The position numbers and the translations under genes were made by a program. Positions 1-48,922 of a stretch of DNA of 48,922 nucleotides are shown in pieces (positions within the stretch are counted from its first letter, which is position 1; each line of letters begins with the position of its first letter). The notes beneath the pieces are model-generated. The model saw nothing but the letters and a program-made list of their open reading frames with translations, was not told the DNA's origin and did no database searches. This DNA is from Planctomicrobium piriforme (GTDB taxonomy: Bacteria > Planctomycetota > Planctomycetia > Planctomycetales > Planctomycetaceae): contig CAMATH010000058.1 in NCBI GenBank assembly GCA_945860955.1, positions 1 to 48,922 of the forward strand, read 5' to 3'.

Positions 1-1162
1 GCATCGCGCCACCCACAAATGTTCGTAACTCGACACATCCCTCAGGCGCGCGACCCGGGAATTTGCGACTGGTGAACGAAACCGCCAGGATCTTCCGCTT
101 CTCAATCGCCGGCACCACGAGACCGAACGCGTCGAGTGGATTCGCCACATCGCTCAGACGATGCCCACTGACGACGATCGCCGTTGAGGCGTATTCGATC
201 TCATCGAGCGCTCCAGCGGCCGCGGGACAAACCGAACGCAGCACCGACGCCGCCCGATAAGCGGGAGTGGCGACCACGACCGCGTCGTAAAGTTCGTTGG
301 TTCCATCGGCGAGTTCGAGGTGGTAAGCCGTTCCGTCGGTCGCAGGCGTGATCTGATTGACAACGCAGTTCAGACGGATGGTCGCGTTGGTTCGCACCCG
401 CGCGATCAGCGCATCGACCATTTGCGAAATCCCCAGTCGGGGGGTGGCGAACAGGCCGTACCGCGCGCCACTGGCGGTTCGATCTTGCACGGTACTGTTG
501 CGGGCCTCGTGCCGCAGCGCGCGGATCAGGCTCCCATGCTTCGCTTCCATGTCGAGGAACCTCGGCATCGTGCCGCGCAGACTGAGTTTCTCGGGATCCG
601 AGGTGTAGATCCCACCCACCAGCGGTTGAACCAGGCGCTCGAGTGCCTCCTGGCCGAATCGGCGTCGGACGAAACTCGCCAGGCTTTCATCCTCCACCGG
701 CTGCGGCGCGGCCGGTAAGAAATACTCGGCTGCCAGCCGCAGCTTTCCCGCGAGCGAAAAGATCGGCGACTTCCAGACCGGCCACATCGCGTTCGGGGCG
801 AGCAGTTGAAAGCCATCGGGAACCGGAAGCGGCTTGCCGCGGGACAGGACCAGTGATCGACGATAGCGGGCGTCGGTGGGGATCAGCTCGTCTTCCAGCC
901 CGAGACGCCGGCAAAGGTTGATCGCCCCCGGTTTATTGGTGATGAACGAGTCGGCCCCCATTTCGACCCGATAGCCGGCGATGTCGCGGGTTCCCACGAT
1001 CCCCCCGAGCGCATTCGACGCCTCGCAGACGGTCAAATCGATCGGCCGATTCGCCGCGCCCGCCAATTCCTGAAGCCGAAACGCCGCCGCCAGCCCCGAG
1101 ACACCACCTCCCACAACCACCACACGCCACGGACGATCGGAATTGGAATTGGAAGACGACAT
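1..1162 (-). CDS. hemG: Protoporphyrinogen oxidase, HemY type (3' end outside window)
   Basis: This is a FAD-dependent oxidase that converts protoporphyrinogen IX to protoporphyrin IX, the penultimate step of heme synthesis. Reading the minus strand from the ATG at 1162 gives about 387 codons with no stop before the window edge, so the C-terminal part (the family is usually 450-480 residues) is missing. Residues 13-23 (RVVVVGGGVSG) are the FAD-binding Rossmann motif. The text VEMGADSFITNKPGA follows at about residue 60, and SFTSRKFPGRAPEG near the window edge fits the conserved C-terminal half of the family. The N-terminus has no signal peptide, as expected for a cytoplasmic or membrane-peripheral enzyme. 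No strong Shine-Dalgarno is visible. The next gene is divergent (start 1379). Identity is fairly secure. The symbol hemG is used for this HemY-type oxygen-dependent family, not for the E. coli flavodoxin-like HemG. Confidence 0.9.
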   Translation of the reverse strand, partial: MSSSNSNSDRPWRVVVVGGGVSGLAAAFRLQELAGAANRPIDLTVCEASNALGGIVGTRDIAGYRVEMGADSFITNKPGAINLCRRLGLEDELIPTDARYRRSLVLSRGKPLPVPDGFQLLAPNAMWPVWKSPIFSLAGKLRLAAEYFLPAAPQPVEDESLASFVRRRFGQEALERLVQPLVGGIYTSDPEKLSLRGTMPRFLDMEAKHGSLIRALRHEARNSTVQDRTASGARYGLFATPRLGISQMVDALIARVRTNATIRLNCVVNQITPATDGTAYHLELADGTNELYDAVVVATPAYRAASVLRSVCPAAAGALDEIEYASTAIVVSGHRLSDVANPLDAFGLVVPAIEKRKILAVSFTSRKFPGRAPEGCVELRTFVGGAM

Positions 1163-1378
1163 GCGATGTGGACACAGATCGGATTGGGGCGGGAACTCGC
1201 GACTTGAAAAGGCCGGCGAGGTGGATGCTGTCGCGGAGGGTGATGGTCCGATTCTCCCGGAATCGGGGACAACCGGCAACTGTGGCCACTTTCACGCCGA
1301 CTCCCTTGCATTCCGGCGGACTACTTCCGGAAAATGAGAGCGCGACGTTCCTCCTCTTGCGACTCGAGGCGAGATTCC

Positions 1379-2098
1379 ATGGCCGTGTCAATCATTCGTA
1401 GAATCCTGATGGGAGGACTCTTTCTCTGCCTGGCGGGAGCCACGGCGTCGTTTGTCGCGGGTCAGGACAAACCGAAGGGGGCGCGGAAGGTTCCCCCCAA
1501 GGCGGGGCGCACCAAACCGATCGCCAATACCCGCACCCTCGATCAGCGGGCGGAAACTCTGACCACGTCATTCGTGAAGGAGGCCGAGTCTCTCGCCGAC
1601 GAGTATTTCGACTCTGGCCATCCCGAAAAGTCGCTCGCGGTGTTGCAGCGCGTGCTGGCGCTCAACCCCAACGAGGCGTCCATCAAGAAGAAGATCGAAC
1701 AGATCACCGATCATACCCTGTCGGCGAACGAATTTGTGATCGATGTCAATGCTGCTTCGGGTTGGGAAGCGTGTGGCGTTCAAGTGACCGAAGGGAAGCC
1801 CGTGCGGATTTCCGCCGATGGGAGTTACAAGTTCGAAATGGGGGGATCGCTCGGTCCTGCCGGTCTGGTGGAGAAAGACGTTACCAAAGATCTGGTCACG
1901 GGCATTCCGACCGGCGCGTTGATGGGGATTGTGCAGTTGGCGAACAGCAAGGCGGGCAAACCGTTTCTCATTGGTTCGGGGACGGACTTCACACCCAAGG
2001 AGACGGGAAAACTGTTGATGAAGATCAATGCCCCCCAGGGACACCGCTGCACCGGCAAGATCAAGGTGACCGTCAGCGGCGCGGTCACTGCGGGCTAG
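1379..2098 (+). CDS. Exported protein with TPR-like helix pair and PA-IL-like domain
   Basis: This 239-residue protein begins with a Sec-type signal (basic MAVSIIRR, hydrophobic core LMGGLFLCLAGATASF, then VAGQ), so it is probably periplasmic. Residues about 50-95 form one TPR-like helical pair (SLADEYFDSGHPEKSLAVLQRVLALNPNE). The C-terminal half, with GWEACGVQVTEGKPVRISADGSY, PTGALMGIV and KPFLIGSGTDF, has the pattern of the PA-IL/LecA-like beta-sandwich, a galactose-binding lectin fold. I chose ATG 1379 because GAGGCGAG sits about 8 bases upstream and the signal peptide starts there; an in-frame ATG at 1334 would add 15 charged residues. The gene ends 4 bases before the next start, so the two are probably cotranscribed. 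The lectin-like assignment is from pattern only; sugar binding is not shown. Confidence 0.65.
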   Translation: MAVSIIRRILMGGLFLCLAGATASFVAGQDKPKGARKVPPKAGRTKPIANTRTLDQRAETLTTSFVKEAESLADEYFDSGHPEKSLAVLQRVLALNPNEASIKKKIEQITDHTLSANEFVIDVNAASGWEACGVQVTEGKPVRISADGSYKFEMGGSLGPAGLVEKDVTKDLVTGIPTGALMGIVQLANSKAGKPFLIGSGTDFTPKETGKLLMKINAPQGHRCTGKIKVTVSGAVTAG

Positions 2099-2102
2099 GC
2101 AC

Positions 2103-3086
2103 GTGCCCAACAAAACATCCATCACGCGGCCACTGGGGATCGCCGTCGCTGGCCTGGGTCGGCGGGGTTTGTTTCACCTCGAACGGTTGCTGCTGCGCGA
2201 CGATTGCAAAGTCGTCGTCGGCTGCGACCCATTGGCCGCCGCGCGCGAACGGGCGGCGGGCCTGGTTCCCCATTGCGTCGGCTCGTTCGCCGAGGTCTTG
2301 CATGATCCCAAGGTCGACATCATTTGGATCGCGGTCACCTCGCATCGGCAATTCGCACTCGCCCGCCAGGCGCTGCTGGCCGACCGAGACGTCGTTGTGG
2401 AAACACCGGTGGCCGATCGATACGACGAGTGCCAGGAGTTGCAACGGCTGGCGATTTCGAGGGGAAAGACGATCGTCCCGCTGCTCCCTCGGCGATTTGA
2501 CGAAGACTTTCGCGCGGTTGACGGTGTCGTCGCCAGTGGAGACATCGGTCCACTTTGGAGTATCGAACGGACGATCTGGCAGTTGGGGCCGACCGATCGG
2601 GAATTGGAGTTGGATGCGGGCGATTCGGTTCGGAATGCACTGTTACGCGTGTTCGGATTGGTGGATCAGGTGCTGCGGCTGGCGGGGGGGCTTCCCACGG
2701 AAGTCTGGTGTCGACTGCGTTCCCACCCGGGGGCCGCTCAAGTCTTGGCGGGATTGCAGTTGCAAGTCAACTACCATTCCGGCCCGACGATCTGGCTCAA
2801 TTACGCCTGGTCGACCCCGGCGGTTCTCGACACCGGATGGCGCATTCAGGGGGCCGCCGGTAGTTTTGTGGATGGCGTGATGTCGACAGCGACCGCATCC
2901 GGTGAGTTGATTGACGTCCCCCGCACGCCGCCGGAACTCGACCCCAGCGCCTTTCACAACGCGGTCTTCTGCTATTTGCATCAAACGGGACCGGTGCCAG
3001 GCTCGCTGGAAGACGTGGGGGCCGTTCTGCGGGTCCTGGAGGCCGCCGCGAATTCTGTGCGGTCCGGGGAGAGAACTGAATTGTAG
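2103..3086 (+). CDS. Atypical Gfo/Idh/MocA-family oxidoreductase-like protein
   Basis: This 327-residue protein has an N-terminal Rossmann fold (GIAVAGLGRRG, residues 12-22) and the Gfo/Idh/MocA layout, including VDIIWIAVTSHRQFALARQALLAD. The family motif EKP, whose lysine contacts the nicotinamide and substrate, reads E100-T101-P102, so the usual lysine is missing. This suggests altered chemistry or a non-enzymatic role. The start is GTG at 2103, 4 bases after the preceding stop, which implies coupling to the exported PA-IL-like protein. No signal peptide is present. It could be a true sugar dehydrogenase with a replaced residue or a divergent regulatory homologue; the substrate cannot be told. 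Family membership is clear from the N-terminal domain, while the C-terminal domain (about residues 130-320) is only weakly typical. Confidence 0.8.
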   Translation: MPNKTSITRPLGIAVAGLGRRGLFHLERLLLRDDCKVVVGCDPLAAARERAAGLVPHCVGSFAEVLHDPKVDIIWIAVTSHRQFALARQALLADRDVVVETPVADRYDECQELQRLAISRGKTIVPLLPRRFDEDFRAVDGVVASGDIGPLWSIERTIWQLGPTDRELELDAGDSVRNALLRVFGLVDQVLRLAGGLPTEVWCRLRSHPGAAQVLAGLQLQVNYHSGPTIWLNYAWSTPAVLDTGWRIQGAAGSFVDGVMSTATASGELIDVPRTPPELDPSAFHNAVFCYLHQTGPVPGSLEDVGAVLRVLEAAANSVRSGERTEL

Positions 3087-3247
3087 TCCGGAGTGAAAAG
3101 AACCGTTGATTAGGGCAATTCGAGTCAAAATCAACTCAGAACAAGTTTCAGACCCTGTATTTGAAACGTAAGCCGACACTTCGATGTCGTCTCGCCGCGT
3201 TTTGGCAACCCCCACTGTGTCGAAGGCGAAACCCGAAGCGAACAAGT

Positions 3248-4252
3248 TCAGGCGGACCGCAATGCCACGAATTCCGCCATGTCTTCCATGATCTGGCGGG
3301 CGGGGGATTCCGGAAGACAAACCAGTTTCTGCCGGGCCGCGACGGTGTAGGCGACCGCGCGGGCTTTCGCGTATTCGATCGCGCCGCTGGATTCCAGAAT
3401 GGGTAACAGCTCTCCTCGCGTATTTTCATCCGGGCGGGCGAGCAACTCGCGCACACGCGCTCCGAGTTCGGGGGCCGCCTGCGACAGCAGGTAGATGATC
3501 GGCAGTGTCAGCTTTTGTTTCTGCAAATCGCTTCCGAGGGTCTTACCCGTCTGCCGCTCGGTCCCCAGAACATCGAGCAGGTCATCCGCGATTTGAAACG
3601 CGATTCCCAGATCGCGACCGTAACCGTCCAGAGCGGCGCAGACCGACTCGGAACTCCCCGCGTGCCGCGCCCCGAGTTCACAGGCGACGGCGCACAGCTC
3701 GGCGGTTTTGCCTTCGATGATCTCAAAGTACTGATCTTCCGACAGATCCAGATTGCCCCGTTCCGCGACCTGCGACATCTCTCCTTCACACACGATATTC
3801 GTCGCCCGTCCAATCGCTCGACACGCCTGGGCATCCCCCAGACTGCTTGTCAGGTGGAACGCGTGCGTGAACATGTAGTCGCCTAGGAGCACGCTGGTCT
3901 CATTGCTCCACCGCGAATTGACCGTCGCCACGTGCCGACGGGTCGTCGCTTCGTCGAGTACGTCATCATGAACCAGCGTTGCCGTGTGGATCATTTCGAT
4001 GGCGGCTGCGAGGACGCAATGCGCGTGTTCGACACCCCCGCACGCCTGCGCGGTCAGCAGGACCAGCATCGGACGCATCCGCTTGCCCCGGTAACCCGCC
4101 AGGTGCCCCAACACTTCCTCGACGAACGGGTGACGGCTCGCGAGTTCCTCCTGGAAAATCCGTTCGACGTTTCGCAGTGAATCGCCGATCAGCGTGTGGA
4201 CCCGCGCCATCAGGGTCGCACTCGAATTGTCCGTCGCAATGGGTCTGTTCAT
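3248..4252 (-). CDS. Long-chain polyprenyl diphosphate synthase (trans-isoprenyl synthase)
   Basis: This 334-residue trans-prenyltransferase condenses isopentenyl diphosphate units on an allylic diphosphate and probably makes the side chain of a respiratory quinone. The first Asp-rich motif is DDVLD (96-100), followed by TTRR. The second is DDLLD (223-227). GKRMRP near residue 56 is the usual substrate-binding stretch. The residue five before the first motif is Ala91, a small side chain that favours long products (octaprenyl or longer) over C15-C20. I chose ATG 4252, 54 codons inside the longest open frame, because homology-like sequence begins there and the extension is low-quality Arg-rich text. 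The gene lies 64 bases downstream of moaC on the same strand. It is like ispB or hepT, but chain length and exact symbol are not certain. Confidence 0.9.
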   Translation of the reverse strand: MNRPIATDNSSATLMARVHTLIGDSLRNVERIFQEELASRHPFVEEVLGHLAGYRGKRMRPMLVLLTAQACGGVEHAHCVLAAAIEMIHTATLVHDDVLDEATTRRHVATVNSRWSNETSVLLGDYMFTHAFHLTSSLGDAQACRAIGRATNIVCEGEMSQVAERGNLDLSEDQYFEIIEGKTAELCAVACELGARHAGSSESVCAALDGYGRDLGIAFQIADDLLDVLGTERQTGKTLGSDLQKQKLTLPIIYLLSQAAPELGARVRELLARPDENTRGELLPILESSGAIEYAKARAVAYTVAARQKLVCLPESPARQIMEDMAEFVALRSA

Positions 4253-4316
4253 GACACGCGGGGTTGTGGAAGCAAGTTCAAATCGAATGACGTGAAAGCG
4301 ATGCGGGCCGCGGCGA

Positions 4317-4808
4317 TCATGTGGGTGAATCTGCCGACGTTCGGAGAAACGTGCCGCTCTTCCCTCCGGACTTTTCGACAAGGACAAACGGCCCCAGCAC
4401 GAGGCCGCGGTCAATCGCTTTGCACATGTCGTAAATTGTGAGAGCGCACACCGTCACGGCGGTCAGCGCCTCCATTTCGACTCCGGTCTGCCCCTCCACA
4501 CGAACTTCCGCCTCAATCCGGACCGTCCGCTCGTCGAGCGGGGCAAGCTGAATCTTGACACTGGACAAAGGCAGTATGTGGCACAACGGAATCAGCCGGG
4601 AGGTCTCCTTCGCGGCCATGATTCCCGCGAGTCGCGCCACTTCAAACACATCCCCCTTGGCAATCCGCTTGTCCAGAATCGTCCGTAACGTCTCGGGGGC
4701 CATCGTGACGCGCCCCTCAGCGCGAGCCACCCGGCGGGTGACCGGCTTGTCGCCGACATCCACCATTCGGCTTGCGCCCGAGTCATCGAAGTGCGTTAAC
4801 GAAGTCAT
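4317..4808 (-). CDS. moaC: Cyclic pyranopterin monophosphate synthase MoaC
   Basis: MoaC acts with MoaA in the first step of molybdenum cofactor synthesis and converts the 3',8-cyclo-GTP intermediate to cyclic pyranopterin monophosphate. The 163-residue length is typical. The hallmark [10 protein letters not shown] is at residues 72-81, with the catalytic-region histidine at 77, and [19 protein letters not shown] (109-127) precedes Cys-Lys at 129-130. The N-terminal [18 protein letters not shown] is also family-typical. The start at 4808 is followed by a normal N-terminus; a weak GGTGAG lies just upstream. No other moa or moe gene is visible in the window. The pairing with a prenyl synthase may simply reflect shared transcription. 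Confidence 0.96.
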
Positions 4809-5208
4809 CGCTCACCCAGCGGATTCCACCGCGAGCAGATCCATCCGCCGGCATCTCCGGCGACCGGCCAATCCGTTCGGGGCGAGAAGTTCGACAGCGT
4901 CTGTGTCGCGAGTAAACTATTTTCCCCGGCCGGAAATGTCAAACTGTCTAGGAGTTGAGTCCGAACCGACACTCGGCGACCGCCCACCGGACGATCACCA
5001 CTCTCTGTCAAACCGCCAGCCGGCTCCTCGAATTAACTGACCCGGACTGGCGACATGCGAAATCGTCGGGGAACGTGTTGCTGTTCGTTCATTTGATCTG
5101 TGACGCGGTTCGGTTGCGAAGCGGTGAGAACTGCCCTACAACCGGCTTCGAAAGACGGCGCTAGTCGTCGAGAATTCTCTGAGATCCCAACAGCCGGGAG
5201 TCATCGCA
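4809..5208. other. Intergenic region between divergent moaC and cytochrome gene
   Basis: These 400 bases separate two divergent starts and should hold both promoters. I see no convincing -35/-10 pair, tRNA, long inverted repeat or small gene. The only clear element is GGGAG at 5196-5200, 8 bases before the ATG at 5209, which acts as its ribosome binding site. Confidence 0.5.
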
Positions 5209-8200
5209 ATGGTTCGGTGGGGAGCGTTCGCGCTCGTTTGCATTTCGCTGATTCTGGTGGTGGTCACTTTGGGACGACAGCCAGCGCATTCGGACGGAGA
5301 CAACCGCCGCGACGCGCCGGTTCGGTCAACTGAGTCCGGCACACCGAGTCGACCGGCAGTCGCAGATTCAGAACAGGTAGCAACGGCTCCGACCAGCACC
5401 GCCGCGACCACCCCCGCTGAGACGACCACAGACGCGACCTGCGCTCCGCCACCGTCCGGACCGGAATTTCATCCGGATTTAGTCGCCCGGATTGTCGCCG
5501 AGGCAAAGGCTCGGGGCGACGCGATGCGCGGCGCGATGATCTTCGGTTCGGCCCACTTCGCGTGCATCTCGTGTCACAAGGTGGGAGAACAAGGCGGCCA
5601 GGCCGGGCCAATGCTGAGCGACGTCGGCCGTCGGCTGAAGCCCGAACAAGTCGTCGAAGCGCTCTTCTGGCCCAATCGCGAGGTCAAACCCGAATATCGC
5701 GCCTGGATCGCGCAAACTGTCGACGGCAAGAACTACCAGGGCTACAAACAGAGTGAATCGGCCGAGGAAATTGTTCTCCGGGATCCGGCGCAGGGAACGC
5801 TGACCCGCCTGGCGAAAGCCGACATCGAAGAACTGCGGGAATTGGGAACGCTGATGCCCGAGGGACTGACGGCGGCAATGTCGACCACCCAGCGGGGTGA
5901 CATTGTGCGGTTCCTGCTCGAGCTGGGTCACGACGCCTCGCTCACGGGGCTGGTCCGTCCGCAATCACACGAAGCCGCCGAGTTTCCGTACGACAAACTC
6001 CCGTTGGATCCCTCGCGGTGGCCGTTTGTTGGCCACCCCATCAACCGCGATCGCCTGTATGATTTTTACGCCAAAGAGGCTCGGCATTTCGCCGCTCAGT
6101 CGGCGATGCCGGTCCTGCTGCCCGGGTTTCCCGGTCTGGATGGCGGAACGTTTGGCCATTGGGGGAACCAGAACGAGCAGACCTGGGCGAGTGACCGGTG
6201 GAACGCGACCGATCTGGGATCGATGCTGTCCGCCATCTTCCGTGGTCCGGGTGTCACGGTCGCGAAGGGGGTCTGCGTTCGACTGGGAGACGCGGGCGAG
6301 CTGGCAGCCTGTTTCAATCCGCAGAAATTGTCGTATGACGCATTGTGGCGCGAGGGATTCCTGAAATTCTCGACGGTCCGGCACGGCTTCATGGAGGGGG
6401 CCCTGCAAGCGGGAACTCCGCTTCCCCGCCCCTCGCAACCCAGCGTCATGGAACCATTCCAATACCACGGTTTCTATCGTCATGGAAAGCGGGTGGTATT
6501 CGCGTATCGCATCGGAGAGGTCGAATACCTCGACGCTCCGTGGGTCGAAAATGGTCAATTCCAACGGGTTGTCGAACGGGCCGAATCGCATCCCCTCGCG
6601 AACCTGACCAAAGGGGGGCCCGCGCAATGGCCTCAGGTGTTCGACTCGCCCGGTCAGCCAGGCATGGGTGGCCCCTATGTGGTCGATCGCATCCCTCCGC
6701 CATTTGACAATCCCTGGAAATCGCTGATGTTCTTTTCGGGACACGATTTTCTCCCCGATGGAACGGCGTTTGTCTGCACCATGCAGGGAGACGTCTGGCG
6801 GGTGACCGGCCTGGATGAAACGCTGGCCAAGGTTCAGTGGCGACGGTTCGCTTCGGGACTCAATCAACCGTTGGGACTGCAGGTGGTTGATGGTGTGGTT
6901 CACGTTTTGGGGCGCGACCAGCTCACCCGACTGCATGACCTCAATGGGGATGGTGAGGCGGACTTTTACGAGTGTGCGAGCAACGCCTACACGACCTCGA
7001 CCGCCGGCCACGATTTTATCTGCGGACTCGAACGGGACGCCGCCGGGAATTTTTACACCGCGTCGGGAAACCAGGGACTGCTGCGCATCTCTGCGGATGG
7101 AAAGCGGGTCGACGTGATGGCGACTGGTTTCCGTAACCCTGACGGACTCGGAATGCTGGCCGACGGCTCGATCACGATCCCATGTTCGGAAGGGGAATGG
7201 ACCCCCGCCTCGACATTGTGCCAGATCCGCCCTCAGGCGGGTTCCGAGGAATTCGAGCCTCCTCACTTTGGCTATCCCGGTCCGAAGAACGGAAAACGCC
7301 CCACACTTCCCCTGCTTTACCTGCCCCGGGGTCTCGATAACTCGGCCGGCGGTCAAGTCGCCGTTCACAGCGACCGCTGGGGACCACTCGATGGTCTGGC
7401 GGTTCACCTTTCTTTCGGAACGGCATCGCACTTTCTGCTTTTGCGGGATGAAGTCGATGGTCAACCCCAGGGGGCGGTTGTGCCGCTTCCGGGGGAGTTC
7501 TCGTCCGGCGCACATCGTGGTCGGTTCAATCCCCACGACGGGCAGTTGTATGTCACCGGAATGGCTGGCTGGGGTGCGTACAACTCTCTGGAAGGGTGCT
7601 TCGAGCGGGTCCGTTACACTGGTGGAAAAGTCCAGTTGCCGCGCGGGTTTCACGTCCACCAGAATGGCGTTCTGGTTGAGTTCACCGCTCGCATCGACCC
7701 GAAGATCGCCAGTGACGTCACGCGGCAATTCGCGCAGGCGTGGAATTATCGCTACAGCGCCGCCTATGGTTCCGAGGAATACTCGCCCAGTCACCGCGGT
7801 GCGATTGGACATGATCCGTGGGCGATCACGCGGTCGTTCGTCCTCGCCGACGGAAAGCATCTCTTTCTCGAAATCCCCGACTTGCAGCCAGTCAGCCAAT
7901 TGCAACTGCATTTGCGAGTCGACGAAGGGGAACCGATTGACATGTTCCTGACGGTTCATTCACTCGCCGCCCCGTTCACGGCGTTGCCCGGCTACCGTCC
8001 GGTTGAGAAGACCATTGCCGCCCATCCCTTGCTGGTCGATCTGGCGACGCAAACCAAGTCGTTGCCCAATCCCTGGAAAAAGCCGTTGGAAGGGTCGCGG
8101 GAGATCGTGCTGGAAGCGGGCAAGAACCTGACGTTCGCCACCCGCTCGTTGACGGCGGCTCCTGGGGAGACGTTGCAGTTGACGTTCCGCAATCCCGATG

Positions 8201-8475
8201 TTGTGCCCCACAATTTCGTGTTGACCCGCCCCGGTTCACTCGAGCGGGTCGGCCAGTTGGCGAACAAGATCATCTCTTCGCCCGACGCCGCCGCCCGGCA
8301 TTACGTCCCCCCAAGTGACGATGTGCTGGTCTACACCGATATCGTGTCGCCGCACGAGGAATTCTCGATCTACTTCCAGGCCCCGCGAGAGCCTGGCAGG
8401 TACCCGTTTCTCTGCACGTTCCCCGGCCACTGGATGGTGATGAACGGCGTCCTGACCATTGAAGCCCCGCGCTAA
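5209..8475 (+). CDS. Exported cytochrome c / beta-propeller / blue-copper fusion protein
   Basis: This 1088-residue exported protein starts with a hydrophobic signal or anchor (residues 5-21). A cytochrome c module follows, with CISCH at 119-123 and a likely axial Met in LMPEGL (Met216). The middle (about 240-930) resembles large PVC-bacterial proteins: a DUF6797-like part and then a beta-propeller with repeated blade text such as GHDFICGLERDAAGNFYTAS and TGFRNPDGLGMLADG. The last 100 residues are a cupredoxin: His1001 in PHNFVL, then C1069-TFPG-H1074-x3-M1078, the azurin/plastocyanin copper-site spacing. Known relatives of the propeller part are predicted PQQ- or sugar-dehydrogenase-like proteins, but no substrate can be assigned. 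Heme and copper centres in one chain suggest electron transfer in the periplasm or at the membrane. The gene appears to stand alone with its own ribosome site; the next gene begins 114 bases later. Confidence 0.85.
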   Translation: MVRWGAFALVCISLILVVVTLGRQPAHSDGDNRRDAPVRSTESGTPSRPAVADSEQVATAPTSTAATTPAETTTDATCAPPPSGPEFHPDLVARIVAEAKARGDAMRGAMIFGSAHFACISCHKVGEQGGQAGPMLSDVGRRLKPEQVVEALFWPNREVKPEYRAWIAQTVDGKNYQGYKQSESAEEIVLRDPAQGTLTRLAKADIEELRELGTLMPEGLTAAMSTTQRGDIVRFLLELGHDASLTGLVRPQSHEAAEFPYDKLPLDPSRWPFVGHPINRDRLYDFYAKEARHFAAQSAMPVLLPGFPGLDGGTFGHWGNQNEQTWASDRWNATDLGSMLSAIFRGPGVTVAKGVCVRLGDAGELAACFNPQKLSYDALWREGFLKFSTVRHGFMEGALQAGTPLPRPSQPSVMEPFQYHGFYRHGKRVVFAYRIGEVEYLDAPWVENGQFQRVVERAESHPLANLTKGGPAQWPQVFDSPGQPGMGGPYVVDRIPPPFDNPWKSLMFFSGHDFLPDGTAFVCTMQGDVWRVTGLDETLAKVQWRRFASGLNQPLGLQVVDGVVHVLGRDQLTRLHDLNGDGEADFYECASNAYTTSTAGHDFICGLERDAAGNFYTASGNQGLLRISADGKRVDVMATGFRNPDGLGMLADGSITIPCSEGEWTPASTLCQIRPQAGSEEFEPPHFGYPGPKNGKRPTLPLLYLPRGLDNSAGGQVAVHSDRWGPLDGLAVHLSFGTASHFLLLRDEVDGQPQGAVVPLPGEFSSGAHRGRFNPHDGQLYVTGMAGWGAYNSLEGCFERVRYTGGKVQLPRGFHVHQNGVLVEFTARIDPKIASDVTRQFAQAWNYRYSAAYGSEEYSPSHRGAIGHDPWAITRSFVLADGKHLFLEIPDLQPVSQLQLHLRVDEGEPIDMFLTVHSLAAPFTALPGYRPVEKTIAAHPLLVDLATQTKSLPNPWKKPLEGSREIVLEAGKNLTFATRSLTAAPGETLQLTFRNPDVVPHNFVLTRPGSLERVGQLANKIISSPDAAARHYVPPSDDVLVYTDIVSPHEEFSIYFQAPREPGRYPFLCTFPGHWMVMNGVLTIEAPR

Positions 8476-8589
8476 CCACGCCCAGGCGAGCGGGGCGGCG
8501 TCTGCCACCTGTCCCGCCCGACGCAAACAACTCCCCGTTCCCAGTCACACCCCAACCCCCTCTTCACTCTTCACGACGAAATCGCTCGC

Positions 8590-9273
8590 ATGTCAAACCG
8601 ACCCCAAACGTCCCCCGCAACCTCCGGCGGTCTCCCCGCCTGGCTCGTCACCGGCATCCTCGGACTCGCGGTCGGAGCGGCGGGGGGAATGATCGGCCTC
8701 GTGACTTACGGCTACGCACTGCCAGAACCAGACAAAGGTTCGCCCCCCACAATGACCGGAACGCCCATGGTCACTCCGGGTGCCCCCCCCGCGGGGACGG
8801 GTGGCGCCGGAGGGATGGGCCCGGGCGGAGGTGGGATGATGGGTGGCGGCGGCGGGGGCATGATGGGGGGCGGAATGATGGGTGGTGGCGGTGGAGGTGG
8901 CGGAAAGCGGACCTTGACGTCGCTGGTCGGCAAGTTGGAGTTGCTGTCACGTAACGACCTGCCCCTGAAAGTCGAACTCACTCCGGAACAAACCGCCAAA
9001 GTCGCCGAACTGCTGGGGACCATGGAACAGGCGGAAAAGATGACGGGTGACGAGGCGACCGCGTTTCAAAAAACGCTGGAAGAAATTCTCACGAAGGAAC
9101 AGAATGACGTACTCGCTCTCGTCGGACTCCCCTTCGTCCGTCCCGCCGGCGGTGGCGGAATGGGGGGTGCCATGGGGGGCGGAGGAGCGAACCCCGACGA
9201 AAACCCGTTCACGCAGGAAGTCAACCAGAAGCGGTTAAAAGATCTTTTGGACCGGATCAAACCGGCTCAATAG
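8590..9273 (+). CDS. Membrane-anchored Gly/Met-rich protein of unknown function
   Basis: This 227-residue protein has one N-terminal membrane segment (residues about 17-42, WLVTGILGLAVGAAGGMIGL onward). A low-complexity Gly/Met tract follows (about 70-105; repeated GGGMMGGG) encoded by GGN-rich DNA. A compact helical region (about 110-180, TLTSLVGKLELLSRNDLPLKVELTPEQTAKVAELL) comes next, then a second short Gly-rich stretch and a charged tail. The helical part contains the phrase LTPEQ seen in many small planctomycete exported proteins that sense or bind something unknown. It follows the cytochrome/cupredoxin gene by 114 bases on the same strand and could be cotranscribed, but nothing ties it functionally. 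No Shine-Dalgarno is evident. Confidence 0.7.
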   Translation: MSNRPQTSPATSGGLPAWLVTGILGLAVGAAGGMIGLVTYGYALPEPDKGSPPTMTGTPMVTPGAPPAGTGGAGGMGPGGGGMMGGGGGGMMGGGMMGGGGGGGGKRTLTSLVGKLELLSRNDLPLKVELTPEQTAKVAELLGTMEQAEKMTGDEATAFQKTLEEILTKEQNDVLALVGLPFVRPAGGGGMGGAMGGGGANPDENPFTQEVNQKRLKDLLDRIKPAQ

Positions 9274-9763
9274 CCTTTCAGATCGCAGATCCGCTTCGCC
9301 ATCCTCCCTCCAAGCCGCCGGCACAGTTGCCACGTCATTGCAAGTGGGATTGAAGCGGCACACTATTGGCGACCCTTGCCGGCTCGCCCGGCAGGTGAAA
9401 CAGTTAGGCGACTGACACCACCGCTTCGCGCCGTGCGCGTCCCCCGCCACCTTGGGGACTGTCGGTTTTGTAGCTGCGTCGCTCCGGTTGTGGTTCCCGC
9501 GAAGCGAAACCACAACCGGAGCGACGCATACACATGACCGGATCGCTTAAACCCACAGCCCCCTTTTGGGGCGGGTAAACGCGGTCGGCGCGCGGGTGAA
9601 AAAAAATCTGGGTGGCACCCACAGGCGCTTTTGGTACGGCGGTTTCGCGTGGCATCGCGGCGGTCAACGTGCGGGGGCTGCGGGGAAGTGAACGACCATT
9701 GGATGAGCCGCAGGGGGCGACGCTCCCGCGGATCTGTTGAACCCGTTTGATGAAGTACACTCG
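9274..9763. other. 490-base intergenic region with strong hairpin and repeat-like sequence
   Basis: No gene is supported here. The stretch holds a 20-bp perfect inverted repeat (see 9476-9527), a 40-base segment at 9447-9486 with a partner at 32421-32460, and a short hairpin at 9610-9622 (TGGGTG-G-CACCCA) after an A8 run. It probably contains the transcription end of the upstream gene and the promoter of the DUF2961 gene, neither of which I can place. Confidence 0.5.
9476..9527. repeat. Perfect 20-bp inverted repeat with 12-base loop
   Basis: The left arm is 9476-9495 and the right arm 9508-9527; they are exact reverse complements, and the loop is CCCGCGAAGCGA. The stem would be very stable as RNA or cruciform DNA. 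There is no T-run on either side, so a classical intrinsic terminator is unlikely. The left arm overlaps a 40-base segment (9447-9486) that recurs at 80% identity at 32421-32460, so the hairpin may be part of a dispersed repeat family. Confidence 0.75.
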
Positions 9764-11347
9764 ATGACAACTCACAAGCAGCCTCTGCTTCTACTGTGCG
9801 GACTAATTCTGTGTTCAGTTCTCAATTCGATGGGGTTGTTTTCCCAGGCGCAACCACCGATTGAGACAACCGCACCATCTCGCTCCCGGTTGGATTCGCA
9901 TGATGCGGACGCGGCGTCGCTCGGAGATCCATTTCCCCGGACATATGCGGATCCGGCAGTGCCATTGCTGCAGTTGCCAACGCGATTTCGTTCACGTCGA
10001 ACGACCGCCAACATCACAACAAACCCCGGCAAGTCCTTCGAAGTCCTGAATGCGAAAGGTCCAGGATGCCTACGGCATTTGTGGTTCGTGTTCGGCGAAC
10101 AGGATATTGAAGACCTTGAGATCGAAATTACGGTGGATGGCGCTCCGCAGCCACAGGTGAGGATGCCCTTTCGGTCGTTCTTTGGAGTGCTGCTGGGCTT
10201 TAATGACTATCACGTCGCGAGTTCCGGAATCGCGAATTTTCCGAATTTCACCGTGACAAGCGATCCGTTGATTCCACCCAAAGCCCCACCGGGCTGGAAT
10301 CTCCATCTGCCGATTCCGTTTTCAACGAGCTGCCTGATTCGACTGCATTGCAATTCCACGAAAAATGGGGCCGCGATGATAGACTGGCAGGAGTATCGCG
10401 CAAACGTCGATTTGACCCCGCTCCGTTTCCATGCGCAACGGAATATTTCCCTGCCGGCGTCGACTGCACGCCCGTTTCCGATTTTGGAAACCGAGGGTGT
10501 CGGATTCCTCGCTGGATACTTCATGGGCTGGCGCCAGAAAGATCATGGTGACATGGTGTTTCATAACAGCGGCACCCGCATATTGATTGATGGCGAGACG
10601 GATCCGCATGTGATCTGTGGCTGCAATGTTGAAGATGATTTCGGATTCTCCTGGGGATTCAACCAGTATCAGACGCAATGGATGGGATGCCCCTATCGTG
10701 ACAACCGGGGTCGGAATGATCAGGACGGAGTCTTTTACCGTTTCTTTGGTCCCGATCCGATCATGTTTCGATCATCTTTGCTGTTTACCTCGAACGCCCG
10801 TCCCGACGACTACGAGGCGGTATCGTACTTCTACAGGGTGCCCGAGTCGAAAGCCGCGATTGTGAACTCCCCGGCCGAGTGGATCGCCGTGGGTTTGTTT
10901 GGCGACGGTGCCAGCAGCGACGCATTCAAGCTACCTGCCGACGAATTAATTCAACAACTCTCTCAGCCCACACTTGGCGACACCATCAAAGCCGGATCGA
11001 CTGTTTATCCGCTGCACCGACTAAAAAGTGACCACGGTTGGGTACGCCTGGAACACGCAATACAGCATCGGCCAGCGTATCCACCGACGGATCATTCCTA
11101 CTACGTGCGAACGGTTTTGCACAGTGACACTGATCGGAAAGCGACGTTGCGACTGGCATTCGATGACTGGGCGATCGTCTGGCTCAATGGATCACCCGTC
11201 GCCACGCTGGACCACTCGGCCGGATTTGAAACGGCGACAATTCCCGTGACATTGAGGAAGGGTGAGAATCCGTTGGTGATCAAGTCGAACAATCGCCAAA
11301 ACAGCGATCGGTTGATCTGGGTTCTCAATTGCCGCGTGGACAATTGA
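9764..11347 (+). CDS. Exported DUF2961 (GH172-like) protein
   Basis: This 527-residue secreted protein has an N-terminal signal peptide (MTTHKQPLLLLCGLILCSVL, cleavage probably near residue 30). The DUF2961 core includes GPGCLRHLWFVFG, the EITVDG region, MPFRSFFGVLLGFN and, near residue 290, GCNVEDDFGFSWGFNQ with GCPY. This pattern matches the family that contains GH172 difructose dianhydride/arabinofuranan hydrolases. The C-terminal 130 residues look like a beta-sandwich accessory domain (FDDWAIVWLNGSPVATLDH), probably carbohydrate binding. The ATG at 9764 is preferred over one 9 codons upstream because the signal peptide begins there. Codon use is visibly more AT-tolerant than in neighbours (for example GAATTAATT near 10945). 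The glycan substrate is unknown. The following gene starts 25 bases after the stop. Confidence 0.82.
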   Translation: MTTHKQPLLLLCGLILCSVLNSMGLFSQAQPPIETTAPSRSRLDSHDADAASLGDPFPRTYADPAVPLLQLPTRFRSRRTTANITTNPGKSFEVLNAKGPGCLRHLWFVFGEQDIEDLEIEITVDGAPQPQVRMPFRSFFGVLLGFNDYHVASSGIANFPNFTVTSDPLIPPKAPPGWNLHLPIPFSTSCLIRLHCNSTKNGAAMIDWQEYRANVDLTPLRFHAQRNISLPASTARPFPILETEGVGFLAGYFMGWRQKDHGDMVFHNSGTRILIDGETDPHVICGCNVEDDFGFSWGFNQYQTQWMGCPYRDNRGRNDQDGVFYRFFGPDPIMFRSSLLFTSNARPDDYEAVSYFYRVPESKAAIVNSPAEWIAVGLFGDGASSDAFKLPADELIQQLSQPTLGDTIKAGSTVYPLHRLKSDHGWVRLEHAIQHRPAYPPTDHSYYVRTVLHSDTDRKATLRLAFDDWAIVWLNGSPVATLDHSAGFETATIPVTLRKGENPLVIKSNNRQNSDRLIWVLNCRVDN

Positions 11348-11371
11348 CGAATTGACTATTCGGAGTGAACG

Positions 11372-12466
11372 ATGTCCCCACGTCTACATTTCCCACAGTT
11401 CCCCATGTCTCAATTTACCTTCGACTGCCTCACATCCCGCCGGTTGACTTCCACTGAACGCGACCTGGTAGTATCCGGGCGCGTTTCACCGCGGCTGGAC
11501 AGCGCTGACGGGCTTATCACCGAGACCGCCGGCAGTCCATCCGCCTGGGTTGACGCCTGGAATTCCACCACCGCCCCGCTGGTGGCGATCGTCGGTGATT
11601 CGGATGTTGAATTCGCGGAGATCGCGCGGATCATCCACGCCGGCATCAGTCGGCTGGAAGAATCTCCGTCGCTGGCAGCCAGTCTGCCCAGCGTCCGGGA
11701 AGCGGATCTGCCCGACGTGTGGCGTGATCTCACTCCTCAGATCACGCCACTCTGCGCGCCTCCCGACTGGCGACTGGGGGGAGTGTTTCGTCGGGCCAGT
11801 ATCGAAATGGCCGGTGGCTTGAGATCGGTTTCCGATCCATTTTGGGACGCCACGTTGCGCATTCTGGAGTCAGATGAAGGAACAGATTCGCGTGTCACTC
11901 AGGTTCCGACCGATGCCCCTATCCGCCAGTCGAATCCGCCACTGGTTCCATCTGGAATCTCCGCAAACGATGACTGGCTGAAGCGTCACCTCCTCACCCT
12001 CGTTCCGAAATTCGCGCGGCGAATTCTGAGCGATCCCTGCGACAGCGCGGCGCTCCAGGCGGGAATCTGGCAGTTTCAAGGAGAACTCGACCTCAGTCAC
12101 AAACAGTCACAGGCGCATGAGGGTGAGGGGGAAAGCCAGTTGTGTGACTACTGGCATGCGATCATGCACCGTCGCGAGCCGGATTATGGCAATTCGAAAT
12201 ACTGGTTCCGACAAGTCGGCCGGCAGCCGGTTTTTGATGAACTCGCGCCGGTCGTCGCGAAGTTTCTTGGAACTGCAGAAGGGGCACCCATTTCCCAATG
12301 GAGTTCCCGGCTGTTACCTCCCCGTGGCTGGGATCCGTTCGCCTTCGTCGATTTGGCGGAGGCCGCCGTGGGGCATCCGGCGATCGATGCTGCCGCGCGA
12401 CAGATCCAGTGGGCGGAAATGTTGCTTCTGTTACGGTTCACAGCACGCCCCGCGACCCGATCCTGA
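11372..12466 (+). CDS. Conserved hypothetical protein
   Basis: This 364-residue protein has no signal peptide or membrane segment and I do not recognise a named domain. Its C-terminal half (about 250-345) contains YWHAIMHRREPDYGNSKYWF, followed by RQVGRQPVFDEL and PRGWDPFAFVDL. I recall this block as common in planctomycete hypothetical proteins, which suggests a conserved core. The N-terminal 230 residues look more variable. The start at 11372 is backed by GGAGTG about 7 bases upstream; a second ATG at 11405 is possible. It follows the DUF2961 gene by 24 bases on the same strand and likely shares its transcript. No function is proposed. Confidence 0.75.
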   Translation: MSPRLHFPQFPMSQFTFDCLTSRRLTSTERDLVVSGRVSPRLDSADGLITETAGSPSAWVDAWNSTTAPLVAIVGDSDVEFAEIARIIHAGISRLEESPSLAASLPSVREADLPDVWRDLTPQITPLCAPPDWRLGGVFRRASIEMAGGLRSVSDPFWDATLRILESDEGTDSRVTQVPTDAPIRQSNPPLVPSGISANDDWLKRHLLTLVPKFARRILSDPCDSAALQAGIWQFQGELDLSHKQSQAHEGEGESQLCDYWHAIMHRREPDYGNSKYWFRQVGRQPVFDELAPVVAKFLGTAEGAPISQWSSRLLPPRGWDPFAFVDLAEAAVGHPAIDAAARQIQWAEMLLLLRFTARPATRS

Positions 12467-12773
12467 CCCACTCTCCGTTGGCCTGCGCGACCGCCAGAAT
12501 TCAGACTGGTCAGCGACCACGGAATCCGTTCCTTGCCGCGCGGCATGTCGCGTTAAAGGAACATGTGGCTTTCGCATGTAGTGGCGGATGTACCTGCGAC
12601 GAATTTGCCCGGAAGGTGAATCAAATCTGCGCACAGGTGCGTGTCGATTGCGTTGGTCCGCATCTCTGCCATTCGAGTCCTGAATCTGTTCGGTGCGTTC
12701 AGCCAACTGCATCATCTGCGTCAACTGCAGTACCTGAGCAGCGATCTGATTCACCTGCTGTAGCCCGCAGACG
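12467..12773. other. Convergent intergenic region; possible gene remnant on minus strand
   Basis: This 307-base gap lies between convergent genes. On the minus strand a GTG at 12754 opens 107 codons to a stop at 12431. Its first about 40 codons give Gln-rich, helix-like text (VNQIAAQVLQLTQMMQLAER), while the rest is Arg-rich and unconvincing. No ribosome site is evident, and it overlaps the end of the gene ending at 12466. It may be a decayed gene fragment or chance. I see no terminator-type hairpin. Confidence 0.25.
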
Positions 12774-15125
12774 CTATTCAATCGCGTTCGGCATCGGCGG
12801 CCCGTCGCGCCCCAGTGCCTTGCGCACAGCCTCCACCGGGAGCGCCAGGCGAAATCCGAACAGGTGATAACTCGAGTATTTCTCAGAAGGAAACCGGCTG
12901 GCAGAGCGGTGGAACAGCGGTTGATCAAAGAAGTTCCCTCCCTTAAGGAGTCCGCGTCCCTCGAACGAAGTCTCACAAACCGGGTCGACGGCGATCTTGT
13001 CACGATACTGCTCATAGTGGCTCCGATTCCAATCATCATAAACCCACTCCCAGATGTTGCCGTGCATGTCGTAGAGTCCAAACGGGTTGCATGGCAGCTC
13101 TCCCACCGGGTGCGGGCTCCCTCCGGAGTTGCTGCCGTGCCAGGCAATGTCTCCAAAGGCTAAAACCTGATTGCCGCTCCAGTATTTGGTCTCCGTACCG
13201 GCGCGGCAGGCGAATTCCCATTCCGCTTCCGTGGGAAGTCGATACTGTTTCGCCTGGTCCGCGCCGCTGATTCGATTCAATTCCGCACAGAACCCCGAGG
13301 CCAATTCCCAAGTCACATCATCGACCGGGAACCGTTTGGTTTCCTCCAGGCGGTCGGCGATAAACTGCTTGAAGTCGCCGGTTTCCGAGTAGTCGGACGG
13401 ATTGTCCTTGATGACTTGAACGAACTGACTTTGAGTCACCTCGTGAATCCCCAGATAGAATGGCTTTGTCAGAACGACCCGGTGTCTGGGGGACTCGCTT
13501 TGGATTCCGTCCACACGATATGGTTCTTCTTTAAACTCCCTAAGCCACTGGTCCACATCTTCCTGTGAACTCCCTCTGTCGAATTCGCCCGGGGGAATCA
13601 GCGCGAACTTCATCCCCAGACTGTTTTCGAACTCCAAGGGAACGTTCAAATACTTGGCCCAGGCTTCCTGGTGGGCTTTCGCCTGTAGAGTTGAGAACGG
13701 GGCGATTGCGGGGGCGGGGGCGTCGAGGGGCCAGTTGTACCAGGCGGACGAATGAGTGGCTGGCGGGGCGGGTTCCACTGGTGCGGCGGATTCAGGGAGC
13801 TGATGCTCCCCGCTCGCCTGCCGCGAGCGGATCTGGTTGTAAAGGGAGATCAGTCCCAACACCAGCGCGATGGCGCTGGCCGCCGCGACCAGCCACTCTT
13901 TGCGATGGGAGGTTGCCGGGGGCGGGTTGGGGGTTGGGACCGGCACCGGTTGCCGGGGTTTGTACGCCGGCAGGACTTCGGTCACCGTCCCCGTCGATTT
14001 CCATTCCGCTTCACAACGCTCAAAGAGTTCCGCCACTTCCCGCGCCGACTGATACCGCTGAGTGCGTTCTTTCGCGTGCAGTTTTTCGACAATCACCTCA
14101 AGCCATTCCGGAATGTCCGACAGCACCTCGCGGAGCCGCCTGGGTTGTTCCTCCACAACACGGCGCAACACCCCGACCAGGTTGGGAGCGCGAAATGGCG
14201 GGCGGCCACTGCCGGCCGTGTACAGTACGCTGCCAAAACTGAAGAGGTCGGACCGCAGGTCGAGGCTGTCGCCGGTCGCCTGCTCGGGAGACATGTACAT
14301 GGGTGTCCCCGCGACCACCCCCGATTGAGAAAGGGAGGCGTCGTCGGCGGTTCGGGCCAGCCCGAAGTCGGTGATCTTGACCCGCGGCTCCGAGCCATTT
14401 TCCAGCAGAATGTTCCCGGGCTTGATGTCGCGATGGATCAGCCCCAGCGCATGGGCCGCCGCGATCCCGCGGGCGGTCTGCACTGCGATTTTCAGGATCT
14501 CGGGAATCTCCAGGGGACCGTTTTCGTTGAGCCGTTGCTGCAACGTCGGCCCCTCGATGTACTCCATCACCAGATACGGGATCGGCTGGTCGTCAACGCT
14601 GTATACCTGGACGACGTTTTCATGGCGCACCCGGGCGGCGGCGCGGGCCTCCCGCAGAAATCGCTTGCGCGGAGGAGACGTCAGCGCCATCTGAGGGTCG
14701 ATCACCTTGATGGCGACCAGGCGTTCCAGTTTCTCATCGAACGCTTTGAAGACAATTCCGAACGATCCCCGACCCAGGACCGACTGAATGTCATAATGCC
14801 CGAGTTTCCCCAGCGAGCCGGGGTTGGGAGAGGGAAGGAGGAAGCTGAGCTCCGTGGAGTTGGGGATCTCGTGGTCACTGTCGGTGTCGGGGGCGGCCCC
14901 CAGGTTTTGCACGCAGGTTTCTTCCGTCGCCTCGGGAGCGGCCGGGTCGAGCCGTTCAACGGCGGGAACGGCCAGAAACGAGCCGGCACCGAAGTGGGCG
15001 GCGAGCAGCGATTCCAGCCGATTCCGCAGCGCGACGTTGTCGCCACACGCCCGCAACAGAAACGAACGACGTGACCCTGGATTGTTGATATCCAGTGCCG
15101 ATTCGAAGATCTCGCGTTCCGTCAT
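12774..15125 (-). CDS. Receptor-like Ser/Thr protein kinase with C-terminal SUMF1-like domain
   Basis: This 783-residue eukaryotic-like kinase starts with a short planctomycete-type module (MTEREIFESALDINNPGSRR). The kinase domain follows with GRGSFG (118-123), VAIK (Lys140), HRDIKPGN (231-238), DFG (253-255) and SPEQ. A single membrane helix at about 410-431 places the kinase in the cytoplasm and the C-terminus outside it. The exported part (about 500-778) is a SUMF1/FGE-sulfatase fold: LGMKFALIPPGEF, YRLPTEAEWEFACRAGTE, NPFGLYDMHGNIWEWV, LKGGNF and FGFRLALPVE. Both cysteines of the formylglycine-generating pair, expected after the GGxF/Y motif, are absent, so it is more likely a binding domain. 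ATG 15125 overlaps the preceding stop as ATGA. The 31-codon upstream extension is rejected because the paralogue starts with the same MxEREIFE text. Confidence 0.9.
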   Translation of the reverse strand: MTEREIFESALDINNPGSRRSFLLRACGDNVALRNRLESLLAAHFGAGSFLAVPAVERLDPAAPEATEETCVQNLGAAPDTDSDHEIPNSTELSFLLPSPNPGSLGKLGHYDIQSVLGRGSFGIVFKAFDEKLERLVAIKVIDPQMALTSPPRKRFLREARAAARVRHENVVQVYSVDDQPIPYLVMEYIEGPTLQQRLNENGPLEIPEILKIAVQTARGIAAAHALGLIHRDIKPGNILLENGSEPRVKITDFGLARTADDASLSQSGVVAGTPMYMSPEQATGDSLDLRSDLFSFGSVLYTAGSGRPPFRAPNLVGVLRRVVEEQPRRLREVLSDIPEWLEVIVEKLHAKERTQRYQSAREVAELFERCEAEWKSTGTVTEVLPAYKPRQPVPVPTPNPPPATSHRKEWLVAAASAIALVLGLISLYNQIRSRQASGEHQLPESAAPVEPAPPATHSSAWYNWPLDAPAPAIAPFSTLQAKAHQEAWAKYLNVPLEFENSLGMKFALIPPGEFDRGSSQEDVDQWLREFKEEPYRVDGIQSESPRHRVVLTKPFYLGIHEVTQSQFVQVIKDNPSDYSETGDFKQFIADRLEETKRFPVDDVTWELASGFCAELNRISGADQAKQYRLPTEAEWEFACRAGTETKYWSGNQVLAFGDIAWHGSNSGGSPHPVGELPCNPFGLYDMHGNIWEWVYDDWNRSHYEQYRDKIAVDPVCETSFEGRGLLKGGNFFDQPLFHRSASRFPSEKYSSYHLFGFRLALPVEAVRKALGRDGPPMPNAIE

Positions 15126-18100
15126 TGTGGCTGACTCCTGAGTCGACGCACACCTTCGATTGGGAGAACGACGCGAAACCCCCAATGGCGATTCGCATGG
15201 TTTTCGTACATCGCCCACCGAAACGACGACTGCAAGATCGCGAGTTCGTCAAAATAGCCACCCCCACGCACATTATGGACCCGGTGACGAAAGTCCGTCC
15301 CCTGCGGATTGATCGCGGGGTAATCGCCGTACCAGGAGTAATCCCAGGCGTTTTCACCATCCTGAGTGAACTCCCACACATTCCCATGCATGTCAAACAG
15401 CCCGAAGGGATTTGCGGGACGCGATCCCACCGGTGCCGGTCCCTCGCGTTCGTCTCGCCTTACGACCGCGATCGCATCCAGACTCGATGGGTCATCACCG
15501 GACCAGAATCGAGTGGTGGTTCCAGCTCGGCACGCGAACTCCCATTCCGCTTCGGTCGGGAGGCGATATCCATCTGAACCCTCAGTCGCCTCGATCTTCC
15601 CTCCCATGACAAGGTACTTGGGTGTCAATCGCTCACTGCGGCTGAGTTTTTCACAGAATTCCGCTCCCTGAATCCAGCGGATCGACGCCACGGGACGGTT
15701 CGCCGATTTGGCGGCTGGCGGACGATCGACGCTCTCCCCATCGAACATCGATGGAATGTTCCCCATGATTCCGGTGTATTGCCCTTGTGTCGTTTCATGA
15801 ACCGCGAGGTAGAAAGGCCGGGTCAGGACGGCGGCGTGACGCGGCATTGTCCGCGTCAAGTGTTGAAGCACTTCTCCGTTTCCCTTTGCGAGTTCGATCA
15901 AGTCAGCCGATTCTTCGAGTACAGATCCCATCGCAAATTCGCCGGGGTGGATCAGCCGGAATTTCATCCCCAGGTTGTTTTCGAATTCGACAGGAAGATC
16001 TAGGTACTCCGCCCATGCGGCCTGCGCCTGTCGTGCGCGATCGGCGTCGAAGGGCGCGACCGCCGGCTGGGGGGCGTCGGCGGGCCAGCCATACCAGCTT
16101 CCTTCCTTCGGATCGGGAAAGTCGGCGTAGATCCGGCATTTGGGAAGGGCCGATCGCAGCTCAACGACAGCCTCCGCAGTCACCCCCGGACAACCGCGGA
16201 GGTCCAAAATCTCCAGCGATTTCGCGTTGGCGAGCGACTTCCAGCCATCTTCAGTGAATGTCGACCGGGAGATGTTCAGAACTCTCAATTTGGGTTGTGC
16301 CGCGAGATTCGCACAGGCTTCCAGATCCAGCACGATCCCTGGAATTGCCAAGTGCGCGAGTTCGGGAAGATTGAGGTCCCCCGACGCCGCGGACAATCTG
16401 GACACGGGAAATTCGCACACCTGCATCAACTTCAAGCGGTTGAGATTCGCTACCACGCGCGTCGTGAGACGATTCAGTCGGCCCGTCAGCTTGAAATTTA
16501 CCAAAGTTTTTTGCACCGCAGATTTCGCGAGAGTCGCGATTCCCTGATCGGTGATCTGGGGAAACTCGCCGGTTCTTGAAGTCACCGTCAAGGTTCTCAG
16601 TTTGCGAATCTCCTCGAATCGCTGAAAATCATTATCTGTCAGCAATTCGCCCGATCCAATTTCGATCGATTCGACGATTGGCTTCCCCTCGGGAATCTCT
16701 GCCGCGCGTGTGATTGGAACTGCAACTCCCAGCAACGTCACGCTGCGCGGTTCCGGCAGCGAGAGTACCCATTCCGCCAAGGCGCGATTCGGATCCTTGG
16801 ACGAAGACTCACCTGGACTCTGCTTCGCGAGGAGAACCCGCGCTCCTTCAACGGGCAATGCGAGTCGGAATCCGATGTAGTGCTGGCCCAGGTAATGTGT
16901 CATCAGCCAGCGATTCGCGGACCGGGCCTGCAGCGGTTTCGAATTCCAGAATCCACCCTTCACCAGCCGCTGGTCCGTTTTGGGGTCCATTTCCTCGGGA
17001 TCAAGGATTGGCATTTTTCCCGTGTAATCGGAAAGTCCGGATCCAAACGTGTCTTGTACCAATTCCACAAGGCTGCCGTGCATGTCATACAGACCAAAGG
17101 GATTGGAAACGCTCCGGTCAGGGGGAGGAGGCGAATCCCCCGGCGGACAATCCAGTACTTCCGCTTTGAGAAGCTCCTGGGGATCGTCTCCCGTCCACCA
17201 TTTGGTCACGGTTCCCGCGCGGCAGGCGAATTCCCATTGCGCTCCCGTCGGTAACTGGTAGCCGTTTCCGGGAGTGGGTCGTTTCAAATCCCCGTCTTTG
17301 ACATAACGGTGATCCAGTCCCCACGTTTCATTGAGCGCGTCGCAAACGGTGGTCGCATCCTCCCAGGAGACCCAATTCAGGGGAAGTTTCCCACCTGTCA
17401 GTTCACCCTCTTCGACTCGAACTGAGCGCCCCAGTTGCTCCTGTGTCATCTCGTGAACCGCGAGATAAAACGGCTTTGTCAAAATGACCGGGGTCTGCGG
17501 CCCCTCGGTATCAAGCAAGCCCAGTCGTTTCGGCTCATTTGGTTCAAACGCGCGTGCCTCGGCGATCTCCTCTTCCGTGGCTCCCATCCGGAATTCACCC
17601 GGCGGGATGAGTCGAAATACTATCCCTGCCGAGTCCTGGAACTCGACTGGAAGATTGAGGTATTTGGCCCAGGCAATTTGGTGCGCCTCTGCCTGGTCGG
17701 CGTCGAACGGGGCGATCGCCGGAGGTGGGGCGTCGGGACTCACTTCGCCAGTACCGGGCTGTGGGGGGCGGTGAGTGGCAATCCAGCCGATCGCCGCGAC
17801 CAGAGCCAACACGGCGGCCGCTCCCCATCCCCAGGTTTTCACAGAGGGATGTTTGGCCGAAGTGGTGTTGGCAACCGATGGACCCGGCTTCACGGGGATC
17901 TTGACGCAGGTCACCCCCTCTGGCGTTTTCAGTTCGGCTTCACAGCGCGTCAGCACGTCGGCCAACTCCGCCGCCGACGGGTAACGCGCCGCCGGATCCT
18001 TCGCGTGCAGTTTCTCGACAATCGCCTGAAACCACTCGGGAATATCCGCCAGGATATCGCGCAGCGGACGGGGCCGATCGTCGGCGACCCGGCGAAGGAC

Positions 18101-19054
18101 CGCCACCACCGATGAGGCGCGAAACGGCGGTCGGCCTGAGGCAATCGTGTACATCACGCTTCCCAGGCTGAACAGGTCGGATCGATGGTCAATCGTTCCG
18201 CCGGTCGCCTGTTCGGGAGACATGTACATCGGCGTTCCGGAAACGACCCCGGTCCGTGTCAGGCTGGCATCGTCAGCCGCCCGCGCGAGGCCAAAGTCGG
18301 TAATCTTCACCCGCTGCGCAAGATCGCTTTCAATCAGGATGTTGCCCGGCTTGATGTCGCGATGGATCAACCCTTGCGCATGGGCGGCGGCCAGCCCCAA
18401 TGTCGCTTGCCGGGCGATACTCAGCACCTCTGTCATCTCGAGCGGACCGGAATCGTTGACCCGCTGCTGCAGCGTGGGACCAACGATCAACTCCATCACC
18501 AGGTGCGGGTGCGGGAGTTCTTCGACGCTATACACCTGCACGACGTTTTCATGTCGAACGGCTCCCGCCGCCCGTGCTTCGCGCAGAAACCGCTTGCGGG
18601 GGGGACTCGTCGCGGCCATTTGCGGGTTGATGACCTTGATGGCGACCAGTCGATTCAGCTTTTCGTCGAACGCTTTGAAAACGATTCCGAAACTCCCCTG
18701 CCCGAGTATTTCGAGAATGTCATAGTGCCCCAGTTTTCCGATCGCACCAGCCCGGCTCGGTGCCCCGAGAAAACCGAGATCGAGGGTATTGTCCCCCTCT
18801 AGTTCGCTCTCAGTACCGGAAAGGTTCCCCCCTGCGTGGACAAACGTCTCTTCAGAATTGGTATGGGGAATGCCGTCAAGTGCCTGATCGACCGGGGTCT
18901 CCAGAAATGAACCGGCGTCGCCGTGAGCGGCGAGCAAACCTTCAATTCGGGCCTTTAGCTTTTCGTCCCCCCCACACGCCCGGGCGAGAAATGTCTGCCG
19001 GGAACTGGGGTTGGCGATGTCCAGCGCCGCTTCAAAGATCTCTCGTTCATGCAT
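15122..19054 (-). CDS. Receptor-like Ser/Thr kinase with SUMF1-LRR-like-SUMF1 exported region
   Basis: This 1310-residue paralogue of the downstream kinase has the same N-terminal module (MHEREIFEAALDIANPSSRQ) and the kinase motifs GQGSFG (118-123), Lys140, HRDIKPGN (231-238) and DFG (253-255) at identical positions. A membrane helix is at about 408-426. Outside lie a first SUMF1-like domain (about 470-740), a leucine-rich-repeat-like stretch (about 780-975; PKLRVLNISRSTF, KSLEILDLRGCPGVT) and a second SUMF1-like domain (about 1015-1305). Neither SUMF1 domain has the catalytic cysteine pair (VKGGFWNSKPLQARSANRW; VRGGGYFDELAILQSSFRW). The linker phrase APFDADxA...AWAxYL precedes each one. ATG 19054 is chosen by alignment with the paralogue; the 87-codon upstream extension is low-quality text. 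The sulfatase stop is 353 bases upstream on the same strand. Confidence 0.9.
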   Translation of the reverse strand: MHEREIFEAALDIANPSSRQTFLARACGGDEKLKARIEGLLAAHGDAGSFLETPVDQALDGIPHTNSEETFVHAGGNLSGTESELEGDNTLDLGFLGAPSRAGAIGKLGHYDILEILGQGSFGIVFKAFDEKLNRLVAIKVINPQMAATSPPRKRFLREARAAGAVRHENVVQVYSVEELPHPHLVMELIVGPTLQQRVNDSGPLEMTEVLSIARQATLGLAAAHAQGLIHRDIKPGNILIESDLAQRVKITDFGLARAADDASLTRTGVVSGTPMYMSPEQATGGTIDHRSDLFSLGSVMYTIASGRPPFRASSVVAVLRRVADDRPRPLRDILADIPEWFQAIVEKLHAKDPAARYPSAAELADVLTRCEAELKTPEGVTCVKIPVKPGPSVANTTSAKHPSVKTWGWGAAAVLALVAAIGWIATHRPPQPGTGEVSPDAPPPAIAPFDADQAEAHQIAWAKYLNLPVEFQDSAGIVFRLIPPGEFRMGATEEEIAEARAFEPNEPKRLGLLDTEGPQTPVILTKPFYLAVHEMTQEQLGRSVRVEEGELTGGKLPLNWVSWEDATTVCDALNETWGLDHRYVKDGDLKRPTPGNGYQLPTGAQWEFACRAGTVTKWWTGDDPQELLKAEVLDCPPGDSPPPPDRSVSNPFGLYDMHGSLVELVQDTFGSGLSDYTGKMPILDPEEMDPKTDQRLVKGGFWNSKPLQARSANRWLMTHYLGQHYIGFRLALPVEGARVLLAKQSPGESSSKDPNRALAEWVLSLPEPRSVTLLGVAVPITRAAEIPEGKPIVESIEIGSGELLTDNDFQRFEEIRKLRTLTVTSRTGEFPQITDQGIATLAKSAVQKTLVNFKLTGRLNRLTTRVVANLNRLKLMQVCEFPVSRLSAASGDLNLPELAHLAIPGIVLDLEACANLAAQPKLRVLNISRSTFTEDGWKSLANAKSLEILDLRGCPGVTAEAVVELRSALPKCRIYADFPDPKEGSWYGWPADAPQPAVAPFDADRARQAQAAWAEYLDLPVEFENNLGMKFRLIHPGEFAMGSVLEESADLIELAKGNGEVLQHLTRTMPRHAAVLTRPFYLAVHETTQGQYTGIMGNIPSMFDGESVDRPPAAKSANRPVASIRWIQGAEFCEKLSRSERLTPKYLVMGGKIEATEGSDGYRLPTEAEWEFACRAGTTTRFWSGDDPSSLDAIAVVRRDEREGPAPVGSRPANPFGLFDMHGNVWEFTQDGENAWDYSWYGDYPAINPQGTDFRHRVHNVRGGGYFDELAILQSSFRWAMYENHANRHWGFRVVLPIEGVRRLRSQPQ

Positions 19055-19407
19055 GATATTTGCGACGACCTCGGATCGCAGCCGATGTGGACAATGATCA
19101 ATCTCCACATCCAATGCGACGTGGAATCGAATTCGCGCCACGATTGTCGCAGTTTTTTTGAAAAATCGACTGAAAACCGAAGTCAAAGTGGATAATTGCA
19201 CACAGGCACGCCGCACGCGTGTCCACATCCCGGTGGATACGACATCGACTCGGCTCCAGAGGAATTCGCTGCGGCGTTTTACTCGGCCAAGTAGAGATTC
19301 ATTTCCAAGTTGCAACGCCGCGACCCTGCCCCTAGGGACAGGGCGAGGGCGACGAATGTCCGGGCGGTCGACACGTTGTCGACCGCTCGGATTCCGCAGC
19401 GTGGACG
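19055..19407. other. Intergenic region between arylsulfatase and kinase genes
   Basis: This 353-base stretch should contain the end of the sulfatase transcript and the promoter or ribosome site of the kinase pair. It holds a 9-bp perfect hairpin at 19364-19386 and an imperfect one around 19324-19342 (CCCTGCCCC / GGGACAGGG, one mismatch). An A/T-rich patch lies at 19150-19165. No gene is supported; the open frame running into the kinase has no coding character. Confidence 0.5.
19364..19386 (-). terminator. Hairpin 22 bases past the arylsulfatase stop
   Basis: The arms 19364-19372 (GCGGTCGAC) and 19378-19386 (GTCGACCGC) flank the loop ACGTT. The position just after the minus-strand sulfatase stop (19408) fits a transcript-end structure. 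No T-run follows, so termination is an inference; RNA protection is equally possible. Confidence 0.4.
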
Positions 19408-21165
19408 CTACTTATTGGGAGATTCCTGCAGGCTCTTCAGGATATCATCCAGATTGAAACTGGCTGCCTTCTGGCGTTGCGGGTATTCCCGGAACGTCAT
19501 CAGGAATTGTCCGACGTAGTCTTGGGCCGGCACCAGCAAAAACGCGTGGTCCAGCAACCAGTCGTAGTAGGTGTTCGACGTCACGTCGGCCCGTTCGTAC
19601 GGATCGAGTCGCAGGTTGAAAATCTTCGGAATCCGCAATGCCACAAAGGGCTCGGCCCAGATCCGCAACGTTCCCGGTGTTCGCTGTTCCATGAAGACCA
19701 GCTTCCAGTTTTCGTACCGCAGAGCGGTCAACTGCTGGTCATCGTTGCAGTACAGGAACGATTCCCGGGGACTCTTGTCGGTTTGTCCCGTGAGGTACGG
19801 AACCATGTTGTAACCGTCGAGATGCACTTTGTAACTGGCGTCACCAATCTTCGCTCCCGTGAGCAACCGTTCTTTCACGGTCGTGTCGCCAGCGATCGCC
19901 GCCAGTGTTGGGAGCCAGTCGTGATGTCCGATCAACTGATTCGAGACGCTCCCCGGCTTGATCTTGCCAGGCCAACGGACCATGCACGGAACCCGGTAGG
20001 CTCCTTCCCAGTTCGAGTTTTTCTCGTTGCGGAACGGTGTCATCGCCGAGTCGGGCCACGAATTCAGGTGCGGTCCATTATCGGTTGAGTACATCACAAA
20101 CGTGTTGTCGGCGACGCCCGCGTCATCCAGCGCTTTGAGAACCGTTCCCACGTTTTTGTCGTGGTCGATCATCGCGTCGGCATAGTCGCTCATTGAGGGG
20201 CCGGCCTGTCCTTTACTTTCCGGCTTCACGTGCGTGCGGAAGTGCATGTGAGTGAAGTTCACCCACACAAAGAACGGCTTGCCGGCCTTGACTTGACGCT
20301 GAATGAACTCGGCCGAGCGGCTGGCAATGTCGTCGTCGACGGTTTCCATCCGCTTCTTGTTCAGCGGACCGGTGTCCTTGATCACCTGCTTGCCGACCTT
20401 GCCAAACCGCGGTTCCACGGTCGCGTCGTCCTTATTGCTCGCCTTGGAGTCGAGAACGCCGCGAGGACCGTATTTCGCATGGAATCCTGGATCTTTCGGG
20501 TAGTCGGGGAGTTCCGGCTCCTCTTCGGCATTCAGGTGATAGAGATTGCCGTAGAATTCGTCGAACCCGTGAACCGTCGGCAGGAATTCGTTGCGATCAC
20601 CGAGGTGATTCTTGCCGAATTGTCCGGTCGCATAGCCCAGCGGTTTCAGCACTTCGGCGATCGTCGGATCTTCTTTTCGCAAGCCGAGGGCGGCTCCCGG
20701 GAGACCGACTTTGGTCAGGCCGGTGCGCAGTCCGTGCTGGCCGGTGATGAACGACGCGCGACCCGCGGTGCAGCTTTGCTCAGCGTAGTAGTCGGTGAAG
20801 ATCATCCCCTCTTTCGCGACCCGATCGATATTCGGCGTTTGATACCCCATCAGTCCCATGGTGTAGGCGCTGATGTTTGACTGGCCGACATCGTCGCCCC
20901 AGATGATGCAGATGTTGGGCTTTTTGCCTTCCTTCTGGGCGATGGCGGCGACATGCAGATTGTGGGCGGCGAGCGCCTGCAATTCGGCCTGGCTGGCGGG
21001 GCCGCAGTTCTCTTCGTTTTCGGCAGGTTGCGCGGTGGGGGTTTCGCGGAGCGGGGTCGCAGTATCGGCGCTGGTCGGGACGGCGAACCGTCCCGAAGCC
21101 GAAGCCCAACCCAAAATCGCCCCCAGGGCGAGGATGGCGACGGACTTGAACTGGAAGTGTTTCAT
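19408..21165 (-). CDS. Arylsulfatase, Cys-type, exported
   Basis: This 585-residue secreted sulfatase (signal VAILALGAILGWASASG) cleaves sulfate esters, probably from sulfated polysaccharides, though the substrate is unknown. The metal ligands are seen as GDDVG (Asp91-Asp92) and STDNGP (Asp-Asn). The active-site signature is C132-T-A-G-R136 within YYAEQSCTAGRASFITGQ, a variant of CxPxR, so Cys132 must be converted to formylglycine by a separate enzyme. GKNHLGD carries the usual Lys and His. The C-terminal extension (FREYPQRQKAASFNLDDIL) is common among long bacterial arylsulfatases. It is the first gene of a minus-strand block followed by two kinases with SUMF1-like domains. The start at 21165 is followed directly by the signal peptide. 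The upstream region is shared with the divergent LysR gene. Confidence 0.93.
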   Translation of the reverse strand: MKHFQFKSVAILALGAILGWASASGRFAVPTSADTATPLRETPTAQPAENEENCGPASQAELQALAAHNLHVAAIAQKEGKKPNICIIWGDDVGQSNISAYTMGLMGYQTPNIDRVAKEGMIFTDYYAEQSCTAGRASFITGQHGLRTGLTKVGLPGAALGLRKEDPTIAEVLKPLGYATGQFGKNHLGDRNEFLPTVHGFDEFYGNLYHLNAEEEPELPDYPKDPGFHAKYGPRGVLDSKASNKDDATVEPRFGKVGKQVIKDTGPLNKKRMETVDDDIASRSAEFIQRQVKAGKPFFVWVNFTHMHFRTHVKPESKGQAGPSMSDYADAMIDHDKNVGTVLKALDDAGVADNTFVMYSTDNGPHLNSWPDSAMTPFRNEKNSNWEGAYRVPCMVRWPGKIKPGSVSNQLIGHHDWLPTLAAIAGDTTVKERLLTGAKIGDASYKVHLDGYNMVPYLTGQTDKSPRESFLYCNDDQQLTALRYENWKLVFMEQRTPGTLRIWAEPFVALRIPKIFNLRLDPYERADVTSNTYYDWLLDHAFLLVPAQDYVGQFLMTFREYPQRQKAASFNLDDILKSLQESPNK

Positions 21166-21524
21166 CGTGTTGTGGCTCCAAAGAGAAAACAGTGACTGCG
21201 CGGCACGATGCCGACCGAGGATTGTAACTTTGCTTACCAGGAGAAAACTACAGTGAAGCGGGTGGCGGACGACTCGCGACCACCGGCCACCGTCGATGAG
21301 ACAGAATTGGGCTCTTGGTACTCAGGCTGAACCGGGCACAGAAATGCCGTTGAACTCGACTCACGTCGCGTATCCCGCAGTGCCAAAATCGCAGAATTTC
21401 CCACAGTCCTTGACTAGGGTATGCCGACTGTTTAGAGTTCTTATCGTGCTTTGTGATACTCTGAATCCCAGAGTATTAGGAACTCTAATACTAGTGGCGT
21501 CGCGGTCCGAAGCGGACCATAGTC
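21166..21524. other. Divergent promoter region between arylsulfatase and lysR
   Basis: This 359-base region is more AT-rich than its surroundings in its last 120 bases, which hold a promoter-like pair and nested dyads (see 21410-21492). The first 240 bases should hold the sulfatase promoter; I cannot pinpoint it. No gene is supported. Confidence 0.5.
21410..21492 (+). promoter_or_regulatory. Promoter-like pair with three overlapping dyads upstream of lysR
   Basis: TTGACT (21410-21415) and TAGAGT (21433-21438) are spaced by 17 bases, a fair sigma-70-type pair. Three perfect 8-bp dyads follow or overlap: TAGAGTTC/GAACTCTA (21433-21440 / 21480-21487), ATACTCTG/CAGAGTAT (21456-21463 / 21469-21476) and AGTATTAG/CTAATACT (21472-21479 / 21485-21492). 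The second and third share 21472-21476 and cannot both form as hairpins. Short dyads of this kind upstream of a LysR gene are typical of autoregulatory operators. The regulator itself is the obvious candidate binder (inference). Confidence 0.6.
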
Positions 21525-22607
21525 ATGCAGTTGCGATTCGTGGAGATTTTCTGTGCGGTGGTCGAGGAGCGCAGCTTCTCGAAGGGGGCTCGTGCGCACA
21601 ATGTGACGCAATCTTCCGCAAGTCAGACGGTCTCAAATCTGGAACGGCAGTTGGGTGCGCAGTTGATCGACCGTTCCCAGCGGCCTCTCGAGCTGACCCC
21701 GGCTGGCAAAATCTACTACGACGGCTGCCGCCAGCTTCTCGCGGAATACCGGTCGATTGAAGACCGCGTGCGAGGGGTGAATAGTCGGGTGATTGGGCCG
21801 GTGCGGGTCGCCGCCATCTACTCGGTGGGCCTCCTGCAGATGGAACGGTTTATCCGTCGGTTCGAAGAGCAATACCCGGATGTCGTGCTGCGGCTGGAGT
21901 ATCTGCAGCCGAACCAGGTGTACGAACAGGTTCTGTCGGATCAGGCGGATTTGGGGCTGGTGTCGTACGCTCGGGCGCGAGGCGATTTGGGACGCATCGC
22001 CTGGCAGGAACAGCCGATGGCGCTGGTCGTTTCTCCCGCGCATCGTTTGGCGAGCGCGAAGAGTGTGCTGCCGGCGCAGTTGGAGGGAGAAGCGTTTGTG
22101 GCCTTCACCACCGAATTGCCAATCCGTCGTGAGATCGACAAGTGGTTGCGAAAACACAAGGTCGCTGTCGATCTGGCGCACGAGTTTGACAATATCGAGA
22201 CAATAAAAAAGGCGGTGGAGTGCGGTTCGGGAGTCGCCATTCTGCCACAGCCGACCGTCTGGCAGGAAGTCGCCTCGGGTGCGCTGGTCGCCATTCCACT
22301 GTCGGGGGAGTCGCTGACCCGCCCCCTGGGAATCATTCACAAAAAGAATCGTCATCTCTCGGCTGCGGTCCGCAAGTTTGAAGAATTGCTGCGACTGGAG
22401 CTGGGGACCGGCACCGTGACCATTCCCGAGTCGGGCGGTCCCCATGCGACGGATCCTCACATGACGGATCCTCACTTGAATGGCCCCCACTTAACCGGGG
22501 GGCCAGGCCAACCGTCCGGCCCCGTCGCCGCTTCTTTGGATGCTGCGTCCGGAGGGGCGGCGAATGCCCTGCCGGGCCGGCGTCCCACCCGCAGAAAACG
22601 GGTGTAA
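21525..22607 (+). CDS. LysR-family transcriptional regulator with His-rich repeat tail
   Basis: This 360-residue regulator has an N-terminal winged HTH (residues 1-60; [20 protein letters not shown], then [18 protein letters not shown]) and a substrate-binding-like effector domain (about 88-295; [28 protein letters not shown]). That length is usual for LysR proteins up to about residue 300. The extra about 60 residues contain a 5-residue repeat, [20 protein letters not shown] (from His307), then a Gly/Ala stretch and a basic end (RRPTRRKRV). The repeat is encoded by a 15-base tandem. The gene lies 158 bases upstream of gltB on the same strand, which suggests control of glutamate synthase, as GltC does in Bacillus, though the arrangement differs there. 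It may also control the divergent sulfatase. Dyads at 21433-21492 are likely autoregulatory sites. Confidence 0.9.
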
Positions 22608-22676
22608 CGCCCGCCGCGACGTGCGACCTGGCAGGTCACCATGTCGGCCCCCTGGCGCGAACGCCAGCGGCGGGCG
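22608..22676 (+). promoter_or_regulatory. Structured segment directly after lysR stop, upstream of gltB
   Basis: A 10-bp dyad pairs 22608-22617 (CGCCCGCCGC) with 22667-22676. Inside it lies a strong hairpin, CTGGCG-CGAA-CGCCAG (22652-22667), which shares one base with the outer arm. GCGAATCGAG occurs here (22674-22683) and again just before gltB at about 22722. It may end lysR transcription, act as a gltB leader, or be a dispersed repeat; I recall CGCTGGCG-type dyads as common in planctomycete spacers. No riboswitch consensus is recognised. Confidence 0.4.
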
Positions 22677-22765
22677 AATCGAGTCCCTCCCCGCGAGAAA
22701 TCAGCTCGCCGCCAGTCTCTCTGGCGAATCGAGAGTTGTTCAGTTTGTTTGGAAAGTTGCTGCTC

Positions 22766-25700
22766 ATGTCTCAGTCTGGCACAAGCCGTCTGCTCCCTCC
22801 CGAAGCCGAAGGGTTGTACGATCCCGCGAACGAACACGACGCCTGTGGCGTCGGGTTTATCGTCAATATTGAAGGCAAGAAAACCCACCGCCTTGTCGAA
22901 GATGCGCTGCAGATTCTGGTCAATCTGCAACACCGCGGCGCGTGCGGCTGCGAAGACAACACGGGGGACGGTGCCGGTATTCTCACGCAGATTCCGCACA
23001 AATTCCTGCTGAAGGTGTGTGCCGCCGCGAACATTCACCTCCCTGGGGAGCCGGGTGAGTATGGCACCGGCTTGGTCTTCCTCCCCAGCCAGCCCGACGA
23101 GCGGGATACTTGCGAACGCCTGTTCGAGACGATCGTACGTGAGGAAGGACAGAATTTTCTGGGTTGGCGCGACGTTCCCCGCGACAACCAACTGCTGGGA
23201 GAGACCGCGAAGAAAGTCGAACCGACCATTCGTCAGGTTTTCATCGGCCGGGGATCCGACACGCCCGACGCCGCCGCTCTCGAATGGAAGCTGTACGTCA
23301 TCCGGAAGCGGATGGAGCAACAGATCGCCACGAGCGAACTGGCGCAGCGGAAGTTCTTTTACGTCCCCAGCCTCTCGACCAAGACGCTGATCTACAAGGG
23401 ACTCCTGCTGGCGACGCAGATTCCCAGCTACTACGCCGACCTCGCCGACCCCGATTACGAGTCGGCGATCGGTCTGGTTCACCAGCGGTACAGTACGAAT
23501 ACGTTTCCGACGTGGGATCTGGCCCATCCGTTCCGGTTCATTGCCCACAACGGTGAAATCAACACCGTCAAGGGGAACGTCAACTGGATGCGGGCCCGAC
23601 AGACAATGTTCCAGCATCCGAAATTCGGGGCCGACATTCCCAAGCTGTTCCCGATCATCCCAGGCGGCCTGTCGGACTCGGCCTGTTTCGACTGCGCGCT
23701 CGAACTGCTCATCGCGACCGGACGGAGTCTGCCGCACGCGATCCGCATGATGATTCCCGCCGCCTGGGACGGGCACGAATCCATGCCCGATGACGAAAAG
23801 GCGTTTTACGAATACCACGCCTCCCTCATGGAGCCGTGGGATGGCCCGGCGTCGGTTGCGTTCACCGACGGGACGGTGATCGGCGCGGTCCTCGATCGCA
23901 ACGGCCTTCGCCCCTCCCGCTACACTGTGACCAAAGACGGCTTCGTGGTCCTTGCGTCGGAAACCGGCGTGTTGCCCATCGACCCGGCGAACGTCCTGGA
24001 AAAAGGACGTTTGCAGCCCGGGAAGATGTTTCTGGTCGACACCGCGGCGAAGCGGATCATCTCGGACGACGAAATCAAGGCGGGCTTCTCCAAGCGGAAT
24101 CCGTATCGGGCGTGGCTCACCGAACAACAGGTTCGGCTGGAGGATCTGCCCCGGCGCGATGCCGCTGCGTTCGATTTCTCCACACTGCTCACTCGTCAAC
24201 AGGCATTCGGGTACAACCTTGAAGACCTGAGAATCATCATGGGGCCGATGGCGGTGAACGGCGAGGAGCCGCTCGGGTCGATGGGGAACGATACGCCTTT
24301 GGCCATTTTGTCGTCCCGGCCGCAGTTGCTCTATAGCTATTTCAAGCAGCTCTTCGCGCAGGTGACCAATCCTCCGCTCGACGCGATTCGCGAAGAGATC
24401 GTCACCTCGATGGTGACCACGTTGGGGGCCGAGCAGGATCTGTTTCAGGAAACCAAGCAGCACTGCCACCAGTTGCGGTTGAAACAGCCGATTCTCACCA
24501 ACGCCGACCTCGAAACGATTCGGGCGTTGGAGACGGGGGGGATTCGCGCTGTGACAATTTCGACGCTGTATGAAGTCGCGGGTGGCCAGGAGGCACTGAA
24601 GGGTGCGCTCGACCGAATTCGTCGCGAGGCGCACGACGCGGTCATGAAGGGTACCGCGCTGGTGATTCTCTCCGACCGCGGCTTGAGCGAAACACTCGCT
24701 CCGATCCCGGCGCTCTTGGCGTGCTCGGGAGTGCATCATCACCTCATTCGAGAGGGAAGCCGCACGCGTTGCGGGCTGATCATCGAATCGGGCGAGCCGC
24801 GCGAGGTCCATCATTACGGCCTGCTGTTCGGCTACGGCGCGGGGGCGGTGAACCCGTACCTCGCGTTCGAAACACTCGCCGATTTGTGCAATCAGTCGGC
24901 ACTGAAGAACGCGAAAGGTCCGATCGACTTCAAGACGGCCGAGAAGAACTACATCAAGGGGCTCAACAAGGGGCTCCTGAAGGTAATGTCGAAGATGGGG
25001 ATCTCGACGCTGCACAGTTACCGCGGCGCGCAGATCTTCGAAGCGGTCGGTTTGAACAAGGCGTTCGTCGACGAGTACTTCTCGCGGACCCCCACTCGAA
25101 TCCAGGGGATCGGACTGGCGGAACTCGCGGTCGAAGTGCAGCGTCGGCATCACGAGGCGTTTCCCCGGGTGCCGGTCGCCGAGAATCTGGACCTCGACTG
25201 CGGCGGTCAATACCAGTGGCGTCGTCGCGGCGAGTTCCACATGGTGAACCCCGAAATGGTCGCCAAGCTGCAGCATTCGGTCCGGACGAACAACCGCGAA
25301 GCGTACAAGCGTTACGCCGAGTTCGTGAACAACCAGCAACGGAATCTGGCGACGCTCCGTGGCCTGCTGGAATTCAAAGCCAGTTCGACTCCGGTCCCGC
25401 TGAGCGAAGTCGAACCGGTGGAAAGCATCGTCAAGCGGTTCGCCACCGGCGCCATGTCACTGGGTTCAATTTCGCGCGAAGCGCACGAGACGCTGGCGAT
25501 TGCCATGAATCGGCTCGGCGGAAAGAGCAACACGGGGGAGGGAGGCGAAGATTCGGTTCGCTACAAACCCGACGCCAATGGCGATCTCCGCCGCAGCGCG
25601 ATCAAGCAGGTCGCGTCGGGCCGGTTTGGTGTCACCAGCGAATATCTGGTGAACGCCGACGAGTTGCAGATCAAGATGGCACAGGGTGCGAAGCCGGGTG

Positions 25701-27340
25701 AAGGGGGCCAGTTGCCCGGTCACAAGGTGGATGAGTACATCGCCAAGGTGCGGAATTCGACCCCGGGCGTCGGACTGATCTCGCCGCCGCCACACCACGA
25801 CATTTACTCCATCGAAGACCTCGCGCAGCTCATCCATGACCTGAAAAACTCGAATCCCGAAGCCCGGGTTTGTGTGAAGCTGGTGTCGGAGGTTGGCGTT
25901 GGTACCGTCGCCGCCGGTGTGGCGAAGGGGAAAGCCGACGTCGTGCTGATTTCCGGTTATGAAGGGGGAACGGGCGCCAGTCCGCTGACCTCCATCAAGC
26001 ACGCCGGCATTCCGTGGGAACTTGGTCTCGCGGAAACGCACCAGACGCTGGTGATCCACAATCTGCGCAGCCGAATCATCGTGCAGACCGACGGCCAGAT
26101 CAAATCGGGACGCGATGTCGCGATCGCGGCGTTGCTGGGTGCCGAGGAGTTCGGCATCGCCAGCGCCGCCCTGGTGGCGGTCGGCTGTATCATGATGCGC
26201 GTCTGCCATCTCAACACCTGCCCGGTCGGCATCGCGACCCAGGATCCCAAGCTGCGGGCGAAATTCGCCGGCAAGCCGGAACATGTCGAGAATTTCTTCC
26301 GGTTCGTCGCCGAGGAACTGCGGGAGATCATGGCTCAACTCGGTTTCCGCACCGTCAACGAGATGGTCGGCCGGGTCGATCGACTGGACACCCGCAAAGC
26401 GATCGACCACTGGAAGGCGAAGGGGCTGGACCTCACGATGCTGTTGCATCGTCCCAAAGTCGCGGCGGGAACGAAGGTTTACTGCCATGAACAGCAGGAC
26501 CATGGCCTGAGAGAGGCACTCGACGTCAAACTCATCCAACTGTGCGAACCGGCACTGGTCCGGGGAGAAAAGGTCGAACTCCAGTTGCCGATCCGCAACA
26601 TCAACCGGACCGTCGGGACGATGCTCGGCAGCCGGCTGACGCGAAAGTACGGCGGAGCGGGTCTGCCCGATGGCACGATCACTGTGCGGTTCAACGGCTC
26701 CTGTGGCCAAAGCGTGGGAGCGTTTCTCCCCCGCGGGATTTCGTTCTTTATCGAAGGGGACGCCAACGACTACTTCGGTAAAGGACTATCGGGCGGCAAG
26801 CTCGCGGTCTTCCCCCCGAAGACGGCGACGTTTGTTCCGTCCGAGAACATCATCATCGGCAACGTGACCGGTTACGGCGCGACGTCGGGTGAGATGTACA
26901 TTCGCGGCCGGGCGGGCGAACGGTTCTGTGTTCGCAACTCGGGTGCCGACGCGGTGGTGGAAGGGGTCGGCGACCACGGGTGTGAGTACATGACGGGAGG
27001 TCGCGTGGTGGTGATCGGTCCGACCGGGCGGAATTTCGCCGCCGGCATGAGCGGCGGAATCGCCTACGTCCTGGATGAACAGCAAGGCTTCGCCAAGTTG
27101 TGCAATCAGGAAATGGTCGACCTGGTTCCCGTCGAGTCGGGCGAAGACGTCGAAGCGGTTCAGTCGCTGCTGCGAAAGCACGTCGCCGCGACGAACAGCG
27201 ATCGCGCCCAATGGGTTCTCGACAATTGGGCGACCCTCGTCAGCAAGTTTGTGAAAGTCTACCCGCGAGACTATCGACGGGTTGTGGAGGCCCGCCGCGC
27301 GGCGGGAGTGCAAGCGGCACTCGCCGGGGCGACCTCCTAG
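22766..27340 (+). CDS. gltB: Glutamate synthase large subunit
   Basis: This 1524-residue subunit hydrolyses glutamine and passes ammonia to 2-oxoglutarate to make glutamate. The N-terminal amidotransferase is the Ntn type: Cys27 in DACGVGF would become the N-terminus after removal of a 26-residue propeptide. The central domain and the FMN-binding synthase domain ([43 protein letters not shown]) follow. The 3Fe-4S cluster cysteines are 1141, 1147 and 1152 (C-x5-C-x4-C). The C-terminal beta-helix ([21 protein letters not shown]) closes the protein. ATG 22766 has GGAAAG 9 bases upstream; an upstream in-frame ATG at 22736 is less likely. gltD follows after 100 bases containing a hairpin. The full length is normal, with no missing key residue. 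Confidence 0.97.
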
Positions 27341-27361
27341 TTTTTGAATTCCGACAGTGCC

Positions 27362-27388
27362 CCCCGTCGATTGATCGAATCGACGGGG
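27362..27388 (+). terminator. 11-bp perfect hairpin between gltB and gltD
   Basis: The arms CCCCGTCGATT (27362-27372) and AATCGACGGGG (27378-27388) flank a 5-base loop. It lies 21 bases after the gltB stop and 52 bases before the gltD start. No T-run follows, so full termination is doubtful. It may attenuate gltD or protect the gltB message. Confidence 0.5.
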
Positions 27389-27440
27389 CGGCTTCAGTTC
27401 ACTCAGCATACAGCTACGCCAGCAGTCAACGGAAAGAGTC

Positions 27441-28916
27441 ATGGGTAAGCCCAGCGGATTCATGGAGTTTGAGCGTGAGACCCCGAAGCGACGGGAAGTC
27501 GCCACGCGTCTACACGATTATCAGGAGGTCTATCAGCCGTTTCCCGAGTTGAAGCTGCTGGAACAGGGAGCTCGCTGCATGGACTGCGGCGTTCCTTTCT
27601 GCCACACCGGTTGCCCGTTGGGGAATATCATTCCCGACTGGAACGACCTGGTCTATCGCGGGAACTGGAAAGAGGCGATCCGCCGGCTGCACGCGACGAA
27701 CAACTTCCCGGAATTCACCGGCCGGTTGTGTCCCGCGCCGTGCGAAGAGGCGTGCGTGCTGGGAATCAACGCCCCCGCCGTCACGATCAAGAACATTGAG
27801 AATTCGATTATTGAAAGAGCGTTCGCAGAAGGGTGGGTCGTTCCCGAACCCCCCGCGACGCGGACCGGCAAAAAGGTCGCAGTGATTGGTTCCGGTCCCG
27901 CCGGCCTGGCGGCGGCACAGCAGCTCAACCGGGCGGGTCACTGGGTGACGGTCTTCGAGCGGGCCGACCGTATCGGGGGACTGCTGCGGTATGGCATCCC
28001 GGAATTCAAGATGGAGAAGAACGTTCTCGACCGTCGGCTGAAGATCATGGAAGCCGAGGGAATCGTTTTCCGCACGGGAGTGAACGTGGGGGTCGACATC
28101 AGCGGCGAACAGTTACGTCGCGACTACGATGTGGTCCTCCTGGCGCTGGGATCGACCATTCCGCGCGATTTGCCGGTCCCGGGCCGGGAACTCAAGGGAG
28201 TTCACTACGCGATGGAGTTTCTGCCGTTGCAGAATCGCCGCTGTGAGGGAGACAAGATCGAGGACCGCGATTTTATCTCGGCCGCCGGCAAGCATGTGGT
28301 GATCATCGGCGGGGGAGACACGGGGGCCGACTGTCTGGGGACGGCGCATCGGCATGGCTGCAAGTCGGTGGTTCAACTGGAACTGTTGCCCAAACCGCCG
28401 AACCATCGTGACGACACCATGCCGTGGCCCTATTGGCCCACGGTTCTGCGCACTTCCAGTGCCCATGAAGAAGGGGGCGCACGCGACTGGAGCGTGGGGA
28501 CCGAGCGGTTCACGGGATCCAACGGCCAGGTCGAGAAGCTGCATGCCGTTCGATTGGAATGGGTGAACGAAGGGGGACGGATGCAGATGAAAAAGGTCGC
28601 CGGCAGCGAGTTCGAACTCGACGCCGACTTGGTTTTGCTGGCGATGGGCTTCCTCGGTCCGCAGAAACAGGGCCTGGTTGAACAGCTTGGTGTCGAACTC
28701 GACCCGCGCAGCAATGTGAAAGCGGACGACAGCTATATGACCAGTGTTCCCGGAGTCTTTTCCGCGGGCGACGTACGGCGTGGTCAGTCGCTGATCGTGT
28801 GGGCGATCTGGGAAGGTCGCGAAGCGGCGGTCGGAGTCGATAAATACCTGATGGGATCGAGCGAATTGCCAACCTCGCCACAGTTGTTGGGACGCGACGT
28901 GCGCGCCGGTGTGTAA
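27441..28916 (+). CDS. gltD: Glutamate synthase small subunit
   Basis: This 491-residue FAD and iron-sulfur subunit feeds NAD(P)H electrons to GltB. Cysteines C46, C49, C54 and C58 (RCMDCGVPFCHTGCPLG) and C97, C101 and C105 (RLCPAPCEEACVLG) are the two cluster-binding groups of the family. A first dinucleotide fold (KVAVIGSGPAGLAAAQQL, from about 143) binds FAD, and a second (HVVIIGGGDTGADCLG, about 285) binds NAD(P)H. The C-terminal text GVFSAGDVRRGQSLIVWAI is typical. ATG 27441 has GGAAAGAG just upstream. Together with gltB it forms an NAD(P)H-dependent glutamate synthase; which cofactor cannot be told by eye. Confidence 0.97.
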   Translation: MGKPSGFMEFERETPKRREVATRLHDYQEVYQPFPELKLLEQGARCMDCGVPFCHTGCPLGNIIPDWNDLVYRGNWKEAIRRLHATNNFPEFTGRLCPAPCEEACVLGINAPAVTIKNIENSIIERAFAEGWVVPEPPATRTGKKVAVIGSGPAGLAAAQQLNRAGHWVTVFERADRIGGLLRYGIPEFKMEKNVLDRRLKIMEAEGIVFRTGVNVGVDISGEQLRRDYDVVLLALGSTIPRDLPVPGRELKGVHYAMEFLPLQNRRCEGDKIEDRDFISAAGKHVVIIGGGDTGADCLGTAHRHGCKSVVQLELLPKPPNHRDDTMPWPYWPTVLRTSSAHEEGGARDWSVGTERFTGSNGQVEKLHAVRLEWVNEGGRMQMKKVAGSEFELDADLVLLAMGFLGPQKQGLVEQLGVELDPRSNVKADDSYMTSVPGVFSAGDVRRGQSLIVWAIWEGREAAVGVDKYLMGSSELPTSPQLLGRDVRAGV

Positions 28917-29457
28917 GGGACGTTGTTGTTTGGGGATCTCGAGAAACCGCGTCACCGGAGGGCGAGGCTCCTGCCGAGCCGCCAGTGTGCGTTCGAGCGC
29001 ATAACGACGTTCACCGGGCAGCCATCGACGCACGTTCCATCGGAAGCCGCCTCTGTTTTCGCGGTGGTCCAACCGCGTGCTTGGCGTGCCCGCGACAACG
29101 ATTTCAATTCGACAACATGGTTCGGTTGGCTGCCGAGCGCCGCCCAGTTGGCGGTGCTTGGCGGTTGACCGCACAGCGGCGGTTCACGAGGACGTTCGCC
29201 CTCCCATCGCGTCGGATTTAGTCCATCCACGTGGTTTGGTTGGCGGTTACGCATTGGTCCCCGCGACCCACGAATATCCGAGTTCCGAAAATGCACTCGT
29301 GGTCGCGTTCCGCGACGTGTAGTATCAGGTATCTGTGATTGAGGACTGTTCGTGTGGATTGAAACCCACGCTGCGTTTTCCAGCGGACGTCCTCATGCGG
29401 TGTCCTCGTGGTGGGTTGTTTTCGTTCGCCACTGTCGTGTCCTTCGGGAGACGTGAG
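28917..29457. repeat. Intergenic mosaic of dispersed-repeat-like segments
   Basis: This 541-base region has no supported gene. Segment 28957-28991 (plus strand) and the reverse complement of 29169-29205 match at 26 of 35 aligned bases and would translate as EGEAPAEP and EGERPREP. This is text I recall as spurious ORF content in many planctomycete genomes. A second pair, 29113-29131 and 29227-29245, is a direct repeat (ACATGGTTCGGTTGGCTGC / ACGTGGTTTGGTTGGCGGT). The region looks like nested copies of small non-coding repeats, not a decayed gene. It probably also contains the promoter of the gene at 29458, which I cannot place. Confidence 0.6.
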
Positions 29458-30234
29458 ATGAGTCGTTTGATTCCGTCCCGTGTCGCGTTGCTTGTTGTCG
29501 CCCTGTCGTGGACAGCGGTCGCGATCCCGTTGAACCTCGCTGCGCAACAAAAAGGCGGGGCCAACGAGGAAGTGTCCCAGGATTCGCGCTCGGTTCAGCT
29601 CACGGCGCTCGAGGAGTTCAACTCGTTGATCGGGGGCTGGAGGGGAGTCGCACAGCCACAACGGGGGTCGAACAAGGGGGCCTGGAGCGAGACGGCCGAG
29701 TGGGTTTGGGAAGTGTCGAAGACGTCGGCGGCGGTGCGGTACACTGTCAAAGAGGGGAAGCAACTGGTCAGTGGCCGGTTCACCTACGATCCCGAAAAGG
29801 AACAGTTCACCCTCGACGGGGTTTTTGACGACAAATCGGAACGGCGGTACGTTGGCCGATTCGCGGGGAACAAACTGACTCTCGACACCGAACCCGATGA
29901 ATCGGGGGCCACCCATCAAATGGTCGTTACCCGGCTCAATGAAAAGCGGACACTGGTGCTGTATCAGACCCGGCTCGCCAACCAGAAGCAGTTTGCCCGA
30001 GTCGCGGAAGTGGGCTACACCCGCGAGGGAACGAAACTGGCGGAGGAAGGGGTGGATGGCCCCGAATGCGTGGTGACCGGTGGCAAGGGGACCACGAAAC
30101 TCGAGTACAAAGGAAAGACCTACTGGGTCTGCTGCACCGGTTGCCGGGACGCGTTTCTGGATGACCCGGAAGGGATCATCGCCGACGCCGCTGAGCGGGC
30201 GAAAAAGAAGGCGGCGAAAAAGCCGAAGTCGTGA
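29458..30234 (+). CDS. Exported lipocalin-like protein with C-terminal YHS/TRASH-type domain
   Basis: This 258-residue protein starts with a signal peptide (SRVALLVVALSWTAVAIPLNLAAQ). Residues about 50-190 form a beta-rich domain resembling DUF1579/lipocalin-like proteins (FNSLIGGWRGVAQ, GRFTYDPEKEQFTLDGVFDD). The C-terminus (200-245) resembles a YHS/TRASH metal-binding module: Cys204, then YKGKTYWVCCTGCRDAF with Cys225, 226 and 229. Such modules bind copper or other heavy metals in related proteins; here metal binding is inferred. A Lys-rich tail ends the protein. ATG 29458 is chosen because GGGAG lies 7 bases upstream and the signal starts there; an in-frame ATG at 29335 gives no signal peptide. 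The next genes are convergent. Confidence 0.75.
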   Translation: MSRLIPSRVALLVVALSWTAVAIPLNLAAQQKGGANEEVSQDSRSVQLTALEEFNSLIGGWRGVAQPQRGSNKGAWSETAEWVWEVSKTSAAVRYTVKEGKQLVSGRFTYDPEKEQFTLDGVFDDKSERRYVGRFAGNKLTLDTEPDESGATHQMVVTRLNEKRTLVLYQTRLANQKQFARVAEVGYTREGTKLAEEGVDGPECVVTGGKGTTKLEYKGKTYWVCCTGCRDAFLDDPEGIIADAAERAKKKAAKKPKS

Positions 30235-30271
30235 CGGATTGGGACGACGGGCCACACTAGGTCCGTACGAT

Positions 30272-30556
30272 TCACGGGGGATCGTAACCCCCCGGGTGAA
30301 AGGGATGGCAACGGCAAATGCGGCAGATCCCCCGGCACGCACCGGACACCGCGCCGTATTTCCGCACGCTGCCGATGAAGTAGTGACTGCAGGTCGGTTG
30401 AAAGCGACACTGGCGACCGATGAACGGACTGAGCGTGTATTGGTAGACCCGCACGCCGCCAATCAGGATCTCTGCCGGCAACTTCCAGAGCCAGTTTCCC
30501 AGCTTCGTCCAGCCGCCGAATCGTGGTTCGGGAGGTTGGGGTGAATCAGGGGGCAT
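30272..30556 (-). CDS. yidD: Membrane protein insertion efficiency factor YidD
   Basis: This 94-residue member of the YidD family helps the YidC insertase place proteins in the inner membrane. The family core is clear: [27 protein letters not shown], with the CxFxPTCS motif, then a Gly-Cys-rich end ([20 protein letters not shown]). It starts 15 bases after the rnpA stop, so rnpA-yidD is a normal pair. yidC is not visible nearby. Confidence 0.95.
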
Positions 30557-30571
30557 GGCGGGTGGCCGGTC

Positions 30572-31015
30572 TCAATGGGACTCGTTCAGCCGACCGGACA
30601 CAATCGGCGTGTCGGCCGCTGCCGCGACGGGGACCATAGGAAGTGGCGGTTCATCCCGGCGTTTCTTGTCCGCCCGACGGCTGGCCTGGTTCGCCAGTGA
30701 CGGGAGATCACTTTGCAATTCCCGCAGTGTCGCGCCTTTGAAATCCTGCGGGACAATGACGTAATCGCAGCCGGCTGGCCAGAGATTGCGGGTCAGGCGG
30801 AATGTTTCGCGGAGCAGCCGCTTGATGCGGTTGCGGACCACGGCCCCCCCATGTTTCTTCGAAACACTAAGCCCCAGCCGCGGGTGAGTCAGGTCATTCG
30901 GGGCGGCGAAGATCAACACCCGCCGACCGCGGGCGGAGCAGCGGAATTTGTAGACGCGATCGAACTCCGCGGGCCGGCGAAGATGCTGCTGTTTGGGAAA
31001 CGTCTGGGACGACAT
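30572..31015 (-). CDS. rnpA: Ribonuclease P protein component
   Basis: RnpA is the protein subunit of RNase P, which trims the 5' leader of tRNA precursors. This 147-residue protein has the family RNA-binding motif RNRIKRLLRE (61-70) and the N-terminal LRRPAEFDRVYK. The C-terminal 40 residues beyond the fold (SRRADKKRRDEPPLP onward) are an extension. It starts 3 bases after the stop of a small membrane protein. rpmH, which precedes rnpA in most bacteria, is absent here: the 1.3 kb upstream holds the membrane protein and a dnaJ-like gene instead. Confidence 0.95.
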   Translation of the reverse strand: MSSQTFPKQQHLRRPAEFDRVYKFRCSARGRRVLIFAAPNDLTHPRLGLSVSKKHGGAVVRNRIKRLLRETFRLTRNLWPAGCDYVIVPQDFKGATLRELQSDLPSLANQASRRADKKRRDEPPLPMVPVAAAADTPIVSGRLNESH

Positions 31016-31018
31016 CGG

Positions 31019-31453
31019 TCAGGCCGATTCCCCGGAAGGGGGCGGAGGACTCGCGGAGTCGGGTGGAAGCAGCGGATCGTGGGGCGCGGATTCGGATTTC
31101 TTCCGCAGGAACCAGTATTCATCCCGGGGCTGGCAATCGGGGAGCGGAGCGCGGACCAGCCGCCGGGCGCGGGCGCCAATCAATAGCACCACCGCCAACA
31201 GGGCGATCCCCAAGACGATGACAACCGACAGCAGTACCACACCGGCGGTCGCGATCTGACTGCGCTGCTTGGGACTGAGAGGATTGGGTTTCGGGGCGGT
31301 TTCCCCGGCGGACGTAGAACCGTCGTCGAGTGCCGGGGTGTCTTCCTTGGAAGGAGGTTCCTGCGAACCGGCGGAAGGTAGGCAGCAGCAGATCGCCAGC
31401 AGACACGCCAGAAATCGCGACGCGAGAGCCGTCCGGCTGGTCCCGCCTACCAC
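31019..31453 (-). CDS. Small membrane protein of unknown function
   Basis: This 144-residue protein has an N-terminal hydrophobic segment (residues about 11-29, likely a signal) and one strong membrane helix (about 68-93, IATAGVVLLSVVIVLGIALLAVVLL). A short basic/aromatic tail (RDEYWFLRKK) and a Pro/Ser-rich end follow. The start is GTG 31453, overlapping the 3' end of the dnaJ-like gene by 7 bases, and the stop is 3 bases before rnpA, so all four genes of this block are probably translated from one message. No family recognised. The overlap supports it as a real gene. Confidence 0.7.
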   Translation of the reverse strand: MVGGTSRTALASRFLACLLAICCCLPSAGSQEPPSKEDTPALDDGSTSAGETAPKPNPLSPKQRSQIATAGVVLLSVVIVLGIALLAVVLLIGARARRLVRAPLPDCQPRDEYWFLRKKSESAPHDPLLPPDSASPPPPSGESA

Positions 31454-32364
31454 AAGCCACCACGCGGGTTGAACGCGGCTTCGGTCGCGAACTCCTTGAG
31501 CAATTCCTGAGCTTTGGGGGAAAGCTGCGGGGGGAGGACGATTTTAACGATCGCGTACAGGTCACCCCGTTGTTTTGTGGCGTGAAACACCACCCCCTTC
31601 GCTTTCAGTCGCATTTTGGAACCGCTGGACGTTCCCGGAGGTATGGTGACCAGGACTGTTCCCTCCGACAGGGTGGGAACATCGACTTTCGCGCCGAGTG
31701 CCGCTTCAGTGACGGTCACCGGAACCTCGACAATCAGGTCGCGCCCTTCGCGACGGAACCACGGATGCTTTGCGACAACCACCCGCACCATCAGGTCACC
31801 TGGCTTGCCGCCCCCAGTCCCGGGATGTCCCTGCCCCGAGAGACGGATGATCTTTCCCGTATCGATGCCCGCGGGAATCTTGATCGTCAGGTGTTCGTCC
31901 CGGCCGCCCCGTTGCAGAAAGAGATCGTAGTCCCCCCCCTCGGCGGCGATTTGAAACGGAATCTCCACTTCAATGTCGAGATCCTGGCCGTCGAACATGT
32001 CGAAACCGGCCGACTGCCCGAACGGAGAGGCCCGACGCCCTTTTTCCGGTCGCTGACCCTGGTTGAACAGGCTTTCGAGGTCGAAACCGAACGGAAAGGG
32101 ACTCCCGCCTCCACCCGGTGCGGGTTTTGGCCGAAAGCCGGGGCCGTCGGGGTTCTTGAATTGGTCGTAGTTCGACCGCTTCGTCGCATCCGAGAGAATC
32201 TCGTACGCCTGCTGGACCTCTTGAAATTTGGTCGCCGCTTCTTTCGAGGCGTCCAGGTCAGGATGGTACGTCCGCGCCAGCTTTTTGTAAGCCTTGCGAA
32301 TTTCATCTTCGGTGGCGGTCTTCGAGACCCCCAGCGTTTGGTATGGATCTTGGGTCATGCCCAT
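31447..32364 (-). CDS. DnaJ-class co-chaperone, CbpA-like
   Basis: This 305-residue co-chaperone stimulates DnaK ATPase activity. The J domain is at residues 7-70 with the His-Pro-Asp triad at 34-36 (RTYHPDLDAS). A Gly/Phe-rich linker follows (about 80-125), then the two C-terminal beta domains (DLDIEVEIPF, KIPAGIDTGKIIRLSGQG, VTVTEAALGAKVDVPT). The Cys-rich zinc domain of DnaJ proper is missing, so it is a type II, CbpA-like protein. It is the first gene of a block with rnpA and yidD. Met3 at 32358 could be the true start. The upstream region to 32580 is a divergent promoter region containing a repeat copy at 32421-32460. Confidence 0.92.
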   Translation of the reverse strand: MGMTQDPYQTLGVSKTATEDEIRKAYKKLARTYHPDLDASKEAATKFQEVQQAYEILSDATKRSNYDQFKNPDGPGFRPKPAPGGGGSPFPFGFDLESLFNQGQRPEKGRRASPFGQSAGFDMFDGQDLDIEVEIPFQIAAEGGDYDLFLQRGGRDEHLTIKIPAGIDTGKIIRLSGQGHPGTGGGKPGDLMVRVVVAKHPWFRREGRDLIVEVPVTVTEAALGAKVDVPTLSEGTVLVTIPPGTSSGSKMRLKAKGVVFHATKQRGDLYAIVKIVLPPQLSPKAQELLKEFATEAAFNPRGGLW

Positions 32365-32420
32365 GCGTTGCGGAATCCCAGGGTGTTTTGTCTGATTCTA
32401 TGAGTTGACACGCGGCGATT

Positions 32421-32460
32421 CCAGCATGGGGACTGTCCGCTTTGTGGCGACGACGCTCCG
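32421..32460. repeat. Second copy of 40-base intergenic repeat
   Basis: This segment matches 9447-9486 at 32 of 40 positions in the same orientation (shared core GGGGACTGTC, then TTTGT and CGCTCCG). The perfect inverted repeat of the first copy is not kept here. It lies in the 215-base spacer between divergent dnaJ-like and ABC permease genes. Confidence 0.6.
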
Positions 32461-32579
32461 CGGCGTGGCGCCGGTTGTGACAAACACGCCACCGGATCGC
32501 CTCAACCGACAGCCTCCTATCTCGCGCCGAGTGGCGCTCCCCTCGACACCCGTGGCCACCCCACTACAATCAGCTTTCC

Positions 32580-33872
32580 ATGTTTTCATTCGCCCTGAAG
32601 AATCTTCTCAGTCGACCGCTTCGCACCGCTCTTGCGCTGTGCGGACTGACGGTCGCTATCGCTGGCATGGTCGGCCTGTTCTCGGTTGCCGAAGGGATTC
32701 AAGATACCGTTCGAACGACTTTCGGGAAAATGCCTGGGGTGACACTGCTCCAGCCTGGGGCACCGTTGCCTTTGTTTTCCCGCCTTCCCACCGCATGGGG
32801 CGAAGAGATCGCGAAACTCCCGGGGGTGCATGTCGTCCATTCCGAAGTCTGGTCGAGGGCCCATCTGGTCGAGGGAAAGCCCGCCATCAGCCCGCCCCGG
32901 TTCCTGTTCGGTTCCGATCTGGTTCAGGCTGATCAGCTTCGGTACAGCGTCTACCGCGAAAAAATGGTCCAGGGGCGAGCGTTAAATTCCAATGATCGCG
33001 GCACCCAGCGGTGTGTGATTTCGCAGGCAATCGCCGACGAATATGGCCGGCTACTGGGCGAGAATCTCCGGGTCGACGGGCACGACCTCGAAATCGTCGG
33101 GATCTACAAATGCGATTCGCTGTTTCTCGATGTCTCGATCATTCTGGATATCGCCCTGGTCCGAAAACTCGGGCACCTGGGGGAGGACACGGTCTGCAAC
33201 TTCTATGTCGAACCGGATGTCGACACTTCCAGCGAGGTCTTGACGACGAGGCTGAAAGATCTGTTCGCAGGCCGATCGCTTGGCGCGTGGCAGCCGACCC
33301 TCGAACAGGCGATCGACCTGGCGGGGGACAGCCCGATGGTCAAGCAGCTCGCGCCGCTGGCCCGGATGGCGGCGGCCGCTGCCGGGGGTGACGACGAGGC
33401 TCCCCCCGTCACCGACGAAATCCCGATCGAAGTTCGGGGAAATGAAGATTGGTCGCAGCAGGTTTACCAGTTGAGCGCCGATCTGGATTTGTTCCTCGCG
33501 ATCATGACCAGTATCGGCGTCACGATTGCCTTCATGGGAATCGTGAACACGATGTTGATGAGTGTCTCGGAACGGATCATCGAATTCGGAATTCTGAAGG
33601 CGAATGGCTGGTCGGGTGCTGAGGTGCTGAAGTTGATCGGATATGAAAGCGGGATCCTGGGATTCGGCGGGGGCGTGCTGGGATCAATCGTCGGCTGGAT
33701 CGCCACCCACATCATCAACGCCCAGTTTCCTACCCGGCTTCATCTTTACGCCAGTCCCAAGCTGCTGGTCATCAGCCTGGTCTTCAGTTGTGTTCTCGGG
33801 ATTCTCGCCGGCCTCTACCCGGCACTGCGGGCGGCGCGTATGGCCCCCATGGAGGCGATTCGCCGTGGTTGA
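32580..33872 (+). CDS. ABC transporter permease, MacB/FtsX type
   Basis: This 430-residue permease has the MacB/LolE/FtsX layout: one N-terminal helix (about 14-38), a large periplasmic domain (about 40-295, with an Ala/Glu-rich linker near 262-280) and three C-terminal helices (about 303-328, 358-380 and 393-418) ending in [19 protein letters not shown]. It pairs with the ATPase that follows, whose GTG start lies 8 bases inside its 3' end. Systems of this type do mechanotransmission or export lipids, peptides or drugs without moving the substrate through the membrane core. The substrate is unknown. No Shine-Dalgarno is evident. Confidence 0.9.
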   Translation: MFSFALKNLLSRPLRTALALCGLTVAIAGMVGLFSVAEGIQDTVRTTFGKMPGVTLLQPGAPLPLFSRLPTAWGEEIAKLPGVHVVHSEVWSRAHLVEGKPAISPPRFLFGSDLVQADQLRYSVYREKMVQGRALNSNDRGTQRCVISQAIADEYGRLLGENLRVDGHDLEIVGIYKCDSLFLDVSIILDIALVRKLGHLGEDTVCNFYVEPDVDTSSEVLTTRLKDLFAGRSLGAWQPTLEQAIDLAGDSPMVKQLAPLARMAAAAAGGDDEAPPVTDEIPIEVRGNEDWSQQVYQLSADLDLFLAIMTSIGVTIAFMGIVNTMLMSVSERIIEFGILKANGWSGAEVLKLIGYESGILGFGGGVLGSIVGWIATHIINAQFPTRLHLYASPKLLVISLVFSCVLGILAGLYPALRAARMAPMEAIRRG

Positions 33873-34560
33873 TGGCTCCGACACGAACACCATTGACGTC
33901 ACCAACGTCGTCAAATCGTATCGCAGTGGACTGGGAGAAGTTCGCGCGTTGCGGGGACTCACCTGCCAGATTCCGCGGGGCAAACTGTCGTTCATTGTCG
34001 GTCCCTCCGGGAGCGGCAAAAGCAGCCTGCTGTATCTGCTGGGGGGACTCGATCAACCCGACTCCGGCGAGATCGCGGTCTTTGGCCGTCGACTCTCCTC
34101 CCTTTCCAAACGGGAACGCGACGAATTCCGTCGCCGCCAGGTCGGGTTCATTTTTCAGAATTTCAACCTGCTGGGAAACCTGTCGGCGGTCGACAATGTG
34201 CTGGTTCCGTTTCTGCCGCAAGGGATCTCGGCGAAACTCCGACAGGAGGCGGTCGACCTGCTCACGCAGGTCGGATTGGGCAATCGCCTGGACCATCGGC
34301 CCAATCAGCTTTCCGGCGGTGAGCAACAGCGCGTCGCCATCGCGCGAGCGCTGCTCAAGCGCCCGCTCCTGGTGCTGGGAGACGAGCCGACCGGCGAATT
34401 GGATTCGAATTCCGGTGCCGAGATCTACCGACACCTGCGGGAACTCCGCGACGCGCAGGGATCCACGGTCGTGGTGGTGACACACGACCGGAGTCACATT
34501 CAGCCGGGGGATTTTGTATTGACGATTCGGGATGGCGGGCTGGAAGTCGGGAACGGGTGA
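33865..34560 (+). CDS. ABC transporter ATP-binding protein, MacB/LolD type
   Basis: This 231-residue ATPase powers the upstream permease. Walker A is GPSGSGKS (46-53), the Q-loop text is [14 protein letters not shown], the signature [16 protein letters not shown] and Walker [14 protein letters not shown]; the His switch is VVVVTHD. All catalytic residues are present. GTG 33865 is chosen since it overlaps the permease stop by 8 bases and begins just before the first strand; longer in-frame extensions would lie inside the permease gene. It belongs to the lipoprotein/MacB subgroup. The M19 dipeptidase begins 107 bases later. Confidence 0.93.
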
Positions 34561-34666
34561 GTTGACGTGTACGTCAGGTGGCCACCCCGTGGACCGATTT
34601 GTCCACTTTGACTATTCTTTCGAAGACGCCCCTCTCATTCGACCTCCGTTTCACGAATCCCACCCC

Positions 34667-35794
34667 ATGAGCCAGAACGGTTCCCCCCTGATTTTCGACT
34701 GCCACCTCGACCTCAGCATGAACGCGCTGGAGTGGAATCGCGATCTCACCTGGCCGTTGGAGAAAATCAGACGTTGGGAACTGTCGATGAAAGACAAAAT
34801 CGACCGTGGGAATGGAACGGTCTGTCTGCCGGAAATGCGTCGGGGACGGATCGGGATCTGTGTCGCGACACAAATCGGACGGCATTCCCCCTACTTCCAC
34901 AAGTTGCCCGGTTGGAGTTCGCAGGCGCAGGCCTGGGCGCAAACTCAGGGGCAGCTCGCCTGGTACCGGGCAATGGAGGAGGCGGGCGAGATGACCTCGA
35001 TCCGAACCAAGGCGGAACTCGATCGTCATGTGCAGTTGTGGCTGGATAATCCGCCGCTGGATGAGTCGCTGTATGTCTCGGACTCGAAGACGAAACCTCC
35101 CAAGACACCGATTGGCTATCTGCTGAGTCTGGAGGGGGCCGATTCGATCGTCTCGTTGTCCCACCTGGAACGGAGTTATGCCGACGGGTTGCGGGCGCTC
35201 GGCCCCGCGCACTATGGCCCGGGGGTCTACGCTCACGGGACCGACGCCGCCGGCCCCATGCCTGTGAAAGGGCACGGGCTGCTGCGTGAGATGGACCGTC
35301 TGGGAATGATTCTCGATGTCACCCATTTGTGTGACGAGAACTTCTGGGAGGCGCTTGACATATTCCAAGGACCGATCTGGGCGAGTCACCAGAACTGCCG
35401 GGTCCTCGCGCCGTGGAACCGACAGTTCGCCGACGATCAGATTCGCGCCGTGATTGAACGCGGGGGCGTGTTGGGAATGGCGTTCGACGCGATCATGATG
35501 GTTCCCGGCTGGAAGCACATGCGGAGCAAACCGCAGGATTACCAGCTCAAAATCAGCCGCATTTGCGATCACATTGACCATGTGTGTCAACTCGCGGGGA
35601 ACGCGCGGCACGTGGGGATCGGCACCGACCTCGATGGCGGCTACGGCACCGAACAGATGCCGCTCGACATGGATTCGATCGCCGACCTGCAAACGATTCC
35701 GGGTTTGCTCCGCTCGCGGGGGTACACCGAGGAAGACATTGAGGGAATCATGTGGCGCAACTTCATCGATTTTCTGCGTCGCGTGCTGAAGTAA
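34667..35794 (+). CDS. Peptidase M19 family (renal dipeptidase-like)
   Basis: This 375-residue zinc peptidase of the M19 family hydrolyses dipeptides and related amides. The zinc ligands can be placed: His13 and Asp15 in FDCHLDLS, Glu156 in LLSLEGADS, His220 in DVTHL and His241 in ASHQNCR. GIGTDLDGGYG near residue 325 is the conserved late Asp motif. There is no signal peptide, so it is probably cytoplasmic. I take ATG 34667 as the start; the longer open frame begins inside the ABC gene. The gene lies between an ABC transporter and hisC on the same strand. The link between them is unclear. Confidence 0.92.
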   Translation: MSQNGSPLIFDCHLDLSMNALEWNRDLTWPLEKIRRWELSMKDKIDRGNGTVCLPEMRRGRIGICVATQIGRHSPYFHKLPGWSSQAQAWAQTQGQLAWYRAMEEAGEMTSIRTKAELDRHVQLWLDNPPLDESLYVSDSKTKPPKTPIGYLLSLEGADSIVSLSHLERSYADGLRALGPAHYGPGVYAHGTDAAGPMPVKGHGLLREMDRLGMILDVTHLCDENFWEALDIFQGPIWASHQNCRVLAPWNRQFADDQIRAVIERGGVLGMAFDAIMMVPGWKHMRSKPQDYQLKISRICDHIDHVCQLAGNARHVGIGTDLDGGYGTEQMPLDMDSIADLQTIPGLLRSRGYTEEDIEGIMWRNFIDFLRRVLK

Positions 35795-35870
35795 ACCGGG
35801 GGTCGCCTGGGTCGGCCGCCAATTCGCCGCGCATCTCCGTTATTCCTCGCATCAACCACCTCCAAGAGCT

Positions 35871-36947
35871 ATGGGACTGTTTCGACCGAACATCGACCGC
35901 ATCGACGGCTATTTGCCGGGGGAGCAACCCCAGGATGGGGGTTGGATCAAGCTCAATACCAATGAGAATCCGTACCCGCCGTCGCCGCGTGTGGTGGAAG
36001 CGATTGTTGAGGCGGCCCGGGGTCGACTGAATACGTATCCCGATCCCCTGGCGACCAAGTTCCGTCAGGCGGCCGCCCCGGTTTTCGGTGTCACGCCCGA
36101 GTGGATCCTCCCCGCCAACGGCAGCGACGAGAATCTGACGATCCTGCTGCGGTCGTTTGTCGATTCGAACGATCTGGTCGCGTATCCGTATCCCAGCTAC
36201 ATCCTCTACGAAACGCTGGCGGATATTCAAGGCGGCCGGCACGAACGTCTGCTGCTCAATCCGGACTGGTCGTGGAACATGTCCGCGACGCGCCCGGTGA
36301 TCGACCGCGCGAAGCTGGTGTTCATCCCCAATCCGAATTCCCCCTCGGGAAATCGCTGGTCGGACGACGAGATCCTCTCACTCGTCCCGCCCAATGGGAT
36401 TCTCGTGCTGGATGAAGCGTACGGCGACTTTGCCGACCAGCCGCACCGGGGTGAGTTGTTGCGGCGGCCCGGTGGTGAGCGGATCATCATCACCCGCACG
36501 TTCAGCAAGTCGTTCAGTCTGGCGGGAATCCGCCTGGGATTCGCGATCGCCCGGCCCGAGTTGATCGCGGGCATGCAGAAGGTGAAGGACAGTTACAACT
36601 GCGACACGTTGTCGCTCGCGGCGGGACTCGCCGCGATCACCGACCTCCCGGCGATGGAAGACAATGCCAACAAGATCCGGGCCACGCGTGCCCGACTGGA
36701 GCGGGGGTTGACCGAGTTGGGATTTGCGGTGGTGCCCAGTCAGGCGAATTTCGTCTGGTGTACGCACCCGACCGGCCGGCACCGGGAGATCTATGAAACG
36801 CTGAAGTCACGCAAGATTCTGGTAAGATTCATGAGGTTCCCCCAGGTCGCCTACGCCCCCGACCAGTTATTGTCGGGGTTGCGAATCAGCATTGGAACCG
36901 ATGTCGAGATTGATTCGTTGTTGAATCAGTTGAAGACCATCGTGTGA
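35871..36947 (+). CDS. hisC: Histidinol-phosphate aminotransferase
   Basis: This 358-residue PLP enzyme makes histidinol phosphate from imidazole-acetol phosphate in histidine synthesis. The PLP lysine is Lys213 in TRTFSKSFSLAGIRLGF. LNTNENPYPPSP (28-39) is the N-terminal substrate-contact text, and the conserved DEAYGDF (181-187) contains the Asp that binds the PLP pyridine nitrogen. The length is usual. hisB begins 70 bases downstream, so the two form a short his operon; the other his genes are not in the window. Confidence 0.95.
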   Translation: MGLFRPNIDRIDGYLPGEQPQDGGWIKLNTNENPYPPSPRVVEAIVEAARGRLNTYPDPLATKFRQAAAPVFGVTPEWILPANGSDENLTILLRSFVDSNDLVAYPYPSYILYETLADIQGGRHERLLLNPDWSWNMSATRPVIDRAKLVFIPNPNSPSGNRWSDDEILSLVPPNGILVLDEAYGDFADQPHRGELLRRPGGERIIITRTFSKSFSLAGIRLGFAIARPELIAGMQKVKDSYNCDTLSLAAGLAAITDLPAMEDNANKIRATRARLERGLTELGFAVVPSQANFVWCTHPTGRHREIYETLKSRKILVRFMRFPQVAYAPDQLLSGLRISIGTDVEIDSLLNQLKTIV

Positions 36948-37017
36948 TCCCCATCGTCGGAATTGCGACAGTCGCCGTTCACATCCGACCCACTCACTTT
37001 GAAGTACCCTTCGCGCC

Positions 37018-37611
37018 ATGTCCCGTATCGGAACGATCACTCGCAAGACCGCGGAGACCGACATTCAGCTTTCGCTGAGTCTGGATGGAACCGGAAAGGC
37101 CGACATCGAAACCGGCGTCGGCTTTTTGGATCACATGCTCACACTGTTCGCCCGGCATGGGCAGTTTGACCTGAAGGTGCAGGCGGTCGGCGACCTGCAT
37201 GTCGACTACCACCATACGGTCGAAGATGTGGGGATCTGCTTGGGGAAGGCGCTCGCGCACGCGATCGGCGACAAAGCCGGGATCGCCCGCTACGGCAGTC
37301 TGTCGCTCCCCATGGAGGAAACGCTGGTCACTACCGCGCTCGATCTCTCGGGACGAATGTGGCTGGTGATGAAGGTGGCGTTTCCAACCGAAAAGATCGG
37401 CTCATTCGATACCGAACTGGTCGAGACGTTTTGGCAGGCGTTCGCGGCCAATGGTCTATTGAACCTGCACTTCGTACTGCATCACGGCTCCAACAGTCAC
37501 CACATCGCCGAGGCGATGTGGAAGGGGACGGCCCGGGCGCTGCGACAGGCGGTCACCATTGACCCCCGGCAAGTCGGTGTTCCGTCGTCCAAGGGAACGC
37601 TGACGGGTTGA
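37018..37611 (+). CDS. hisB: Imidazoleglycerol-phosphate dehydratase
   Basis: This 197-residue monofunctional HisB removes water from imidazole-glycerol phosphate. The two-repeat metal-binding pattern is complete: GFLDHML and [12 protein letters not shown] in the first half, and [17 protein letters not shown] in the second. It lacks the N-terminal phosphatase domain found in the E. coli HisB, so histidinol phosphate phosphatase must be elsewhere. It follows hisC by 70 bases. The convergent gap to 37735 has a small dyad, ATCACGCAGCGTGAT (37699-37713). Confidence 0.97.
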
Positions 37612-37734
37612 GGTTCGTTTTTCACTTGGCGGGGTTACTCCGATGAGATTTCCTCGAGAGCGGAGCCCAAACCGTCATGTATCGTGCGGTAGCAGCAAAT
37701 CACGCAGCGTGATCAGTCCCAATCGGCGCAAATG

Positions 37735-38520
37735 TCAGAACCCGCTGACCAAAAGCGAATATCCAATCGCGAAGATCCCGGCATCCACCAGCATGTGCGA
37801 GATCCACGATCCATAGAGTGCGCCAGTCCGTCGATACTGGATGGCCCAGAGAACTCCCCCGACCGCGACACAAAACGACAGAAACCAAGTTAATAACGAA
37901 CCGTATCCACAGTAAGTGCCCAAGACGACCACGTGGTGTGCCATGAATCCGAGAGCCGACACAATCACTGCCATCGGCATGCCGGCGAGGGGCAGCAGCC
38001 GGCCGAACAGGAACCAGCGGAAGTAGTATTCCTCCAGGAACGAGTGGCAGAGGCAGTAAAAGAGGGCGGCGGCCAGAAACAACGGGGGGCTGTCGATTCC
38101 CAGGGAGCTCAGTTTGGCCCGGATCGCGACCTTCGCTGGGTCAAATTGGCCCGACGGCTCCAGCCACCACACGTAAAACACAAGCATCGCCGCGACGATC
38201 ACCCCTCCCAGGATCGCCCCCTCCCCGACTTCCCTCAGGTTCGGCCAGCGGAATTTCACCTTTTGTCGCTCGAACAGCATCAGCCAGGCGAGGGGAAACG
38301 CGAACTGAACCCCCTTTCCAATCGCGAACGAAACCTGCTGAAGCTGCGTCGCCGCCGTCGACATCCAAACGAAATACACAACCGTCAGTAACGTGGGGAA
38401 GACCAACGCGAAACCGATGGCCCACCACGCGCCCAGCGGTTGCGTGGTGGCACCGCAGCCCGGTTTCCCGCCGGCCAGCGAGTCCTCTCCCGTTGTCAGA
38501 GCGTGATTGACCTCAAGCAT
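37735..38520 (-). CDS. CPBP family intramembrane metalloprotease
   Basis: This 261-residue membrane protein has about six to eight hydrophobic segments and the CPBP (CAAX protease and bacteriocin-processing) motifs: FLEEYYFRWFLFGRL with Glu163-Glu164 and Arg168, GFMAHHVVV, and GSWISHMLVDAG. It is probably an integral membrane glutamic or metal-type protease that cleaves small membrane substrates; substrate unknown. ATG 38520 has GGAG (38534-38531) 10 bases upstream, so the start 21 codons further up (38583) is less likely. It stands alone, convergent with hisB and divergent from the next gene. Confidence 0.88.
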   Translation of the reverse strand: MLEVNHALTTGEDSLAGGKPGCGATTQPLGAWWAIGFALVFPTLLTVVYFVWMSTAATQLQQVSFAIGKGVQFAFPLAWLMLFERQKVKFRWPNLREVGEGAILGGVIVAAMLVFYVWWLEPSGQFDPAKVAIRAKLSSLGIDSPPLFLAAALFYCLCHSFLEEYYFRWFLFGRLLPLAGMPMAVIVSALGFMAHHVVVLGTYCGYGSLLTWFLSFCVAVGGVLWAIQYRRTGALYGSWISHMLVDAGIFAIGYSLLVSGF

Positions 38521-38966
38521 GAACGACGGTCTCCAGGAGTCAACGGGAAGTGAGCGGCGGCCTATCGGATTCGTATCAGTCAAGGCGATTTGTATCAGAA
38601 AATGACACGCGGCAATCGCTCATCGCGGCAATCGCGGCCATCGATTCAGGGATTTCAGTCATATTTTGTGGTCGCATTCGTCAGCGGTCCAGACCCGGAC
38701 GCTCGTTCGACCGAAATCATTCCAACAGCACGTTTCACCCCCGTGGAAACAAGCCTGTACATCCCTTTCATCCTCTTTATCCTGTCGAAGAAAATTCTTG
38801 TAGATCAGCGAAATGAGATTGCGAGTCAAAATCGGATTGCTCGCGTAAGCCCAATCGGCGCGCGGAAGGGGCGCAACCGGCGGGAAAGTGAAGTATCATT
38901 TCCCCCGCGGTCCCGTCCCTGCCAACCGCTTGGCTTTTTCCTGTTTGCCGCCCGAAGGAGACATCC
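38521..38966. other. Divergent intergenic region, locally AT-rich
   Basis: This 446-base stretch separates a minus-strand CPBP gene and a plus-strand oxidoreductase gene. It contains an imperfect 9-base tandem, ATCCCTTTC-ATCCTCTTT-ATCCTGTCG (38761-38787), followed by an AT-rich patch to about 38835. AAGGAG at 38955-38960, 6 bases before the ATG at 38967, is a strong ribosome site. No gene or clear -35/-10 pair is seen. Confidence 0.5.
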
Positions 38967-40448
38967 ATGCTGCCCAACGCCATCCATCGTCGCGAGTTCA
39001 TCGACCAGATTGTCTCAACGGCCGTCGCGGCTCTGGCACTCGGAGGATCCCGACTCAGCGCGGCTCAGGAAGCCGCTCCGGCACGGAGTGTCGGCCCCAA
39101 TGAGAAGCTGCGTGTCGCGGTGATTGGCTGCAACGGACAAGGGGGGGCGCACATCGGTGAGTGGTTGAGGAACCCCGACGTCGAGCTGGCGGCTGTCTGC
39201 GACTGCGATCCCGCCGCCTTTCAAAAACACGTCGGGCGATTCAAAGACCTGAAGACTCCTCCCCGGTATGTTCAGGACGTGCGAAAACTGCTTGAAGACA
39301 AGAGCATCGACGCCGTCTCGATCGCGACCCCCAACCACTGGCACGCCCTGATGGCGATTTGGGCGATGCAGGCGGGCAAAGACGTCTACGTCGAAAAGCC
39401 GTGTAGTCACAATGTCCACGAAGGACGCGCGATGACCCAATGGGCGCGAAAACTGGGCCGGATGTGCCAGATGGGGGTTCAAAGCCGCAGCATGACCGGA
39501 ATGCGGCAGACGCTGGAGTTCGTTCACAGCGGCAAAATCGGTAAGGTCGCTCACGCCCGGGCGATCTGTTACCGCCGCCGCGACAGCATTGGACTGGTCG
39601 AGACTCCCGCCCCGATTCCCGAAGGACTCGATTTCGATTTGTGGTGCGGACCGGCACCGAATGTCGTCCCCGTGCGCAAACGGCTGCATTACGATTGGCA
39701 CTGGGTCTTCGCGACCGGCAACGGTGACCTGGGAAACCAGAACCCGCACGAACTGGACAAGGCCCGCTGGGGTCTTGGAAAGAACGAGCTGCCGAAGAAG
39801 GTGATCAGCGTGGGGGGACGCCTCGGCTACATCGACAATGGCGACGTCGCGAACAGCCAGGTCACGGTTTACCAGTGGGACGACGCGTCGCTGATTTCCG
39901 ACGTGCGCGGCCTGCCCATCAAGACCCCGGTCACATTCGGATTGCACAGCGGAGGGTTTAACGGTGCCGCCAACATCTGGTTTGGAACCGAAGGCTATGC
40001 GGTCGGCCCGAATTACACCTCGGGAATCGCGTTTGACTACGACGGCAAAGAACTGGGCAAGTGGAGTGGCGGAGAATACCAGGCGCACTTCGCGAATTTT
40101 GTGAAGGCAATCCGCAGCCGAAACCACAAGGATTTGCACCTCGACATTGAGGATGGCCACCTGTCGAGCGCATTGGCCCATCTGGGGAATGTCTCGTTGA
40201 GAACCGGGAGCGTAGTCTCCGCAGGAACACGGCCGAACGGGTTCGGCGACAACAAGCATGTCACACAAACGCTTGACAGTTTCGAAGCGCATCTGGCAGA
40301 GAACAACGTCGACTACGCGGCGACAAAGTACATTCTGGGTCGGGAACTGACGATCGACCCGCAAACCGAACTTTCGTCCGACCCCGAGGCGAATCGGTTG
40401 TTCACCCGCGAATACCGGAAGGGATTTGAGCTGCCGGAAGTGATTTGA
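38967..40448 (+). CDS. Exported Gfo/Idh/MocA-family oxidoreductase (Tat signal)
   Basis: This 493-residue protein has a Tat-like leader (HRREFIDQIVSTAVAALALGG), so it is probably exported folded with its NAD(P) cofactor. The Rossmann motif is VAVIGCNGQGG (50-60) and the catalytic-site EKP is at 143-145 (YVEKPCSHN). Family text HYDWHWVFATGNGDLGNQNPHE follows in the C-terminal domain, which is typical of a large planctomycete subgroup acting on sugars or glycosides; substrate unknown. The start has AAGGAG 6 bases upstream. The stop overlaps the next gene's ATG (TGATG), so it is coupled to a Ser/Thr kinase. Confidence 0.92.
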   Translation: MLPNAIHRREFIDQIVSTAVAALALGGSRLSAAQEAAPARSVGPNEKLRVAVIGCNGQGGAHIGEWLRNPDVELAAVCDCDPAAFQKHVGRFKDLKTPPRYVQDVRKLLEDKSIDAVSIATPNHWHALMAIWAMQAGKDVYVEKPCSHNVHEGRAMTQWARKLGRMCQMGVQSRSMTGMRQTLEFVHSGKIGKVAHARAICYRRRDSIGLVETPAPIPEGLDFDLWCGPAPNVVPVRKRLHYDWHWVFATGNGDLGNQNPHELDKARWGLGKNELPKKVISVGGRLGYIDNGDVANSQVTVYQWDDASLISDVRGLPIKTPVTFGLHSGGFNGAANIWFGTEGYAVGPNYTSGIAFDYDGKELGKWSGGEYQAHFANFVKAIRSRNHKDLHLDIEDGHLSSALAHLGNVSLRTGSVVSAGTRPNGFGDNKHVTQTLDSFEAHLAENNVDYAATKYILGRELTIDPQTELSSDPEANRLFTREYRKGFELPEVI

Positions 40449-42472
40449 TGACCGAATCGGTTGCGTCACGGTGCGTCATCATGAATGACCTCAACCCAAA
40501 TCCGCCGGCCTCAAGCCCCGAGGGGTTCACCATTCCGGGTTATGACCTGGTTGGCGAAATCGGTTCGGGGGGGATGGGGCGCGTGGTTTTGGGGAAGTGT
40601 CAACGGACGGGAGAGCAGGTCGCGATCAAATTCCTCGCGAACTCCCAGACTGTCGCCGCACACGAAGCGCAATTGCGGTTCCAGCGGGAAATCCGGATCC
40701 TGGAACGGATTCGGCACCGTCACGTTATCAACATCCGCGGTACCGGCCATCACCAGGGGGCACCCTACCTGGTGATGGATTACGCGAGCGGTGGTAACTT
40801 GCGACAGCGGATGGAATCGGGGCGCGAGTTTTCGCGGACCGAGTTGCAAACCATTCTCTCGGAAGTGATTCAGGCGTTGTCCGCGATGGAACAGGCGGGA
40901 GTCGTCCATCGTGATTTGAAGCCCGAGAATGTTCTGCTGGATGAAAAGGGCGAGATCAAAATTGCCGACTTTGGTATCGCCAGTGTCGAGACCGAGCTGG
41001 GGATGCTCACCCGGACTGTTCAAGTTCTGGGGACTTACGACTACATGTCGCCCGAGCAGCGGGCGCGATTGCCGGTCGATTCCCGGGCTGACCAGTACGC
41101 GCTCGCGGTCATCACCTACGAGTTGTTCACCGGGAAGCGTCCCCTGGGAGCGTTCAAACCCGTTTCCCAGGTCAATCCGCGGTTTCATCCCGCGGTGGAC
41201 GCGGTGCTGGAACGGGCGCTCCGGGAAGATCCGGACGAACGATTTCCCGATTTCGCGGCGTTTCAGACCGCGTTGGATGGCGCGATCGCCACGCCCAGAC
41301 GGTTGCCGCGAAATGGGTCTGCCAGGGTGGTGGCGGCGGTTGCCACGGTGATTGCGGTCGCGGTCTTTCTGAACGTGCGGTCGAGGCGCGCGCCCGACGT
41401 GGAACCGGTTACCTCACCACTTTCTGCAGACCGAAGTCTCGTCGCCACTCCGCCTGCAGTCACCCCACCGACCGAATCTTCCTCCGAAGTGCCGAATCAA
41501 TCCGCCGCCGAGATGGCGGGCGCGGCGGTTCGTGACATGCCGACGGGACCGGGGGGAGTGGTACTTCGAGATCCACTGGCGACGGCGACCGGCCCCAGCG
41601 ACCTTCCGCTCTTCGATCCCGCCCAGGCGCTGAAGTTGAATGCGGAGATCGAACGGTTGTTGGACGCCGGGGTGCGATCCCTCGAGTCCCAGGATCTCCG
41701 ACAGGCGGAGGACTTCTTTCAGGAGGCGGTCGGCAAAGATCCGACCGATCCCCGAAGCCACGAGAAAATGGCTCTGCTCTACAAACACACCAAACAGTTC
41801 AGCGAATCAATCGCGGAATTAAAAATCGCCCTCGAACTGAATCCGAAACAGGTGGGAGCGCGGCTCGGAATGGCGAGCGTGTTCGTCACGATGCGGGATT
41901 ATGAGGCGGCGATCGAACAACTCGACCTGGTGCTGGAACAGGATCCCAACAGCGCGGAGGCACTGGGGTTTCGTGGCTGGTCGCGGTACAAACTCAACCG
42001 ATTTGACGAGGCGCGGAAGGCGTTCGACCGGGGGGTGGAACTGGATCCGGGCGACTACTCCGTCCGAAATTTCCGCTCGCAGTTTTTGCTGCACACGCGG
42101 GAATTCGCGAGTGCCGCCGCAAATGCCCGCGTCGCCATCGCGATTCATGCGAACGAGATCTATCCCTATGTCACGCTGGTCCGGGCGTTGATCAGTCAAC
42201 CGGACCCCTCCGAAGCCGATCTTGAGGAAGCGGTTCAATTCGCGAAGACCGCCTGCGACAAATCGGGGCAGCGGAATTACGTGACACTCAAATTCTACGC
42301 GACGGCGCTCTTGCGGGCGGGGAAATTCGAAGAGGCGGTCGAAGCGAGTCAGCGTGCCCTGAACGTCGCGCGCGCTGTGGACAAGGATCGGGCCGGGCAA
42401 CTCCACACACAACTGGTGGAAGCCGCGGCCAAACATCAAACGACACTGCCTGGGTCTCCACCGTCACAATGA
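40448..42472 (+). CDS. Ser/Thr protein kinase with periplasmic TPR repeats
   Basis: This 674-residue eukaryotic-like kinase has GSGGMG (39-44), VAIK (Lys61), HRDLKPEN (154-161), DFG (174-176) and SPEQ, all consistent with an active kinase. A membrane helix lies at about 292-310. The exported part has a Pro/Ser-rich stretch (about 315-365) and then several TPRs (about 400-660; ESQDLRQAEDFFQEAVGKDP, HTKQFSESIAELKIALELNP). ATG 40448 overlaps the oxidoreductase stop as TGATG and has GGAAG 7 bases upstream. A later ATG at 40481 is possible. Its own stop overlaps the start of a hybrid histidine kinase as ATGA, which argues for joint production. Confidence 0.92.
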   Translation: MTESVASRCVIMNDLNPNPPASSPEGFTIPGYDLVGEIGSGGMGRVVLGKCQRTGEQVAIKFLANSQTVAAHEAQLRFQREIRILERIRHRHVINIRGTGHHQGAPYLVMDYASGGNLRQRMESGREFSRTELQTILSEVIQALSAMEQAGVVHRDLKPENVLLDEKGEIKIADFGIASVETELGMLTRTVQVLGTYDYMSPEQRARLPVDSRADQYALAVITYELFTGKRPLGAFKPVSQVNPRFHPAVDAVLERALREDPDERFPDFAAFQTALDGAIATPRRLPRNGSARVVAAVATVIAVAVFLNVRSRRAPDVEPVTSPLSADRSLVATPPAVTPPTESSSEVPNQSAAEMAGAAVRDMPTGPGGVVLRDPLATATGPSDLPLFDPAQALKLNAEIERLLDAGVRSLESQDLRQAEDFFQEAVGKDPTDPRSHEKMALLYKHTKQFSESIAELKIALELNPKQVGARLGMASVFVTMRDYEAAIEQLDLVLEQDPNSAEALGFRGWSRYKLNRFDEARKAFDRGVELDPGDYSVRNFRSQFLLHTREFASAAANARVAIAIHANEIYPYVTLVRALISQPDPSEADLEEAVQFAKTACDKSGQRNYVTLKFYATALLRAGKFEEAVEASQRALNVARAVDKDRAGQLHTQLVEAAAKHQTTLPGSPPSQ

Positions 42473-44010
42473 ATCCACAACAGATCCAGCAGATTGAACA
42501 CTGCGTTTTCCGCGAAACACACGACCCGTTTTTCGTCATCAATCCGGGTGATTTGCGAATCATCGAAGTCAACCCGGCGGCGCAAAAACTCAGCAAACTG
42601 CGGCGTCAGCAGTTACTGGAACTGAAGCTCCCGGACTTGTTCGAATCGGAACATGCCCGGGATCTGGGAGTTCTGATTCAGGCGTGCCAGACAACCACCT
42701 GCACCGTCGGAAGCGACGGGTATTGGGTCAAGGCGTCGGCCGGCAGGATTCCCGCGCACATCACCGTAAGCCGAATTCACACTGATCCTGACCCGCTCGC
42801 GTTGCTCACCGTCCGCGACATGACTGAACGGCGCCGACTGGATGCGGAACGGCGCGCGTTTGAAAGCCAGTTGCAGCATGCCCAGAAACTCGAATGCCTG
42901 GGAGTGATGGCCGGGGGAATCGCGCACGATTTTAACAATCTGCTCACCTGCATCCTGGGTTTCACGCTCCTTGCCGATCAACAGGTACTTCAGGAATCGC
43001 CGGTTAAGAACCTGCTGGGGGAAGTCGTCACCGCGACCCGCCGGGGGGCGGAGCTGACGCAGCAGATGCTGGCGTACGCGGGGAAGAACCTGTTCACGCT
43101 GGACGCGGTCAACGTATCGGAACTGGCGCGCGAGATGGTGCAGTTGTTGACGGTGTCGATTTCCCGGAAGTGTGAAATGCGCCTGCAACTGGCCCATCCC
43201 ATTCCCCTGTTGCACGCCGACCCGACTCAGCTTCGCCAGGTGGTGATGAACCTGGTGACGAACGCGGCGGAAGCGATTGGGGACCACGCTGGCGTGATTT
43301 CCGTCACCACGGGAACGGAGTATTACGCGGGCGGTACGGACGGTGTCTCGGTCGCGACCGACTCTCTGCCCGCCGGTGAGTATGTCTATTTCGAAGTGAC
43401 AGACACCGGCTCTGGGATGTCAACGGAAACGCAGTCAAAGATCTTTGACCCGTTTTTTTCCACGCGATTCACCGGCCGGGGTCTCGGAATGGCGGTCGTC
43501 CTGGGGATCGTGCGCGGTCACCACGGAGCGATCCAGATCCAGAGTGTCGAAGGGGCGGGTACTACAGTACGGGTCCGAATTCCCAAGCCGGCGAATCCCC
43601 CCGTTGCCGCGACGAAAACCGTGGTCAATGCGGAGCCCTGGCACGGCACTGGCACGATTCTGGTTGTCGATGATGAAGACGGCATCCGCCGACTCGCCAC
43701 CCGGATTCTGCAGTCACTGGGGTTTACCGTCAAGACGGCTGTCAATGGCCGGGAAGCGATCGAGATTTTTCGTCACGCAGCGGAACCGGTTCGGCTGGTT
43801 CTGCTCGACTGGAAAATGCCTGTGCTGGATGGGGCCGAAACGCTGCGCGAATTGCGGCTGGTCGCCCCCACAATTCGCGCCATCATCTCCAGTGGCTACG
43901 CCGACCAGATCGACGAGTCGCTGTTCGTCAGCGATTCATTGACCGACTTCCTCCGAAAGCCATTTCGCGTTGAAGAGCTGCAGACACTGGTCAGAAAGCA
44001 CCTGGGATGA
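42469..44010 (+). CDS. PAS-domain hybrid histidine kinase with C-terminal receiver
   Basis: This 513-residue soluble hybrid sensor kinase has no membrane helix. An N-terminal PAS-like domain (about 5-118) ends in TVRDMTERRRLDAE. The H-box is GGIAHDFNNLL with His153, the N-box LRQVVMNLVTNAAEAI, and G1 DTGSGM, F FDPFFST and G2 GRGLG follow. The receiver domain (about 395-513) carries Asp401-Asp402, the phospho-acceptor Asp447 (LLDWKMP) and a C-terminal LRKP lysine. There is no DNA-binding output domain, so phosphate would pass to an unlinked partner or the receiver acts internally. The ATG overlaps the stop of the upstream Ser/Thr kinase as ATGA. The downstream ATPase gene is convergent. Confidence 0.93.
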   Translation: MNPQQIQQIEHCVFRETHDPFFVINPGDLRIIEVNPAAQKLSKLRRQQLLELKLPDLFESEHARDLGVLIQACQTTTCTVGSDGYWVKASAGRIPAHITVSRIHTDPDPLALLTVRDMTERRRLDAERRAFESQLQHAQKLECLGVMAGGIAHDFNNLLTCILGFTLLADQQVLQESPVKNLLGEVVTATRRGAELTQQMLAYAGKNLFTLDAVNVSELAREMVQLLTVSISRKCEMRLQLAHPIPLLHADPTQLRQVVMNLVTNAAEAIGDHAGVISVTTGTEYYAGGTDGVSVATDSLPAGEYVYFEVTDTGSGMSTETQSKIFDPFFSTRFTGRGLGMAVVLGIVRGHHGAIQIQSVEGAGTTVRVRIPKPANPPVAATKTVVNAEPWHGTGTILVVDDEDGIRRLATRILQSLGFTVKTAVNGREAIEIFRHAAEPVRLVLLDWKMPVLDGAETLRELRLVAPTIRAIISSGYADQIDESLFVSDSLTDFLRKPFRVEELQTLVRKHLG

Positions 44011-44079
44011 TCTCCTGGATGTGTGCAAGTCCTGTTTTCAGGGATGCGATCTGGCAACTGAGATTCCGCTGGACGTACC

Positions 44080-46857
44080 TCATGCGTTTCGCACCCGTGG
44101 CCGAAACGCGGAAATCGCCAGCTTCGTCAATTCGATCACCGTCACCGGCGTCAAAGCCAGCCCCGCGATCACCAGCCAGTCGGTCGCGTTGAGAGGCGCG
44201 GTCTCAAACACCCGGCTCGCGAAAGGCAGGGTCACCACCGCAAACTGCAAACCTGCGGAAATCGCGATCGCCGCCAGGAGATGCGGATTTGTGAACAGGC
44301 CAATCTCGGGGACCGACTTGGAGTGGCTGCGGCAGCCAAAAGCGTAGGCGAGTTGCGAAAAGGCCGCGATGGAAAACGCGACGGTGCGGGCATGATCGGT
44401 CTGATCGGATCCCGTCGATCGCGCCCAGGCGAATCCCAAGAGACACACCAGCGCCACCAGGGAACCATGACATAAAATCAGCAAGCCGCGCGACAGGGTG
44501 ATCACGGGTTCGTTCGGCGGTCGTGGCGGTCGGCTCATGATCCCGGTTTCCGGGCGTTCCATCGCCAGCGCAAGCGCGGGGAGTCCGTCGGTCACGAGGT
44601 TGATCCACAAAAGCTGAATCGGCTGCAACGGAGAGGGCCACCCACACAACGCCGCGATGAACATCAGCAGCACTTCGCCGGTGTTGCACGACAGCAGAAA
44701 GTGAACGAATTTCTGGATGTTGTCAAAAATCCCGCGACCTTCTTCGACCGCGCTGACAATGGACGTGAAGTTGTCGTCGGTCAGCACCATGTCGGAGGCC
44801 TCTTTGGTCACGTCGGTGCCGGTGATCCCCATCGCGATACCGATGTCGGCCGCTTTGACCGCCGGCGCGTCGTTGACGCCGTCACCGGTCATCGCGACCA
44901 CCTGCCCCCGCGATTTCCACGCCTTCACGACCCGCAATTTGTGTTCGGGCGAGACGCGCGCATAGACGGCGATTTTGTCGACCCGGGATTTGAGTTCCGC
45001 GTCACTCAGCGCGTCGAGAGCATGACCGTCGACGGTTTCGTCGTCGGGACCGGCGAGTTTCAATTCGCGCGCGACCGCGGTCGCGGTCTCGGGATGATCT
45101 CCCGTGATCATCACCGGGCGAATGCCGGCCGAACGACAACGCTCGATCGCCAGCAGGACCTCTTCGCGGGGAGGGTCGATCATCCCTGCCAGCCCGGCAA
45201 AAACCAGTTGCTCTTCCCGTGCCAGAGCGACGTCGCCCGTGCCCAGATCGCGATACGACATCCCGAGGACCCGCAGCGCCTGGCTCGCCATTTGTCGCGC
45301 CGCTTCGAGAATGTCGCCCCGTGACGCATCGGTCAGCGGAATGATCTTTCCGTCACGCAGTTCGCTGGTACACAGCCCCAACACGACTTCGGGTGCCCCT
45401 TTCGTGAACATCCGCCGTCCTGCGGGGGATTCGTAAACCAGCGACATCGCCTTTCGGTCGGAGTCGAAGGGAATCTCAAAAATCGCGTGTCCTGGCGGAG
45501 GTTCCGAGGCGATTCCCCCCTTCATCGCCGCCACGACCAGCGCTCCTTCCGTCGGGTCGCCAATCACCCGCCAGTTCTGTGGATTCTCTTCGACCGGTTC
45601 CACGCGGGCGTGATTGCAGTAATACGCCACCGCCAGCGTGTCGTGCAGTGCCCCAGGTTGTTTTGGGTCGACGGTGACCGGCGGGGCGGCGTCCGTGGGC
45701 GTGTTGGCGAATTTCTGGAATTCGCCATGCGGCGCGTACCCGCCGCCAGTGACGCGAAACCATTCCCCACCGGCGTACAACGTCCGCACGGTCATTTCAT
45801 TCCGCGTCAGTGTCCCCGTTTTGTCCGAGCAGATCACCGTCACGGAACCCAGAGTCTCGACACTGGGGAGTCGGCGGATCAGCACGTGTCGCCGAACCAT
45901 CCGCTTGAGCCCCAGCGCCAGTGTCAGGGTGACGACGGCCGGGAGACCTTCGGGAACCGCCGCGACCGCCAGGCTGATCGACCGCACGAGGACATCAATG
46001 AACTTCCCCGTCCGAGAGAATTCGAGCGCGAAGACGACCGCGACAATACCCAGACAACCGATCACCAGGTATTTGCCAAGCTCATCCAGCCGGCGCTGGA
46101 GCGGCGTCGGTTCCGATTCCTCGCGCGCCAAGAGTCCCGCGATTCGACCCAGTTCCGTCTCCATCCCTGTGCCGGTGACCATGGCCTCGGCCTTGCCCGC
46201 GGTCACCACGGTACTCATAAAGACCATGTTCCGCCGATCCCCCAGCGGGGTCTCCCCCCGGAGTCCCTCGGCAGGTTGTTTTTCGACCGCTGACGATTCT
46301 CCCGTCAACGAAGACTCCTGCACCCGCAGCCCGTAGGCAAGCGTCAACCGGGCATCCGCAGGCACATTGTCCCCCGCCTCCAGTTCGATCCGGTCTCCGG
46401 GAACGAGTTCCTGTGCGGGAATCGACAGAGACTTACCGGCCCGAATGACTTTCGCTGTCGGGGCCGAGAGCTTGGCCAATGCCGCCAGGGCTCGCTCGGC
46501 CCGATGTTCCTGAAAAAACCCGATGCAGCCATTCAGCAGCACAATCGCCAGAATGGCGATGGTATCGACAACATCCCCCAGCACGCCCGAGATGACGGCG
46601 GCGGCGATCAGAATCCAGACGACCAGTTCATTGAATTGTGCGAGAAACTTCTTCCAGAGCGGCTTGGGAGGAGCCTCGCGGAGTGCGTTGGGGCCGACCT
46701 GGGACAGCCGTTCACTCGCGAGTGTGGGATCCAGTCCCCGAATTGGATCTCCCCCAAGTTCGTGGCGTAAGTCGGCCAGCGACATCGTGTACGCCCGCGA
46801 ACCGAGCGGCGTTGTGCCGCCTGTTTTCGGAAGGGGGACGGGGGGATCCTGGTTCAT
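44080..46857 (-). CDS. P2A-type cation-transporting ATPase (Ca2+-ATPase-like)
   Basis: This 925-residue P-type ATPase pumps cations, most likely Ca2+, out of the cytoplasm. The phosphorylated Asp335 is in SDKTGTL, and the actuator TGES is at 175-178. TGDGVNDAP closes the catalytic core. Residues known to bind Ca2+ in SERCA are conserved in type: PEGLP (292-296) in M4, NTGEV in M5 and [14 protein letters not shown] in M6 (Asn, Thr, Asp). It has the cation ATPase N-terminal region ([20 protein letters not shown]) and a C-terminal transmembrane domain. Start 46857 is chosen; a longer frame to 46953 adds poor text. It is divergent from an MFS gene 52 bases away. Confidence 0.93.
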
Positions 46858-46909
46858 GTTTTGGATTCCGGACTTGGAGCGCCGGCAGGAAGGAGAGTAC
46901 AAAGGGGTT

Positions 46910-48235
46910 ATGTCGACGAACGCACCCGAATCCGAACCGTCGGACCGAGTCAAAGATGGCGGTCTGCCACCAGAACGCAGGCACGACCCCTATGGAGCAT
47001 TGAAAAACCGCGATTTCCGACTGTTTTTGGCCGGAAATGTGTCGTCCATGCTGGGGGTTCAGGCCCTTTCGATGGCGGTGGGCTGGGAGGTCTTCCACCG
47101 GACCCAGGATCCCTTGTCGTTGATGTGGGTCGGATTGGTGCAGGTTTTGCCCGTGATGGGGCTGTTTCTACCGGCCGGGATTGTTGTCGACCGAGTCGAC
47201 CGGCGGTGGATCCTTTTGCGGACCATGTCCGTTCTGTCGCTGTGCTCGGCTCTTCTGGCGTACAACTCCTACGTCGAAGGACCGCTGTGGATCACGTATT
47301 TGATTCTCGGGATTTTTGGAGCGGCTCGCGCCTTCACGCAACCGGCCCGGGCGGCGTTTCTTCCTGAAATCGTTCCCCGCGAGATGTTCAGCAATGCCGT
47401 CGCCTGGAGCAGCGGCGGATTTCAGTCGGCGATGGTCGTCGGCCCGGCCATCGGGGGCTGGCTGATTTACCTGACCGGGGGAGCGGCTGTCGTTTATGGA
47501 ATGACGGCGGCCCTGGCGCTGGTGTATCTGCTGATGCTGTCGGCGATTCCCCCTCGCTCCCGACCACGCAACACCGAGCCGATTTCTCTGAAGGCGTTGG
47601 GGATGGGGTTGTCGTTTGTCTGGAACTCGCGGGTGATGTTCGCTGCCATCACGCTCGACATGGTCGCCGTCCTGCTCGGCGGGGCGACCGCCTTGCTGCC
47701 CGTCTATACGGAAAAAGTCCTGCTGGTTGAAGCGTGGGGATTGGGCTGGCTACGGTCGGCACCGGGAGTCGGGGCTGTTCTGATGTCGCTGTGGCTCACT
47801 CACCGGCCGCCGATCGAAAAGGCAGGGCGGGCGCTGCTCTGGTCGGTCGTCCTGTTTGGACTGTTTACGATTGGATTCGGCCTTTCCCGGTCATTCGGGC
47901 TTTCGTGCGTTTTGCTACTCGCGCTGGGGGCCGCAGACATGGTGAGTGTGGTCGTTCGGCACACGCTGGTACAGATGCTCACACCCGATTCCATGCGCGG
48001 CCGGGTGTCAGCGGTCAACGGGCTCTTTATCAGCGTCTCGAACGAACTGGGGGAAGCGGAATCGGGCTTCGTGGCCCATCTGTTCCAGCGACCTTCCGAT
48101 CCCACGTTTGGCCCGACAGCCGCGGTGGTTTCAGGGGGAATCGGCACGATCGTCGTTGTCGGGCTGGTGGCGCTGGTGTGCCCGGCGCTCCGGCGGTACG
48201 GGCGGGTCGATCAGGTGGATACGACAGAGAAATAG
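46910..48235 (+). CDS. MFS transporter, EntS/MFS_3-like
   Basis: This 441-residue membrane protein has about 10-12 hydrophobic helices and the MFS text of the enterobactin-exporter-like subgroup: FRLFLAGNVSSMLGVQAL at the first helix, DRVDRRW in the loop between helices 2 and 3 (A-motif position), ARAFTQPARAAFLPEIVP and LTPDSMRGRVSAVNGLF. It probably exports a small molecule by proton exchange; the substrate is unknown. The start is ATG 46910, with AGGAGAG 12 bases upstream and AAAGGGG adjacent; a longer frame to 46523 lies in the ATPase. It is divergent from the Ca2+-ATPase. A hairpin past the stop may terminate it. Confidence 0.88.
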   Translation: MSTNAPESEPSDRVKDGGLPPERRHDPYGALKNRDFRLFLAGNVSSMLGVQALSMAVGWEVFHRTQDPLSLMWVGLVQVLPVMGLFLPAGIVVDRVDRRWILLRTMSVLSLCSALLAYNSYVEGPLWITYLILGIFGAARAFTQPARAAFLPEIVPREMFSNAVAWSSGGFQSAMVVGPAIGGWLIYLTGGAAVVYGMTAALALVYLLMLSAIPPRSRPRNTEPISLKALGMGLSFVWNSRVMFAAITLDMVAVLLGGATALLPVYTEKVLLVEAWGLGWLRSAPGVGAVLMSLWLTHRPPIEKAGRALLWSVVLFGLFTIGFGLSRSFGLSCVLLLALGAADMVSVVVRHTLVQMLTPDSMRGRVSAVNGLFISVSNELGEAESGFVAHLFQRPSDPTFGPTAAVVSGGIGTIVVVGLVALVCPALRRYGRVDQVDTTEK

Positions 48236-48256
48236 GTCGGGGGATGTGGCATCGTA

Positions 48257-48280
48257 GCCGTCTTTCTCCGAAAGACTGGC
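48257..48280. terminator. Hairpin between convergent genes, possible bidirectional terminator
   Basis: GTCTTTC (48260-48266) pairs with GAAAGAC (48270-48276), and GCC/GGC extends it with one bulged T. It lies 21 bases past the MFS stop and 11 bases past the opposing gene's stop. There is only a weak T-run, so termination is likely but unproven. Confidence 0.45.
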
Positions 48281-48290
48281 TCCGCTGTCT

Positions 48291-48922
48291 TTACGGCGCC
48301 ATTTCGACCGCAACTTCGGAGCTAAACATCAACTTCGGATCCCCCCGGCCCACGAGGGTTTTCACCAGGGTCGCGATGGTGCGGGGTGGTTTCCCGGCGA
48401 ACAAAACCCGGTCGCCGGATCGAATCGTGATTTCGCCGTCGAGATCGACGAGCCGATCGTCGAGACGCACCAGCAGTTTTGTGATCTTCTCGACCGTGTC
48501 GATTTCAATCGTCTGCCCGTTTCGGCGCGCGATCACCAGCGAATCTCCCACCGCCTCGCCCGTTGGAACGGCGAGCCAATACGAACGTTCGTGTGGAGCC
48601 CCCGTCTGTTTCCAGACGATCCGATCCGGGACCGGATTCCGGGTGAACTTCGCCATCCAGGGGAGCGCGACCGCGTCCTCCAGGTTCATCCAGTGCGGCT
48701 TACCCTCGTGGATCTTCACAAAATTCTGATACCCGTCGGGATCGTCTGTGTGCAGCTTTTCGAGAATGTCGCCGTACTGTCGGCCCACTTGATTGCGATT
48801 GTAGGCGGAGTCGTTCCCTCCCACTTGCAACGCGAATGGAACGTTCCGCAGCGAGAGCATCGAAACTCCGTTCGGATGCCCAGCCATCATCGCGGCGGCC
48901 GCCCAAGTGTCGGCCATGCGGG
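48291..48922 (-). CDS. C-terminal part of an alpha/beta hydrolase-like protein (5' end outside window)
   Basis: The visible 209 codons are open to the window edge (an internal ATG lies at 48917). The text LQVGGNDSAYNRN, then GKPHWMNLEDAVALPWM, looks like the Asp- and His-bearing end of an esterase or prolyl-oligopeptidase-like alpha/beta hydrolase: Asp in the GGNDSA loop and His in KPHW are candidate triad members, and the nucleophile elbow would be upstream and outside the window. The remaining about 110 residues (KFTRNPVPDRIVWKQTG, YWLAVPTGEAVGDSLVI) form a beta-rich tail of a type seen on planctomycete hydrolases. Substrate unknown. It is convergent with the MFS gene. Confidence 0.65.
   Translation of the reverse strand, partial: RMADTWAAAAMMAGHPNGVSMLSLRNVPFALQVGGNDSAYNRNQVGRQYGDILEKLHTDDPDGYQNFVKIHEGKPHWMNLEDAVALPWMAKFTRNPVPDRIVWKQTGAPHERSYWLAVPTGEAVGDSLVIARRNGQTIEIDTVEKITKLLVRLDDRLVDLDGEITIRSGDRVLFAGKPPRTIATLVKTLVGRGDPKLMFSSEVAVEMAP

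Follow-up and report, generated by a model that had tools for sequence, protein, structure and literature searches.

Two overlapping planctomycete genes for putative receptor kinases with cysteine-less FGE-like domains, adjacent to an arylsulfatase gene

Among the domains fused to kinases in planctomycetes, those of the sulfatase-modifying-factor-1 type are reported to rank third in abundance, to be present in almost all species and to be mostly periplasmic (PMC11032199). Many bacterial proteins with a domain of the formylglycine-generating enzyme (FGE) type are described as devoid of catalytic residues and as carrying extensions, including kinases (PMC5915273), and the related FGS domains, which adopt a C-type lectin fold, are treated as interactors and as targets of diversity-generating retroelements (DGRs) (PMC7159879). 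SUMF2 is presented as an inactive antagonist of FGE (PMC13199485).

We analysed a window of 48,922 nucleotides from Planctomicrobium piriforme, corresponding to contig C58 of an 8.4-Mb genome, in which two kinase genes of this kind are located next to a sulfatase gene. FGE-type periplasmic domains on planctomycete kinases have already been described, and the pair in the window is an ordinary member of this class. It shares with the SUMF1-type kinases of Planctomycetota (PMC11032199) the kinase, the single membrane helix and the FGE-type ectodomain, and differs from them by a translational overlap and by one member with two domains and an LRR-like insert, with nothing categorically different. 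The FGE fold, a frequent lack of catalytic residues and N-terminal extensions that include kinases also characterize the OCTIN superfamily (PMC5915273) and FGS domains (PMC7159879); in contrast to these proteins, nothing in the window pair points to disulfide-linked assembly or a conflict-system context. The reading that we favour, with a probability of roughly 0.7, is that of coupled receptor kinases with binding ectodomains that lack the cysteine pair, accompanied by a sulfatase that is a chance neighbour.

Gene layout of the window

The sulfatase gene (19408..21165, minus strand) encodes a Cys-type S1 sulfatase of 585 amino acids, recognized by Pfam (PF00884) and by its C132-TAGR motif, whose nearest solved chain is the arylsulfatase 7aj0. 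A divergent LysR-type regulator identified by Pfam (21525..22607, plus strand) lies upstream of it, and this LysR-sulfatase pairing is also kept in a congener (loci L066 and L126). The two Ser/Thr kinase genes follow on the minus strand. The first (15122..19054) encodes a putative receptor kinase with two FGE-like ectodomains, 2a (16844..17620) and 2b (15152..15958), and a middle part that resembles LRRs on visual inspection; this assignment comes from Pfam and from the congener counterpart in locus L106. The second (12774..15125), assigned from Pfam and motif reading, encodes a putative receptor kinase with a single FGE-like ectodomain, hereafter domain 1 (12828..13610). The three domains, each with a tail devoid of cysteines, are supported by alignment and by matches to solved structures.

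Pfam detected a Pkinase domain and one FGE-sulfatase stretch in the protein of the open frame 12774-15218 (814 aa), and a Pkinase domain and two such stretches in that of the open frame 15122-19315 (1397 aa), the FGE-sulfatase domain scoring above the curated cut-off of the model (PF03781). These results confirm, in both coordinates and domains, the original prediction of a Cys-type sulfatase followed by two kinases with three FGE-type domains. The first kinase probably starts at the ATG at 19054 rather than at the TTG at 19315, since both kinases then begin with M(T/H)EREIFE and since the homology with the congener ends near 19182.

The ATG of the second kinase overlaps the stop codon of the first (ATGA), and the corresponding genes of the congener overlap by one base; the kinase pair is therefore a unit kept in both species, and the two genes, both for receptor-type Ser/Thr kinases, would be translationally coupled. 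The sulfatase gene is separated from the first kinase by a gap of 353 nt that contains, directly 3' of the sulfatase stop codon, a strong hairpin (19360..19390, minus strand; folding energy -34.8 kcal/mol, z -4.4), whose stem is also present in the congener contig (L126). This hairpin has no T run and is absent from the list produced by a terminator scan, which requires one; it is possible that it marks the end of the sulfatase transcript.

The missing cysteine pair and the relatives of the FGE-like domains

The stretches between the GG motif and GFR read GGNFFDQPLFHRSASRFPSEKYSSYHLFGFR, GGFWNSKPLQARSANRWLMTHYLGQHYIGFR and GGGYFDELAILQSSFRWAMYENHANRHWGFR in the three window domains. None of them contains a cysteine, in agreement with the original prediction that the Cys pair after the GG motif would be missing; FGEs of related loci carry this pair in tails such as GGSFLCNDSYC or similar. 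The other fold motifs quoted in that prediction are present in general, with two deviations, one domain having PTGAQWEFACRAG and one NPFGLFDMHG. Alignment with FGEs also revealed that the window domains have only a much shorter, unalignable stretch in place of the long segment that precedes the conserved core in true FGEs.

The search for a separate true FGE, suggested at the outset, was successful: among 61 FGE-domain matches in the same genome, two are full FGEs with the Cys pair, located on contigs other than that of the window (C113 and C128). The Cys-pair pattern was flagged in 4 of the 61 matches, the two others being C8:17932-18666, where the cysteines are out of register, and a fragment at the edge of contig C221, which has both cysteines in register and is otherwise lectin-like; some matches are partial and have no readable tail (e.g., C70:138-644 and others on C6 and C205). 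The absence of the Cys pair thus seems to be mostly the rule among the FGE-type domains of this genome, kinase-fused ones included, and the tempting label of "sulfatase-modifying" domain applies here to proteins that mostly have no activating site.

The window domains have the fold motifs and PF03781 in common with FGE/SUMF1, as represented by the copies on C113 and C128, and differ from them by the absence of the Cys pair, by the shortened pre-core segment and by their placement in a separate clade. In a quick tree of 51 sequences, which took in 40 of the 61 own-genome matches and in which several long branches were flagged (domain 2a among them), the three window domains form one clade (SH-aLRT 97) outside a clade of 13 Cys-pair FGEs (99). 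Because the Cys pair is absent, the pre-core FGE segment is short and unalignable, and separate Cys-pair FGEs exist elsewhere in the genome, it is very unlikely that the three window domains are sulfatase activators. The sulfatase itself would be a Cys-type arylsulfatase of the ordinary kind, whose maturation depends on a true FGE from another locus.

Comparison with solved structures also points away from true FGEs. For domains 1 and 2b, the best match is the Treponema variable protein TvpA, and true FGEs score lower; for domain 2a, it is PorK, and no true FGE matches at E<=1e-3. The AlphaFold models are poor (mean pLDDT of 66 for domain 2b and 63 for domain 1), with values below 50 in the tail, so that the Cys site is not placeable; a Foldseek search with the 2b model again returned TvpA first, at a TM score of 0.60 that is weak owing to model quality.

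These matches bear on several other functions that may be considered for the domains. By analogy with SUMF2, domains devoid of the Cys pair could influence sulfatase maturation by binding either the true FGE or sulfatases that are still unmatured, a scheme with an animal precedent in pFGE, which is described as having no active site and as antagonizing FGE (PMC13199485). This appears highly improbable here: for domains 1 and 2b, human SUMF2 (1y4j) ranks below TvpA, PvdO and PorK, and it does not match domain 2a at all, the window domains fall outside the Cys-FGE clade, and no recurrence with sulfatases was found in 80 sulfatase-relative loci (the best of 450) and 18 FGE-kinase loci. We give even less credence to the idea that retired FGE domains have kept their affinity for the sulfatase signature peptide in its unmodified form and report the level of unmatured periplasmic sulfatase; if true, such binding would be a direct link from sulfatase maturation to signalling. 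The domains might instead catalyse another reaction that does not need the Cys pair, as do PvdO or EgtB-type relatives: among solved structures, PvdO comes second for domain 1, and the EgtB and OvoA models match, but at scores below their cut-offs. Fusion to a kinase would argue for signalling, and we regard this hypothesis as very doubtful. Rather unlikely, finally, is a structural or oligomerization module that clusters the kinases in the manner of PorK rings and OCTIN assemblies. Each of the three domains has PorK chains among its best matches, and OCTIN is described as an assembly protein with an FGE domain lacking the cysteines (PMC5915273), but two tandem copies and fast divergence would fit ligand binding better.

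Neighbourhoods of the sulfatase and of the kinases

The original prediction went further and suggested that the ectodomains may be sensors for the sulfatase, its substrate or its product; in this reading, contact with the adjoining enzyme, the sulfated substrate or the product would be signalled to the inside of the cell. This proposal is in line with the adjacency of the sulfatase and the kinases on the same strand, but the 353-nt gap and its strong hairpin part the genes, and they are apart in the congener (genome G002), where the kinase pair is located on contig C181 and the LysR-sulfatase pair on contig C1058, with different neighbours. Both stretches are about 89-94% identical to the window at the DNA level, and the homology breaks between about 19182 and 19361. 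This break in gene order comes from one congener of about 1340 contigs, and a misassembly in either genome is possible. A gene that we take, from its reading, to be a 2-hydroxyacid dehydrogenase is present beside the kinase pair of the congener, and its counterpart in the P. piriforme genome sits on contig C87.

Relatives of the sulfatase were examined in the best 80 of 450 confirmed matches. No kinase was found within 1.5 kb downstream in any of the 70 relatives with at least 1.5 kb of downstream sequence. The flanks of the 80 relatives contain 12 kinase matches in 1.13 Mb (10.6 per Mb), which is about the background of the P. piriforme genome, without excess: 91 kinase open frames in 8.4 Mb (10.8 per Mb), or 94 (11.2 per Mb) with three short kinase frames left out of this list. 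The flanks were searched for kinases with both window kinases as tblastn queries, and the background was determined with Pfam, so that the two densities are only roughly comparable.

From the kinase side, we considered 20 loci of linker-FGE proteins from other genomes, hand-picked from 49 linker matches (5 in the own genome; 15 of the 44 others left out). No sulfatase match is present near the related FGE-kinases in the 18 loci that encode them (13.6-19.5 kb per locus). The two remaining loci have no kinase match, and a sulfatase lies about 3 and 6 kb away. Among the 13 own contigs with FGE-kinases, a PF00884 match is present only on C58 (150 of 166 candidates scored; some contigs are short).

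A conserved sulfatase-kinase-kinase module, whose recurrence in relatives had been suggested as a check, was rejected, the genes being non-adjacent in the congener and the arrangement being found in 0/70 and 0/18 of the relatives. Since non-recurrence, designated beforehand as the refuting result, was obtained from both sides, the tie between the domains and the sulfatase is unsupported, and sensing of the sulfatase, its substrate or its product seems quite improbable. The sulfatase beside the kinase unit is probably a chance neighbour, its position corresponding to a lineage-specific accident, and no functional pair should be read from such proximity without further evidence.

A weak lean in the opposite direction comes from three paralogous sulfatases of the P. 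piriforme genome (C211, C75 and C30; 52-61% identical), each with a kinase in its vicinity, at distances of about 4.4, 8.8 and 5.2 kb, respectively. At about 11 kinases per Mb, such proximity is expected for roughly one sulfatase in five, so that these three neighbours, picked post hoc, exceed the background expectation; none of the kinases has an FGE domain. In addition, two of the 80 loci of sulfatase relatives are of note: L146 includes an FGE-kinase on the opposite strand, at a distance of about 5 kb, and L149 includes, 7.4 kb downstream, a kinase with 59% identity to the second kinase of the window.

A Cys-pair FGE is present in the locus of 20 of the best 80 of 450 sulfatase relatives, in 12 cases upstream on the same strand and within 1.5 kb. 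In the P. piriforme genome, the FGE of this kind that is nearest in the tree, on C113, is unlinked, with no sulfatase match on its contig (150 of 166 candidates scored). An apparently decayed FGE is located directly upstream of one sulfatase relative (L129, 9695-9946). The sulfatase relatives (L126-L205), 66-96% identical, come from records labelled Planctomycetota, Alphaproteobacteria, Acidobacteria, Verrucomicrobia, Desulfobacteraceae and others, some of them named isolates (e.g., Bradyrhizobium), a spread that suggests wide transfer or some mixed bins. On contig C9 of the P. piriforme genome (L102), an FGE-like protein lacking the Cys pair (7464-8861, plus strand) adjoins or overlaps a PF00884 protein (8773-10335, plus strand). 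We did not retain this pair as support for a sulfatase link: by eye, SWTVPSSM replaces the Cys motif, and the C9 protein probably needs no formylglycine.

Kinase architecture and related loci in the genome

The kinase motifs LGxGSFG, VAIK, HRDIKPGN, DFG and SPEQ are intact, and a hydropathy scan detected a single hydrophobic helix between the kinase and the FGE ectodomain. In the comparison of the first kinase with its G002 counterpart, a single pairwise estimate, dN/dS is 0.03 for the kinase domain, 0.17 and 0.20 for the FGE domains and 0.38 for the middle part, in which no Pfam match was found despite its LRR-like appearance; the ectodomain values are thus 5-12 times that of the kinase domain. 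The same estimate gives 0.05 for the second kinase domain and 0.07 for the sulfatase.

Because the kinase motifs are intact, one membrane helix is present and the ectodomain of the first kinase evolves faster, the likeliest reading is that the FGE-like domains are sensors; they are probably ligand-binding receptor domains. The original proposal of sensors rather than activators is supported in its negative half, given the missing Cys pair and the separate FGEs, and its positive half fits the protein layout and the faster ectodomain. Fast evolution of the outer part is what a receptor with a variable exterior would show, short of proof of sensing, and makes FGE-domain kinases a reasonable target for ligand screens. 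Judging from hydropathy, each protein would consist of an intracellular kinase, one membrane helix and periplasmic domains with the FGE/C-type lectin fold; the ectodomains, devoid of the formylglycine-generating site, would serve as a binding scaffold, and binding of an outside ligand would alter the kinase activity inside.

Such fusions are not confined to the window. The genome contains 15 kinase open frames with an FGE domain, on 13 contigs, the shared linker was found in 20 of the 59 genomes searched (own included), and 18 of the 20 linker-FGE proteins fetched from other genomes are kinase-FGE fusions. The GG-to-GFR tail is readable in 10 of these 18 FGE-kinases, none of which has the Cys pair. 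In the congener, the second kinase (L106, G002:C181 1-174) has a stop codon immediately ahead of the FGE domain, close to the contig end, and the sequence between this stop and the contig end is unlike the window. Since the congener copy ends at this point, the ectodomain of the second kinase may be dispensable.

The match to TvpA relates domains 1 and 2b to DGR variable proteins; in contrast to such proteins, domains 2a and 2b have tails that are little changed relative to the congener. A textbook DGR is present on contig C49 (L107), with a reverse transcriptase (RT) gene carrying a YMDD motif (7898-8977, minus strand) placed between repeats (7066-7195, 9631-9760 and 10582-10711, minus strand) that lie inside FGE/lectin-fold genes. 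All 34 differences of two repeat copies from the third fall at adenines of the third copy. The window kinases were rejected as targets of this element, as the C49 repeat, the only template compared, has no match in the window. A second RT gene with YMDD (L110, C141 171-1271, plus strand) is located beside a fragment of an FGE-fold tail (C141:1265-1390), whose translation recurs at C143:12-128, and may possibly belong to a second DGR. Finally, contig C8 carries, between about 4.2 and 27.3 kb, eight FGE-like domain matches, which are spread over several minus-strand open frames.
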